From the IMG/VR virus record IMGVR_UViG_3300013307_000013, positions 1 through 40,492 of that record: DNA of 40,492 nt, one strand, 5' to 3'. The position numbers were made by a program, and so were the translations under genes. Shown piece by piece: positions 1 through 40,492 of the stretch. The stretch is from a virus. The stretch's first letter is position 1, and each line of letters opens with the position of its first letter. A model generated the notes under the pieces. The model searched no databases, was not told where the DNA came from, and saw only the letters and a program-made list of their open reading frames with translations.

Positions 1-79
1 CGAGACGGACGGCATTCCGCCCAGGGTGAAGCGAGCTGCGCGGGCCAAGAAAGCCATCGCTCACACGAGGGGGAACTGA
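1..79 (+). CDS. 3' end of the 123-aa early protein (duplicate of 40370-40448)
   Basis: The reading frame enters from the window edge and stops at TGA 77-79, giving the basic Arg/Lys/Ala-rich tail of the protein encoded completely at 40077-40448. It is present twice only because the window repeats its first 123 bases. The stop overlaps the ATG of the next gene (79), so the two genes are translationally coupled. Confidence 0.9.
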   Translation, partial: ETDGIPPRVKRAARAKKAIAHTRGN

Positions 80-123
80 TGCGCCTGGACAGCGTAGACA
101 CCGTGGTGAACTTCGCCAAAGCA
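1..123. repeat. Terminal direct repeat, left copy (circular overlap)
   Basis: Bases 1-123 are identical to 40370-40492. The repeat cuts through two coding regions, the end of a 123-aa gene and the start of the base-hypermodification gene. It therefore looks like the overlap of a circular assembly rather than a biological terminal repeat. The unique genome length is 40,369 bp. A circular assembly fits a circularly permuted (headful) genome, but a cohesive-end genome read as a concatemer would look the same. Confidence 0.95.
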
Positions 124-954
124 CGCCATCGGCTCTGGGAGGGCAAGCCTGTCAAGTCACCAATCCTCACCACCCGCAAGTTCACCAATGTGTTCCGGGT
201 GCTGGACCGAGGCAGCCAGTACTTGCTGAGCCTGATGAACATGCACGACGATATGATCGACAGGGTGGCGCTGAGCTACCTGTATCGGCAGATCAACCGG
301 CCAGATACCTTTGACGTCATCATCGACCAGAACGATGGGTACATCCCCGCAGCGGAAGACATCTTCAACCCGTTCTGGTATGACAAGGTCATCGCGCCCG
401 TCGTAGCTGCGCGGCCGGGAGCCTTCCTGAATGGCGCCTACATCATCCTCATCAAGCCTGGCGACAAGCGGGGCACGGTGGAGAAGATGAAGGACGTGTT
501 CCCGCGTGCTGAGAAGTGGTTGGGTCATGTGGCCGGGATGGGTGACCTAGCCACACGTGTCCTCTTGCTGGAGGAGACGCCTGGCATCGGGCCGTTCTTG
601 GCGATGCAGATTGCGACGGACATGGGCTACACCAAGGGCGAGCCTGACCAGGAGAACAGCTACGTTCTCGCCGGGCCTGGCAGCCGCAAGGGCGTCGGTG
701 AGATGCTGGGGCTGGGCAAGGATGCGACTCAGATGCAAGCCCAGATGACGATCGCTCAGTTCCCGGTGGAGCGCCTGCCTGCGCTGCCCTACAGCAATGG
801 GCGACCGCCCAGCCTGATGGATATCCAGAACGTGTTCTGCGAGTACTCCAAGTACTGCCGCATGGTGCGCAAGGGTGACCGGGGCACTGGAAAGCCCTAC
901 GTTCGGGGCGAGCGGTTTGAAACCCTGATCCCAGCTCAGTTCGTAAGAAGTTGA
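79..954 (+). CDS. Putative DNA base-hypermodification protein (HMUDK-helical / HhH family)
   Basis: A 291-aa protein that I recognise as the family named after the 5-hmdU DNA kinase helical domain, related to the DNA-glycosylase-fold enzymes called alpha-glutamyl/putrescinyl thymine pyrophosphorylases or amino acid:DNA transferases. Seen in the sequence: KFTNVFRVLDRGSQYL (residues 34-49), a helix-hairpin-helix with TPGIGPFLAMQI (about 167-178), AGPGSRKG (198-205), and MDIQNVFCEYSKYCR (247-261). The HhH implies DNA contact, so it probably acts on modified bases already in DNA. The start overlaps the previous stop (TGATG) and has a GAGGGGG ribosome site. It lies just upstream of the dCMP hydroxymethylase, glycosyltransferase and kinase genes, which supports a role in hypermodification. 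The exact reaction is unknown; a kinase or glycosylase activity cannot be read from the sequence. Confidence 0.8.
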   Translation: MRLDSVDTVVNFAKARHRLWEGKPVKSPILTTRKFTNVFRVLDRGSQYLLSLMNMHDDMIDRVALSYLYRQINRPDTFDVIIDQNDGYIPAAEDIFNPFWYDKVIAPVVAARPGAFLNGAYIILIKPGDKRGTVEKMKDVFPRAEKWLGHVAGMGDLATRVLLLEETPGIGPFLAMQIATDMGYTKGEPDQENSYVLAGPGSRKGVGEMLGLGKDATQMQAQMTIAQFPVERLPALPYSNGRPPSLMDIQNVFCEYSKYCRMVRKGDRGTGKPYVRGERFETLIPAQFVRS

Positions 955-963
955 ACTTGGGGG

Positions 964-992
964 TTGCGCTGTTCTTGACGAACGGCTAAGCT
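964..992 (+). promoter_or_regulatory. Promoter for a leaderless gene (TTGCGC-17-TAAGCT)
   Basis: The -35 TTGCGC (964-969) and -10 TAAGCT (987-992) are 17 bp apart. The -10 ends only 6 bp before ATG 999, so transcription should start at or next to the start codon. The same -35/-10 pattern occurs ahead of six other phage genes. Confidence 0.75.
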
Positions 993-998
993 GAAGTC

Positions 999-1271
999 AT
1001 GAACAGCGCAGCCCCCACCAGCCTTCGCGACCTTAGCCCCGCGCAGTCGCACGCAGTCCGCTCGCTTGGCTCGGTGATGAAGTACCGAACCGCTACCGAG
1101 CTGGAGCTGGCCCCCAGCACTCTTCAGTCGCTGGTTCGCCTGGGCCTGGTCGAGATGAAGTCCTACCGGGTGCAGTCTTCCAACCCCCGTGCTCGTGTCA
1201 GCAACGAGCCGATCATCCGCAGCTACCGGAACAGCATGGCGGGTTACCGCCTGGCACGAAAGGGTCTCTGA
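999..1271 (+). CDS. Small winged-helix-like DNA-binding protein
   Basis: A 90-aa basic protein. Residues about 24-60 read like a winged helix (LGSVMKYRTATELELAPSTL, then a recognition-like segment with LVRLGLVEMKSY), followed by a basic loop and YRLARKGL. It could be a transcription regulator of the early or late promoters, but the family is not identified. It is probably translated from a leaderless mRNA: there is no ribosome-binding site and the -10 box ends 6 bp upstream. Its first 14 coding bases are identical to those of the leaderless gene at 16320. Confidence 0.65.
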   Translation: MNSAAPTSLRDLSPAQSHAVRSLGSVMKYRTATELELAPSTLQSLVRLGLVEMKSYRVQSSNPRARVSNEPIIRSYRNSMAGYRLARKGL

Positions 1272-1273
1272 AC

Positions 1274-1585
1274 ATGGCTGACCACATCACTGACAAGGCC
1301 ATCTGGTCCGCGACGAAGGCATGGTATCTCACGCTGAACCACGGCATCGCCTGGGACAGCCTGACCCCCGAGCAGCGGAGCCAGGTACGAGCTGAATACC
1401 TGGAGCATCAGGAGCGAGTACCCCGCAGCGCCCACGCACTGCGCGCTGAGCTGCGCAAGGCACGCATTGACATCGGCATCCTGGAGCGCAAGCTGGCAGC
1501 AGCCAACGCGAAGATCGCCCGCTTTGAAGCTTCCCGTGAGCTGGCCGCAGTGCTGGCATCCGATCAAGAACCGAGCTGCCCCTAA
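1274..1585 (+). CDS. Hypothetical protein with C-terminal coiled coil
   Basis: A 103-aa protein starting 2 bases after the previous stop. Residues about 55-95 are rich in Ala, Leu, Glu, Lys and Arg with heptad character, and should form a coiled coil. The N-terminal half contains SLTPEQRSQVRAEYLEHQE, a helical segment. There is no recognisable catalytic motif. It is probably co-transcribed with the winged-helix gene; a small hairpin (1578-1593) overlaps its stop codon. Confidence 0.65.
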   Translation: MADHITDKAIWSATKAWYLTLNHGIAWDSLTPEQRSQVRAEYLEHQERVPRSAHALRAELRKARIDIGILERKLAAANAKIARFEASRELAAVLASDQEPSCP

Positions 1586-1593
1586 GTTGGGGC

Positions 1594-1623
1594 TTGCTTC
1601 AATCTGACCACCCGTGGTAGACT
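1594..1623 (+). promoter_or_regulatory. Promoter for the hypermodification genes (TTGCTT-18-TAGACT)
   Basis: The -35 TTGCTT (1594-1599) and -10 TAGACT (1618-1623) are 18 bp apart. The -10 lies 32 bp before the ATG at 1656, leaving room for a leader with an AAGGAGG site. A 5-bp GCCCC/GGGGC hairpin (1578-1593) sits immediately upstream and may insulate it from the previous gene. Confidence 0.65.
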
Positions 1624-1655
1624 GGCCACACCCTACAGCAGTCCAAGGAGGACTC

Positions 1656-2510
1656 ATGCTTCACAAGAATTCCATTGATGACGTGGTCCTGGCGCTTGAC
1701 GCAGCGCCCGTTGACCCCCGAACCGGTAACCGAGTCCTCTACTCGGTGGATTGGGTGGCCGACAAGGATTCCATGATCGGCGAGATCAATCCCGACTGGG
1801 TGCGCCGCGAGCTGGACTGGTTCAACCTCGGCAGCGACCGCCTCTCCGACATGGAAGGCCCCGTGCCCAAGCTGTTCCAGGCTTGCGCAGGCGCCGACGG
1901 TCGCGTCAACAGCGCCTACGGATACGTCCTGTTCAACCAGGATGCCACTCGCTTCAACGACGACATGTCGCTGTACGAGCGTGCGCTGCTGGCGTTGCTC
2001 CAGGAGGGACCGGCCACCCGACACTCGGTGGTCATCGTCAGCGACCGTGATATCCACCGATTGTCCCGCATGAACGAGCGCAACGACTTCATCTGCACCA
2101 ACGCGCTGAACTTCATGGTGGACACCGAGTACCGGGTCAACATCATCGCCCAGATGCGCAGCATGGACGCCGTGTTCGGCTACCGTGCCGACTACAGCAT
2201 GTGGGACAACCTGATGGACCGGCTAGTCACCGACCTGAACCTGGCGTTCGGCCAGGGCTATCCTGAGTTCTCTCGTGGCGACATCACCTTTCAGGTGGCC
2301 AACCTGCACGTCTACCCGCGTCACTTCGAGCTGCTGGCCGATACCGCAGCCGACACCCAGGAGCGCCTGGATCGGCGTGTGTGGCAGGCCCCCACGTTCA
2401 GCGAGCGGCACACCAAGGTCGGCGCTGATGGCGTGGAGCGCATGTTGAAGCCCACGGCCATCGTCGCAGACAACGAACAGGCTGACTTCGGTGGGTGGGA
2501 AGACCGATGA
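1656..2510 (+). CDS. dCMP hydroxymethylase (thymidylate synthase superfamily, T4 gp42-like)
   Basis: A 284-aa enzyme predicted to use methylene-tetrahydrofolate to turn dCMP into 5-hydroxymethyl-dCMP. Seen: RRELDWF (50-56), NSAYGY (85-90), catalytic Cys147 in NDFICTN (143-149), RSMDAVFGYRADYSMW (168-183) and LHVYPRHFELL (217-227). These line up well with T4 dCMP hydroxymethylase as I remember it. In thymidylate synthase the residue after GLPF is Asn; here the equivalent residue is Asp179, the change associated with dCMP instead of dUMP. The chosen start at ATG 1656 follows a CAAGGAGGACTC ribosome site; an upstream in-frame start at 1614 lies over the promoter and lacks one. The C-terminal 50 residues are extra and unassigned. 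A dUMP hydroxymethylase is the main alternative. Confidence 0.9.
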   Translation: MLHKNSIDDVVLALDAAPVDPRTGNRVLYSVDWVADKDSMIGEINPDWVRRELDWFNLGSDRLSDMEGPVPKLFQACAGADGRVNSAYGYVLFNQDATRFNDDMSLYERALLALLQEGPATRHSVVIVSDRDIHRLSRMNERNDFICTNALNFMVDTEYRVNIIAQMRSMDAVFGYRADYSMWDNLMDRLVTDLNLAFGQGYPEFSRGDITFQVANLHVYPRHFELLADTAADTQERLDRRVWQAPTFSERHTKVGADGVERMLKPTAIVADNEQADFGGWEDR

Positions 2511-2797
2511 TCATCGCAGAGGTCGGCTGGAACATCTTGGTGTTCCTGTTCTGGGTGCTTGTCATCCTGGGTGCGATCATCATCGTGGCAGCTGTGATCG
2601 TGGGCGCTGTGCGCGCAGTCAACGGCTGGTTCCCGAAACGCAGCGAGTACCTGCGCAACGCAGCGGTCGAAAGCGAGCGCATCTACCAGAACGGCATCCT
2701 GGAGCAGGACTCTCAGGAGGCCTTCTATCGGGGGGCCAAGTGGGGATGGGATCAGCATCACAAGCTGACCCGCAGGCCCAGTGACCCGATGATCTAA
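2507..2797 (+). CDS. Small single-pass membrane protein
   Basis: A 96-aa protein whose ATG overlaps the stop of the hydroxymethylase gene (ATGA). Residues about 7-34 form one long hydrophobic segment rich in Val, Ile, Leu and Ala, followed by a charged, probably cytoplasmic domain ending near GAKWGWDQHHK. No family is recognised. It is translationally coupled to the hydroxymethylase, so it belongs to the same operon, but nothing in it suggests an enzymatic role. Confidence 0.7.
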   Translation: MIIAEVGWNILVFLFWVLVILGAIIIVAAVIVGAVRAVNGWFPKRSEYLRNAAVESERIYQNGILEQDSQEAFYRGAKWGWDQHHKLTRRPSDPMI

Positions 2798-2804
2798 GCC
2801 CCTG

Positions 2805-2838
2805 CCCCCTACCACGCTGGGGATCCCGTGGTAGGGGG
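2805..2838. terminator. Strong hairpin between early genes
   Basis: A perfect 12-bp stem (2805-2816 with 2827-2838) around a 10-base loop. There is no T run after it, so it may be an attenuator, a transcript-processing or stabilising element, or an operator rather than a classic intrinsic terminator. It separates the membrane-protein gene from the next small gene. Confidence 0.55.
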
Positions 2839-2860
2839 TAGGCATATCCCTGAGGATAGC

Positions 2861-3085
2861 ATGGGAAAGCAAGTACTTCTTCATGGCGGGCCTCTCAACG
2901 GCAAGTGGATGATGCTGGATGACAATGTCAACCACTTCCACATCGAAGAGTTCACACCGCCCAGTCAGGCTCAGTACCGAGGCGAGCTGCCAGCAGAACC
3001 TGAGACCAGGATAGGCACCTACAGCCAGGTGTCCGGCATTGAGAATAGACAGAACTTTGAGTGGGACGGATGGGTAAAGCATTGA
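2861..3085 (+). CDS. Hypothetical small protein
   Basis: A 74-aa protein beginning with VLLHGGPLNGKWMML, a beta-rich opening common in small phage proteins of unknown role. No catalytic motif is seen. ATG 2861 is preferred to the in-frame GTG at 2828, which lies inside the hairpin. The ribosome site is weak (TGAGGA). Its 3' end overlaps the start of the glycosyltransferase gene. Confidence 0.6.
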   Translation: MGKQVLLHGGPLNGKWMMLDDNVNHFHIEEFTPPSQAQYRGELPAEPETRIGTYSQVSGIENRQNFEWDGWVKH

Positions 3086-4014
3086 ACAGTCACCTTCAGC
3101 TGCTGCGGCAGGCCAAGGTCTCGTGGATCTGGCCGATCTACGTGCCCAGCTACAGTCGAGCCGGCTCGGCCACACTCCTGGATACGTTCGCCAAGGCTCC
3201 GGCCAGCGTCCAGCGCAGGGTGCACATCATGGTCCGTAGAGAGGAGCGAGAGGCCTACGAGCAGGCTTACCCGTGGGCTAAGGTGCGGACGCATCGCGGG
3301 CCGTATGGCGTCGGCCCTGCGCGAGCAGCTATCCTCCGGGATGCTGAGCAGCGGGGACACGAGCGCATCGTCATGATGGATGATGATGTGACGCACCTGT
3401 CGCTCATGGAGCGCATCACCAGGCCAGACGGCACGCAGCACACCAGGAGATGGAGCGAGAAGCTGGCCGACCAGGCGACTCAGGTGCACTTGCCGCATAG
3501 CCTGGCAGTCGCCTGCCGCATGGCTGACCGTGTTTTCGAGCTTCAGCCTGACGCAGCCTACGGCAGCGCTCGCCAGGGCCTCTTCAGTGGGGACGTGGAT
3601 ACCAGCGTCGGCGCGTTCATGGACAAGGGCGGATTCCCTGCCTGCGTCATCTTCTTCGACATGGCCCGCTTCTCATGGCGCGAGTGCCCCGAGCCGTATC
3701 GCCTGCACGGCGAGGACCTCAGCATGTTCCTGCACACGCTGACTGAGGGCAAGGGCGCGTTCGTGATTCCCAGTGTGGCCTACGATACGAACACCCGGCT
3801 GGACAGCACAATCCCTCTGGACCCGCTTGACGAGCGTGGTCGCCAGGATGACCTGGATGCCGCAGCTGAGGTCTACCCGCAGGTTGCCCACTACCTCCGA
3901 GCCACGATGCGAAACAAGGCTGGAGGTATCATGAAGATCGGTGTACACTGGCCTCAATGGTACAGGGAGACCGAACTTCAGCCCACGATAATCCCCATGC
4001 AAGAACTCATCTAA
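3070..4014 (+). CDS. TET-associated-type glycosyltransferase (TAGT-like)
   Basis: A 314-aa GT-A-fold glycosyltransferase predicted to add a sugar to hydroxymethylated bases in DNA. Seen: YVPSYSRAGS near the N terminus (24-33), the nucleotide-sugar-binding strand; GVGPARAAILRDA (80-92); and the metal-binding DXD-type motif MMDDDV (102-107). YRLHGEDLSMF in the second half is a likely acceptor/catalytic region. This pattern matches the TAGT family of phages and fungi, usually found beside TET/JBP dioxygenases. No TET is seen here; instead a dCMP hydroxymethylase and a P-loop kinase lie next door and would supply the hydroxymethylated base. The start could be GTG 3061 or ATG 3070; both overlap the previous gene. 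The sugar donor cannot be inferred. Confidence 0.8.
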   Translation: MGKALNSHLQLLRQAKVSWIWPIYVPSYSRAGSATLLDTFAKAPASVQRRVHIMVRREEREAYEQAYPWAKVRTHRGPYGVGPARAAILRDAEQRGHERIVMMDDDVTHLSLMERITRPDGTQHTRRWSEKLADQATQVHLPHSLAVACRMADRVFELQPDAAYGSARQGLFSGDVDTSVGAFMDKGGFPACVIFFDMARFSWRECPEPYRLHGEDLSMFLHTLTEGKGAFVIPSVAYDTNTRLDSTIPLDPLDERGRQDDLDAAAEVYPQVAHYLRATMRNKAGGIMKIGVHWPQWYRETELQPTIIPMQELI

Positions 4015-4026
4015 GGAGAGCAGAAA

Positions 4027-4626
4027 GTGTTCATCGCATTCGAGGGTCCTGACATGACAGGAAAGTCCACCAGCGCGAAGCTGCTGGATTGTGCCCACCA
4101 GCCGGACTACAACGCCACGAAGAGAATGCACGAAGCGAACGTGCGTGACTGGAATGGCGACGCCAACGTGGACCCCATGCCACACACCTACGACCGCATC
4201 GACTGGTTCACTCACATGGTCTACCGGCTGGCGCTGCCGGACCGTGACTGGAACGACGATCGGCCCCGCACAGTGTTCGCCATGCCTGACACCCACTTGG
4301 TCGTCAAGATCCACAAGCCCGAGCTTGCAGGCTTCACGGCTGACGAGATCGTGGACACACCCATTGCACGGGTGAACCCGATGTACTACTACTTCGCCGA
4401 CTACTTCATGATGCTGAACCGTATGCGCAGCTACGAGCTGTTCAAGACGGTCAGCATCGTGGAGGTCTCCAACTACCAGGAGACCGGCGACTTCAGTCAG
4501 CGCCTTGTGGCGTTTGACTCGCCCACCCAAGGCTGGAATTCCGACCTGCTGCCGTTGGAGCGGCTGGTAGACGGCGACGACAGCCTACTCGCGTTCCTGC
4601 AAGATGTCAACCATCGCCTCGGCTGA
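4027..4626 (+). CDS. P-loop deoxynucleotide kinase (thymidylate-kinase-like)
   Basis: A 199-aa kinase starting at GTG 4027, with AAGGAG 8 bases upstream. It has a Walker A loop GPDMTGKST (7-15) right at the N terminus and a thymidylate-kinase-like region TYDRIDWF. In this context it most likely phosphorylates hydroxymethyl-dCMP so that it can enter the triphosphate pool, as T4 gp1 does. The alternative, suggested by the HMUDK-related protein at 79, is a kinase acting on hydroxymethylated bases in DNA. The two cannot be separated from sequence alone. It sits 12 bases after the glycosyltransferase gene in the same operon. Confidence 0.75.
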   Translation: MFIAFEGPDMTGKSTSAKLLDCAHQPDYNATKRMHEANVRDWNGDANVDPMPHTYDRIDWFTHMVYRLALPDRDWNDDRPRTVFAMPDTHLVVKIHKPELAGFTADEIVDTPIARVNPMYYYFADYFMMLNRMRSYELFKTVSIVEVSNYQETGDFSQRLVAFDSPTQGWNSDLLPLERLVDGDDSLLAFLQDVNHRLG

Positions 4627-5323
4627 CCCGCATCTGGGGCACCTGCACACGATAGAAGTCCTGGTCGCCCGCAGCAAGCGGAAGGCCACACGCAAGGAAG
4701 CCCTCCAGGAGCTGGCCCGCTACTGGGATCAAGGCCGAGGCCTACAGAAGCACGGAAGGACCAACGTCATGCCCAAGAAGACCAGGGCGCACAGCACGCC
4801 AGACCCTCGCACGTTCACCGGGCAGGGCATCATCTTCGCCATCATCGATGACCCGGAGAACATGGTCAGCTCGGCCACCGAGCGCAAGGGCAGGCTGACC
4901 ACTATCGATATCATCGCAGACGCCATCGAGAAGGCGCTCGACGCCGGTAACGAGACCAGTGATGAGATCGCCCGCTACCTCACCACTAGCGCCTTCCAGC
5001 ACATTCCTGACAAGCGGGTCCGCTTCAACAGTGTGCTAAAGGCTGGCGACGTGGTGGGCGCCCAGATCACCAGGAAGCTGTACAACGCTTACAACGAGCT
5101 TGCCGCCCTGGCAGAAGAGGAGACAGACCCACAGCAGAAGAAGCTCATATTGGCCGAAGCCAGCGGCTTCGCCGAAGCGCTGAACGTGGTGCTTAGCCCG
5201 TTCAGCTGTGAAGACCCCAAGGATCCTCGGCTGGTGAATTGGGACGAGATCGATCGCATCACCGCAGCGTTCGAAAAGGAACAGCGGTTCGTCCGCAGAG
5301 ACAGGAATGGAAGACCCCAATGA
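4604..5323 (+). CDS. Hypothetical early protein
   Basis: A 239-aa mostly helical, charged protein of unknown function, overlapping the kinase gene by 23 bases. Residues about 85-125 (IDIIADAIEKALDAG, DEIARYL) and 140-200 look like helical bundles; no catalytic motif is seen. The start is uncertain: ATG 4769, with GGAAGGA upstream, would give a shorter 184-aa protein. Its position between the kinase and the NTP pyrophosphohydrolase suggests a part in nucleotide or DNA modification, but this is inference only. Confidence 0.6.
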   Translation: MSTIASADPHLGHLHTIEVLVARSKRKATRKEALQELARYWDQGRGLQKHGRTNVMPKKTRAHSTPDPRTFTGQGIIFAIIDDPENMVSSATERKGRLTTIDIIADAIEKALDAGNETSDEIARYLTTSAFQHIPDKRVRFNSVLKAGDVVGAQITRKLYNAYNELAALAEEETDPQQKKLILAEASGFAEALNVVLSPFSCEDPKDPRLVNWDEIDRITAAFEKEQRFVRRDRNGRPQ

Positions 5324-6294
5324 ACGACTATCGCAAGAAGCCCGTCACCGTGGAAGCCCGTCAGTTCGTGGCTGCCCCCTGGAACGATCAGGAGAAGCTG
5401 GCGCAGTGGTGTCACGGCAAGCTGCGCGGCGAGCACATGAAGCCTGCCGAGCGCGTCATCCAGATCGAGACGCTGGAAGGCGAGATGGAGGCCAGCGTCG
5501 GGGACTACATCATCAAGGGCGTCGCTGGGGAGTTCTACCCGTGCAAGCCTGAGATCTTCGCCCAGTCGTACACCGAGGTCGGCGCCAGTGGCGACCGGGA
5601 GTATGTGCTGGCTCGGCTGCTGGCGCACGCTGAGGTCACCGTCCCTGAGATCCATCTGCCGCAGTCGGCGTTCGTGGAGGGCTATCACGTGGAGCTCGGA
5701 GAGCACCGCTTCACGCAGGCTCAGTGGGAGGCCATCCAGCTCTACGCGTCTGGTGTGGCTGAGGTCGCGATGCAGGAGTACGAGCAGGAAGGTGAGCGCC
5801 TGCGCAGCGAGGCACGTTTCGGGCACAAGGCACAGCGACAGAACGCTGACTTCCATGAGGCGATGAGCATCGCAACGGCGCCCAGCCCGCAGGCCATCCC
5901 GAAGAGCGATGTTCCCGTGGTCATCGAGCTGATCCGTGAGGAGTTCATAGATGAGCTGATCCCTGCCTTGGGGGCAGCCGTGTCGTTCACTCCCGACGGC
6001 AAGTTCGAGCACATCGTGGTGAACGGTGAGCCGAACGTCGTAGAGATCTACGATGCCCTCATCGACATCCTCTACGTCACCTATGGTGCGCTCAACCGTG
6101 CAGGCATGGATGCTGATCCTGGATACGACGAGGTCCAGGGCAGCAACATGTCCAAGCTGGGTGAGGATGGCAAGGCCATCATCGCCGGCGAGAACGACCC
6201 AGACGGCATCTTCCCGGGCCGCGTGAAGAAGGGGCCGAACTACTACAAGCCGAACCTCGCTGCTGTGCTGCGCGACCAGGGCTGGGAAGGCTGA
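5320..6294 (+). CDS. MazG-like NTP pyrophosphohydrolase with N-terminal phage domain
   Basis: A 324-aa two-domain protein; ATG 5320 overlaps the previous stop (ATGA). Residues 1-87 form a small domain common in phages (KKPVTVEARQF, then GDYIIKGVAGEFYPCKPEIF). Residues about 180-324 form an all-alpha NTP pyrophosphohydrolase domain with the acidic helices LIREEFIDEL (204-213) and EIYDALIDILY (242-252), plus SNMSKL (275-280) and KGPNYYKPNL (304-313), typical of phage PRA-PH/MazG-like enzymes. The T4 dCTPase gp56 shares this fold. Beside a dCMP hydroxymethylase, the likely job is to hydrolyse the unmodified dNTP (dCTP) so that only modified nucleotide is used. Substrate is inferred from context. 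Confidence 0.75.
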   Translation: MNDYRKKPVTVEARQFVAAPWNDQEKLAQWCHGKLRGEHMKPAERVIQIETLEGEMEASVGDYIIKGVAGEFYPCKPEIFAQSYTEVGASGDREYVLARLLAHAEVTVPEIHLPQSAFVEGYHVELGEHRFTQAQWEAIQLYASGVAEVAMQEYEQEGERLRSEARFGHKAQRQNADFHEAMSIATAPSPQAIPKSDVPVVIELIREEFIDELIPALGAAVSFTPDGKFEHIVVNGEPNVVEIYDALIDILYVTYGALNRAGMDADPGYDEVQGSNMSKLGEDGKAIIAGENDPDGIFPGRVKKGPNYYKPNLAAVLRDQGWEG

Positions 6295-6295
6295 C

Positions 6296-6535
6296 ATGGA
6301 CGGGGAGCAGATCCGCAGGATGGAGTCCTACGCCTTTGACATAGACCCTATGGTCTTTGACGTGCAAGACGTGGAGGCGCTGTCTGCCAAGCTGACGGCT
6401 GAGCACGAGCGCTTGCTGCGGCTGCTCCCCGATCCCCCGCAGGGCTATCGTTGGAAGCTGGCCCTCGACGCGGAGGAGTTGGTGCAGACCAAGCACCGAG
6501 TGTATCGTGTCGTAGCCACACTCAAGGAGATCTGA
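6296..6535 (+). CDS. Hypothetical small protein
   Basis: A 79-aa acidic, largely helical protein starting 1 base after the pyrophosphohydrolase stop. The middle (VQDVEALSAKLTAEHERLLR) is a probable amphipathic helix. No family is recognised. Its stop overlaps the start of the zinc-ribbon gene (TGATG), so it belongs to the same translated unit. Confidence 0.6.
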   Translation: MDGEQIRRMESYAFDIDPMVFDVQDVEALSAKLTAEHERLLRLLPDPPQGYRWKLALDAEELVQTKHRVYRVVATLKEI

Positions 6536-6681
6536 TGACCAAGGAGCAGGACACGGCGATGTACGACCAGCGCACGAACGAGGATGACTTCAACATCAAC
6601 CTGTGCAAGTCGTGCCGGAACCCCGACCTTCCCGACATGATTGACGTCACGCGTTGCGAGTGGTGCGGGGCACCACTGTGA
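6535..6681 (+). CDS. Zinc-ribbon microprotein
   Basis: A 48-aa protein. Two CxxC knuckles, LCKSCRN and RCEWCGAPL, are spaced to form one zinc ribbon; the N-terminal half is acidic and probably disordered. ATG 6535 overlaps the previous stop, and its own stop overlaps the GTG of the helicase (GTGA). A small zinc protein coupled to a helicase may be a partner of it, but there is no direct evidence. Confidence 0.65.
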   Translation: MTKEQDTAMYDQRTNEDDFNINLCKSCRNPDLPDMIDVTRCEWCGAPL

Positions 6682-8111
6682 CGCTCCAGCTGCGTGAGTC
6701 CCAGCAGATAGCCCTCACACGGCTGCTCGAGCCGGATCGCACGTTCGCCGCCTTGTGGGCCGAGCCACGCAGCGGCAAGACCGCAGTCAGCCTCAAGCTG
6801 ATTGAGCACAAGGCCCCACGTGTGGCCGTAGTGGTTGGCCCCAAGATCGCTGAAGGCGTCTGGAGGGGTGAGGCTGCTAAGTGGCTGGAGACGCCGTACC
6901 GTTTCCACCCGCTGACCGCAGGCAACGAGTATCCCGACCTGAGTAACATCGGCGGTAGGTTCCGTGGACCGACGCAGCTGATGTTCGTCAACTACGAGCA
7001 ATTCGGGAAGCAGCCTTGGCAGCGCCTCCGGCCGTTCCTGAAGGAGCTGGCTAAGCTGGTAGACTATCAGGGCATGATGCTGCTGGACGAGTCCCACCAG
7101 ATCAAGACTCCCAACAGTGTCACCGGGCGCAACATTCGCCCGCTAGCCTCTGAATGGCAGGGGTACCGGCTGCTGATCACTGGCACACCTGTCACGAACC
7201 CGAACCAGATTGATGCCATCTACGGGCAGTGGACGTTCGTCAATCCAGCCATCCGTGAGAAGTGGCCCACTGCGCGCGACTTCCGCGAGTACTTCGGTGA
7301 GTGGACCACGGTCAAGGGTTATCCCGAGCTGGTGCGCCCCATCCGTCAAGCTGAGCTGAACGCTTATATCCAGAACGATGTCGTCACGATGGTGGGGCCT
7401 GGGGCGCCAGTGCCAATTGAGAAGGTCTACTACCGAGTGCCAGCTAACGTCCTGGCTGCGCACAAGGATCTTCTCAAGAAGGGGGTCGTCAAGTATAAGG
7501 ACGGAACCTTCTACAACTACAAGGAAGATGTTACTGGGGCACGTGAGATCATTGGTCTCAACCCTCTGACTCGACTGCTGCGCATGCGTACCCTTGTCGG
7601 TGGCTGGCTCAAGGACGACGAAGGCCAGAGCTTCTCGGTGGCGCCTGCGGCTCGGAGCCGGCTGAGTGCCCTAGGTCGTGTTCTTGCCAAGTGCGACGGC
7701 AAGGTGATTATCGCCTGCACTCATCTGCACGAAGTCAGACTGGTACGTAGATACTTGCACATCAAGGGCATCGGCCACACCATCATCACGGGCAGCACCA
7801 AGCACAAGAACAACGTCATAGAGGCTTTCCAGCAAGACCGCGAGCTGCGCGTGCTGCTGGTACAGCCTCGGACCGTGGCAATGGCTGTGGACATCAGCGT
7901 CGCCAACGACCTGATCTGGTACACAAGCGACTTCAACTACGTCACGTTCAAGCAAGCCAGCGACCGGATCAAGCTGTCGCCCAAGTCGCCTACTGTGTGG
8001 TTCCTATGTGGCCGTGGCACCGTAGACGAGGACGTGTGGGCCACACTCCAAGAGGACCACAATCACCTGACCAAAGTGGTGCGCAGCATCCGTAGAAAAA
8101 ACTTTCGCTAG
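6678..8111 (+). CDS. SF2 DNA helicase (SNF2/DEAD-like)
   Basis: A 477-aa superfamily 2 ATPase likely to unwind or remodel DNA in phage replication or recombination. Seen: motif I AEPRSGKTA (28-36), motif II DESH in LLDESHQIKTP (137-140), motif III TGTP (168-171), and a C-terminal RecA-like domain with KQASDRI, the motif VI position, although SDRI replaces the usual arginine-rich form. The DESH box and MFVNYEQFG resemble SNF2-type phage helicases. GTG 6678 overlaps the preceding stop (GTGA); a TTG at 6654 is less likely. It closes the first early operon, before the promoter at 8116. Confidence 0.85.
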   Translation: MTLQLRESQQIALTRLLEPDRTFAALWAEPRSGKTAVSLKLIEHKAPRVAVVVGPKIAEGVWRGEAAKWLETPYRFHPLTAGNEYPDLSNIGGRFRGPTQLMFVNYEQFGKQPWQRLRPFLKELAKLVDYQGMMLLDESHQIKTPNSVTGRNIRPLASEWQGYRLLITGTPVTNPNQIDAIYGQWTFVNPAIREKWPTARDFREYFGEWTTVKGYPELVRPIRQAELNAYIQNDVVTMVGPGAPVPIEKVYYRVPANVLAAHKDLLKKGVVKYKDGTFYNYKEDVTGAREIIGLNPLTRLLRMRTLVGGWLKDDEGQSFSVAPAARSRLSALGRVLAKCDGKVIIACTHLHEVRLVRRYLHIKGIGHTIITGSTKHKNNVIEAFQQDRELRVLLVQPRTVAMAVDISVANDLIWYTSDFNYVTFKQASDRIKLSPKSPTVWFLCGRGTVDEDVWATLQEDHNHLTKVVRSIRRKNFR

Positions 8112-8115
8112 AGGG

Positions 8116-8144
8116 TTGCACAGCGAGGTGAGACGTGCAATACT
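8116..8144 (+). promoter_or_regulatory. Promoter TTGCAC-17-AATACT with extended -10
   Basis: GGGTTGCAC gives a -35 at 8116-8121; AATACT (8139-8144) preceded by TGC is an extended -10. A 60-base leader with an AAGGAGA ribosome site leads to ATG 8204. It resembles the other TTGC-type promoters of this genome. Confidence 0.65.
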
Positions 8145-8203
8145 GATCTCACAAGGCAGCAAGCCTCTCAATCCATCATCCGGCCCCAAGTCAAGGAGAC
8201 ATC

Positions 8204-8605
8204 ATGGCCACCGCACGCAAGTCCAGCACGAAGTCCGCCCCCGTCGCCGAGGTCGAGGAGACCGAGTCCACGACCAACGAGCCGACGTTCAAGCAGATCG
8301 CCAACGACGCCATCGACGACGCGGCCAGCCAGCTCGGCGTCACCAGCTCGGCGCAGCGCTACAAGGTCCAGCGGGCCTTCGGCTTCATCGCCATCCAGAT
8401 CGCCCAGGAGGAAGGCACGCTCGACGAGCTCATCTCCGAGGTCGTCTCCCGTGCCGGTGACCTCCCCGCTGGATTCGGCCTCGAGGCGTCCGTCGCCGCG
8501 CCGAAGCCCACCAAGGCCCCGGCCAAGGCTGCGGTCAAGCCCGTCGCCCGCAAGGCAGCGACGCCGGCGAAGCCCGCCACGGCCCGCAAGCGCCCGACGC
8601 GCTGA
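8204..8605 (+). CDS. Small protein with basic histone-like tail
   Basis: A 133-aa protein with its own promoter and a good ribosome site (AAGGAGACATC-ATG). Residues 1-25 are Ser/Thr/Lys-rich; 25-90 form an acidic helical domain (FKQIANDAIDDAASQLGV); 95-133 are an Ala/Lys/Pro/Arg-rich tail made of AKP- and RK-type repeats, like the tails of histone H1 or actinobacterial HU. Such tails bind DNA non-specifically, so a nucleoid-like or DNA-compacting role is plausible. No family is recognised for the core. A strong terminator follows, so it is probably a single-gene, well expressed unit. Confidence 0.7.
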   Translation: MATARKSSTKSAPVAEVEETESTTNEPTFKQIANDAIDDAASQLGVTSSAQRYKVQRAFGFIAIQIAQEEGTLDELISEVVSRAGDLPAGFGLEASVAAPKPTKAPAKAAVKPVARKAATPAKPATARKRPTR

Positions 8606-8612
8606 GCACACG

Positions 8613-8650
8613 AACCCCGCCAGCTTTCTCCCCCCGGAGCTGGCGGGGTT
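8613..8650 (+). terminator. Intrinsic terminator after the basic-tailed protein gene
   Basis: A perfect 13-bp stem (8613-8625 with 8638-8650) with a 12-base loop, followed by CCTCTTT. The short T-rich tail and position 7 bases after a stop codon make it a convincing terminator. Confidence 0.8.
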
Positions 8651-8657
8651 CCTCTTT

Positions 8658-8743
8658 GGACCGGTAGCTCAATCGGTAGAGCTTAGCCCTGTTGCGCCAG
8701 GGCACGAGGCATCGTGGTGCAGGTTCGACTCCTGTCCGGTCCA
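8658..8743 (+). tRNA. tRNA-like gene with non-standard anticodon arm
   Basis: The acceptor stem GGACCGG/CCGGTCC pairs perfectly (8658-8664 with 8736-8742, discriminator A 8743). The D arm GCTC-AATCGGTA-GAGC is standard (8667-8682). The T arm has the TTCGACT loop and a 5-bp stem (8719-8735). The middle is unusual: the only good stem is GCCCTG/CAGGGC (8686-8691 with 8698-8703) with a 6-base loop, or 5 bp with an 8-base loop, set three bases after the D stem. A second small hairpin, ACGA/TCGT (8704-8715), acts as a long variable arm. The anticodon is therefore ambiguous (UGC, GCG or GUU depending on the fold). CCA is not encoded. It may be an atypical, decayed or tRNA-mimic RNA. Confidence 0.65.
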
Positions 8744-8788
8744 CTGCACTAAACTGAACACACAGCCCCCACGGCACTAGGAGTCCAC

Positions 8789-10690
8789 ATGGATCTCACG
8801 ATCACCGAGAGTCTTTCGGAAGTCAGGAAGTACCTGGCAAGCACGACCGCCCCTGTCATCACGGATATTGAGACGACGTCTCTGTTCGTTGGCATGGGGC
8901 GGATCTTGTGTGTGGGCTTCGCCCCTCTGGATCGCAACGACGTCATGGTCTGGTGGCCCCGCAGCCTGGCTGATCTGGCCCGTATCCGTATCCCCAAGAT
9001 GGTCGCGCACAACGCGCCCTTCGAGGTCCGCTGGCTGGAGAGCTATGGCTGCCGCTTGCGCGTGCACTGGGATACACAGATGATGGCTCATCTCATCGAT
9101 GAGAACCACCCTTCCGGCCTCAAGGACACCGTCGTCCGCCTGCTGGGCTACGAGGACTGGGCTGATGACAATGTGGCTGGGTACGCCGATGAGTTCGGCC
9201 GGTTCGTAGAAGACCAGGTCAAGATCCCTCGTGAACGCTACAAGGTCAGCAAGGCACGGGTCAGTGTCTACAACGGGAAGGACGTGCACTACACCAGGGA
9301 GCTGATGAAGTGGCAGATGAAGCACGTCAAGCGCAACCTTAAGCCAGGCGAAGACCCTGTCTACGTGATGCGCCACGTCATGATCCCTGCCATCAAGCCT
9401 CTTCAGGAGATGGAGCGCAACGAGCTGCCCGTTAGGCTTAACGTGGTGCACAAACGGCAGGCAGTGGTCGAGGCGGAGATTGCGGCCATCGAGCAGGAGC
9501 TCGACGCGTCTATCCCGCCCAAGGAGGAGTGGCCTGACTGGCTGCAGAAAACCAAGCCCAAGTGGGGCGCCACCAACTGGACTAAGTGGTGGCTCTACGA
9601 GTATCAGGGGGCCATGTGCCCCAAGCGTGGCAAGCCGACCAAGACCTTCCCAGAGGGTGCCCCCAGCTTGGCTGAAGAGGTCCTCCAGAAGATTGACCAC
9701 CCAGCAGCAGCGATGCTCATCAAGCGCAGCGGTCTCTACAAGCAGTTGACGGGCTTCCTGAATCCTATCGTCAACCGCACACGCAACGGGCGCATCCCCA
9801 CTAGCTTCAAGCTGACGGGTACTGTCACCGGCAGGCTTAGCAGCCAGAGCCCCGGCAAGGTCAAGACCAAGAAGGATGAGACAGATCCCTGGAACAGGCC
9901 AGGGCTGAACTCGCAGCAGATCCCGCGGGACAAGGCCACACGTAACCTCTTCGGGGAGCGCGGGCTGGCCTGGATTGAGGTTGACTTCAGCCAGCTGGAG
10001 CTTCGCATCATTGCGCAGCTAGCCCAGGAGCGCACGATGATCCAGCTGTTCGAGGCTGACGAAGACATCCACATGTATATGGCGAAACGACTGGTGCGTG
10101 GCCAGGAGATCACCAAGGAACACCGCAGCTTGGCCAAGGGTGCTAACTTCGGCTTTGTCTACGGGATGCAGGCCAAGCACTTCGCCGACTACTTGTTTGA
10201 GAACTACGGTGTGACAACCACTCGTAAGGACGCTGAGGTCTTCCGTGATGAGTACTTCACCAACTTCAGCGACCTGCCCGCGTACTACCGGAAGCAGCGA
10301 AAGGAAGCTGTCGAGTACGGGGGCGTCCACAACGAGTTCGGCCGGTTCCGTCACCTGCCCCGCGTCTATCACGACGACTTCTGGGTGCAGGAGAACGCCT
10401 TCCGTCAGGCGATCAATAGCCCGACGCAGTCGCTGGGAAGTGACTTCATGTTGATCAGCCTTAGCAGACTGGCCCGGGACTACCGCTTGCCCAGCTTGGG
10501 TGCTAAGCTAATTACCACGGTTCACGACTCAGTCTGTCTGACAGCCCCTTACCGGACAGCACGCAAGGTCGGCCGCATCGTCAAGGAGACACTGGAGCAA
10601 GCTGATGACACACTCGACCGAAAGTTCTTCCTCAAGGCAGATGTCACCATCAGCCGCTGCTGGGGAGGTGAACCCCTTGCTGAGTTCTAG
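8789..10690 (+). CDS. Family A DNA polymerase with 3'-5' exonuclease
   Basis: A 633-aa replicative polymerase of the Pol I/T7 type without a 5' nuclease domain. Exonuclease motifs: DIETT (D26, E28), HNAPFEVRW (about 72-80) and YNGKDVHYTREL. Polymerase motifs: A in VDFSQLELR (Asp399), B in AKGANFGFVYG (about 449-459, with Phe at the sugar-selecting position), and C in TVHDSV (Asp580). Motif C has Ser where most family A enzymes have Glu (HDE). The start at ATG 8789 has an AGGAG site about 6 bases upstream. It would have to use hydroxymethylated dNTPs if the modification model is right. Confidence 0.93.
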   Translation: MDLTITESLSEVRKYLASTTAPVITDIETTSLFVGMGRILCVGFAPLDRNDVMVWWPRSLADLARIRIPKMVAHNAPFEVRWLESYGCRLRVHWDTQMMAHLIDENHPSGLKDTVVRLLGYEDWADDNVAGYADEFGRFVEDQVKIPRERYKVSKARVSVYNGKDVHYTRELMKWQMKHVKRNLKPGEDPVYVMRHVMIPAIKPLQEMERNELPVRLNVVHKRQAVVEAEIAAIEQELDASIPPKEEWPDWLQKTKPKWGATNWTKWWLYEYQGAMCPKRGKPTKTFPEGAPSLAEEVLQKIDHPAAAMLIKRSGLYKQLTGFLNPIVNRTRNGRIPTSFKLTGTVTGRLSSQSPGKVKTKKDETDPWNRPGLNSQQIPRDKATRNLFGERGLAWIEVDFSQLELRIIAQLAQERTMIQLFEADEDIHMYMAKRLVRGQEITKEHRSLAKGANFGFVYGMQAKHFADYLFENYGVTTTRKDAEVFRDEYFTNFSDLPAYYRKQRKEAVEYGGVHNEFGRFRHLPRVYHDDFWVQENAFRQAINSPTQSLGSDFMLISLSRLARDYRLPSLGAKLITTVHDSVCLTAPYRTARKVGRIVKETLEQADDTLDRKFFLKADVTISRCWGGEPLAEF

Positions 10691-10880
10691 CCCAGTGGAG
10701 CTGGAAAGCCAGAGGATTCTTAAGACATCACTCTGTGGGCACTTCACCGGAAAGCACCACTTCATCGTGGACAGCTACTACGATGGAAAGTTCGCGGTGC
10801 TGAAGTGCCAGTGGACTCTCTGCCAGCAGCGCAAGGTCATCCCTCATGTGGTCGTTCAGCACCTGATGGTGGCCCACTGA
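10641..10880 (+). CDS. Hypothetical small cysteine/histidine-containing protein
   Basis: A protein of about 79 aa encoded between the polymerase and nuclease genes. The conserved-looking part runs from SLCGHFTGKHHF to LKCQWTLCQQRKVIP, with three Cys and several His that could bind zinc. The start is uncertain: ATG 10605, ATG 10641 (AAGG upstream) and GTG 10695 are all possible, and the first two overlap the polymerase gene. Its stop overlaps the next start (TGATG), which supports it being translated. Confidence 0.55.
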   Translation: MSPSAAAGEVNPLLSSSPVELESQRILKTSLCGHFTGKHHFIVDSYYDGKFAVLKCQWTLCQQRKVIPHVVVQHLMVAH

Positions 10881-12055
10881 TGCCCGCTAAGGCGCTTCCG
10901 GCCACTGGCAAGAAGCCTGGCTCCAAGGCCTGGCACGGTCCTCGGGGCACGTGGCCCACTACCGAAGATGGCAAGCTCATCATCACGCAGAGTATGGTCT
11001 CAGGATTCGTGCAGTGCCCCCGCGAGACGTACTACGGCATCGTCCTAGGGCTGCGGCCCAAGCTGGCCAAGAAGCCCCTGACGCGAGGTACGTGGGTCCA
11101 TGCCCTGCTGGAAGTGCGAGGTCAAGGCGGCGACTGGAAGGCCAAGCACCAGGAGCTCATCGCTGAAGCCGAGAACACTATGTTTGAGGAGGAGGCTGCG
11201 CCGCTGGCTAAGGAGTGCTACGACATCGTCTTGAGCTACGACTGGGTATACGAGTCCAAGCTTCACGAGGTCCTGACACCCATCGCCGTCGAGCTGACGG
11301 TTGAGCGCCCGATGTTCCGCGGCAAGGTTCTGTACCGGGGCCGCATAGACATCATCTGGATCGATGAGAACGGTGATGTGTGGCTAGGCGACCACAAGAC
11401 CCACGCCACACTTCCTGAGTGGCGATACCGCGAGCTGGCCTTCCAGCATTACTCCTACCTGTGGGCAGTGGAGACCGACAAGAGCTATGCTGCGCTGCGC
11501 TACAAGGGCAAGCCCCTGCCGCAGCCCAAGGGATTCATCTACGACTACTGCCGCACGGGAGCCATCAAGACGCCCACGCTGACTCAGAAGGGTATCCAGT
11601 CTCGGGTGGTTAAGCCCAGCGGTACCACGTATCCGGTCTATCGCGAGTGGCTCATCGAGCACAACATGCTCAGCGTTATCCGGGGCAAGGATCTGCTGTC
11701 CATCGAGGACCCGACGGAGCGAGTTTACGTGGAAGAGTTCCTGGTGGAGCTGAAGCACCGCGACTACAGCGACCTCTTCCGGCGTGACCGGCTAACATTC
11801 AGCCCCGAGCAGCGCAAGCGCCAGCTCAAGGCGTTCTACGCTAGCGCCCGCAGGCTGCTGAACTACAAGTGGGATGACCCGGACTGCGTGGAGCGCAACC
11901 TGGACGCCTGCTCTGGCTTCAAGTGCAACTACAAGGATCTCACTGTAGCCGACCTCATCCACGGCACCAGTGAGATTGAGCAGCGCACCCAGTACGTCAC
12001 GACACGTGACCCACTGGACTATTACCCGAACCAAGACAAGAAAGGCAAGGCATGA
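10880..12055 (+). CDS. Cas4/RecB-like PD-(D/E)XK exonuclease
   Basis: A 391-aa nuclease of the RecB/Cas4 group, probably a recombination exonuclease. Seen: GTWVHALLE (70-78), the His motif; GRIDII (Asp157) and GDHKT (Asp171, Lys173), the D-(D/E)xK core; and the QHYSYLW (189-195) QxxxY motif. Cys46 in QCPRET together with Cys336, Cys344 and Cys349 gives the four-cysteine arrangement of an iron-sulphur cluster, as in Cas4 and AddB. ATG 10880 overlaps the upstream stop, and the next gene overlaps its stop (ATGA). It is encoded beside a RecA-fold ATPase and an SSB-like protein, forming a phage recombination module. Confidence 0.85.
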   Translation: MPAKALPATGKKPGSKAWHGPRGTWPTTEDGKLIITQSMVSGFVQCPRETYYGIVLGLRPKLAKKPLTRGTWVHALLEVRGQGGDWKAKHQELIAEAENTMFEEEAAPLAKECYDIVLSYDWVYESKLHEVLTPIAVELTVERPMFRGKVLYRGRIDIIWIDENGDVWLGDHKTHATLPEWRYRELAFQHYSYLWAVETDKSYAALRYKGKPLPQPKGFIYDYCRTGAIKTPTLTQKGIQSRVVKPSGTTYPVYREWLIEHNMLSVIRGKDLLSIEDPTERVYVEEFLVELKHRDYSDLFRRDRLTFSPEQRKRQLKAFYASARRLLNYKWDDPDCVERNLDACSGFKCNYKDLTVADLIHGTSEIEQRTQYVTTRDPLDYYPNQDKKGKA

Positions 12056-12747
12056 GTGTCATCACCATCTATGGTCGCCCCAAGGTGGGCAAGACCACCT
12101 TGGCCCTCAAGGACGCCCCCAAGGGCAAGACAGCGGTCTTCAGTGCCGACCGAGGCCTGCTCGGCATTGATACGCGCGGCATGACGATCCTGGAGGATCT
12201 CAGCAGCCGCAGCATTAACAAGACCGTGAACAGCACGTTTCTCGCACGGCATGACCGGTTCGTAGTCGATACCGCGACCAGCCTGCACACGCTCTTCCAG
12301 CAGGAGTCGGCTGGCGGGCCTGGCGCCCAGATCAGGAAGCAAGACTTCGGAGTCGCGAACAACGGTCTGGCCACACTCGTCCGCACGCTGCGCGACAGCA
12401 GCAAGACGGTCATCGTGCTGGCCCAGGAACGGTTCACGCTGCCGGGGCAAGGCCTGGGTGCCGACGGCAAGCAAGAGTGGACGCCCGAGGACGAAGACGA
12501 GGACCAGACTGCGATGATCAGTGTGGATCTCTCGGCGGGCGCTGCCAGTGCGCTCCTGCAGATGAGCGACGCCATAGGTCGTCTGTACATCGCCAACGTG
12601 AACGACAAGCCTGTTCGCCGGCTCTGGCTGGGGCCTAGTGCTAGCATTGTGGCTGGCGCCCGCAGCGACACCTACCATGGCACTCCCCCTTACCTGAAGC
12701 AGCCCTCCATCGGGCGCCTCACCCAGCTTCTCGGCTGGACCCGCTAG
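12052..12747 (+). CDS. RecA-fold ATPase, Sak4-like recombination protein
   Basis: A 231-aa P-loop ATPase of the small RecA-like type used by phages for single-strand annealing (Sak4 group). Seen: Walker A YGRPKVGKTTLA (7-18), Walker B-like RFVVDTATS (69-77), and TVIVLAQER near residue 126, the motif with the sensor glutamine. ATG 12052 overlaps the nuclease stop. It is likely the partner of the Cas4-like nuclease upstream and the SSB-like protein downstream in recombination or recombination-dependent replication. Confidence 0.8.
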   Translation: MSVITIYGRPKVGKTTLALKDAPKGKTAVFSADRGLLGIDTRGMTILEDLSSRSINKTVNSTFLARHDRFVVDTATSLHTLFQQESAGGPGAQIRKQDFGVANNGLATLVRTLRDSSKTVIVLAQERFTLPGQGLGADGKQEWTPEDEDEDQTAMISVDLSAGAASALLQMSDAIGRLYIANVNDKPVRRLWLGPSASIVAGARSDTYHGTPPYLKQPSIGRLTQLLGWTR

Positions 12748-12776
12748 CCGAGAATAACAAGAAGGAAGACATCACA

Positions 12777-13622
12777 ATGGGAAAGAAGATCACCCTCGAC
12801 TTCACCAAGGTCGAAGAGCGCTCGGGCTGGAACTCCAAGGAGATGCCGGAGGGCCTCCACGAGTTCAAGATCGAGCTGGTGGACCTGAAGGACGCCAACG
12901 ACGGCACTCCGATGTGGACCTACGGTCTGCGTCCGGTGAACCCGAAGTACAAGACGCGTCTCTTCCCGTACTACTGCAAGCACCAGGCGAACCAGCTCTT
13001 CAAGCTCCGTGACCTGTTCACGGCTGCGGGCATCGCGGTGCCGAAGAAGCGCACGGCCCTGGACCCCGACGCCCCGATCGGCAAGATCATCGCGGCCGAG
13101 GTCAGCGATGCGACCGGCCAGTACGCGGGCCGCAGCGAGATCGATGGCGTCTACGACCGTTCCATCATCGAGGACGACGATCGCGAGGTCGACGACGATG
13201 AGGAAGAGGTCGACGAGGACGAGGTCGACGACGAGGAGTACGACGACGAGCCCGAAGAGGACGACGAGGAGGCTGACGAGGAAGAGGAGGACGACGAACT
13301 CCGCGAGGAGATCGAAGCCCTGACCCTCGCCGCCTTGCGCAAGCGTGCCAAGGGCCTCGGCATCGACACCGACGGCGTCAAGAAGGATGACCTCGTGGAG
13401 CTGGTTCTGGAGGAGGAGCTCGCCGGCGACGACGAGGACGACTCCGACGACTCCGACGACGAGGACCTCGGTGACGAGGACCTGGACGACGAGGAGTTCG
13501 ACGACGAGGACGAGGAAGAGGAGGAGCCGGCTCCCCGCAAGCGCCCGGCAGCCCGCAAGCCTGCGGCCAAGGCAGCTCCTGCCAAGGCGACCCCGGCTCG
13601 TCGCACCGTCAAGCGCCGCTGA
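12777..13622 (+). CDS. Acidic SSB-like protein with SAP-like and basic tail segments
   Basis: A 281-aa protein with a good ribosome site (AGAAGGAAGACATCACA). Residues 1-125 resemble the small phage proteins (DUF669-like, ssDNA-binding type) usually encoded beside Sak4 ATPases. Residues about 130-185 and 216-246 are almost pure Asp/Glu. Between them lies a helical segment, LTLAALRKRAKGLG to KKDDLVELVLEE (about 182-212), of the SAP/HeH type that binds DNA. The last 35 residues are Arg/Lys/Pro/Ala-rich and basic. Acidic tails on SSBs recruit partners or mimic DNA; a SAP-like helix set inside one is unusual. The SSB assignment rests on context and the N-terminal pattern. Confidence 0.7.
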   Translation: MGKKITLDFTKVEERSGWNSKEMPEGLHEFKIELVDLKDANDGTPMWTYGLRPVNPKYKTRLFPYYCKHQANQLFKLRDLFTAAGIAVPKKRTALDPDAPIGKIIAAEVSDATGQYAGRSEIDGVYDRSIIEDDDREVDDDEEEVDEDEVDDEEYDDEPEEDDEEADEEEEDDELREEIEALTLAALRKRAKGLGIDTDGVKKDDLVELVLEEELAGDDEDDSDDSDDEDLGDEDLDDEEFDDEDEEEEEPAPRKRPAARKPAAKAAPAKATPARRTVKRR

Positions 13623-13915
13623 TGGAAGAGGCGGAAGTAGTACGACGCATGATCAAGCGGCTGAATAGCCTGCCTGGCGTCTACTGCTTCCGCACCCACG
13701 GGGGTACCTTTCAGCAGAAGGGTACCCCCGACATCGTCGGCACGGCCCACGGTCGCTTCTTCGCGATCGAGGCCAAGCGCACGGCACGTGAGAAGCCGAC
13801 TGAAGCGCAGCTATACAACCTAAAGAAACTACGTCAGGCAGGCGGCGCAACGTTTGTCAGCCATGACCCCCAGGTTCAGGAAGTAGTGGAGTGGATAGCA
13901 ACCCTCTCGACCTAG
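13622..13915 (+). CDS. VRR-NUC domain nuclease
   Basis: A 97-aa single-domain nuclease of the VRR-NUC (PD-(D/E)XK) family, related to structure-specific repair nucleases. Seen: KGTPDIVG (33-40) with Asp37, FFAIEAKR (46-53) giving E50-x-K52, and a C-terminal helix VQEVVEWI. ATG 13622 overlaps the preceding stop (TGATG). In phages this family is often placed by replication genes and may resolve branched DNA. Confidence 0.88.
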   Translation: MEEAEVVRRMIKRLNSLPGVYCFRTHGGTFQQKGTPDIVGTAHGRFFAIEAKRTAREKPTEAQLYNLKKLRQAGGATFVSHDPQVQEVVEWIATLST

Positions 13916-15561
13916 TCCGCAAGGTGTGGCAACACAGCGGCATCACAGGCAACGTGTGGATGCCCAGCATCAGCAACATCGGCAAGGAAACCGAGCGGTT
14001 CCGCGAAGGCGTGACGCTCAACTCGCGTAAGCCTGCGCTGCCGCAGCTTACCGACGACCTTGACTGGTACTGGACCCCGGCTGTAAGCCACGGGGAGACC
14101 AGGCGTATCAAGAAGAATCAGACAGCGAGCAACTACCCCGCGCAGCGCGCAGTGTGGGTGGACTGCGACGAGTCATACGACCGCAAGCTGCTCGAGGCTC
14201 TCAGACCGTCTTACATGTGGGAGACCAGCCCAGGCCACACTCAGGCCGTCTGGCTTCTCAAGGACGAGATGCCCATTAGCGAGTTCCACCGTGACGGCTT
14301 CATGGGCATGCTCACGCAGGCGCTCGGCGCCGACAAGTCGGGCGTAGACGTCAGTCAGCTGCTGCGGGTGCCTGGCACGTGGCATCATAAGGGCAAGCCC
14401 TTCCACGGCAAGGTGCTCAGAACGGCTGGCACGGTCTACACGCGCGCCATGCTGCTACAGCGTGTGGCCAGGCAGCTCGGCTTCCCTGCTGGCCTAGCGA
14501 GTGAGCTGGCAGCTGAGGATCCTTACGGGGACCGTAGCAAGCTGCTCTGGAAATTCGGGCGCAGTGCTGCCGAGCTGGGGTTGCCCCAGGATCTCACGTT
14601 CAAGCTGATCAAGGCCACCAAGTGGAACAAGTGGCACGACGACCCCGATCGTCTCAAGGATGACATCGCCAAGGCCTACGACGCCCAGCCCGCAGCCAAG
14701 GACCCCGAGCGGAAGCAGGCTCAGGAGCAGGTAGAGCACGACTTCGATGAGGATGCTCCCATTGAAGCCTGGGACATGGCTTCGGTCGGGGACTTCGGCC
14801 CCGTGCTACGCAAGCCCTTCCGGTGGGTGCTGCCTGGCATCATCCCAGAGGCTGGCTGCGGTCTCATCGTAGCTGCCCCCAAGGTCGGCAAGACGCGTAT
14901 CGCCATCGAGGTAGCCCTGGGCTTGGCTACCGGCAAGCGCCCCTTGGGCATCTCAGTTCCTAGGCCCCGTGGTGTGGGCTTCTTCAGCCTTGAGGACGGC
15001 GAGTATCTGTTCGCCGAGCGGCTGGAAGCTGGGATGCACCACGGCCGAGAGAAGTATCACTGGGATGGCCACATCAAGCCTGAGGGCGGCGCCCTGCACT
15101 GGGAACCTCCGCAGCCCATGGAGCTGTTCACCAACTTCGCTCAGGTAGACCTCAGTACGCCTGAGGACCAGCAGCGGCTCCTGGAAACCATCGTTAAGCA
15201 CGACCTAAAGCTTGTCATCATTGACACTCTGTCCATGGCTATCGGCAAGGGCAACGTCTCCGATCAGAAGGAGATGTACGCAGTCCTCAAGCCAGTCAAG
15301 GACATTGCTAAGGCGACCGGGTGTGCAGTGCTGTTCATCCACCATACTCGCAAGCGGGTCTTCGAGAAGGGTGAGAGCATTCAGGAGAGCATCCTGGGTG
15401 CGACAGCACTGCACGCCTGGTCTGACTTCATCATGAGCCTGGCATCGCCGGCTGAGGACGAGGAGTTCTTGCGGCTGGGCGTGCAGACCAAGAGGGCCAG
15501 CGGGCAGCACTACATCGATGAGCACCTGCGTATCATCAAGCGTCCGCCCATGGAAGACTAG
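13891..15561 (+). CDS. Primase-helicase (AEP primase fused to RecA-fold helicase)
   Basis: A 556-aa replication protein. The N-terminal half has archaeo-eukaryotic-type primase features: AVWVDCDE (87-94) with the catalytic DxD, SPGHTQ (113-118) with the sxH motif, and VDVSQLLRVPGTW (152-164), as in RepB-like primases. The C-terminal half is a hexameric helicase/ATPase: Walker A APKVGKTRI (about 329-337), Walker B LVIIDTLS (about 442-449), and FIHHTRK (about 481-487). GTG 13891 overlaps the VRR-NUC gene by 25 bases. With the polymerase, this gives the phage its own priming and unwinding activities. Confidence 0.87.
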   Translation: MDSNPLDLVRKVWQHSGITGNVWMPSISNIGKETERFREGVTLNSRKPALPQLTDDLDWYWTPAVSHGETRRIKKNQTASNYPAQRAVWVDCDESYDRKLLEALRPSYMWETSPGHTQAVWLLKDEMPISEFHRDGFMGMLTQALGADKSGVDVSQLLRVPGTWHHKGKPFHGKVLRTAGTVYTRAMLLQRVARQLGFPAGLASELAAEDPYGDRSKLLWKFGRSAAELGLPQDLTFKLIKATKWNKWHDDPDRLKDDIAKAYDAQPAAKDPERKQAQEQVEHDFDEDAPIEAWDMASVGDFGPVLRKPFRWVLPGIIPEAGCGLIVAAPKVGKTRIAIEVALGLATGKRPLGISVPRPRGVGFFSLEDGEYLFAERLEAGMHHGREKYHWDGHIKPEGGALHWEPPQPMELFTNFAQVDLSTPEDQQRLLETIVKHDLKLVIIDTLSMAIGKGNVSDQKEMYAVLKPVKDIAKATGCAVLFIHHTRKRVFEKGESIQESILGATALHAWSDFIMSLASPAEDEEFLRLGVQTKRASGQHYIDEHLRIIKRPPMED

Positions 15562-15581
15562 AAAAAAGTTTCAACGAGAGC

Positions 15582-15610
15582 TTGCATGTTCCTTGAGGAA
15601 GAGCTAAGCT
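15582..15610 (+). promoter_or_regulatory. Promoter TTGCAT-17-TAAGCT
   Basis: The -35 TTGCAT (15582-15587) and -10 TAAGCT (15605-15610) have 17-bp spacing. The -10 overlaps a short inverted repeat, GCTGAT-CTT-ATCAGC (15608-15622), which may be an operator. A leader of about 40 bases with AAGGAG leads to ATG 15659. Confidence 0.7.
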
Positions 15611-15658
15611 GATCTTATCAGCAAGGCCCCCACAGCCACTTAACCTTCAAGGAGCATC

Positions 15659-16243
15659 ATGTACACTCGCAAGATCCGCGCAACCGGTGAGACCCTGACC
15701 GTCGCTCGCCCCGAGGAAATCGGAGCCGACACCAGCGAAGGCAAGTGGATCACCTTCTGCGAAGACCACAAGACCCTCGTCTACAGCGAGACCGAGAAGC
15801 TGGCGTACTACACGCACGGCGAGGACTTCTGTGACGGCTGCCGGGAGCGCATCAAGGTGAACCCCACCAACGCCAAGATCAACATGAGCAACCACAAGGA
15901 GGCTCGTGCCTACCAGGAAGGCATGCGAGATGGACTGGCGCTGCTGGTGACCATGCTCGAGGAGGGCGGCATCGACAATCTTCTGGAAGGTCTCGTGCAG
16001 AACGCACGTCCTGCCGACGCAGCTCGCGTCAACGCCTACTACGCAGCGCAGCAGCCGGTTGATGCTGGCTCGGTCAACGACGGTGTCGTTGAGCCGACCG
16101 ATGTGGTCAGCAAGGAGTACACCTACAAGAACGAGAAGTCGGCCAAGGACCAGCGTCGTCGCCTCATCAACAAGGGCAAGGCTGTCTCGCTCATCGCCTT
16201 CGACGCCAGCCGTGAGGTCTACGCTTTCGACCTCATCGCATGA
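15659..16243 (+). CDS. Hypothetical early protein with a CxxC motif
   Basis: A 194-aa protein with its own promoter and an AAGGAG ribosome site. Residues 30-65 contain FCEDHKTL and FCDGCRER, three cysteines and a histidine that could hold one zinc ion. Residues about 75-100 are helical; the C terminus (about 150-194) has a basic helix followed by beta strands ending SREVYAFDLIA. No family is recognised. It is separately expressed, so it may be a regulator or host-takeover protein, but that is a guess. Confidence 0.65.
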   Translation: MYTRKIRATGETLTVARPEEIGADTSEGKWITFCEDHKTLVYSETEKLAYYTHGEDFCDGCRERIKVNPTNAKINMSNHKEARAYQEGMRDGLALLVTMLEEGGIDNLLEGLVQNARPADAARVNAYYAAQQPVDAGSVNDGVVEPTDVVSKEYTYKNEKSAKDQRRRLINKGKAVSLIAFDASREVYAFDLIA

Positions 16244-16254
16244 TCGCCAGCTAG

Positions 16255-16286
16255 CAGCCCCCAACTTTCTTTGAGGTTGGGGGTTG
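16255..16286 (+). terminator. Hairpin overlapping the next promoter
   Basis: CCCCCAAC (16258-16265) pairs with GTTGGGGG (16276-16283); with one wobble pair the stem extends to 16255-16286. It follows the previous stop by 11 bases and runs into the -35 box of the following promoter, so it may end one transcript just as the next begins. There is no T run downstream. Confidence 0.55.
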
Positions 16287-16313
16287 CGGCATGTTTGAAG
16301 TCCATGCTATGAT
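16284..16313 (+). promoter_or_regulatory. Promoter for a leaderless gene (TTGCGG-18-TATGAT)
   Basis: The -35 TTGCGG (16284-16289) and -10 TATGAT (16308-16313) are 18 bp apart. The -10 ends 6 bp before ATG 16320, so the mRNA should start at the initiation codon. TTGGGGGTTGCG here also occurs at the 964 promoter. Confidence 0.75.
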
Positions 16314-16319
16314 ATCAAC

Positions 16320-16508
16320 ATGAACAGCGCAGCGAACCCCCAGGACATCCAGGTCAACGACGAGGTCGTCAAGGGCCTCACCGGTCAGGTGGTTTATGGT
16401 GTCGCCAAGATAGTCGGTGACGAGGCCCTGTGCATTAAGATCGGCCTTACTCGCCAGCGCACAGCTCGCACCCTTGTCCGGATCAAGCTCGCGGACCTCT
16501 ACAAGTAA
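16320..16508 (+). CDS. Small leaderless protein, function unknown
   Basis: A 62-aa, mostly beta protein (NDEVVKGLTGQVVYGVAKIVGDEALC) that could form an SH3-like barrel. It has no ribosome-binding site; the promoter -10 ends 6 bp upstream. The first 14 coding bases, ATGAACAGCGCAGC, are the same as those of the leaderless gene at 999. Confidence 0.65.
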   Translation: MNSAANPQDIQVNDEVVKGLTGQVVYGVAKIVGDEALCIKIGLTRQRTARTLVRIKLADLYK

Positions 16509-16533
16509 GACCCCACAAGAAAAGGAGGCCATC

Positions 16534-16755
16534 ATGGCTACTGCAAGCATCCACAACCCCAACGGTCCGTCGGGCCGCATCATCACCGAGGGGGACACCA
16601 TCACGTCCTTCCGCGGCGAGGACTGGACCTTCATCAAGGTGTCCCGGTACGCAGACGAGGGCAGGCAGGCCAAGGTCCTGGTCAAGTCGGCCGAGGGCGA
16701 TCACCGTGAGTTCTACCTCTCGGTCTTCCCGGGCCTGCGGGTTGAGGAGGCCTGA
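16534..16755 (+). CDS. Hypothetical small protein
   Basis: A 73-aa beta-rich protein with a strong ribosome site (AAAAGGAGGCCATC-ATG). It reads GRIITEGDTITSFRGEDWTF and later REFYLSVFPGLRVEEA. No family is recognised. The next gene begins 1 base after its stop and uses a GAGGAGG site inside its last codons, so the two are co-translated. Confidence 0.65.
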   Translation: MATASIHNPNGPSGRIITEGDTITSFRGEDWTFIKVSRYADEGRQAKVLVKSAEGDHREFYLSVFPGLRVEEA

Positions 16756-16756
16756 C

Positions 16757-16939
16757 ATGGGTAAGCTGCCGACCAAGCGCGCCGAGGACCTGGAGCACGA
16801 CGAAGTCATCATTGACCCGAACGGCGATGAGGCTGTCGTCATCCGGTACCGATGGATGGACCATAAGCGCGGGCGCCTGGAAACTGACCTGGGTGTGGCC
16901 GTGGTGCCCCACGCGCAGCGCTTCACCATCGTCCAGTAA
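16757..16939 (+). CDS. Hypothetical small protein, last rightward gene
   Basis: A 60-aa protein that is acidic at first and then basic, with DEVIIDPNGDEAVVIRYRWM and RGRLETDLGVAVV suggesting a small beta barrel. No family is recognised. It is the last gene read rightward before the convergent terminators at 16954-17096. Confidence 0.6.
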   Translation: MGKLPTKRAEDLEHDEVIIDPNGDEAVVIRYRWMDHKRGRLETDLGVAVVPHAQRFTIVQ

Positions 16940-16953
16940 CTCCCGCAGGCTCT

Positions 16954-16986
16954 GAGCGGCTCTCTCGCGTGGCGAGGGGGCCGCTC
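16954..16986. terminator. Terminator hairpin for the rightward early genes
   Basis: GAGCGGC (16954-16960) pairs with GCCGCTC (16980-16986), with an inner CTCGC/GCGAG stem (16964-16968 with 16972-16976). It lies 14 bases after the last rightward stop codon. The tail TCCTGTG is only weakly T-rich. Confidence 0.65.
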
Positions 16987-17017
16987 TCCTGTGTACGGGC
17001 GGGAGCAGGGTGCCAAG

Positions 17018-17049
17018 CTGCTCGATCTCCTGTCGAGAGCGTCGAGCAG
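17018..17049. repeat. Inverted repeat in the convergent intergenic region
   Basis: CTGCTCGA (17018-17025) and TCGAGCAG (17042-17049) form a perfect 8-bp stem with a 16-base loop. It lies between the two terminator hairpins and may add to bidirectional termination. Confidence 0.6.
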
Positions 17050-17063
17050 GGTCGCAGACAGCA

Positions 17064-17096
17064 AGGCGCCCCCAGCCACACGGACCAGGGGCGCCT
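17064..17096 (-). terminator. Terminator for the leftward late genes
   Basis: A 9-bp stem, AGGCGCCCC/GGGGCGCCT (17064-17072 with 17088-17096), with a 15-base loop. Read leftward it is followed by TGCTGTCT. It begins 15 bases after the stop of the last late gene (holin). Confidence 0.7.
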
Positions 17097-17111
17097 CGAG
17101 CCGGCGGAGAG

Positions 17112-17393
17112 CTAGTTGCCGGTCACCGTGGTTCGGGTGACGTAGGTGGCGCCGCCGACGATGCCGCTGCCGACGATGACCGCCAGGGCCACGGCTACCC
17201 ACTCAGCCGGGGTCACGACGTTGTCGCTGAGGGCGGTGCCCAGCGTGGTGAGACCGCCCACCAGCGCAGCCGCGACCGTGGCAGCGATGGCCTTGGCAGG
17301 GCCGATGGTGATGGCCGGAGAGGCGGAATTCACCGTCTCGCCAGACGCCACTGGGACGCCGTTCTTGTAATCCTTGGGATCGAGGTTCGTCAT
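17112..17393 (-). CDS. Holin (two transmembrane segments)
   Basis: A 93-aa protein with two hydrophobic segments, about residues 33-54 and 63-84, joined by a short loop with DNVVTPAEW, a pattern typical of actinophage holins. The N-terminal 30 residues are polar. It is the last gene of the leftward late operon, following the collagen-like membrane protein and endolysin, and a GGAGAAGCAC ribosome site precedes its ATG. It is predicted to open the membrane so the endolysin can reach the wall. Confidence 0.8.
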   Translation of the reverse strand: MTNLDPKDYKNGVPVASGETVNSASPAITIGPAKAIAATVAAALVGGLTTLGTALSDNVVTPAEWVAVALAVIVGSGIVGGATYVTRTTVTGN

Positions 17394-17403
17394 GTGCTTC
17401 TCC

Positions 17404-18102
17404 TTACTGGTTAACGATGCAGAGCGAGGCTGGTGTCCACGCCTGCGTTAGTGGAGACTCGGGATCGGTCCGGGTCTGCACGTATACGGTAGTCAAGGTC
17501 GTACCGTCAGGGCACGTGGGTCCGGCCACACCTTGCGGGCCTTGCGGACCTGCGGGGCCAGCGGGACCCTGAGGGCCAGCAGGACCGGCCGGACCAGTAT
17601 CGCCCTGCGCACCAGCAGGACCCGGCTGACCTTCAGCGCCTGCGGGTCCAGGTGCGCCAGTGGCGCCAGGTGCCCCTGGAGCGCCAGGGATGCCAGGCTC
17701 GCCTTGATCACCTTGGATGCCCTGCGCGCCAGGGGCGCCCGTGGCCCCAGTCGGGCCGACAACCGGGTTGGACGGCCGAGGAGCCTCGGGCTGCTGCCCC
17801 AGCTTAGTGAGCTGATCGTACAGGGTCTGTGCCGTGTCGGTAAGGTGGTCAATGCGCTGATCCTTGGCAGCGATCGCGATGTTCTGCTGCACAACACGAT
17901 CTGACAACCGGTCATTGGTCGCAGCAAGGTTCCCCAGAAACCATGCCGTGACTCCAGCTGCCAGCAAAAGGAAGACGGTGGCGAACGCATAGGGCCACCA
18001 TCTCACGCGCGTCTCAGGTATCTCGTACGTAGCTGCCACTGTCGCTCCAGGTGAAGTGTCGGCCCGCGTCGGGCTTATGAGCTGTTCTTCGTCATCGTTC
18101 AT
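17404..18102 (-). CDS. Membrane-anchored collagen-like protein in the lysis region
   Basis: A 232-aa protein: charged N terminus, one transmembrane helix (about 36-57), a coiled-coil stalk (about 60-103), then 26 uninterrupted Gly-X-Y triplets (116-193) and a C-terminal cap with two cysteines (Cys196, Cys228) that could form a disulphide. This architecture predicts a trimeric rod projecting from the membrane. It overlaps the preceding XhlA-like gene (ATGA) and lies just before the holin. It may help lysis or alter the cell envelope. Phage collagen repeats are more often found in tail fibres, so a fibre role is possible but the transmembrane helix argues against it. Confidence 0.8.
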
Positions 18103-18467
18103 TGTCCTGCCCCAGGAAGGAATCTAACCAAGTAGTTCAGCAGCACGGTCCCGATAATCAGGATCCATTGCCAATTGGTAGCCGACTGCACCTTCTGTCG
18201 GCTTTGGGCCTCCGCGAGCTGCTTCGCAGCAGCAGCGGTTTCGGCAGCTTGTCTAGCTGTTGACTCTTTCTGCAGATCCGTTTCCAACTCCTTCACCTCA
18301 TCACGAAGCCTGCGCAGCTCATCACTGACGCGAGTCTTCTCGTCCCTGAACGTGTCACGACTAACGACATTCTGCAGGGTTGATCGTATGTCATCGAATT
18401 GGCGGATGACCTCCTGCTGAAACATGGACATCCACAGTGGCGGCTGTTCTTGCTTGTCGTCGGGCAT
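18099..18467 (-). CDS. XhlA-like holin / membrane lysis protein
   Basis: A 122-aa protein with an amphipathic N terminus, a long coiled coil (about residues 40-90, Glu/Arg/Leu-rich) and one C-terminal transmembrane helix (about 98-114, [16 protein letters not shown]). This is the layout of XhlA-type proteins that act with holins. The ATG at 18467 is chosen because the longer frame reads through the endolysin region in a different frame. No strong ribosome site is seen. It follows the endolysin and a hairpin, and overlaps the collagen-like gene. Confidence 0.7.
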
Positions 18468-18505
18468 GTGGGAGGAACTTTCTCTGGGGAGAAGGAAGAT
18501 TGAAG

Positions 18506-18539
18506 GGGGGCGAGCAACCTGGGGATAGCGCTCGCCCCC
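18506..18539 (-). terminator. Hairpin between endolysin and XhlA-like gene
   Basis: GGGGGCGAGC/GCTCGCCCCC, a perfect 10-bp stem (18506-18515 with 18530-18539) with a 14-base loop. Read leftward it is followed by CCTTCAATCTTCC, moderately T-rich. It could partially terminate transcription and so reduce holin-gene expression relative to upstream tail genes. Confidence 0.65.
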
Positions 18540-18547
18540 AGTAGGAG

Positions 18548-19384
18548 CTACCGACGGTAGCCGGGGAAGGCGTTCCAGTTGGCCGAGTTGGCTGCGTTGT
18601 GAGACGACTGTGTGCCCGAACCCATCCACGCATCGATCTGACCCGTGTACCCGTACTTCGCCTTGAGCCACCGCTGGTGTCCCTTGGCCGACTCGTCGCC
18701 GTACTGGCCGTCGATCTTGCCCCCGTAGTAGCCCTGAGCCTTGAGGAACTTCTGGAAGGCCGTCATCATGTTCGGACCAGGCACGTTGTCGCCGACGTAG
18801 CCGTAGTACTTGCGCAGCATCGCAGCCACACCATTCCACGCCCAGCCCTTGACGACCGACCAGGGATCTGGGCGCTGCGAGGGCGGTGTGGCCGGGGGCT
18901 GGCCCGCAGCGGCGCCGATGTTCCCGCGGAACGTCTTGTGCCACGGCTCGCCGAACTTGTAGCCCTCGTTCTCGAAGCCGTAGTTGCCTGCGTGAGCCTC
19001 CATCCAGCGATCCCGAGCCGTGCCACGGGTCATGACACCCTTGTCGGCTCCGGAGTCGCGAAGGTCCACGCTGCGCGGGCCGTTCGGACCGTCCTCCTCG
19101 TGGTTGGACGTGGGGGGCGGCGCCACGGTACCGGCCGAGCTGATGCGGTACCAGAGCTGACCGTTCCACCAGCGGGTGTCGTAGACACGACGCCCGTTGA
19201 CCTGGCTGGCGATGACGTAGCGAGCGCGGAAGATGGCTTCCTGCTCGGCGTTGGTGCGAGTGCCCGAGCTGACGATCAGCGAGCAGCCCGTGTCGCGCTG
19301 GAAGTCCGCGTTCATGCGGTCGAGCGCAGCCGCGACATTGACCTCGACGCGTTGGCCGTTGCGCGTGGTGTAGCTGTAGGCCAT
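18548..19384 (-). CDS. Endolysin: M15 peptidase (D-Ala-D-Ala type) with peptidoglycan-binding domain
   Basis: A 278-aa LysA-type endolysin. The N-terminal zinc peptidase of the VanY/M15 group has SSGTRTNAEQEA (39-50), SNHEEDG (93-99) with His95, SVDL with Asp107, and EPWH (146-149) with catalytic Glu146 and His149. The zinc ligands His95, Asp107 and His149 are all present. A Pro-rich linker (about 160-172) leads to a C-terminal peptidoglycan-binding region (about 180-255), where KGWAWNG to FQKFLKAQGYYGGKIDGQYG is repeated in part. It cuts peptide cross-links in the host wall. No mycolyl esterase (lysin B) is seen anywhere in the genome. Confidence 0.9.
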   Translation of the reverse strand: MAYSYTTRNGQRVEVNVAAALDRMNADFQRDTGCSLIVSSGTRTNAEQEAIFRARYVIASQVNGRRVYDTRWWNGQLWYRISSAGTVAPPPTSNHEEDGPNGPRSVDLRDSGADKGVMTRGTARDRWMEAHAGNYGFENEGYKFGEPWHKTFRGNIGAAAGQPPATPPSQRPDPWSVVKGWAWNGVAAMLRKYYGYVGDNVPGPNMMTAFQKFLKAQGYYGGKIDGQYGDESAKGHQRWLKAKYGYTGQIDAWMGSGTQSSHNAANSANWNAFPGYRR

Positions 19385-19386
19385 GA

Positions 19387-19653
19387 TCAGCCCTCCTGTC
19401 CGTTTCCGCCGTTTTCGACCCCCGTGCCATCGGAGACGAAGACGGTGTCGTCGATGGAATCGACGGTGACAAGCGTCAGCTCGCCGTTGGCGTCCAGCGC
19501 CCAGGCGTCCGGCTTGCCATCGCCCTCCACATCGTAGTCGAGGGGCAGCTTGGGGTCAGCCACACCATCGGCCTTGTAGCCCTGCAGGATGCCCGTGAGG
19601 GCTTCCTTGTCGGCCGGCGAGAGACCCGTCAGCACTTCTTCTTTGGTTGCCAT
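19387..19653 (-). CDS. Hypothetical acidic protein with EF-hand-like loop
   Basis: An 88-aa acidic protein with an AAGGAGG ribosome site. It contains DYDVEGDGKPDAWALD (39-54), a DxDxxGDGxxD calcium-binding loop like those of dockerins and related modules. It begins with a helical segment, ATKEEVLTGLSPADKEALTG. It lies between tail and lysis genes, so it may be a small tail-tip or host-binding accessory, but no family is recognised. Confidence 0.65.
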   Translation of the reverse strand: MATKEEVLTGLSPADKEALTGILQGYKADGVADPKLPLDYDVEGDGKPDAWALDANGELTLVTVDSIDDTVFVSDGTGVENGGNGQEG

Positions 19654-19683
19654 GATTCCTCCTTCTCATCCCTCTTGTGAGGC

Positions 19684-19836
19684 TTAGGGTTCGAGAGTCA
19701 CAGTGCCCATGCGGAAACCTGTGACGCCCGAGCGTTCGTTGAAAGCTTTCGTGATGATGGCCGTGACATCCTGCAGCAGGGAAGCCTCATCGGTTGCCTC
19801 TGCGTAGTCCACGTTCACCAGGATCTGGTACTGCAT
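19684..19836 (-). CDS. Hypothetical 50-aa protein
   Basis: A short protein reading MQYQILVNVDYAEATDEASL and ending in VTLEP, with an alternating beta/alpha pattern. ATG 19836 is preferred because AGGAGA precedes it; the longer in-frame start at 19881 lies inside the receptor-binding gene. It is part of the tail-to-lysis stretch of the late operon. Confidence 0.6.
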   Translation of the reverse strand: MQYQILVNVDYAEATDEASLLQDVTAIITKAFNERSGVTGFRMGTVTLEP

Positions 19837-19838
19837 GG

Positions 19839-21287
19839 TTACTCTCCTACCATCCACATCTTGTTGTCTAGCGACTGCCATGCGTTTCCGTTGTTATTGA
19901 TCTGCACGAATCCGCCACGGTCGTCCTGTCCCTGGTCCTTGGCATAGATATCTACGCGGTTCCATAGAGCATTGCTCACACTAGCCAGGATTACTTCGCT
20001 CTCGGGCAGGGCTGTCGCAGGACTATTGAAGATCTTAGCATTCACTGTTCCCCCGGCTACCAGGCCCTTAGTCATGGTGAGGCCATCTTCACGAGTCAGG
20101 ATGGCGGGCTGTGGGAAGCCTGTGCTGTACCGTGCCCATCCGTTCACCAGACCGAAGTTCCACCAGGGAAGTGTAAGGGCATCCGGTGTGACGATGCACA
20201 GGCCGGACAGAGACAGCCACGTGTTACCAGTGCTGTTCATCTTCCAGCAGATGTCGCCATTCGGGAACACCGACACATAGCCGAATGCGTCGACGCATGC
20301 AACGTTCACATGATTCTGCAGATGCGACCCATACGCAGTGCTGGGGAGAGACACCATAGGCAGGTCGCCTGTAGTGGTGGATCCACCCTTGATCAGACCA
20401 CGCGTCCAGACGAAACCGTATGGATCCTTCCAGTAGCCAGCCTTGCCCCACTGAGGATCGCCGTAGTCCACCCACGAGTTCTTGAACGCACCAACGGGAA
20501 AGTCGGTCCACGTGGCCACACCAGCAGCAGGGAAGGCAATCCCATCGAGCGAGATGTAGGTGTTTGCTGTCCAGCCAGCTCGCACGCGGATTTCTCCGTT
20601 GGCCTGGACGGCGATGGCCTTAGCAGCGTCCCCGTTGTTGATAGGGAAGATCATTGCGACATCGGGTCGATACCCAACCGGCAGGGTCGCGATCACCGTG
20701 TCGGTGGTGGCCGTACCGTAGCCGATCAGGCCAGACAGCAGTACGATGCCAGAGGGAAACTTCTGGATGCGCGGGGTAGACCACCGACGAGGGGACATGC
20801 CGTTACGCAGGTTGTACGACAGCCAACCATTCTGCAGGTACGGCGTGAGGTCTACCTTGCCGCCGAAGCCTTCCTCGCCAGAGTGCCCTAGGATGACCCA
20901 CGTGCTGCCAGTCCACTGGATGCTGACCACGCGGTTACCCGAACGCTCCGACTTCGTGATCCACTGATACGCAGTGGCCGACAGCGCAGCCCACGTCGTA
21001 CCGTTCCAGATGCGCAGCTTGGCAGGCCCAGGACCGAGGTAGTTCGGGTCCAGCAGAGCCTTGTTGATCTGACCCACGTAGGTACCCGTGACAGCCTTGC
21101 CGTGGACGATCGTCTTACGTGCCGACATCTCCACGCGGACACGGTCGCCGACGATGAGGCCACCAGCCAGTGTGTCAGGCGTGATAGGCAGTGGCGCCGA
21201 GTCGCCGTCCATCTGGATGCTGAGAGGGGCTGTGCCCTTGACGGTAGCCCATTTGAACGACGTGAGGTCGCTGATATCAGGCATCAT
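19839..21287 (-). CDS. Putative receptor-binding / minor tail protein with three repeats
   Basis: A 482-aa protein. Residues 1-150 form an N-terminal attachment region with a small barrel-like domain (LAGGLIVGDRVRVEM). Three related segments of roughly 110 residues begin near 153 (NGWLSY), 270 (NSWVDYG) and 382 (NGWARYS). Each runs through a GLI/GLV-x-G motif (LSGLIGYG, TRGLIKGG, TKGLVAGG) and ends in a WLSL- or WQSL-like strand. Aromatic-rich beta repeats at the end of a tail gene set suggest carbohydrate or receptor binding. The start overlaps the upstream tail gene (ATGATG). Confidence 0.72.
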   Translation of the reverse strand: MMPDISDLTSFKWATVKGTAPLSIQMDGDSAPLPITPDTLAGGLIVGDRVRVEMSARKTIVHGKAVTGTYVGQINKALLDPNYLGPGPAKLRIWNGTTWAALSATAYQWITKSERSGNRVVSIQWTGSTWVILGHSGEEGFGGKVDLTPYLQNGWLSYNLRNGMSPRRWSTPRIQKFPSGIVLLSGLIGYGTATTDTVIATLPVGYRPDVAMIFPINNGDAAKAIAVQANGEIRVRAGWTANTYISLDGIAFPAAGVATWTDFPVGAFKNSWVDYGDPQWGKAGYWKDPYGFVWTRGLIKGGSTTTGDLPMVSLPSTAYGSHLQNHVNVACVDAFGYVSVFPNGDICWKMNSTGNTWLSLSGLCIVTPDALTLPWWNFGLVNGWARYSTGFPQPAILTREDGLTMTKGLVAGGTVNAKIFNSPATALPESEVILASVSNALWNRVDIYAKDQGQDDRGGFVQINNNGNAWQSLDNKMWMVGE

Positions 21288-22456
21288 AGCGAGATCACTT
21301 CCTGGAGAGAGGACTTCATGAGCCCTAGTGGCGTGGTATCGAGGCTAAGCTTGGTGATGACGTGCTTGGTGTTCACCCCAGCCTGGGAGTTGGCGAATCG
21401 CAGCACGTCGCCCACCTTGACAGGGATGGGCAGGTGCTCCACCTCAACCTGAGCTTGTGTGGCCGACATCTGGATGAGCGTTGTCTGTGACCGCTTCTGC
21501 AGGAAGGCGATGATCTCAGGGTCGGTACCCTCAGGGCAATCTACGCCGTCTGTGACGTGCGTGATCCACCGGCCACGGGTGGGGTAGCTGTAGGGGCTGC
21601 TGGGGTCTGTGTTGGTCCAGGTGCCGGTAAGCGCCTGCACGTCAGCCCCATCAGCTGCCTGAATGGAGATGACCTTGTTCGGGACGTCGAAGCTGTCGCG
21701 CTGGCGCTCCCAGGTGGGACGATAGATGGACTGTTCGCCATCCGTCAGCTCACGAGGAATGTTCAGGACCTCGTAGTTGATGGGGCGGTCAGCAGGCAGC
21801 ACGCGCGGGGTAGCCTGGAAGTTGCCCTGTCCGTCCATCCAGAGAGCGTTGTAGTTGGCCACATCGAGCAGGTCGTTGATGATCTTCAGCTTGCTGGTGC
21901 CAGCCTCCCACATCATGTTGCTGCTGGTGACTAGAGTGTTGGTTGCGTCGATGCTGATGGCCTCGCCACATCCTGTGAGGATGGTCTTGACCTGCTGCAG
22001 AATGAGCGTGCCTGCGGGGACCGCGAACGACTGCTCCACAGCGTCCTGGTCGGGTACCGTGCACTTGTCAAGGAGCTCGAGCTGCCAGGTGCGGCCCGTG
22101 TCTTCCCATGACTCCTTGGCATTAGCCACCAGGAAGACCCCAAGGGGGTTGTCGGGGAGGCCAGCGATGACGCACACGGGGCGCAGCCGCACCGACGCCA
22201 GCTGGACATCACCGATCTTCATGAAGCCAGGCTGAGCAGCCGTGAGATCCGCTACAGAGGCCCCACCGCTGCCCTTGACTGCTGCGTTCAGCGTCCAGCT
22301 CAGCTGGCCGTCTGAGACGCCATCTAGCGTCCCTACGAGCTGATCGGTGCCGTTGGCCCCGTGCTGTAGCACTTCCCAGCGATAAGTGGTGCTGCGGTCG
22401 CCATAGAGGACGTCCTGAGTGCTCAGGCTAACGAGTGGGAGGATGGGCGTGGGCAT
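21284..22456 (-). CDS. Minor tail protein (tail-tip hub-like)
   Basis: A 390-aa protein, second after the tape measure, beginning with a beta-rich region (VSLSTQDVLYGDRSTTYRW) and having RLRPVCVIAGLPDNPLGVFLV and a long central segment, typical of actinophage minor tail proteins of the hub or baseplate type. The order tape measure, tail-tip protein, hub, receptor-binding protein supports the call. It overlaps the genes on both sides by a few bases. Confidence 0.72.
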   Translation of the reverse strand: MPTPILPLVSLSTQDVLYGDRSTTYRWEVLQHGANGTDQLVGTLDGVSDGQLSWTLNAAVKGSGGASVADLTAAQPGFMKIGDVQLASVRLRPVCVIAGLPDNPLGVFLVANAKESWEDTGRTWQLELLDKCTVPDQDAVEQSFAVPAGTLILQQVKTILTGCGEAISIDATNTLVTSSNMMWEAGTSKLKIINDLLDVANYNALWMDGQGNFQATPRVLPADRPINYEVLNIPRELTDGEQSIYRPTWERQRDSFDVPNKVISIQAADGADVQALTGTWTNTDPSSPYSYPTRGRWITHVTDGVDCPEGTDPEIIAFLQKRSQTTLIQMSATQAQVEVEHLPIPVKVGDVLRFANSQAGVNTKHVITKLSLDTTPLGLMKSSLQEVISL

Positions 22457-24684
22457 CAGCTAGTCTCCGTCATCGTGAACGAAAGGTCAGCGCGGTCCAC
22501 CCGCTTGTAGGTCAGGGACCCCTTGGCAGTGCCGAACACCCGACGACCGCTGGCGTCGCGATAGCAGGCCTCGCCTGGGGTCAGCAGCACCTTGCGCAGC
22601 TGATCAATCGTGCTGCCGAAGTTCTCGTAGACGAACGAGGAGATCTTCAGCTGCAAGCTGGTTTCGGTTCCATACATGCCGATGGGCTTGGTGCGTCCTG
22701 CTGCTTCGATCGTGGTGCTGGCCACATCAAGCGACTCATCAACACTCAGATTGGCGCCGAAGACACCGACAGTCTGGAAGCTAGCGCCCTTGCTCAGGAA
22801 GGCCCTGCGCAGCTCGGACGTCGTCAGGCTGGCCGTGCGCTGCGTGGTGGCACCTAGCGCGCTCTTCGTGGTGACAGTGTAGAGGTTGACGCCGTTAACG
22901 GTAGGCACGGTGTCCAGGAAGGTCATGGCCGTACCCGAAACGGGGTAGTCCTGAACGACCGTCTCCACGAGTCCGTTGATCGTGCGAGTGATGGTGACCG
23001 TTGCCGCAGCCGACTGACCGCCCCCAGGGGCAGGGATGCTGAGGTCCAGCTGGCCCCACCCGGTATCGGGCAGGTACGTCAGCACGATGCCAGCAGGCAC
23101 CGGAGCCAGGTAAACAACGCTGAAGCTATTGGATACCTGCGACGACCACAGACCGTTGGAGTCCAGCACCTTGGACTTGATCGTGTAGGTGACGCCGTTC
23201 TGCACGGGCGTGCTCATCACGACACCGTTGAGGACCGTGGTGTCCTTGCTCTCCAGCAAGACCGCGCCCTGCCAGAGCTCCAGTGTGGCCTTGACGAACG
23301 TGGCTGCTTCCGCCTGGGCGAAGGTGATCGTCACCCGCAGCGTGGAGTCAGTGACCGTGCCCCCGTTGGCCGGGATGGTGATGGTCGTGGTCGGTGCCGT
23401 CTTGTAAGTGACCGTGCTGATGTCCGACCACGGCGATGCACCCGTGCCATCCGAGCCACCAGTGGTCGCCTGACCCCAGGTGCGGACACGGATCTGGACT
23501 GCGGTGTTGGCCACGTAGGTGTTCGCCGCGATGGTCCTGCTGGCGACAGCAGAAGTCACCTTGCCAGTAGTGGTCCAGGTGCTTCCGCCGTTGGTAGAGA
23601 AGTTGACTTCATATGCCGACTGTGGGGTCGTGTCAATCGGATTGTGCGTCCAGCCGAACGTGAGCGCCTGCGTCTTGTCTGCGTACTGGGGCACCGTGCC
23701 AAGCGTCGGCTTGTTCGGGGCCACCAGCAGCTGAACCGAGTTGGAAACCGCATAGCTGGACAGCAGCGTGCCAGCCTTGGAGCGCACTTGATAGACGTGC
23801 ACCTGCGATGGATTCGGGGCTGCGTGTGTGTACGACGTTACACCCGAACCGACAGTCGTCAGGGCCGTGCTATCCCAGGTGGTCACACCGCCCGAGACTG
23901 TGCCGTGCCAGACTTCCGTATTGTACTCGGCATAGGCAACGTTGTTCACCCACGCCACTACGATATCGAGGTTGGCTTGCTTGGTGGCTGTGGCGCTGGT
24001 GGGTGCCCCAGGAGTCGTGAAGATCGGGTCCGACCAGGGCGACACACCGCTGAAGCCCGCACTGTTCCACGCCTGCACCTGGAATTCGTACTTGCTGTTC
24101 GCGACAGTACCGATGGCTGCGCTGTTCGTGGCCGAGATGTCGAGGATCTTGACCGATCCACCGTTATTCGTCTTGCAGTAGACCTGATTGCTGGCGGGCT
24201 GCCCGTTGGAGGCCGACGACTGCGTCCACGCAAGGTTGGTCTGCGTGTCGCTGACTCGCGATGCGACAGGCTTGGTCGGGGTCCCAGGAGTGACGTAGGT
24301 CGCAGACGTGCCGACAGCCTGGGCCACATCAGTCGGGCCACCAGCGCCAGACGTACCCGTGGAGTTCATGTGACCACGGAACGTCCAGGTGCGACCAGTG
24401 CCATCGCCGTTGTTCCCGAGGGTAGCCGTACCCGACGCGATCAGCGTGGTCTGGTTGCCAGCACCACGCCAGTCAAACGTGAACGAGCCAGACCAGATGG
24501 TGCCGACACCATCGATGCTGACGTTGGCACCGATGGCGCTGTTCTGGAAGGTAGAGTTGGACGTGACCCGCTCGATCAGGTACAGCGCCCAGTTAATGTT
24601 GACGTTGTTCGCACCAGGGTTCGTGGATGCCTGGGAGACGTCCAGGCGAAGGGTACCTGCCCCTCCCGTATTTACATCAGCCAA
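22456..24684 (-). CDS. Minor tail protein with fibronectin type III domains
   Basis: A 742-aa protein just after the tape measure. Residues 1-130 are a beta-rich domain with GTGRTWTFRGHMNSTG. Several fibronectin-type-III-like repeats follow, from about 135 to 480, with NLAWTQSS, SKYEFQVQAWNSAG and VYQVRSKAG being the typical core strands. The last ~180 residues (GASFQTVGVFGANLSVDE to the C terminus) look like a distal-tail or tail-tip domain. Fn3 domains on tail tips bind host carbohydrates loosely and extend the structure. The start overlaps the tape-measure stop. Confidence 0.78.
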   Translation of the reverse strand: MADVNTGGAGTLRLDVSQASTNPGANNVNINWALYLIERVTSNSTFQNSAIGANVSIDGVGTIWSGSFTFDWRGAGNQTTLIASGTATLGNNGDGTGRTWTFRGHMNSTGTSGAGGPTDVAQAVGTSATYVTPGTPTKPVASRVSDTQTNLAWTQSSASNGQPASNQVYCKTNNGGSVKILDISATNSAAIGTVANSKYEFQVQAWNSAGFSGVSPWSDPIFTTPGAPTSATATKQANLDIVVAWVNNVAYAEYNTEVWHGTVSGGVTTWDSTALTTVGSGVTSYTHAAPNPSQVHVYQVRSKAGTLLSSYAVSNSVQLLVAPNKPTLGTVPQYADKTQALTFGWTHNPIDTTPQSAYEVNFSTNGGSTWTTTGKVTSAVASRTIAANTYVANTAVQIRVRTWGQATTGGSDGTGASPWSDISTVTYKTAPTTTITIPANGGTVTDSTLRVTITFAQAEAATFVKATLELWQGAVLLESKDTTVLNGVVMSTPVQNGVTYTIKSKVLDSNGLWSSQVSNSFSVVYLAPVPAGIVLTYLPDTGWGQLDLSIPAPGGGQSAAATVTITRTINGLVETVVQDYPVSGTAMTFLDTVPTVNGVNLYTVTTKSALGATTQRTASLTTSELRRAFLSKGASFQTVGVFGANLSVDESLDVASTTIEAAGRTKPIGMYGTETSLQLKISSFVYENFGSTIDQLRKVLLTPGEACYRDASGRRVFGTAKGSLTYKRVDRADLSFTMTETS

Positions 24685-27103
24685 GAGTGATCAACCCCTG
24701 TCGGTATTGGACGCGCATGGCGTCAACGATGCCAGCGGTCAGCTCACGAACCGACTGGCGAGAAAGAGTGACGGTTCCCTGGTCGGTCGAGCCGGCGGCG
24801 AACGCATCGGTGATTGCACTGGTGAGCGCGTAGGTGTCCAGCGCAGCTTCCACGTTGACTGGGCCTGCTGCCTGCGGGGTAGTCTGCAGGGGGACAAGGT
24901 TCTGTGTCAGTGTGGCCGTGCTGGTGAACGATGCATCCGTCTTCAGCTTCAGAGCCTCGCCCATGATCTGCTCGTTCATGGCGGTGATGGGCTTGATGGC
25001 CTCGTCAGTCGCCTTCTCCACACCTACGCCAATACCTGCGGGGAGCCACTGGCCGATCTCCTCTTCCATCACGACGGACGGGGAGTGGATGCCGAAGAAG
25101 CCTGCCACATTCTTTACGACGTCGCTGGCGAACTTGCCGATCTGCCTGAACAGCCAGCCAGCAGCACCCGAGATGCCTTCCCAGATACCCCGCACGATGT
25201 TGCCACCGATACTGACGACCTGCCCGACTGCGTTGCCCAGCGCACCGACGATACCACTGATGATGGTACCGATGCCTCCGAGGATGGCGCCCATAGCCTG
25301 CGGGAAGCCTTGGGCCAGCGCCCCCATGATGCGCAGGCCAGCGTTGATGATCTGCGGGATGGAGTTGAGCAGTGCCTGGACGATGCCACCGATGATAAGC
25401 GGGATAGCCTTGACAATGGTGACGATGATCTGGGGCAGTGCCTGGATCAGCGCGATGAACAGCTGGATGCCAGCCTCGATGAGAACCGGGATGGCGTTCA
25501 GCAGCGCATTGAGGATGCTGGTGATGATCTGGGGCAGGGCTGCCACGATGGTCGTGATGATAGTGGGCAGCTCCTTGACCAGCGAGGTCAGCAGCGTGAT
25601 GCCTGCCTGCACCAGCAGCGGGATAGCCCCCACCAGCGCATTGATGATGGCGACGATGAGCTGCGGCAGCACAGCCACCAGCTGAGTGATGACCGATGGC
25701 AGTGCCTGGATGATACCGTTGAAGAGCTGGATGGCTGCATTCAGCAGCATGGGAACGCCGGTGATGATGAACTGAACGATGCCGTCGATAAGCGTCGGCA
25801 GGGCCGCGATGATCATCGGCAACGCAGCCAGCACGCCTTCCACCAGACCGCTCAGCAGCTGGAGGCCAGCTTCCAGGAGCTGCGGGGCAGCCTGGATGAC
25901 GTAGTCCACGAGGTTGACGATAGCTGCGGCGATAGAGACGATGAGCTGGGGCGCTGCCTGCGCAAGCCCCTGTGCCAGTGCCACGACAGCCTGGATGCCT
26001 GCCCAGAGGAGCTGAGGCGCCAGCTGAGCCAGGCTCTGCACCAGCCCGACAATACCGGGGATCAGTGCGGTCACCAGACTGGGCAGCGCCGAAGTGATGC
26101 CCTGGATCAGTCCGCCCACCAGGGCCACACCAGCATTCAGCAGGAGCGGGATGGCCTGAGCCAGCGCGTTGACCAGGCCTTCCATCATGGTGCCAAGCTG
26201 CGGGCCAAGGGTGGCGATGTTGCTGCCGATGTTCTCGATGACCGGGGCTACGTTGGTGAGCACCGTCTGCAGGGACGTGATGACGTTACCTGCAAGGGTG
26301 GCCACGTCAGCATCCGACCGGCCAAGGCCAGCCAGCAGGTTGTCAAAGGCGCCCTTGAGGGAGTCAACCGAACCCTGAATGGTGCTGGCCGCTTCCTTAG
26401 CGGTCGTGCCGGCGATCCCCATCTGGTCCTGGACCGTGTGAATGGCCTCGATGATCTTGTCAAAGCTGACCTGGTCCAAGTTACTGGCCGTGGCCTTGAA
26501 GGAGTCGCCCATGACTCCCGAGTCGTTTACCAGGCGTGCCATCTCTTCTCTGGTACCGCCATAACCAAGCTTGAGGTTATCGAGCATGGTGAAGTTCTGC
26601 TTCGCGAAGCCCTGATAGGCATTCTGGATGTCCGTGATGTTGGACCCGAACTTGTTCGCGTTGTCCGACATGTCGGTGATCGCCTGATTGGCGATCGTCG
26701 CGGCAGCCTCTGTGTCTCCTCCGAGGCCCTGGAGCAGCGAGGCGCTGAACGATGTGGCCTGGGACATGTAGTCGTTAGCCGAGAGACCCGCTGTGCGGTA
26801 GGCGTCAGCTGCGTACTGCTCCATGCGGGCAGCTGAACCCTTGAACATCGTCTCGATACCACCGATGTTCTGCTCGTACTGGCTGGCCTGGTTCAGCACG
26901 CCTGCCGCCAGGGCGCCACCCGCAGCAGCCGCAGCAGTGGCGAACCCAAGGACAGCGACCCCAGCGCCCTTGAGTCCGCCACTGACCATCTTGCCCAGCT
27001 TGGAATCGGTCTCAGCAGCCGCATCTCCAACGCCTGCTAGTCCCTTGGCAGCAGAGTCGGCCCCGTCGACGGAGACCTTGATCTTCACGTCATTGTCGGC
27101 CAT
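24677..27103 (-). CDS. Tape measure protein
   Basis: An 808-aa protein with an AAGGAGGACAGC ribosome site. Seen: an N-terminal helical segment with the phage Ala/Gly-rich stretch (FATAAAAAGGALAAG, near 54-68), a TMP-like domain (QYEQNIGGIETMFKG, then AYRTAGLSANDYMSQ), and long hydrophobic helical repeats from about 230 to 660, with 'ALPQII' and 'IPLLL' units recurring every 20-40 residues. It sets tail length; at about 1.5 Angstrom per residue, 808 residues suggest a tail near 120 nm. It follows the frameshifted chaperone genes, as usual. Confidence 0.92.
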   Translation of the reverse strand: MADNDVKIKVSVDGADSAAKGLAGVGDAAAETDSKLGKMVSGGLKGAGVAVLGFATAAAAAGGALAAGVLNQASQYEQNIGGIETMFKGSAARMEQYAADAYRTAGLSANDYMSQATSFSASLLQGLGGDTEAAATIANQAITDMSDNANKFGSNITDIQNAYQGFAKQNFTMLDNLKLGYGGTREEMARLVNDSGVMGDSFKATASNLDQVSFDKIIEAIHTVQDQMGIAGTTAKEAASTIQGSVDSLKGAFDNLLAGLGRSDADVATLAGNVITSLQTVLTNVAPVIENIGSNIATLGPQLGTMMEGLVNALAQAIPLLLNAGVALVGGLIQGITSALPSLVTALIPGIVGLVQSLAQLAPQLLWAGIQAVVALAQGLAQAAPQLIVSIAAAIVNLVDYVIQAAPQLLEAGLQLLSGLVEGVLAALPMIIAALPTLIDGIVQFIITGVPMLLNAAIQLFNGIIQALPSVITQLVAVLPQLIVAIINALVGAIPLLVQAGITLLTSLVKELPTIITTIVAALPQIITSILNALLNAIPVLIEAGIQLFIALIQALPQIIVTIVKAIPLIIGGIVQALLNSIPQIINAGLRIMGALAQGFPQAMGAILGGIGTIISGIVGALGNAVGQVVSIGGNIVRGIWEGISGAAGWLFRQIGKFASDVVKNVAGFFGIHSPSVVMEEEIGQWLPAGIGVGVEKATDEAIKPITAMNEQIMGEALKLKTDASFTSTATLTQNLVPLQTTPQAAGPVNVEAALDTYALTSAITDAFAAGSTDQGTVTLSRQSVRELTAGIVDAMRVQYRQGLITLG

Positions 27104-27113
27104 GCTGTCCTCC

Positions 27114-27551
27114 TTACTGGGTAGTTTCGTCTGTGATCGGGAGTGCTTCGCCGTAGCCTTGGGCCAGCCACAAGATCCCCATGGAGGGATCCGGGCCGCT
27201 GCCCTTGTGGAAGTTTTCTATGGCGGACTTGTTGACCTGCTTCCACTGTGCTTGACCATCAGCGATGGCCTGCTGTGCGGGGCATTCGATGGACCACGGT
27301 GTGTAATCCTCGACGGTCTCTTCCCGACCTAGTCTTGAGTTGTACAGGTGCTGAGCTAGCGGTCGCCCGCAGCCTGGGCACTTGGTCTCCTTAAGTGTCT
27401 TCCACTGAGACACGACTTCCAGATCTAGCTCAGACCAGGTGTCGGGGCTGCCCTCGTCAAGGAGGCGAACCGGGGACCGCCCCGACACCAGGGCCATGTC
27501 AAGCAGAAGTGCTAGACGCGGCCCGATTTCGTAGGGCGGATGGTGACATCG
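27114..27551 (-). CDS. Tail assembly chaperone, frameshift extension (gpT-like)
   Basis: The second reading frame of the tail chaperone pair. It is entered by a -1 slip on GGGGGGC at 27551-27557 and stops at 27114, adding about 145 residues. The open frame starts RCHHPPYEIGPRLALLLDMA, typical of actinophage chaperone extensions, and later has CPGCGRPL. An internal ATG at 27497 exists but lacks a good ribosome site and would drop the conserved first 18 residues of the extension. Together with the N-terminal part this makes a product of about 320 residues, in low ratio to the short form, that helps assemble the tail around the tape measure. Confidence 0.85.
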   Translation of the reverse strand, partial: RCHHPPYEIGPRLALLLDMALVSGRSPVRLLDEGSPDTWSELDLEVVSQWKTLKETKCPGCGRPLAQHLYNSRLGREETVEDYTPWSIECPAQQAIADGQAQWKQVNKSAIENFHKGSGPDPSMGILWLAQGYGEALPITDETTQ

Positions 27552-28075
27552 CCCCCCGAATTCTGCCAGGCCATGAAGCTCTGAACGACCGAGGACAGTG
27601 CCCCACCCGGCAGAACACCGTCGTTGCCCTTGGAGCTGGCCAGGCGTGCATCGGTGCTGAGCGGCTCAGGAGCCACCCACTCACCGTCCTCATTGTCCCA
27701 GTCCTCCGGCTTCACCGGGTCCTGGCCGTAGAGGGCGACGAAAGTCTTCGGCAGCACTCGCTCGTACTGATCGAGAGGACTTCCGCCCACCTGCTTCATG
27801 ATGACTGCCCACTCACCCAGGTCCAGCTTTCGGTACTGGATCCAGATGGAGTTGGGTTCCGGCTTGGTGTCGGCCACACGCTGCTCCAGCTCGCTGAGGT
27901 TGCTCCCGAGGAAGCCGCCTCCCGTGATGGACTGCATCGCCTTCGCCTGCGCCAGAGCGGTCTTGGCATCCTCGTGCTCGACCGAGTACTGAGTACCCAG
28001 GTCAACCTCGAGAGTAAGGATGGACTGGCGCCGATCCTCAACCGCAGCTTTCAGCTCTTCCAGACTGTTGAACAT
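27512..28075 (-). CDS. Tail assembly chaperone (gpG-like)
   Basis: A 187-aa acidic, helical protein with a CAAGGAGA ribosome site before ATG 28075. It lies between the major tail protein and the tape measure, the standard place for the tail chaperone. LDLGEWAVIMKQVGG and VVQSFMAWQNSGG are conserved-looking segments. Near its end, codons TCG GGG GGC form a slippery heptamer, so part of the translation continues in the -1 frame. The C-terminal tail after the slip site is only 11 residues, as is usual. Confidence 0.85.
   Translation of the reverse strand: MFNSLEELKAAVEDRRQSILTLEVDLGTQYSVEHEDAKTALAQAKAMQSITGGGFLGSNLSELEQRVADTKPEPNSIWIQYRKLDLGEWAVIMKQVGGSPLDQYERVLPKTFVALYGQDPVKPEDWDNEDGEWVAPEPLSTDARLASSKGNDGVLPGGALSSVVQSFMAWQNSGGDVTIRPTKSGRV
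27551..27557 (-). other. Programmed -1 ribosomal frameshift site (GGGGGGC)
   Basis: On the coding strand the heptamer is G GGG GGC in the correct phase (X XXY YYZ) for a -1 slip. The -1 frame is open from here to 27114 and encodes a chaperone-like sequence. Slipping from GGG-GGC to GGG-GGG keeps glycine pairing. Confidence 0.88.
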
Positions 28076-28106
28076 TTCATCTTCTCCTTGATGTGATGGA
28101 CGCTGG

Positions 28107-28601
28107 TCAGGCGTCGATGGGCACGGCGACGTCGGTGCGCGACAGGACCGTGATGTGGGCCGTGATGCCGACGAACGTGTTGTTCGCCTCCAGCGGGTCG
28201 ATGGAAGTGATGATGACCTTCCAGACCCACACGTACTGACCCGCAGCCACGTCCAGCCCGTGCGCGATGCCATCGCGGCGCCAGATGTAGACGACGTCCC
28301 CGATGTTCAGGTTGTTGACGAGATCGTCGTCGTCCTGGCCGGTGGACTTGATGACGAGGTCATCCACCGAGTGCGTAGTGCTACCCGGAAGCTGCTCGCT
28401 TGCAGGGTCGCACAGCCAGTCGATCGTCTGGCTGTCCGTGCTGGACGTGCCATTGAACGTCTGGATGGAGCAGTCCAGGCCGACGCCGGTCTGGAGTTCC
28501 GCGACGGTCGGGAAATCCATGCTGGCGATGGCCGGAGCGATCCCGACCGCGACGTTCCCTCGGCTGATCTGCGTCGAGGGGTTCCACTGAGTGAGAGGCA
28601 T
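28107..28601 (-). CDS. Major tail protein (tail tube)
   Basis: A 164-aa beta-rich protein with MPLTQWNPSTQISRGNVAVG at the N terminus, DSQTIDWLCDPASEQL, and VWKVIITSIDPLEANN, fitting the tube proteins of actinophages. It has a purine-rich ribosome site (AAGGAAGAG). It sits directly upstream of the tail chaperones and tape measure, where the major tail protein is almost always encoded, and should be made in large amounts. Confidence 0.83.
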   Translation of the reverse strand: MPLTQWNPSTQISRGNVAVGIAPAIASMDFPTVAELQTGVGLDCSIQTFNGTSSTDSQTIDWLCDPASEQLPGSTTHSVDDLVIKSTGQDDDDLVNNLNIGDVVYIWRRDGIAHGLDVAAGQYVWVWKVIITSIDPLEANNTFVGITAHITVLSRTDVAVPIDA

Positions 28602-28655
28602 TGCTTCTCTTCCTTTCTTTCTCCTGGGAGACCGCAGGTGCGGACCCCTCGTGGC

Positions 28656-28943
28656 TTACTTGCTGGGGCCGGAGCCGGCTGAGCCGTCCTCGACGGGCTT
28701 CGAGCCATCGCTCGACGCCTCAGAGAGCTGTCCCAGGGACTGGGTGCCGCCGCTGGGGGCCACGGCGTCAGAGAGGCTCTCAGCCTTGCGGGGCTGGTAG
28801 CCGATGACGGTCTCCCCAGGCTTCAGGTCCCGCACCTTGCGGTGAACCTTGGAGTTGTAGTTCTTGTCGGACACCGCGTAGCGGACACCCGACTCCTTGT
28901 GCTCCACGACGATGCCGTGGCTGCTGGGCTTGATCTCAGTCAT
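28656..28943 (-). CDS. Hypothetical small structural-region protein
   Basis: A 95-aa protein with a basic beta-rich first half (HGIVVEHKESGVRYAVSDKN, then KVHRKVRDLKPGETVIGY) and a Ser/Gly-rich, disordered second half. The ATG overlaps the stop of the tail-terminator gene. Similar small proteins between tail terminator and major tail protein occur in other siphoviruses, but the role is not known. Confidence 0.65.
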   Translation of the reverse strand: MTEIKPSSHGIVVEHKESGVRYAVSDKNYNSKVHRKVRDLKPGETVIGYQPRKAESLSDAVAPSGGTQSLGQLSEASSDGSKPVEDGSAGSGPSK

Positions 28944-29296
28944 GAGAGACCTCCTCGGTTGAATTGAACGGTCACTTCGGTCTCGTAGTGGCCTTCGACT
29001 TGGGCACCCACGTACCCCATGGACGTCGTGAGCGTGCTGCCCCCGACGGGCTGCCCCTGGAGCTCAATCATGACCATGAGTGCCAGGTTGTAAGAGGCCT
29101 CCACGCTGGCACCGCAGCAGTAGATGGAAGTCTGGTCATCCCAGGAGATCGCATCGCCTGAGAGGGCCACACTATCCGTCGCATCTACCAGCAGTGGTCG
29201 CGAGACAGCGTAGGGAAGTTGAACACCAGTGGGCGCATAGCCCACGTAGGCTGGAGCGGCGGAGATGAGGTTGGTGATGTCAGCGAGAGTGCTCAT
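28940..29296 (-). CDS. Tail terminator protein
   Basis: A 118-aa protein whose ATG overlaps the previous stop. It has LLVDATDSVALSGDAISWDD and YNLALMVMIELQGQPVGG, then GYVGAQVEGHYETEVTVQF, typical of small alpha/beta tail terminators. The call relies mainly on its place between a tail-completion protein and the tail tube. It would cap the tail tube where the head joins. Confidence 0.68.
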   Translation of the reverse strand: MSTLADITNLISAAPAYVGYAPTGVQLPYAVSRPLLVDATDSVALSGDAISWDDQTSIYCCGASVEASYNLALMVMIELQGQPVGGSTLTTSMGYVGAQVEGHYETEVTVQFNRGGLS

Positions 29297-29634
29297 AGCC
29301 CCAGCTCCCTCAGGATATCACCCTGATTGATGGCCCCCTGGAGGCGCTTGGCTGCGTAGATGTGGAAGGGCCGCGCAGCCATCCGGCTGGTGCCCAGCGC
29401 CACGTAGGGCGCATAGCTGACAGTAGGCCCGATCAGGGCCGTGTCCTTAGTGACCTCAGCGGTCGTGGAGTTGAGCATGGTGCCCGTGTCCACCGCGTGC
29501 ACCCGCTGGATTTCCTGCTTCATGTAGCCGACGCCCACCTGGGCCAGCGTGCGGAGCTGCTGCTCGGTGACACGAGGAAGCTTCTGGGATGCCCGTGCGA
29601 ACCGGGTGGCGAGTTCACCCATCGTGATGCTCAT
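29293..29634 (-). CDS. Tail completion / HK97 gp10-like protein
   Basis: A 113-aa protein with VHAVDTGTMLNSTTAEV and YAPYVALGTSRMAARPF, the 'DTG..NS' and 'YA..VE.GT' type features of HK97 gp10-like head-tail proteins. A good ribosome site (AAGGAGGCCCTCGC) precedes ATG 29634. It overlaps both neighbours by 4 bases and belongs to the head-tail connection set. Confidence 0.8.
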   Translation of the reverse strand: MSITMGELATRFARASQKLPRVTEQQLRTLAQVGVGYMKQEIQRVHAVDTGTMLNSTTAEVTKDTALIGPTVSYAPYVALGTSRMAARPFHIYAAKRLQGAINQGDILRELGL

Positions 29635-30038
29635 GCGAGGGCCTCCTTGCCTTCCTGGTTGACGATGTGGCTGACCTGACCGGTACCCTTGCGTAGCATA
29701 GCCAGACCGTTCTTGCTGACCGTGTCAAGGAGGACCACCTGGCCCACGAGCTGCGGCTCGGCTACGCAGGCGAGCACCTTGACCGCCTGGCCCTCCACGA
29801 CAGGAGTGCCCACGGGCAGCTTCACCGAGTACAGCTGATTGACGCGGCCCTCAGTAGCGTTCTCCAGGCTGATGGACTGCACCAGGCCCGGGAGGGGATC
29901 GCCGGCCGGAGTTAGGGCGCGAGTGACGCTTGCCCCGACGGTAACCGGCTGGCCTACGTTCATGATCTGGACCGAGTCGATGAGCTGCTGTGCCAGCAGG
30001 GCGGCAGCGTCACGCAAGATCTGTGTCGACATCACCAT
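29631..30038 (-). CDS. Head-tail stopper / head closure protein
   Basis: A 135-aa beta-rich protein beginning with a helix (ILRDAAALLAQQLIDSVQIM) followed by VTRALTPAGDPLPGLVQS, fitting the DUF6093-like head-closure proteins of actinophages. GGGAGGG lies 8 bases before ATG 30038. It overlaps the adaptor gene upstream by 29 bases. Confidence 0.72.
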   Translation of the reverse strand: MVMSTQILRDAAALLAQQLIDSVQIMNVGQPVTVGASVTRALTPAGDPLPGLVQSISLENATEGRVNQLYSVKLPVGTPVVEGQAVKVLACVAEPQLVGQVVLLDTVSKNGLAMLRKGTGQVSHIVNQEGKEALA

Positions 30039-30429
30039 AGTCGCTGCCCCTCCCGCTCATGTCCGTGTGGACGACGTGGGGCAGCCCCGGGATAGGGACT
30101 TCTACGAGGATAGTGGAGACGACCGAAGAGATTACCGACTGCGACTGGAAGAATGCGATGATACTGGACCACTGCGGGGCATCCACTGTCGTGCTGGTGC
30201 CCTCGCTGCTGGCAGCCCGGACGAACGGCTGGGCCATCATGTAGCCGGTCAGGCTGGTGGCTGCCCAGTAGACGTCATACGTCGCGATATAACCTTCCCC
30301 GCCAGGCCACACTCCATTGGTGTCGGGGATGAGCGCCATATTCAGCGCGTTCTGCTTCATGGGATCGGTCAGGACCGCATAGCCGGGAAGCGGCGACAGC
30401 AGTGCGTTGAGGTCGTCCATTGCGGTCAT
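30010..30429 (-). CDS. Head-tail adaptor / connector protein
   Basis: A 139-aa protein beginning MTAMDDLNALLSPLPGYAVL, with GVWPGGEGYIATYDVYWAAT in the middle. Its position is first after the capsid and the basic-tailed gene, followed by head closure and tail terminator. It fits a connector (gp15- or gp6-like), although the sequence alone is not decisive. TTAAGGAGGG gives a strong ribosome site, after the hairpin at 30455. Confidence 0.65.
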   Translation of the reverse strand: MTAMDDLNALLSPLPGYAVLTDPMKQNALNMALIPDTNGVWPGGEGYIATYDVYWAATSLTGYMMAQPFVRAASSEGTSTTVDAPQWSSIIAFFQSQSVISSVVSTILVEVPIPGLPHVVHTDMSGRGSDYGDVDTDLA

Positions 30430-30454
30430 GATTTGATCCCTCCTTAAGTGTGAG

Positions 30455-30485
30455 TGGGGGCAGGCAGACCCGCTACCTGCCCCCA
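30455..30485 (-). terminator. Hairpin after the capsid block
   Basis: TGGGGGCAGG/CCTGCCCCCA, a 10-bp stem (30455-30464 with 30476-30485) with an 11-base loop. Read leftward there is no T run. It probably attenuates transcription or protects the 3' end of the capsid mRNA, reducing connector expression relative to capsid. Confidence 0.6.
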
Positions 30486-30502
30486 GTGCTCATGATGAGC
30501 GG

Positions 30503-30787
30503 TTACTTGCTGGCCTCGGATTCGCGAGCCTTGCGGGCTGACGCCTGCTGGGCCTCGATCTCCTTGGCACGCTTCTGGAACTCGGCCAGACCGCCCTGGA
30601 CGGGAACCTTGGCCTGAGCCTTGGCCTTGGCCCGCTGGGCTGCCTTGGCCTCGGCCTTGACGGTGACCGCAGCGCGAGCCTTGGCCTCACGACGGATTCG
30701 GGTGTAGCGGGCCGACTCCGACTCGTGAACGGGGACCTCGTCGGTGGCTTCGACGACGTCAGGCGTGGTGTCCTGTGCCTCGGTCAT
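30503..30787 (-). CDS. Basic Ala/Lys-rich protein next to the capsid gene
   Basis: A 94-aa protein: acidic first 25 residues, then a long Ala/Lys/Arg/Gln-rich helix (about 26-94). No family is recognised. It starts 2 bases after the capsid stop, so it is probably made at similar levels and may be a head-associated or DNA-binding accessory protein. Confidence 0.65.
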   Translation of the reverse strand: MTEAQDTTPDVVEATDEVPVHESESARYTRIRREAKARAAVTVKAEAKAAQRAKAKAQAKVPVQGGLAEFQKRAKEIEAQQASARKARESEASK

Positions 30788-30789
30788 GA

Positions 30790-31767
30790 TCAGTGACCAA
30801 CCGGAGTGCCGTCACCCGCAGCCGGGTCGGTCGGGGCGATGAGCGCGAACGGGTAGTCCGTGGGTGCGCCGCCGATCCGGGCCGTGCTGTAGGCGGTGGC
30901 GAAGCCGACGCGGAACTTGAAGCGCAGGGCCACCATGTCCCGCTCTGCGAGGTTGATGCCGCCGACCGTGGCCTCGGTCAGCATCTTGACCTGGACGTCC
31001 TCGCGGACGCCGATGACCACCGACTGACGGTCGCCAACGAGGGCGGTCGCGATGTCGCGGTCCCATCCACCGTTCTTGACGTAGAGGAGGTCCTGGCCGT
31101 AGATGCTGGCCGTGCTGCCGTCGCTGCGCAGCGCATCCAGGTAGATGGGCTGGCCGTCGTCGTCACGCAGGCCCCGGAGCCGGCGACGCAGGAAGCGGGC
31201 CGTGAGGGCGATGTTGACGTCGAACTCGTCGTCCTCGACCAGACCGAAGGCCTCGTTGAAGTCCTCCGCCAGATCGCGGGACGGCGTGCCGTCGGGGAGC
31301 AGGCCCTCGACGATGTAGTTCTCGGCGGCGATGGCGCCCGGGATCAGCGCAGGGTCCGTCCAGGTCGCAGGCTTGTTCGTGCCGAAGAGCACCGCTGCGT
31401 CGAGGACGCGGCCGAACTCCTGGGCTACGAGCGGCCGGACCTGGCCCCAGACGTCGAAGTTCGCATCGGCGAGGGTGTTCTCGTGCACGGGCACGATCAC
31501 GGCGATCTCCTCGGCGATGAGTTCCTTGTTCGTCCAGCTGACCTTGCTGGTGGGCTTCACGCCCGTGGACTCGTCCGCAGCACCGTCGGTGACGAAACCG
31601 GCAGTCGGCAGCGCAGCGAGGACAGGCATGCGGGCCACACCAGCCGACATCCGCACCTGGCGGAACGCCGACAGCACAACCGACTGCGAAGTCTGCGGCT
31701 GGATGATCTCGTTGATGTCCTGGGTGGCCAGGAGGGCCAGTGCATCGGCCCGTGTGATGTCAGCCAT
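30790..31767 (-). CDS. Major capsid protein (HK97 fold)
   Basis: A 325-aa protein with an AAAGGAG ribosome site. It begins MADITRADALALLATQDINE, followed by SVVLSAFRQVRMSAG and VSWTNKELIAEEIAVIVPVHEN, the E-loop and strand arrangement of short HK97-type capsids, and EFGRVLDAAVLFGTN. The last part has VALRFKFRVGFATAY. No delta domain or protease is seen; a separate scaffold gene lies just upstream. It should be the most abundant late protein. Confidence 0.9.
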   Translation of the reverse strand: MADITRADALALLATQDINEIIQPQTSQSVVLSAFRQVRMSAGVARMPVLAALPTAGFVTDGAADESTGVKPTSKVSWTNKELIAEEIAVIVPVHENTLADANFDVWGQVRPLVAQEFGRVLDAAVLFGTNKPATWTDPALIPGAIAAENYIVEGLLPDGTPSRDLAEDFNEAFGLVEDDEFDVNIALTARFLRRRLRGLRDDDGQPIYLDALRSDGSTASIYGQDLLYVKNGGWDRDIATALVGDRQSVVIGVREDVQVKMLTEATVGGINLAERDMVALRFKFRVGFATAYSTARIGGAPTDYPFALIAPTDPAAGDGTPVGH

Positions 31768-31784
31768 GTGACTGACTCCTTTCT

Positions 31785-31796
31785 GGCCCTAGGGCC
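31785..31796. repeat. Perfect 12-bp palindrome between scaffold and capsid
   Basis: GGCCCTAGGGCC is a perfect palindrome in the 38-base gap between the scaffold stop and the capsid start, immediately before the capsid ribosome site. It could be an RNA stem affecting capsid translation or a processing site, or chance. Confidence 0.5.
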
Positions 31797-31805
31797 GTTG
31801 GTGGC

Positions 31806-32366
31806 TTACGCCTTGCCTGCCGCGATGCGGAGGAGTTCGTTGGGGTCATGCTTGGGCTTGCCCTCGCCCCCACCCGTGGAGGCCAGCGCCTGCGATGTGG
31901 CCGTGGGATTGGCACGGTTCCATTCCTGGACGAGGGTCTTGATGTCCTTGTCCGACTCGAACAGGTCACGTGTGAACGTGCGGCTGTCCAGTGCCCGACC
32001 GAGGCCGACTGCCTGGGTGAACTCCTCGAGCCGGTCATACCGGGTCTGGAGCGTGTCCAGGGCTTCCTGCGTGGGCCTTGCCGCCAGCTCAGTTTCGAGG
32101 TCGGCGACCTTCTTGGCCTTCGCGTTGGCCTCGGCGAGCTCGGCCTTGGTGGCCGAGTGCTTCCGGTTCTCCTCTAGCTGGGCGCGGTACGCCTTCACCA
32201 GAGGGTGAGTGTCCGGGAGACGGGTCTCGTCGGTGATCTGGGTCTGCTGCTGCTCACCGTTACCTCCGGTTTCCGGAGTGGTGGCCTGCTGCTGGCCCTC
32301 AGGTGCCTGACCTCCCGTTTCGGGAGTGACACCGTTGTTCTGCTGATCCTGCTCGTTGGTAGGCAT
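31806..32366 (-). CDS. Capsid scaffolding protein
   Basis: A 186-aa protein from ATG 32366, which has GGAAGGG upstream; a longer start at 32414 would cover the promoter. The N-terminal ~50 residues are Gln/Gly/Thr-rich and disordered; about 55-115 form an Ala/Glu/Lys coiled coil (TKAELAEANAKAKKVADLET); the C terminus ends in a basic helix after GGGEGKPKHDPNELLR. This is the usual scaffold layout, directly before the major capsid gene. Confidence 0.85.
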   Translation of the reverse strand: MPTNEQDQQNNGVTPETGGQAPEGQQQATTPETGGNGEQQQTQITDETRLPDTHPLVKAYRAQLEENRKHSATKAELAEANAKAKKVADLETELAARPTQEALDTLQTRYDRLEEFTQAVGLGRALDSRTFTRDLFESDKDIKTLVQEWNRANPTATSQALASTGGGEGKPKHDPNELLRIAAGKA

Positions 32367-32385
32367 TTCGCCCGCCCTTCCTGTC

Positions 32386-32414
32386 ATTGTGCCATAGCCC
32401 GCGCGGATGCGCAA
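32386..32414 (-). promoter_or_regulatory. Putative leftward promoter for scaffold/capsid
   Basis: Read leftward, TTGCGC (32409-32414) and CACAAT (32386-32391) are 17 bp apart, ending 19 bases before the scaffold ATG. The -35 is the same as at other promoters here. It would give the capsid genes an extra start independent of the terminase transcript. Confidence 0.5.
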
Positions 32415-32491
32415 GCCCTAGTCCCCTCTACGGCGTGTCGCCAGTGTTTACGAGGGGTTCTTCCTCCTTGGAAGTCTTTTGAGAACAAGGC

Positions 32492-32521
32492 TTGTGGAAA
32501 CCTTGAAGTGTTGCGTATACT
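32492..32521 (+). promoter_or_regulatory. Rightward promoter for the moron gene (TTGTGG-18-TATACT)
   Basis: The -35 TTGTGG (32492-32497) and -10 TATACT (32516-32521) have 18-bp spacing, and the -10 ends 6 bp before ATG 32528. It diverges from the leftward capsid promoter and again predicts a leaderless mRNA. Confidence 0.7.
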
Positions 32522-32527
32522 GTCCTC

Positions 32528-32860
32528 ATGAGCACCCCTCTCGTGAAGCCCATCAAGTGCCGCCGTTGCAAGGGCACCGGAGAATTCGGCCCCTCTTACG
32601 TCGACTTCGGCATCTGCAAGCGTTGCTCGGGCTCCGGAGTTGAAGAGGGCGACAAGGCCACACTCCAGGCGGCTAAGAAGTTCGTAGAGGACTACCGCGC
32701 AGCCTACCAGCTGGTTCAGGCGGCGAGCTGGGACGCCCTCATGGGGTTCCGCAAGCTGGAAGTTGACGACCCCGCGCGTTTCCGCAAGGCTCTCGCCTCG
32801 GTCCTGGCCGGTCACCCCAAGGTGATGGAAGCCCTCGCCGCTTACGCGCACGCTGAGTGA
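32528..32860 (+). CDS. Moron: DnaJ-type zinc-finger protein inside the late operon
   Basis: A 110-aa protein on the opposite strand to all surrounding late genes. Residues 10-36 contain CRRCKGTGEFG and CKRCSGSG, two CxxCxGxG repeats like the zinc fingers of DnaJ; the rest is helical (ATLQAAKKFVEDYRAAY). It has its own leaderless promoter. Its stop is 2 bases from the stop of the MuF gene on the other strand, with no terminator between, so its transcript may run antisense into MuF. Likely an independently expressed accessory gene; the function is unknown. Confidence 0.75.
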   Translation: MSTPLVKPIKCRRCKGTGEFGPSYVDFGICKRCSGSGVEEGDKATLQAAKKFVEDYRAAYQLVQAASWDALMGFRKLEVDDPARFRKALASVLAGHPKVMEALAAYAHAE

Positions 32861-32862
32861 GG

Positions 32863-33882
32863 TCATCGCTTCCTCCTCAGGATGTCTAGCGCAGCCGCGA
32901 TAGAGATCTCATCATAGCTGTTGCCATCCCAGAGGAGTATGGTGCTGGCCTTCCGGGGCTTGAACTCATTGTTGTCAAAGTCCATGGCGTACCCCTTGGC
33001 GTGATCCACCGCGTACTGAAGCGCCTCCCGGATGGAGTTGCCTGCGGGCAGCTTGCTCGGCTGGTCAAAGTCCTTTTCGATGTAGATGGAAGCCCCATCC
33101 TCACTCTTGAGGGAGATGGAGTACTTCGGGGCAGATGCAGCGGCAGCAGGGGTCACGGGCTTCACATTACCCAAGAGTGAGGTCTCCGGCAATACGGAGG
33201 CAGTCTTGATAGCTGCCGTCTCAGTGTGCAAGGGGGCAGGCTGAGACACCCGATGGGTCTTCCCCCACGAGTCATCCTGGTAGATCTCGCCGTCAGACCT
33301 GACGCTGCCCCGGTACTCCACCTGAGACCGCAGCGTGGGGATAGGCGTGCACCTTCCGTTCGGGTGGTCCCTGATATCAGGCCCGTCCAGCACCATGCCA
33401 TCACGATCCCTGCACCACTGGCACGTCCGCTTGCTTTCCTCGGCGCCCCACACCATGACCAGGGCAGGCAGGTCGTTGATGCTGTCCCAAGCGTTCTTCC
33501 AGTAGGCGCTGACCGTCTCGGTGCGGGCCAGCCGGTTCAGCCGGTTGAAGGACTTACCCATCCCAGCGTTGAACATCTGCCGAGCAACGTCGGTGCTGTT
33601 CAAGCCAGCGATGATGCCTGCCTGGATGGCTGCCTGATGCATGTCCTGATAGATGGTTCCGATGTGGGGGCTGAGATCCAGCTTCTTTGGAGCCGGGAAG
33701 TCAGCCAGCGCCCCCAGCGCAGCAGTCCGCCCACCGAGGACTTCGATGAGATACTGGGACTGTGACTCGAACGTGTCAATCTTGTCGTGCACGTTGTTAC
33801 TGTCAAAGCGCAGCCCAGCCAGCCAACGGAGGTAGAGCTTGCGCAGCTCGCGCTCCATGGTGCCAGTCGGGATGGTAGGCAT
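32863..33882 (-). CDS. MuF-like minor capsid / head morphogenesis protein
   Basis: A 339-aa protein. The central part is MuF-like (SPP1 gp7 group): FNRLNRLARTETVSAYWKNA (about 112-131), VWGAEESKRTCQWCRDRDG (about 144-162), and HPNGRCTPIP. The last ~100 residues (from KYSISLKSEDG to the end) follow a Pro/Ala/Thr-rich linker and form a separate domain I cannot identify. MuF proteins may carry variable C-terminal domains. It is encoded just after the portal and two tiny genes. The MuF protein probably sits at the portal inside the head. Confidence 0.8.
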   Translation of the reverse strand: MPTIPTGTMERELRKLYLRWLAGLRFDSNNVHDKIDTFESQSQYLIEVLGGRTAALGALADFPAPKKLDLSPHIGTIYQDMHQAAIQAGIIAGLNSTDVARQMFNAGMGKSFNRLNRLARTETVSAYWKNAWDSINDLPALVMVWGAEESKRTCQWCRDRDGMVLDGPDIRDHPNGRCTPIPTLRSQVEYRGSVRSDGEIYQDDSWGKTHRVSQPAPLHTETAAIKTASVLPETSLLGNVKPVTPAAAASAPKYSISLKSEDGASIYIEKDFDQPSKLPAGNSIREALQYAVDHAKGYAMDFDNNEFKPRKASTILLWDGNSYDEISIAAALDILRRKR

Positions 33883-33885
33883 GGG

Positions 33886-34089
33886 TCAGGCCTCCACCTT
33901 GTGCGCGCACTCGGGCTTCTCGTAGGCACCGAGGCACCAGGTCGGGCAGGACACGTCAGCCGGGTGAGCTTCATGGCCGTAGGGTACGATGTTGGAGGAG
34001 CAGCGGTTAAGATAGCTGCCCTCGCCGATCTTGTGTCCCCAGTGACCGATGAAGTCCCGGATGGGGGCGCCGCAGTGTACGCAGTTCAT
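33886..34089 (-). CDS. Small zinc-binding protein between portal and MuF
   Basis: A 67-aa Cys/His-rich protein: NCVHCGAPIRDFIGHWGH, then RCSSN, HEAHPADVSCPTWCLG and CAHK. With six or more Cys and several His it likely binds one or two zinc ions. It starts 4 bases after the tiny membrane gene and ends 3 bases before the MuF gene. No family is recognised. Confidence 0.65.
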   Translation of the reverse strand: MNCVHCGAPIRDFIGHWGHKIGEGSYLNRCSSNIVPYGHEAHPADVSCPTWCLGAYEKPECAHKVEA

Positions 34090-34093
34090 GATG

Positions 34094-34195
34094 TCAAAGC
34101 CTCTTTGTCACGTCGTTAACGAACCAGATCACTACGCCCAGGACCACAAGGGCAGAAACGACCACACCGACAACGATACCGAGGAAGAAGTTCAT
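34094..34195 (-). CDS. 33-aa single-pass membrane microprotein
   Basis: A short open frame (ATG 34195, TGA 34094-34096) starting 3 bases after the portal stop. It encodes a single transmembrane helix: MNFFLG, then about 20 hydrophobic residues rich in Val, Leu and Ile, ending WFVNDVTKRL. It exactly fills the gap between the portal and the zinc-protein genes with 4-base spacing on either side, which supports it being real. No strong ribosome site; probably coupled to the portal stop. Confidence 0.6.
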   Translation of the reverse strand: MNFFLGIVVGVVVSALVVLGVVIWFVNDVTKRL

Positions 34196-34198
34196 GGC

Positions 34199-35611
34199 TC
34201 AGGCCTTCGCTCGCTGTCCGGGGTTCTGGCCGTAGGCCTGCACCTGACCAGGTGTGGCCGTGAGGCCCTGCTGACCCATCGCCGTCATGTCGGTGGGCTG
34301 ACCGGGGATCGGGGAAGTACCTCCGGGCAGACCTCCCTCTTCCTGATAGTCATCCAGGTCCACGCCAGGGGTCACGACCTCAGCGATGTAGTCCAGCGGG
34401 TAGCCCATCTGGCTGAGGGCGATACCGTGGGCATCCAGCGACTCCTGAAGCAGGTCATCGTCGGTGTTCCAGAGCTGATACTCCATCTCCACCGTGCTGT
34501 CCTCCTGCGGCTGCGGTGTACCCTCAGCTTCAGCCTGCTCAGCCTTGGGCTTGTCGGTCTTGACCTCCACGGTCTTCTCCACGCCCAACAGGTCGCACAT
34601 GCGGGTCAGCTCGTCCTCCAGGTCATCCCGGATACGGGCGATGCGATTGTTGAACCGCTTGCTGAGGACCTTCAAGGCCACACCAGTCGGCGGTGTCCCC
34701 TCGCCAGGCTTGAAGTAGTGCCCCGGGATGCCCGTCGTCAGCGGAACCTTGTCCACGATGCTGTCGTGATAGGCTACCATGTCGTTGATGGTGGGCGGTG
34801 TCAGCTGGCCGAACGGGCCATTGCTGCTGGTGGTGAAGATGCGTCCACCCGAACCTCCGATGCCCTTCTGCTCGGTCAGCGCGTCATCCGTCTGCTGTGC
34901 CTGCGGGGGCAGGTAGGGGTTCTTCGGCGGCAGCTCCACATTCAGCAGGTACCAGAAGGGCCTAGCATACATCTCCGACACGACCGTCTGGTCCAGGATG
35001 GAGTGATTGATCCTGTCCTGGAGCGCAGCCAGCGTCGCACCGAAGCCCTTGTCGTCCAGGGCGAAGCGGAACAGGGTGTTGCCACCCACTTCCTCCACGA
35101 AGGTGTAGCCCATGCGGTCAGCCGGCGAGAAGTCGTCGGGGACGGGCTTGCTGAACAGTCGGGTGCGACCGTCGCTGTAGGCGAACACCACGTTGTCAGT
35201 CATCTTGGACAGATTGCGGGTGAAGATGCAGGCGATGGTGAAGCTGCCGTCGCTCATCATCTCGTAGTGCTCAGGGAAGTGCACCACGCCAGCCGGGTCC
35301 ACCAACGCAGGCGCCTGCCCACGCATCAGCAGGGGCGGCAGGATGTTGCTGAAGCCCTTCAGCTCATCTGGCACGGGGACGAGGTTCTCGGCGTAGAGGT
35401 CGATGACCGCCTTGAAGATGTTCTCACTGGTGTTCTGGTCCTTCAGGCCCGGGAACGCAGCGATGACGTACTGCTCCCAGTCGGTGCCGGCGAGCTTGTA
35501 GCTCATCTTCCCGTTGTAGTAGGCGTTATAGGTGGGGCTGTCCCTGTTGAGAAGGAAGTTCTCCACCTTGGTCATCTGGTTGTCACCAGTGCCGGTCTCA
35601 ATCGCAAGCAT
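34199..35611 (-). CDS. Portal protein
   Basis: A 470-aa protein of the SPP1/actinophage portal type. Seen: AVIDLYAENLVPVP near residues 68-81, and the long stem helix region IRDDLEDELTRMCDLLG, then LWNTDDDLLQESLDAHGIAL. It is encoded immediately after the large terminase and before MuF. The C-terminal ~70 residues are Gly/Pro/Gln-rich and probably disordered. It forms the DNA channel and motor docking ring. Confidence 0.88.
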   Translation of the reverse strand: MLAIETGTGDNQMTKVENFLLNRDSPTYNAYYNGKMSYKLAGTDWEQYVIAAFPGLKDQNTSENIFKAVIDLYAENLVPVPDELKGFSNILPPLLMRGQAPALVDPAGVVHFPEHYEMMSDGSFTIACIFTRNLSKMTDNVVFAYSDGRTRLFSKPVPDDFSPADRMGYTFVEEVGGNTLFRFALDDKGFGATLAALQDRINHSILDQTVVSEMYARPFWYLLNVELPPKNPYLPPQAQQTDDALTEQKGIGGSGGRIFTTSSNGPFGQLTPPTINDMVAYHDSIVDKVPLTTGIPGHYFKPGEGTPPTGVALKVLSKRFNNRIARIRDDLEDELTRMCDLLGVEKTVEVKTDKPKAEQAEAEGTPQPQEDSTVEMEYQLWNTDDDLLQESLDAHGIALSQMGYPLDYIAEVVTPGVDLDDYQEEGGLPGGTSPIPGQPTDMTAMGQQGLTATPGQVQAYGQNPGQRAKA

Positions 35612-35614
35612 TGC

Positions 35615-37063
35615 TCAGCTTCCCATCTGGATATAGTCAACACGGCCCTGGTTGATGGCCTGGGTGAAGGCGTCCACGTCGTCGTCATTCTTCCCGAAGG
35701 GGAAGTCCCGGAACTCCTGGAACATGCCCTCTGTGTAGACGGTGTCAAGTACGGCCACGTTGCCCTCGTCTACAGTGGGCTGCGCTGCCAGGGCGCGGAC
35801 TTCCTTGGAGCCGTCGGGCATGACAGGGCGCACCAGGGCCGCACGTTTGCGCAGCGTATTGAGCATGGCTGCCCCGTTGGCCTTCTTCTCCACGTAGACC
35901 CTGCTGGTCTGGGGCCACTTGGCTGTCATGCGCAGCACCGCAGTCACCGACTCAGTGAAGGTGTAGCGCTCGTGCACCCGATCAATCAGGATGAACTTGC
36001 GGCCGATCAAGGCGTACACATGCCCAGCCACATAGGACCCCGAGCCCTTGCCGCGTGTGGCCTTGCCTTCCTCGATCTGACCGAACGTGAGGTCCCAGCT
36101 CTGGATGACGATGGCGCGGTCCAGCGTGAACATACTGCCAGTGCGCTCGTCCTGGTAGACCACTGCCTCCCACGGGACGACATCGATCTTGTCAACGTTG
36201 ATGTAGCTGCCCCCGGTGACTTGAGGGTCACCTTGATAGAGTGCCTGCCAGACGTAAGTCCCCACGGCACGCTTCATCAGCAGCCACGAGGACTCAGACC
36301 GGTTCTGCACCGAGGGCAGCCAGTCCCCGACGTTACGGCCGAGGATGTCCTTGTCAGGACCCTGGACCGCCTGAGCGGGGATATTCACGTACTGAGCACC
36401 GAGCACGTCGGGCTTCTGCACGTGGGCAATAAGATCATCCTTGTGCCACCTTGTGGCGATGACGATGATCTGGCTTAGGTTGGACATACGGGTCAGGACC
36501 ACTGAGCTGAACCACTCAATCGTAGTCGCCCGGATCAGCTCGGACTGAGCCTCTTGCATGTCCTTGATGGGGTCGTCAATGACGGTCATGTCAGAACGGA
36601 AGCCTGTCATGGCGGATCCGCGGCCCGCAGCCAGTAGGCCTCCACCTTCACGAGTCTGCCAACGTTCAACCGTGGCGCTTCCCTTTGCGAGCGGCGTCCA
36701 GATCTCCACGAGCGAACGCACCTGGCGAGACACGCTGTTCGCCCTGCTCTGCGAATAGGTCGCGTAGACCAGCTTCAGCCACGGATTGCGGATAAGCATC
36801 CATGCCATGTAGTGAACAATCCATGTCGTCTTGCCCTCCTGAGGAGGCGTCGACACAGCCACACAGCCCAATGAGCTGTCCAGAAGATCAGGGCTGATGG
36901 CCTCAGTCAGCACCGCAGTGAGGGCGCTTTCGCGGATGCCTGACGCCTTGCAGAACAGGCCGAAGTCGCTTGAAACCTGCTCGTAGTCGTAGCTGTCAAC
37001 GTCCAGCACGTAGTCGAAGTGGATCTCATCGTCGTCAGTGCGATCCAGCAGCTCAAGAGGCAC
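35615..37063 (-). CDS. terL: Terminase large subunit
   Basis: A 482-aa packaging ATPase/nuclease starting at GTG 37063 with a strong GGAGGTGA ribosome site. ATPase: STPPQEGKTT (71-80), Walker A; MTVIDDPI, the Walker B/acidic region; and IIVIATRWHKDD, the coupling region. Nuclease: QSWDLTFGQ, YVEKKANGAA and DDDVDAFTQAI, with the expected three acidic clusters. The start overlaps the small-subunit gene by 11 bases. It cuts and pumps DNA into the prohead. Confidence 0.93.
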   Translation of the reverse strand: MPLELLDRTDDDEIHFDYVLDVDSYDYEQVSSDFGLFCKASGIRESALTAVLTEAISPDLLDSSLGCVAVSTPPQEGKTTWIVHYMAWMLIRNPWLKLVYATYSQSRANSVSRQVRSLVEIWTPLAKGSATVERWQTREGGGLLAAGRGSAMTGFRSDMTVIDDPIKDMQEAQSELIRATTIEWFSSVVLTRMSNLSQIIVIATRWHKDDLIAHVQKPDVLGAQYVNIPAQAVQGPDKDILGRNVGDWLPSVQNRSESSWLLMKRAVGTYVWQALYQGDPQVTGGSYINVDKIDVVPWEAVVYQDERTGSMFTLDRAIVIQSWDLTFGQIEEGKATRGKGSGSYVAGHVYALIGRKFILIDRVHERYTFTESVTAVLRMTAKWPQTSRVYVEKKANGAAMLNTLRKRAALVRPVMPDGSKEVRALAAQPTVDEGNVAVLDTVYTEGMFQEFRDFPFGKNDDDVDAFTQAINQGRVDYIQMGS

Positions 37064-37691
37064 GCTTGGTCACCTCCATGGCGATCTCGTCAGACGAGAG
37101 ACCTGGGAACGCCTTGGCCAACCGCGCAGCTTCACGCGCAGCCTGGATGCGGATGCGACGCTCGTCACCAGGATCAGACTCACCAGTGACTTCCTGAAGC
37201 AGGCGAAGGATACTGAGCAGCTCGCCTTCAGCCTTATGCAACTCCTGCACCCAGACTGACGTGCCTGCGCGCTTGGCGACCGTGCGCTGGGTGCCTTCCT
37301 TGGACTGCACCGTACCGATGATGTCGTACTCGACCTCGGTGATCAGCTCGGTGAGACGACCGATGTGCTGACTGATGGGATCACCACTGATCTTGATCCG
37401 CAGCGCATTGACGTCAGAAAGCTTGTTCCGTGCGAGCTTGTGGAGCTGCTCTTCCACGGATACGCTGCCAGCGTCCGGCGCGATGCCCCACAGCGAATGG
37501 ACCTGATCTGAGACCTTGGCCCGTTGCGACTTACGGACGCTGGCAGCGGTGCCCCCTCCATGGCTGGAACAGACGTTCAGACCCGGAACCGCTGTGCGCT
37601 GGCACTTGGCACCGCCTGTCGTCATCGCAGTGCAGACACGCCTACGGCCACGAGAGGCGCTAGACGGCTGCTGAGAGGGCATGTAGGCCAC
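37053..37691 (-). CDS. terS: Terminase small subunit
   Basis: A 212-aa protein. The N-terminal 50 residues carry a CxxH-type zinc motif (RVCTAMTTGGAKCQR, then VCSSHGGG), common in small terminases and related DNA-binding proteins of Gram-positive phages. The middle is helical and the C terminus ends in Arg/Lys-rich helices. GTG 37691 is the longest start; ATG 37682 is an alternative. Its gene overlaps the large subunit. It would recognise the packaging site, possibly in the inverted repeats just upstream (37733-37852). Confidence 0.82.
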   Translation of the reverse strand: MAYMPSQQPSSASRGRRRVCTAMTTGGAKCQRTAVPGLNVCSSHGGGTAASVRKSQRAKVSDQVHSLWGIAPDAGSVSVEEQLHKLARNKLSDVNALRIKISGDPISQHIGRLTELITEVEYDIIGTVQSKEGTQRTVAKRAGTSVWVQELHKAEGELLSILRLLQEVTGESDPGDERRIRIQAAREAARLAKAFPGLSSDEIAMEVTKRAS

Positions 37692-37732
37692 GGTAACCTA
37701 CAACCGAGCCCCCGCGCAACCCAACACGCTCA

Positions 37733-37852
37733 GAGCCGGCTCAGACCGTCTCAGAGGGAGCCGCAAGGCCCTGGGACCGCCAGCTCGGGTGCCAGCAGCC
37801 CCAGGGCCTCCTTAGCCGATCCCCCCAGATCGGCGATCCTGCCCCCGGCAGG
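37733..37852. repeat. Cluster of four inverted repeats upstream of the terminase genes
   Basis: Four perfect inverted repeats in 120 bp: the palindrome GAGCCGGCTC (37733-37742); GGCCCTGGG/CCCAGGGCC (37767-37775 with 37800-37808); GCCGATC/GATCGGC (37815-37821 with 37828-37834); and CCTGCC/GGCAGG (37838-37843 with 37847-37852). The last lies just after the stop of the upstream late gene and could terminate its transcript. The location next to the small terminase gene also fits a packaging (pac or cos) region. Confidence 0.65.
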
Positions 37853-37856
37853 AACC

Positions 37857-38354
37857 CTAGTAGTGATACTTCATCGCGTAGACATTCAGCATGCCGTCAT
37901 CCCTGGTACGCACGGCCACACCAGCAGGGCCGCGCAGGTTCAGCCAGGCACGATACTCTGTGACGCCCTGACCGACGCGCTGCTCCCACGGCCCGAGATG
38001 CCACACCAGCCCCGCATCGATGATGAGGAACCGACGGATGGCCAATTCCACGTACTCAGCGAAGAGGTCGTCCTTGGTGCGGCGCATCAGCACAGGATGA
38101 TCCCTGTTCAGCACGTCCAGCCACGGCATGGAGTCGTCCACACGAAGCTGCATCCGCACTTCCACCCAGCGGGGATTGACGACCCGCACGCTGGACCGGA
38201 CACGAACCTGAGCCTCCACGAACTCCTCGCTCGCCGGCTGAGACAGCCCGAGCCGCAGGTTGTTCAGCTCACGCTCGGCATCTGCCCGGTTGGTCTTGCC
38301 AGCAGCCCGCAGCCGATCTTCCCGACCGATGTCACGCAACGACTGACCGCCCAT
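37857..38354 (-). CDS. Hypothetical protein, second leftward gene
   Basis: A 165-aa protein. ATG 38354 overlaps the stop of the preceding membrane-protein gene (TGATG); the longer in-frame extension lies over that gene and is rejected. It has a helical N terminus (NRADAERELNNLRLGLSQ) and a beta-rich remainder: VEAQVRVRSSVRVVNPRW, LNRDHPVLMRRTKDDLF, then LVWHLGPWEQRVG and MLNVYAMKYHY. No family is recognised. Confidence 0.65.
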   Translation of the reverse strand: MGGQSLRDIGREDRLRAAGKTNRADAERELNNLRLGLSQPASEEFVEAQVRVRSSVRVVNPRWVEVRMQLRVDDSMPWLDVLNRDHPVLMRRTKDDLFAEYVELAIRRFLIIDAGLVWHLGPWEQRVGQGVTEYRAWLNLRGPAGVAVRTRDDGMLNVYAMKYHY

Positions 38355-38632
38355 CAGACGTGGAAGTAGTGGTTGGGCGACACCGTCCAGTAGATCGGGA
38401 CGATGAAGCACGTGATGGGGCCGAGGATGATCCAGGCGAACAGCCACGAGTGACCGCGCTGGTTCCTCACGTACTGGGCACGGTCCCGAGCCTGCTTCAC
38501 CGGCTTCTGCGCGTGACGCGGCTGGCCGTTGTGCGACGAGGACTGACCCTGGTTGACCACGTGATCCCACGCCGACTTCGGCGGGTAGTAGTCAAGCGAT
38601 TGACCGTCGGGGTTAACCGGAGGAATGGACAT
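38354..38632 (-). CDS. Small membrane protein, first leftward gene
   Basis: A 92-aa protein with a polar, Gln/Ser/His-rich N-terminal 60 residues and one transmembrane helix (about 62-84, from HSWLFAWIILG to YWTV) near the C terminus. AGAAAGAAG precedes ATG 38632. It is the first gene after the leftward promoter at 38675-38703. The function is unknown. Confidence 0.68.
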   Translation of the reverse strand: MSIPPVNPDGQSLDYYPPKSAWDHVVNQGQSSSHNGQPRHAQKPVKQARDRAQYVRNQRGHSWLFAWIILGPITCFIVPIYWTVSPNHYFHV

Positions 38633-38674
38633 GTTAATTCTTCTTTCTGTGGGGAGCCGGTTGGCGTTGGCCCC

Positions 38675-38703
38675 ACGTTAGCACCACGCAGCCCGCAGCG
38701 CAA
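38675..38703 (-). promoter_or_regulatory. Leftward promoter TTGCGC-17-TAACGT
   Basis: Read leftward, TTGCGC (38698-38703) and TAACGT (38675-38680) are 17 bp apart with TGC just before the -10, about 43 bases before ATG 38632. It is the most upstream start seen for the leftward genes, back to back with the rightward early promoter. Confidence 0.6.
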
Positions 38704-38933
38704 CACACAAGCGAAACTTCGCAACTACCCAAGCGCCGAGCCAGTCAGCGTGATGTGCGCGAGCGGGCCTTCAGGCCCGAGCGAGCGTGCATCCCTCCGG
38801 AGCTGCTGTGCGGTAGGCGCGGTTGACGGAGTGAGCGCAGTGTCTCCACATCAACCCACCCTCGCTTAGCCCTGAGGGCTAGCTCGGGTTGTAAGGGTGT
38901 GTTTATCTCTAAGATAGCGCGTGCGCCCGCGCG

Positions 38934-38989
38934 TATAAGTACCTATAGGGGATTGGTTCTTGATGGTTGCACTATAAGTACCTATAGGG
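38934..38989. promoter_or_regulatory. Duplicated 17-bp operator-like repeat
   Basis: TATAAGTACCTATAGGG occurs at 38934-38950 and again at 38973-38989, exactly 39 bp apart. Each copy holds the near-palindrome TATA-A-GTAC-C-TATA. The second copy fills the spacer between the -35 and -10 of the early promoter, and the first lies 16 bp upstream of the -35. A bound repressor would block this promoter; 39 bp is close to four helical turns, so two bound dimers would face the same side. No other copies were noticed in the window. Confidence 0.7.
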
Positions 38990-38996
38990 CTAAGCT
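38967..38996 (+). promoter_or_regulatory. Main rightward early promoter TTGCAC-18-TAAGCT
   Basis: The -35 TTGCAC (38967-38972) and -10 TAAGCT (38991-38996) have an 18-bp spacer made up of the second operator-like repeat. A leader of about 130 bases leads to ATG 39132. It probably drives the genes from 39132 across the window ends into the base-hypermodification gene at 79. Confidence 0.7.
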
Positions 38997-39131
38997 GGCC
39001 ACAAGCTGCTGGGAGGCGGCGCAGGAACAGGTTCTATTGACTACCTGATAGTAGACAGAAGCGAACCGATGAGGCCTGGTCTAACCTCCCAGCAGCCCAG
39101 TCACACTAAACCGGACGCCTGAGGAGGCACC

Positions 39132-39404
39132 ATGCGCAACATGACCAACGTCGAACTTTCCAACCGCGTCAAGGTCGGTGACCACTTCTACGACATGGAC
39201 GTCAGGAACACGGACCGGGGCAAGACCGGCAAGGCACGGCCGAAGTATCGCGAGGTCGAGATTGTGGCCCTGCCCACGCTGAGCAGCCAGGGCGTGATGC
39301 GCGTCGTCAAGGCGCCCAAGGCGCCGCACACGATCGGCAAGCTGCGGCGATTCACCTACAGCAAGCTCGTGGACAACTACGTGCCGAAGGGTCTGGTCGG
39401 CTGA
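39132..39404 (+). CDS. Hypothetical early protein
   Basis: A 90-aa basic protein with a strong ribosome site (GAGGAGGCACC-ATG), the first gene of the operator-controlled early operon. It has MTNVELSNRVKVGDHFYDMD, then KYREVEIVALPTLSSQ and IGKLRRFTYSKLVDNYV. Mostly beta strands with basic patches; it might bind nucleic acid. No family is recognised. Its stop overlaps the next start. Confidence 0.65.
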   Translation: MRNMTNVELSNRVKVGDHFYDMDVRNTDRGKTGKARPKYREVEIVALPTLSSQGVMRVVKAPKAPHTIGKLRRFTYSKLVDNYVPKGLVG

Positions 39405-39820
39405 TGGAAGGCTCGATGTACGAATGCCGCGTAGACGAGGACTCGCCGTGGAGATTCTGCTACGCCGATCACTGCGGCAACGAGCGTCGCATCAGTGAGC
39501 GAGTGGACCCGCTGATTCGGCTGGAATACTATCGGGAAAAGCTGGAAGCCGGCGAGGAGCTGAACGACCTGGAGCGCGCTGACCTGGACGCCTTGACCGA
39601 GATGATGGCCGAGATGGTGCGGCAATTCGTGGAGGTCGTCAAGCGTGAGCTGGCGCCTGCCCTGGAGAAGTTCGCCAAGCTGTTCAACGAAGCGCTGGCC
39701 AGCATCCAAGAAACGGTCAAGAAGTCTGACATCCAGATGATCCTCAACGCTTCCAGCCAGGTCACAGCCACACTGCCCCCGGAGCTGCGCCCCTCTTCCC
39801 GTTGGGAGGACAGGTCGTGA
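39404..39820 (+). CDS. Hypothetical early protein with long helix
   Basis: A 138-aa protein with Cys/His in the first 30 residues (MYECRVDEDSPWRFCYADHC) and a long, probably coiled-coil, helix from about 42 to 110 (YYREKLEAGEELNDLERADL and on). ATG 39404 overlaps the preceding stop. No family is recognised. Confidence 0.65.
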   Translation: MEGSMYECRVDEDSPWRFCYADHCGNERRISERVDPLIRLEYYREKLEAGEELNDLERADLDALTEMMAEMVRQFVEVVKRELAPALEKFAKLFNEALASIQETVKKSDIQMILNASSQVTATLPPELRPSSRWEDRS

Positions 39821-40080
39821 ACATGCGTGAGGCCTTCAGGGATACCCTTAGTCTGGCCTGGCAGCGCGGCATGCATTTCAAGGACGAGGAACTACAGCCT
39901 GAGCTGACGTATCAGCACCTTGTAGTGATGCATGACGAATTCGCCCTGCATCCGGAGCGATTCAGCGACGCGAAGCTGGGCAGGTGGCTCGGGTGGGCTC
40001 AGGCGGCAGTCGTCGCAGCAGGGTGCGCTACTCTGGAGGAGATGAAACAGATCAACTTCAAGTGGCGGGACACGCAATGA
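39817..40080 (+). CDS. Hypothetical early protein
   Basis: An 87-aa helical protein. GTG 39817 overlaps the previous stop (GTGA) and has GGGAGGACAGGTC upstream; an in-frame TTG at 39802 lies within that ribosome site. It contains FRDTLSLAWQRGMHF and LGRWLGWAQAAVVAAGCATL, a pattern of small helical phage proteins with a conserved Trp/Gly region. No family is recognised. Confidence 0.65.
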   Translation: MNMREAFRDTLSLAWQRGMHFKDEELQPELTYQHLVVMHDEFALHPERFSDAKLGRWLGWAQAAVVAAGCATLEEMKQINFKWRDTQ

Positions 40081-40448
40081 ACCAAGATCGACGCATGGTG
40101 GGCAAGGTGCTGATCGAGCTGCTGACCGAAGGCAGCATCAACGGCGAGATCAGCGACAAGGCGCACGAAGTCATCGGCGAGACGCTGGCCCACCTGCACA
40201 AGTCCGAGTATCATCAGCTGCGAACTCAGGAGAAGTACGAAGGCAAGAACACCAGCACCGACAAGCAGGTGGCCATCTGCCGCATCGCCATGCCTGCGTT
40301 GGAGTCCGCGCTGCGGGCCTACAACAGTGACGACTTCCAGGAGTGCGTCACGCAGGTCAAGCTCGCCACCGAGACGGACGGCATTCCGCCCAGGGTGAAG
40401 CGAGCTGCGCGGGCCAAGAAAGCCATCGCTCACACGAGGGGGAACTGA
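40077..40448 (+). CDS. Hypothetical early protein, last gene before the hypermodification gene
   Basis: A 123-aa helical protein starting at ATG 40077 (overlapping the preceding stop) and ending with an Arg/Lys/Ala-rich tail. Residues about 1-50 are acidic helices (MVGKVLIELLTEGSINGEI) and 55-100 include DKQVAICRIAMPALESALRA. Its stop overlaps the start of the base-hypermodification gene (40448, the same as 79). No family is recognised. Confidence 0.65.
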   Translation: MNQDRRMVGKVLIELLTEGSINGEISDKAHEVIGETLAHLHKSEYHQLRTQEKYEGKNTSTDKQVAICRIAMPALESALRAYNSDDFQECVTQVKLATETDGIPPRVKRAARAKKAIAHTRGN

Positions 40449-40492
40449 TGCGCCTGGACAGCGTAGACACCGTGGTGAACTTCGCCAAAGCA
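40370..40492. repeat. Terminal direct repeat, right copy (circular overlap)
   Basis: Exact copy of bases 1-123. It contains the last 79 bases of the gene ending at 40448 and the first 45 bases of the gene that is complete at 79-954. Confidence 0.95.
40448..40492 (+). CDS. 5' start of the base-hypermodification gene (duplicate of 79-123)
   Basis: The first 15 codons of the gene that is complete at 79-954, present again because the window repeats its first 123 bases. It confirms that on the circular genome the early operon continues without a break from 40448 into the hypermodification block. Confidence 0.9.
   Translation, partial: MRLDSVDTVVNFAKA

Follow-up and report, generated by a model that had tools for sequence, protein, structure and literature searches.

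Introduction

The TAGT family of glycosyltransferases (PF20691) takes in the second glucosyltransferase of T2 and T6, which acts on glucosyl-5-hydroxymethylcytosine (glucosyl-hmC) (PMC13216743, PMC13390438). Thymidylate synthase (TS) genes from contigs whose cytosine is modified are marked by an Asp where T4 has Asp179, and TS and PF01503 tend to be found together (PMC8670742), as they are here. In phage M6, a protein of the all-helical PF18723 family (HMUDK_hel) adjoins a kinase, while amino-acid transfer belongs to a separate family, ADDT (PF18724). In the open-access literature, we found no statement on the function of PF18723 proteins and no published measurement of the DNA chemistry of EA-type Microbacterium phages. 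Here, we describe a block of genes in a phage from soil that joins a PF18723 protein to relatives of the T-even enzymes. The block probably encodes a T4-type pathway of cytosine hydroxymethylation and glycosylation, in which the helical protein may serve as base presenter.

Results

A conserved gene block in a complete phage genome

The window, i.e. the whole stretch of DNA analysed, comprises 40,492 nucleotides of IMG/VR record IMGVR_UViG_3300013307_000013. Its ends share an exact 123-base overlap. Thus, the contig is a complete circular map in which the absence of genes can be read, and the source genome is a complete circular phage genome with kinship to the Microbacterium cluster EA phages. 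All five reading frames named in the initial annotation of the block are present (Table 1). The gene at 4604-5323 was absent from that annotation, although it is conserved as well as the TS and kinase genes. The order of the genes is kept in isolated phages, e.g. Nebulous and Gelo, and the TS-fold enzyme, the kinase and the 4604 protein are each found in 191 Microbacterium phage (EA) records; we conclude that the block is not a chance arrangement. About 190 Microbacterium phage records have the block, many of them from one well-known laboratory host.

Table 1. Genes of the block with their positions in the window
Feature	Position	Strand	Basis
HMUDK_hel / aGPT-Pplase clade 1 protein, 291 aa	79..954	+	PF18723; HhH-GPD-like all-helical fold
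T4 gp42-like dCMP 5-hydroxymethylase, predicted, 284 aa	1656..2510	+	PDB matches, active-site residues
TAGT-family (PF20691) DNA glycosyltransferase, predicted, 314 aa	3070..4014	+	PF20691, DDD and ED motifs
P-loop kinase, proposed hmdCMP kinase (T4 gp1 role)	4027..4626	+	P-loop, phrog_4121
Conserved protein, phrog_4086	4604..5323	+	overlaps kinase gene 4027..4626
MazG / PRA-PH-fold pyrophosphohydrolase, proposed dCTPase (T4 gp56 role)	5320..6294	+	PF01503

The TS-fold enzyme is of the dCMP type

The TS-fold enzyme matched PF00303 with 26.1 bits (cut-off 24.3) and the PHROG TS family with an E-value of 6e-34; in a phmmer search against the PDB, T4 dCMP hydroxymethylases were the sole significant matches (best 3.3e-33), which puts the enzyme nearer to T4 gp42 than to thymidylate synthases and makes gp42 its closest relative of solved structure. 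Its residues Cys147, Arg168, Asp179 and His218 align to Cys148, Arg168, Asp179 and His216 of the T4 enzyme. Identity to gp42 of T4 and T2 is 32-33%. The RB69 enzyme, in which the residue aligned with T4 Asp179 is likewise Asp, is 20% identical over a stretch of 118 residues (E about 4e-4). An alternative in-frame GTG start at 1614 is possible. Asp was found in the source phage and in 18 further EA loci, and EA loci always have Asp; by contrast, in loci with a helical protein outside EA, the TS has the dUMP-type Asn in 60 of 61 scorable cases, the one Asp case being a distant TS (L062). Thus, the pairing of the helical protein, which belongs to the thymidine pathway, with a dCMP-type TS is truly unusual, and the initial suggestion to this effect is strengthened. 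Judged from its residues and matches, the enzyme is very probably dCMP-specific, and the PDB matches together with Asp179 support the original call of a hydroxymethylase.

The glycosyltransferase belongs to a family that includes T2 and T6 enzymes

The glycosyltransferase scored 44.7 bits against PF20691, above the curated cut-off of 27.5, as expected of a TAGT-type enzyme. It has DDD, an acidic motif of the metal-binding type, at residues 104-106 and ED at 215-216, and the motif is invariant in 11 homologues including that of T2. Residues 22-114, in the N-terminal half, account for most of the match, whereas the C-terminal half has diverged. In the same search the T2 genome also scored, and its TAGT-family gene lies directly behind gene 42. 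A TET/JBP dioxygenase (PF12851) was absent from the complete genome at E-values up to 10, as the initial annotation had noted by eye. Its reading of the glycosyltransferase as a part borrowed from a TET pathway does not stand, since PF20691 includes the T2/T6 enzyme and the T2 gene follows gene 42. Similarly, TAGT as a sign of a TET pathway was ruled out, both by the lack of a TET/JBP gene in this genome and by the T2/T6 members of the family (PMC13216743). The combination of a dCMP hydroxymethylase with a TAGT is known biology, because T2 and T6 use a TAGT-family enzyme on glucosyl-hmC. By counts, no EA phage is without one of two proteins, a TAGT-type protein at the locus or an HMUDK-type kinase upstream.

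The remaining genes of the nucleotide pathway

The P-loop kinase has the motif GPDMTGKS at residue 7 and matched the PHROG 'thymidylate kinase' family (phrog_4121) at 2e-65; its matches to cytidylate/thymidylate kinases in the PDB were not significant (best 0.097). Thus, profile searches bore out four of the five annotated proteins at curated Pfam cut-offs (TS, TAGT, MazG and helical protein), but gave no Pfam match for this kinase. When its profile is compared with those of HMUDK-type kinases, the P-loop alone aligns; for the kinase of phage Golden, by contrast, the alignment to M6-type HMUDK spans 170 columns at 95.5%. Moreover, all 191 EA records have the 4027 kinase, among them about 149 without a helical protein and 13 with a separate HMUDK-type kinase. 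On this distribution and profile comparison, we rejected it as a DNA-base kinase, and we propose the T4 gp1 role for it.

The MazG-fold enzyme matched PF01503 over residues 177-276 (33.8 bits, cut-off 21.3) and phrog_4159 (1e-102). An additional domain of about 97 aa lies at its N-terminus, and phrog_419 matches residues 1-97. The PF01503 match places the enzyme in the all-alpha NTP pyrophosphohydrolase fold, in keeping with the proposed dCTPase role of T4 gp56. The 4604 protein had no PDB or Pfam match, and its AF2 model is helical with a pLDDT of 57 and is not interpretable; the 'glycosyltransferase' label of its Luna18 homologue was not supported.

The helical protein keeps the residues and fold of its family

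The helical protein matched PF18723 at 1.8e-34 (119.8 bits, cut-off 25) and keeps all family-invariant residues (R40, D43, F173, D181, G199, G201, G205, C254, E255 and K258). Its AF2 model, built with alignment rows taken from IMG/VR, has a pLDDT of 93.7. In Foldseek, the model matched the Lucky3 homologue (TM 0.94) and the SP10 5-hmdU DNA kinase (TM 0.68), with weak matches to DNA glycosylases and to the 5-PmdU glycinyltransferase 8z2n (TM about 0.44). In SP10 the kinase and the helical protein may be fused in a 637-aa '5-hmdU DNA kinase', judging by the BFVD name and by the match pattern of phrog_800, which kinases match at its start and the ViI helical protein near its end. No fusion of a helical protein with a kinase or TAGT was found in the fetched loci.

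The initial annotation had treated this protein as a base-hypermodification protein. In view of the arrangement in M6, with PF18723 next to the kinase and amino-acid transfer in ADDT, it is not itself a kinase or the amino-acid transferase, nor is it an established hypermodification enzyme. The 5-hmdU DNA kinase family PF18748 and the related PF18751 were absent from the genome, and home-built kinase models likewise gave no match. Upstream of the helical protein, across the contig junction, all ORFs are small and none matches a P-loop family. Finally, a small home-built ADDT model (M6 gp51, Pam3) had no match in the window.

Helical proteins occur with a TAGT or with a kinase

Among 50 non-EA contigs with a helical protein, some of them fragments, 14 have a TAGT, 15 an HMUDK-type kinase, none both and 21 neither. 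This exclusion has a hypergeometric P of 0.0025 when kinship is ignored and is not significant once the comparison is confined to pairs that are independent in the phylogeny (median p 0.25); the tree of the helical protein has at least 7 changes of partner type. EA phages repeat the either/or: Golden has the kinase without a TAGT, and the glycosyltransferase-bearing relatives have a TAGT without the kinase. In LuckyBarnes, the order is TS-TAGT-TAGT-helical protein, with no kinase, and the genes for helical proteins and TAGTs are often neighbours or overlap. Across the helical-protein loci searched, the ADDT model matched in 8, all with an HMUDK-type kinase. Because about 149 of the 191 EA records, i.e. 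most EA phages, have a TAGT without a helical protein, the latter is not needed for glycosylation in general. What is new here is the either/or of TAGT and kinase as partner of the helical protein, and its pairing with an Asp-type TS in EA.

Discussion

With Asp at the T4 Asp179 position, no TET/JBP gene, and a MazG-fold enzyme and P-loop kinase alongside, the T4-like scheme of the initial annotation (make, phosphorylate, remove dCTP, glycosylate), acting at the nucleotide level, holds up. In this scheme, the TS-fold enzyme would convert dCMP to 5-hydroxymethyl-dCMP, the P-loop kinase would phosphorylate the product, and a host NDP kinase would yield hmdCTP; the MazG-fold enzyme would remove dCTP, the phage DNA polymerase would incorporate hmdC, and the TAGT-family enzyme would put a sugar on the hydroxymethyl group in DNA. 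The sequences make it likely that hmC is made and then glycosylated. The PF18723 protein would bind DNA and flip out the hydroxymethyl base for a transferase, its partner being the glycosyltransferase in the source phage and the HMUDK-type DNA kinase in the Golden/Koji relatives; that it presents the base to its partner is suggested by the loci compared, by its intact residues and by its HhH-GPD-like fold, and we hold this tentatively.

The helical protein could instead be an independent base-modifying enzyme, as its original naming (aGPT-Pplase) has it. It would then add another group, either to hmC or to the sugar, so that the DNA would carry two modifications, made in succession or in parallel. 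An active enzyme would be expected to keep the family-invariant residues, as this protein does, and its fold weakly resembles that of the 5-PmdU glycinyltransferase; however, the amino-acid transferase of M6 is of a different family, the ADDT model matched only loci with an HMUDK-type kinase and nothing in the window, and no kinase was found that would make the phosphate leaving group, all of which render this unlikely. It is highly improbable that the 4027 kinase is that missing enzyme, phosphorylating hmC in a thymidine-type route: its P-loop and operon position would fit, but neither its presence in EA phages with and without a helical protein or separate HMUDK-type kinase, nor its alignment over the P-loop only, does.

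We regard as improbable that the TS-fold enzyme makes not hydroxymethyl-dCMP but 5-methyl-dCMP, the product of N177D E. coli TS in work cited in PMC8670742, where Asp by itself makes TS a dCMP methylase, or 5-hydroxy-dCMP as in RB69. A TS-family 5-hydroxy-dCMP synthase exists in Mosigvirus (PMC13390438), and RB69 shares the Asp; yet the source enzyme is closer to gp42 of T4 and T2 than to the RB69 enzyme, and a glycosyltransferase requires a hydroxyl acceptor, which no TET is there to make from 5mC. Finally, the glycosyltransferase might act on the cell wall or on protein, leaving DNA with plain hmC or only the product of the helical protein. The divergence of its C-terminal half would agree with this, but within the operon the gene stands between the TS and kinase genes, each EA phage by counts has a TAGT or an HMUDK-type kinase, and DNA is the sole context described for the TAGT family in the literature consulted; such a target is quite improbable.

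More speculatively, and on balance doubtful, PF18723 could be a module that presents hydroxymethylated pyrimidines, having repeatedly swapped its catalytic partner between a DNA-base kinase and a TAGT, and in EA its base from hmU to hmC. If so, the kinase of Golden/Koji-type phages would act on 5-hydroxymethylcytosine in DNA, and these phages would contain phosphorylated hmC, a DNA modification of which we know no report. The natural variants of one cluster (TAGT only, as in Gelo; TAGT with helical protein, as in Neferthena and Nebulous; kinase with helical protein, as in Golden and Koji) offer a ready comparison for the function of PF18723. If the pathway is confirmed, glycosylation of hydroxymethylcytosine reaches small actinobacterial siphoviruses, with a bearing on restriction, CRISPR and sequencing work in them.

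The source phage has in common with the T-even phages (T4, T2 and T6, with gp42, gp1, gp56 and DNA glucosyltransferases) an Asp179 dCMP hydroxymethylase, a kinase and a MazG-fold pyrophosphohydrolase, and with T2 and T6 also a TAGT-family enzyme. It differs in that alpha-GT and beta-GT were not recognised, in that its TAGT shares no more than about 20% overall identity with that of T2 and would have hmC itself, not glucosyl-hmC, as its substrate, and in being a small siphovirus of an actinobacterium with an added PF18723 protein. With the thymidine hypermodification systems of M6, Pam3 and Rhizobium phages, it shares a PF18723 protein whose block also encodes a DNA polymerase and a TS-fold enzyme; however, those have an Asn (dUMP-type) TS, an HMUDK-type kinase and ADDT, whereas the TS of the source phage has Asp and neither of the other two was found. 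Brevibacterium phage LuckyBarnes similarly combines a helical protein with TAGT enzymes and no kinase, but has a dUMP-type (Asn) TS, two TAGTs and a compact operon. Finally, the block of TS, kinase, 4604 protein and MazG recurs in other Microbacterium cluster EA phages (Neferthena, Nebulous, Gelo and Golden). The helical protein is missing from most cluster EA phages, and the Golden/Koji group has, in place of a TAGT, an HMUDK-type kinase next to the helical protein.

Composition of the gene block

The initial annotation had proposed a T4-style cytosine hypermodification system assembled from TET and thymidine-hypermodification parts, and the five genes that it named were all present at the positions given (79, 1656, 3070, 4027 and 5320). 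Products exceeding the curated Pfam cut-off were the helical protein (PF18723), the thymidylate synthase (TS)-fold protein (PF00303, narrowly), the TAGT glycosyltransferase (PF20691) and the MazG-fold protein (PF01503), a domain that co-occurs with TS (PMC8670742). The 4027 protein had no Pfam match; it has a clear P-loop and belongs to the PHROG 'thymidylate kinase' family, and in profile comparison with HMUDK-type kinases (relatives of 5-hmdU DNA kinases) the P-loop alone aligned. In the simplest reading, we infer that it is a nucleotide kinase. A sixth gene encodes a highly conserved protein (phrog_4086) without an assignable family or fold, which is present in 191/191 records of Microbacterium phage cluster EA; the kinase and the TS-fold protein also occur in 191 records each, among them phages without the helical protein. 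The MazG-fold protein is extended at its N terminus by a domain of ~97 aa that many actinobacterial and staphylococcal phages also encode as a stand-alone protein; the shorter EA homologues of Nucci and Eleri are without it.

The two ends of the 40,492-base IMG/VR virus record overlap exactly over 123 bases and, thus, the window corresponds to a complete, circularised genome of ~40.4 kb. In the databases, it is closest to Nebulous and Neferthena, two Microbacterium phages of the genus Neferthenavirus (~81% identity across 77% of the first 12 kb). They resemble the EA phages of PMC7302621, in which both a MazG-like protein and a thymidylate synthase are named and nothing on DNA modification was found. 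A single tRNA gene and a collagen-like gene were also observed.

Locations of features in the window and in related phages
Feature	Location	Remark
Sixth block gene	4604-5323	Overlaps kinase gene; conserved equally with kinase
MazG N-terminal domain	5320-5610	
tRNA-Asn (gtt)	8658-8744	tRNA-Ala or tRNA-Phe at similar place in relatives
Collagen-like protein	17404-18102, minus strand	GPxG repeats behind predicted membrane segment
GreenIvy tandem TAGTs	L013:5693-7602	~40% identical to each other
Mercedes tandem TAGTs	L020:6550-8453	
M6 gp54	L143:11686-12249	HMUDK-type kinase mislabelled terminase
Golden gp55	L015:1353-1958	HMUDK-type kinase mislabelled terminase
Koji gp53		HMUDK-type kinase mislabelled terminase
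Aeromonas phage 31 ORF233c	L141:20184-22571	795 aa; T4-like phage

The hydroxymethylase is probably of the cytosine type

In a single-sequence search, the only significant PDB matches of the TS-fold protein were T4 dCMP hydroxymethylases (3.3e-33). Asp179, the pyrimidine-specificity residue, is kept in the window and in 18/18 other EA loci scored; the corresponding position 177 in E. coli TS is mostly Asp on modified-cytosine contigs and mostly Asn on the rest (PMC8670742). Asp179 alone cannot tell hydroxymethyl- from methyl- or hydroxy-cytosine; however, because the protein is close to gp42 and a glycosyltransferase is present without any TET, we favour hydroxymethylcytosine as the predicted product.

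Among 80 PF18723 loci gathered from IMG/VR and several named phages, TS has Asn in 60 of the 61 scorable loci outside EA, many of which are related so that this is not a count of independent events. The sole Asp-type locus outside EA (L062) is from a distant large-genome phage with a TAGT also in the record. The EA helical proteins group in a single clade, which sits on a long branch (100/100), and, therefore, the shift to a cytosine-type hydroxymethylase looks like a single event in the EA lineage.

PF18723 proteins occur with either of two candidate partners

Of 50 non-EA PF18723 contigs, 14 have a TAGT (Pfam), 15 an HMUDK-type kinase (PF18748 or PF18751) and none both (hypergeometric chance of such non-overlap 0.0025). 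LuckyBarnes has a TS-TAGT-TAGT-helical protein run and no HMUDK-type kinase was found in its whole genome; none was found in the glycosyltransferase-bearing EA phages tested. In Golden (EA), a kinase adjoins the helical protein and TAGT is absent. The 17 EA records without a recognisable EA-type TAGT match, in record totals only, 13 Golden/Koji-type and four Pikmin-type records; where the TAGT would lie, the Pikmin-type records have a divergent TAGT that scores under the Pfam cut-off. Partner type switches at least seven times on the PF18723 tree. In an independent-pairs test, TAGT and kinase never rise together (median p 0.25, not significant, too few pairs). The public label 'terminase small subunit' (phrog_800) on M6 gp54, Golden gp55 and Koji gp53 is wrong; these are P-loop kinases of PF18748/PF18751.

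The window helical protein is a full-length PF18723 protein in which all residues that do not vary across 52 diverse homologues are retained, and its AF2 model is confident and all-helical (pLDDT 93.7). Against the PDB, even the top matches were weak; most were HhH-GPD DNA glycosylases, and the 5-PmdU glycinyltransferase 8z2n was also among them. The top-ranked predicted viral structures were those of further PF18723 proteins and of the SP10 5-hmdU DNA kinase. Separately, the C-terminal region of ORF233c resembles PF18723 (sub-threshold at E 0.0036; TM 0.70 in Foldseek), which may tie this fold to hydroxymethylcytosine a second time.

Proposed role and comparison with known systems

The PF18723 protein may bind DNA and present the hydroxymethyl base, while the chemistry would be performed by the partner transferase. 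This role would account for its persistence alongside either of two unrelated transferases and with either base, as well as for no amino-acid:DNA transferase (ADDT) being needed. It does not explain predicted glycosylation without the helical protein in most EA phages, unless their glycosyltransferases have other access to the base or the helical protein sets sequence context or extent. In M6, the PF18723 protein gp55 adjoins the kinase gp54, while amino-acid transfer falls to gp51 of the separate family PF18724.

The whole pathway is a prediction. The pathway as first proposed was largely right; the argument from a 'TET part' was wrong, as the name 'TET-associated' misleads and PF20691 is the family of the second glucosyltransferase of T2/T6, with glucosyl-hmC as substrate (PMC13216743, PMC13390438). 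The T2 gene scores with the same model and lies directly 3' of gene 42 and, thus, the combination of dCMP hydroxymethylase and TAGT was already known. The surprise is narrower than claimed, i.e. a thymidine-pathway protein, PF18723, placed in a cytosine pathway. Solitary TAGTs, found in 288/753 phage genomes, were termed potential novel transferases (PMC13216743); the tandem TAGTs of some EA phages may add two sugars. No alpha- or beta-glucosyltransferase relative was recognised in the window and, therefore, its TAGT would have to act directly on hmC, whereas the T2/T6 enzyme works on glucosyl-hmC.
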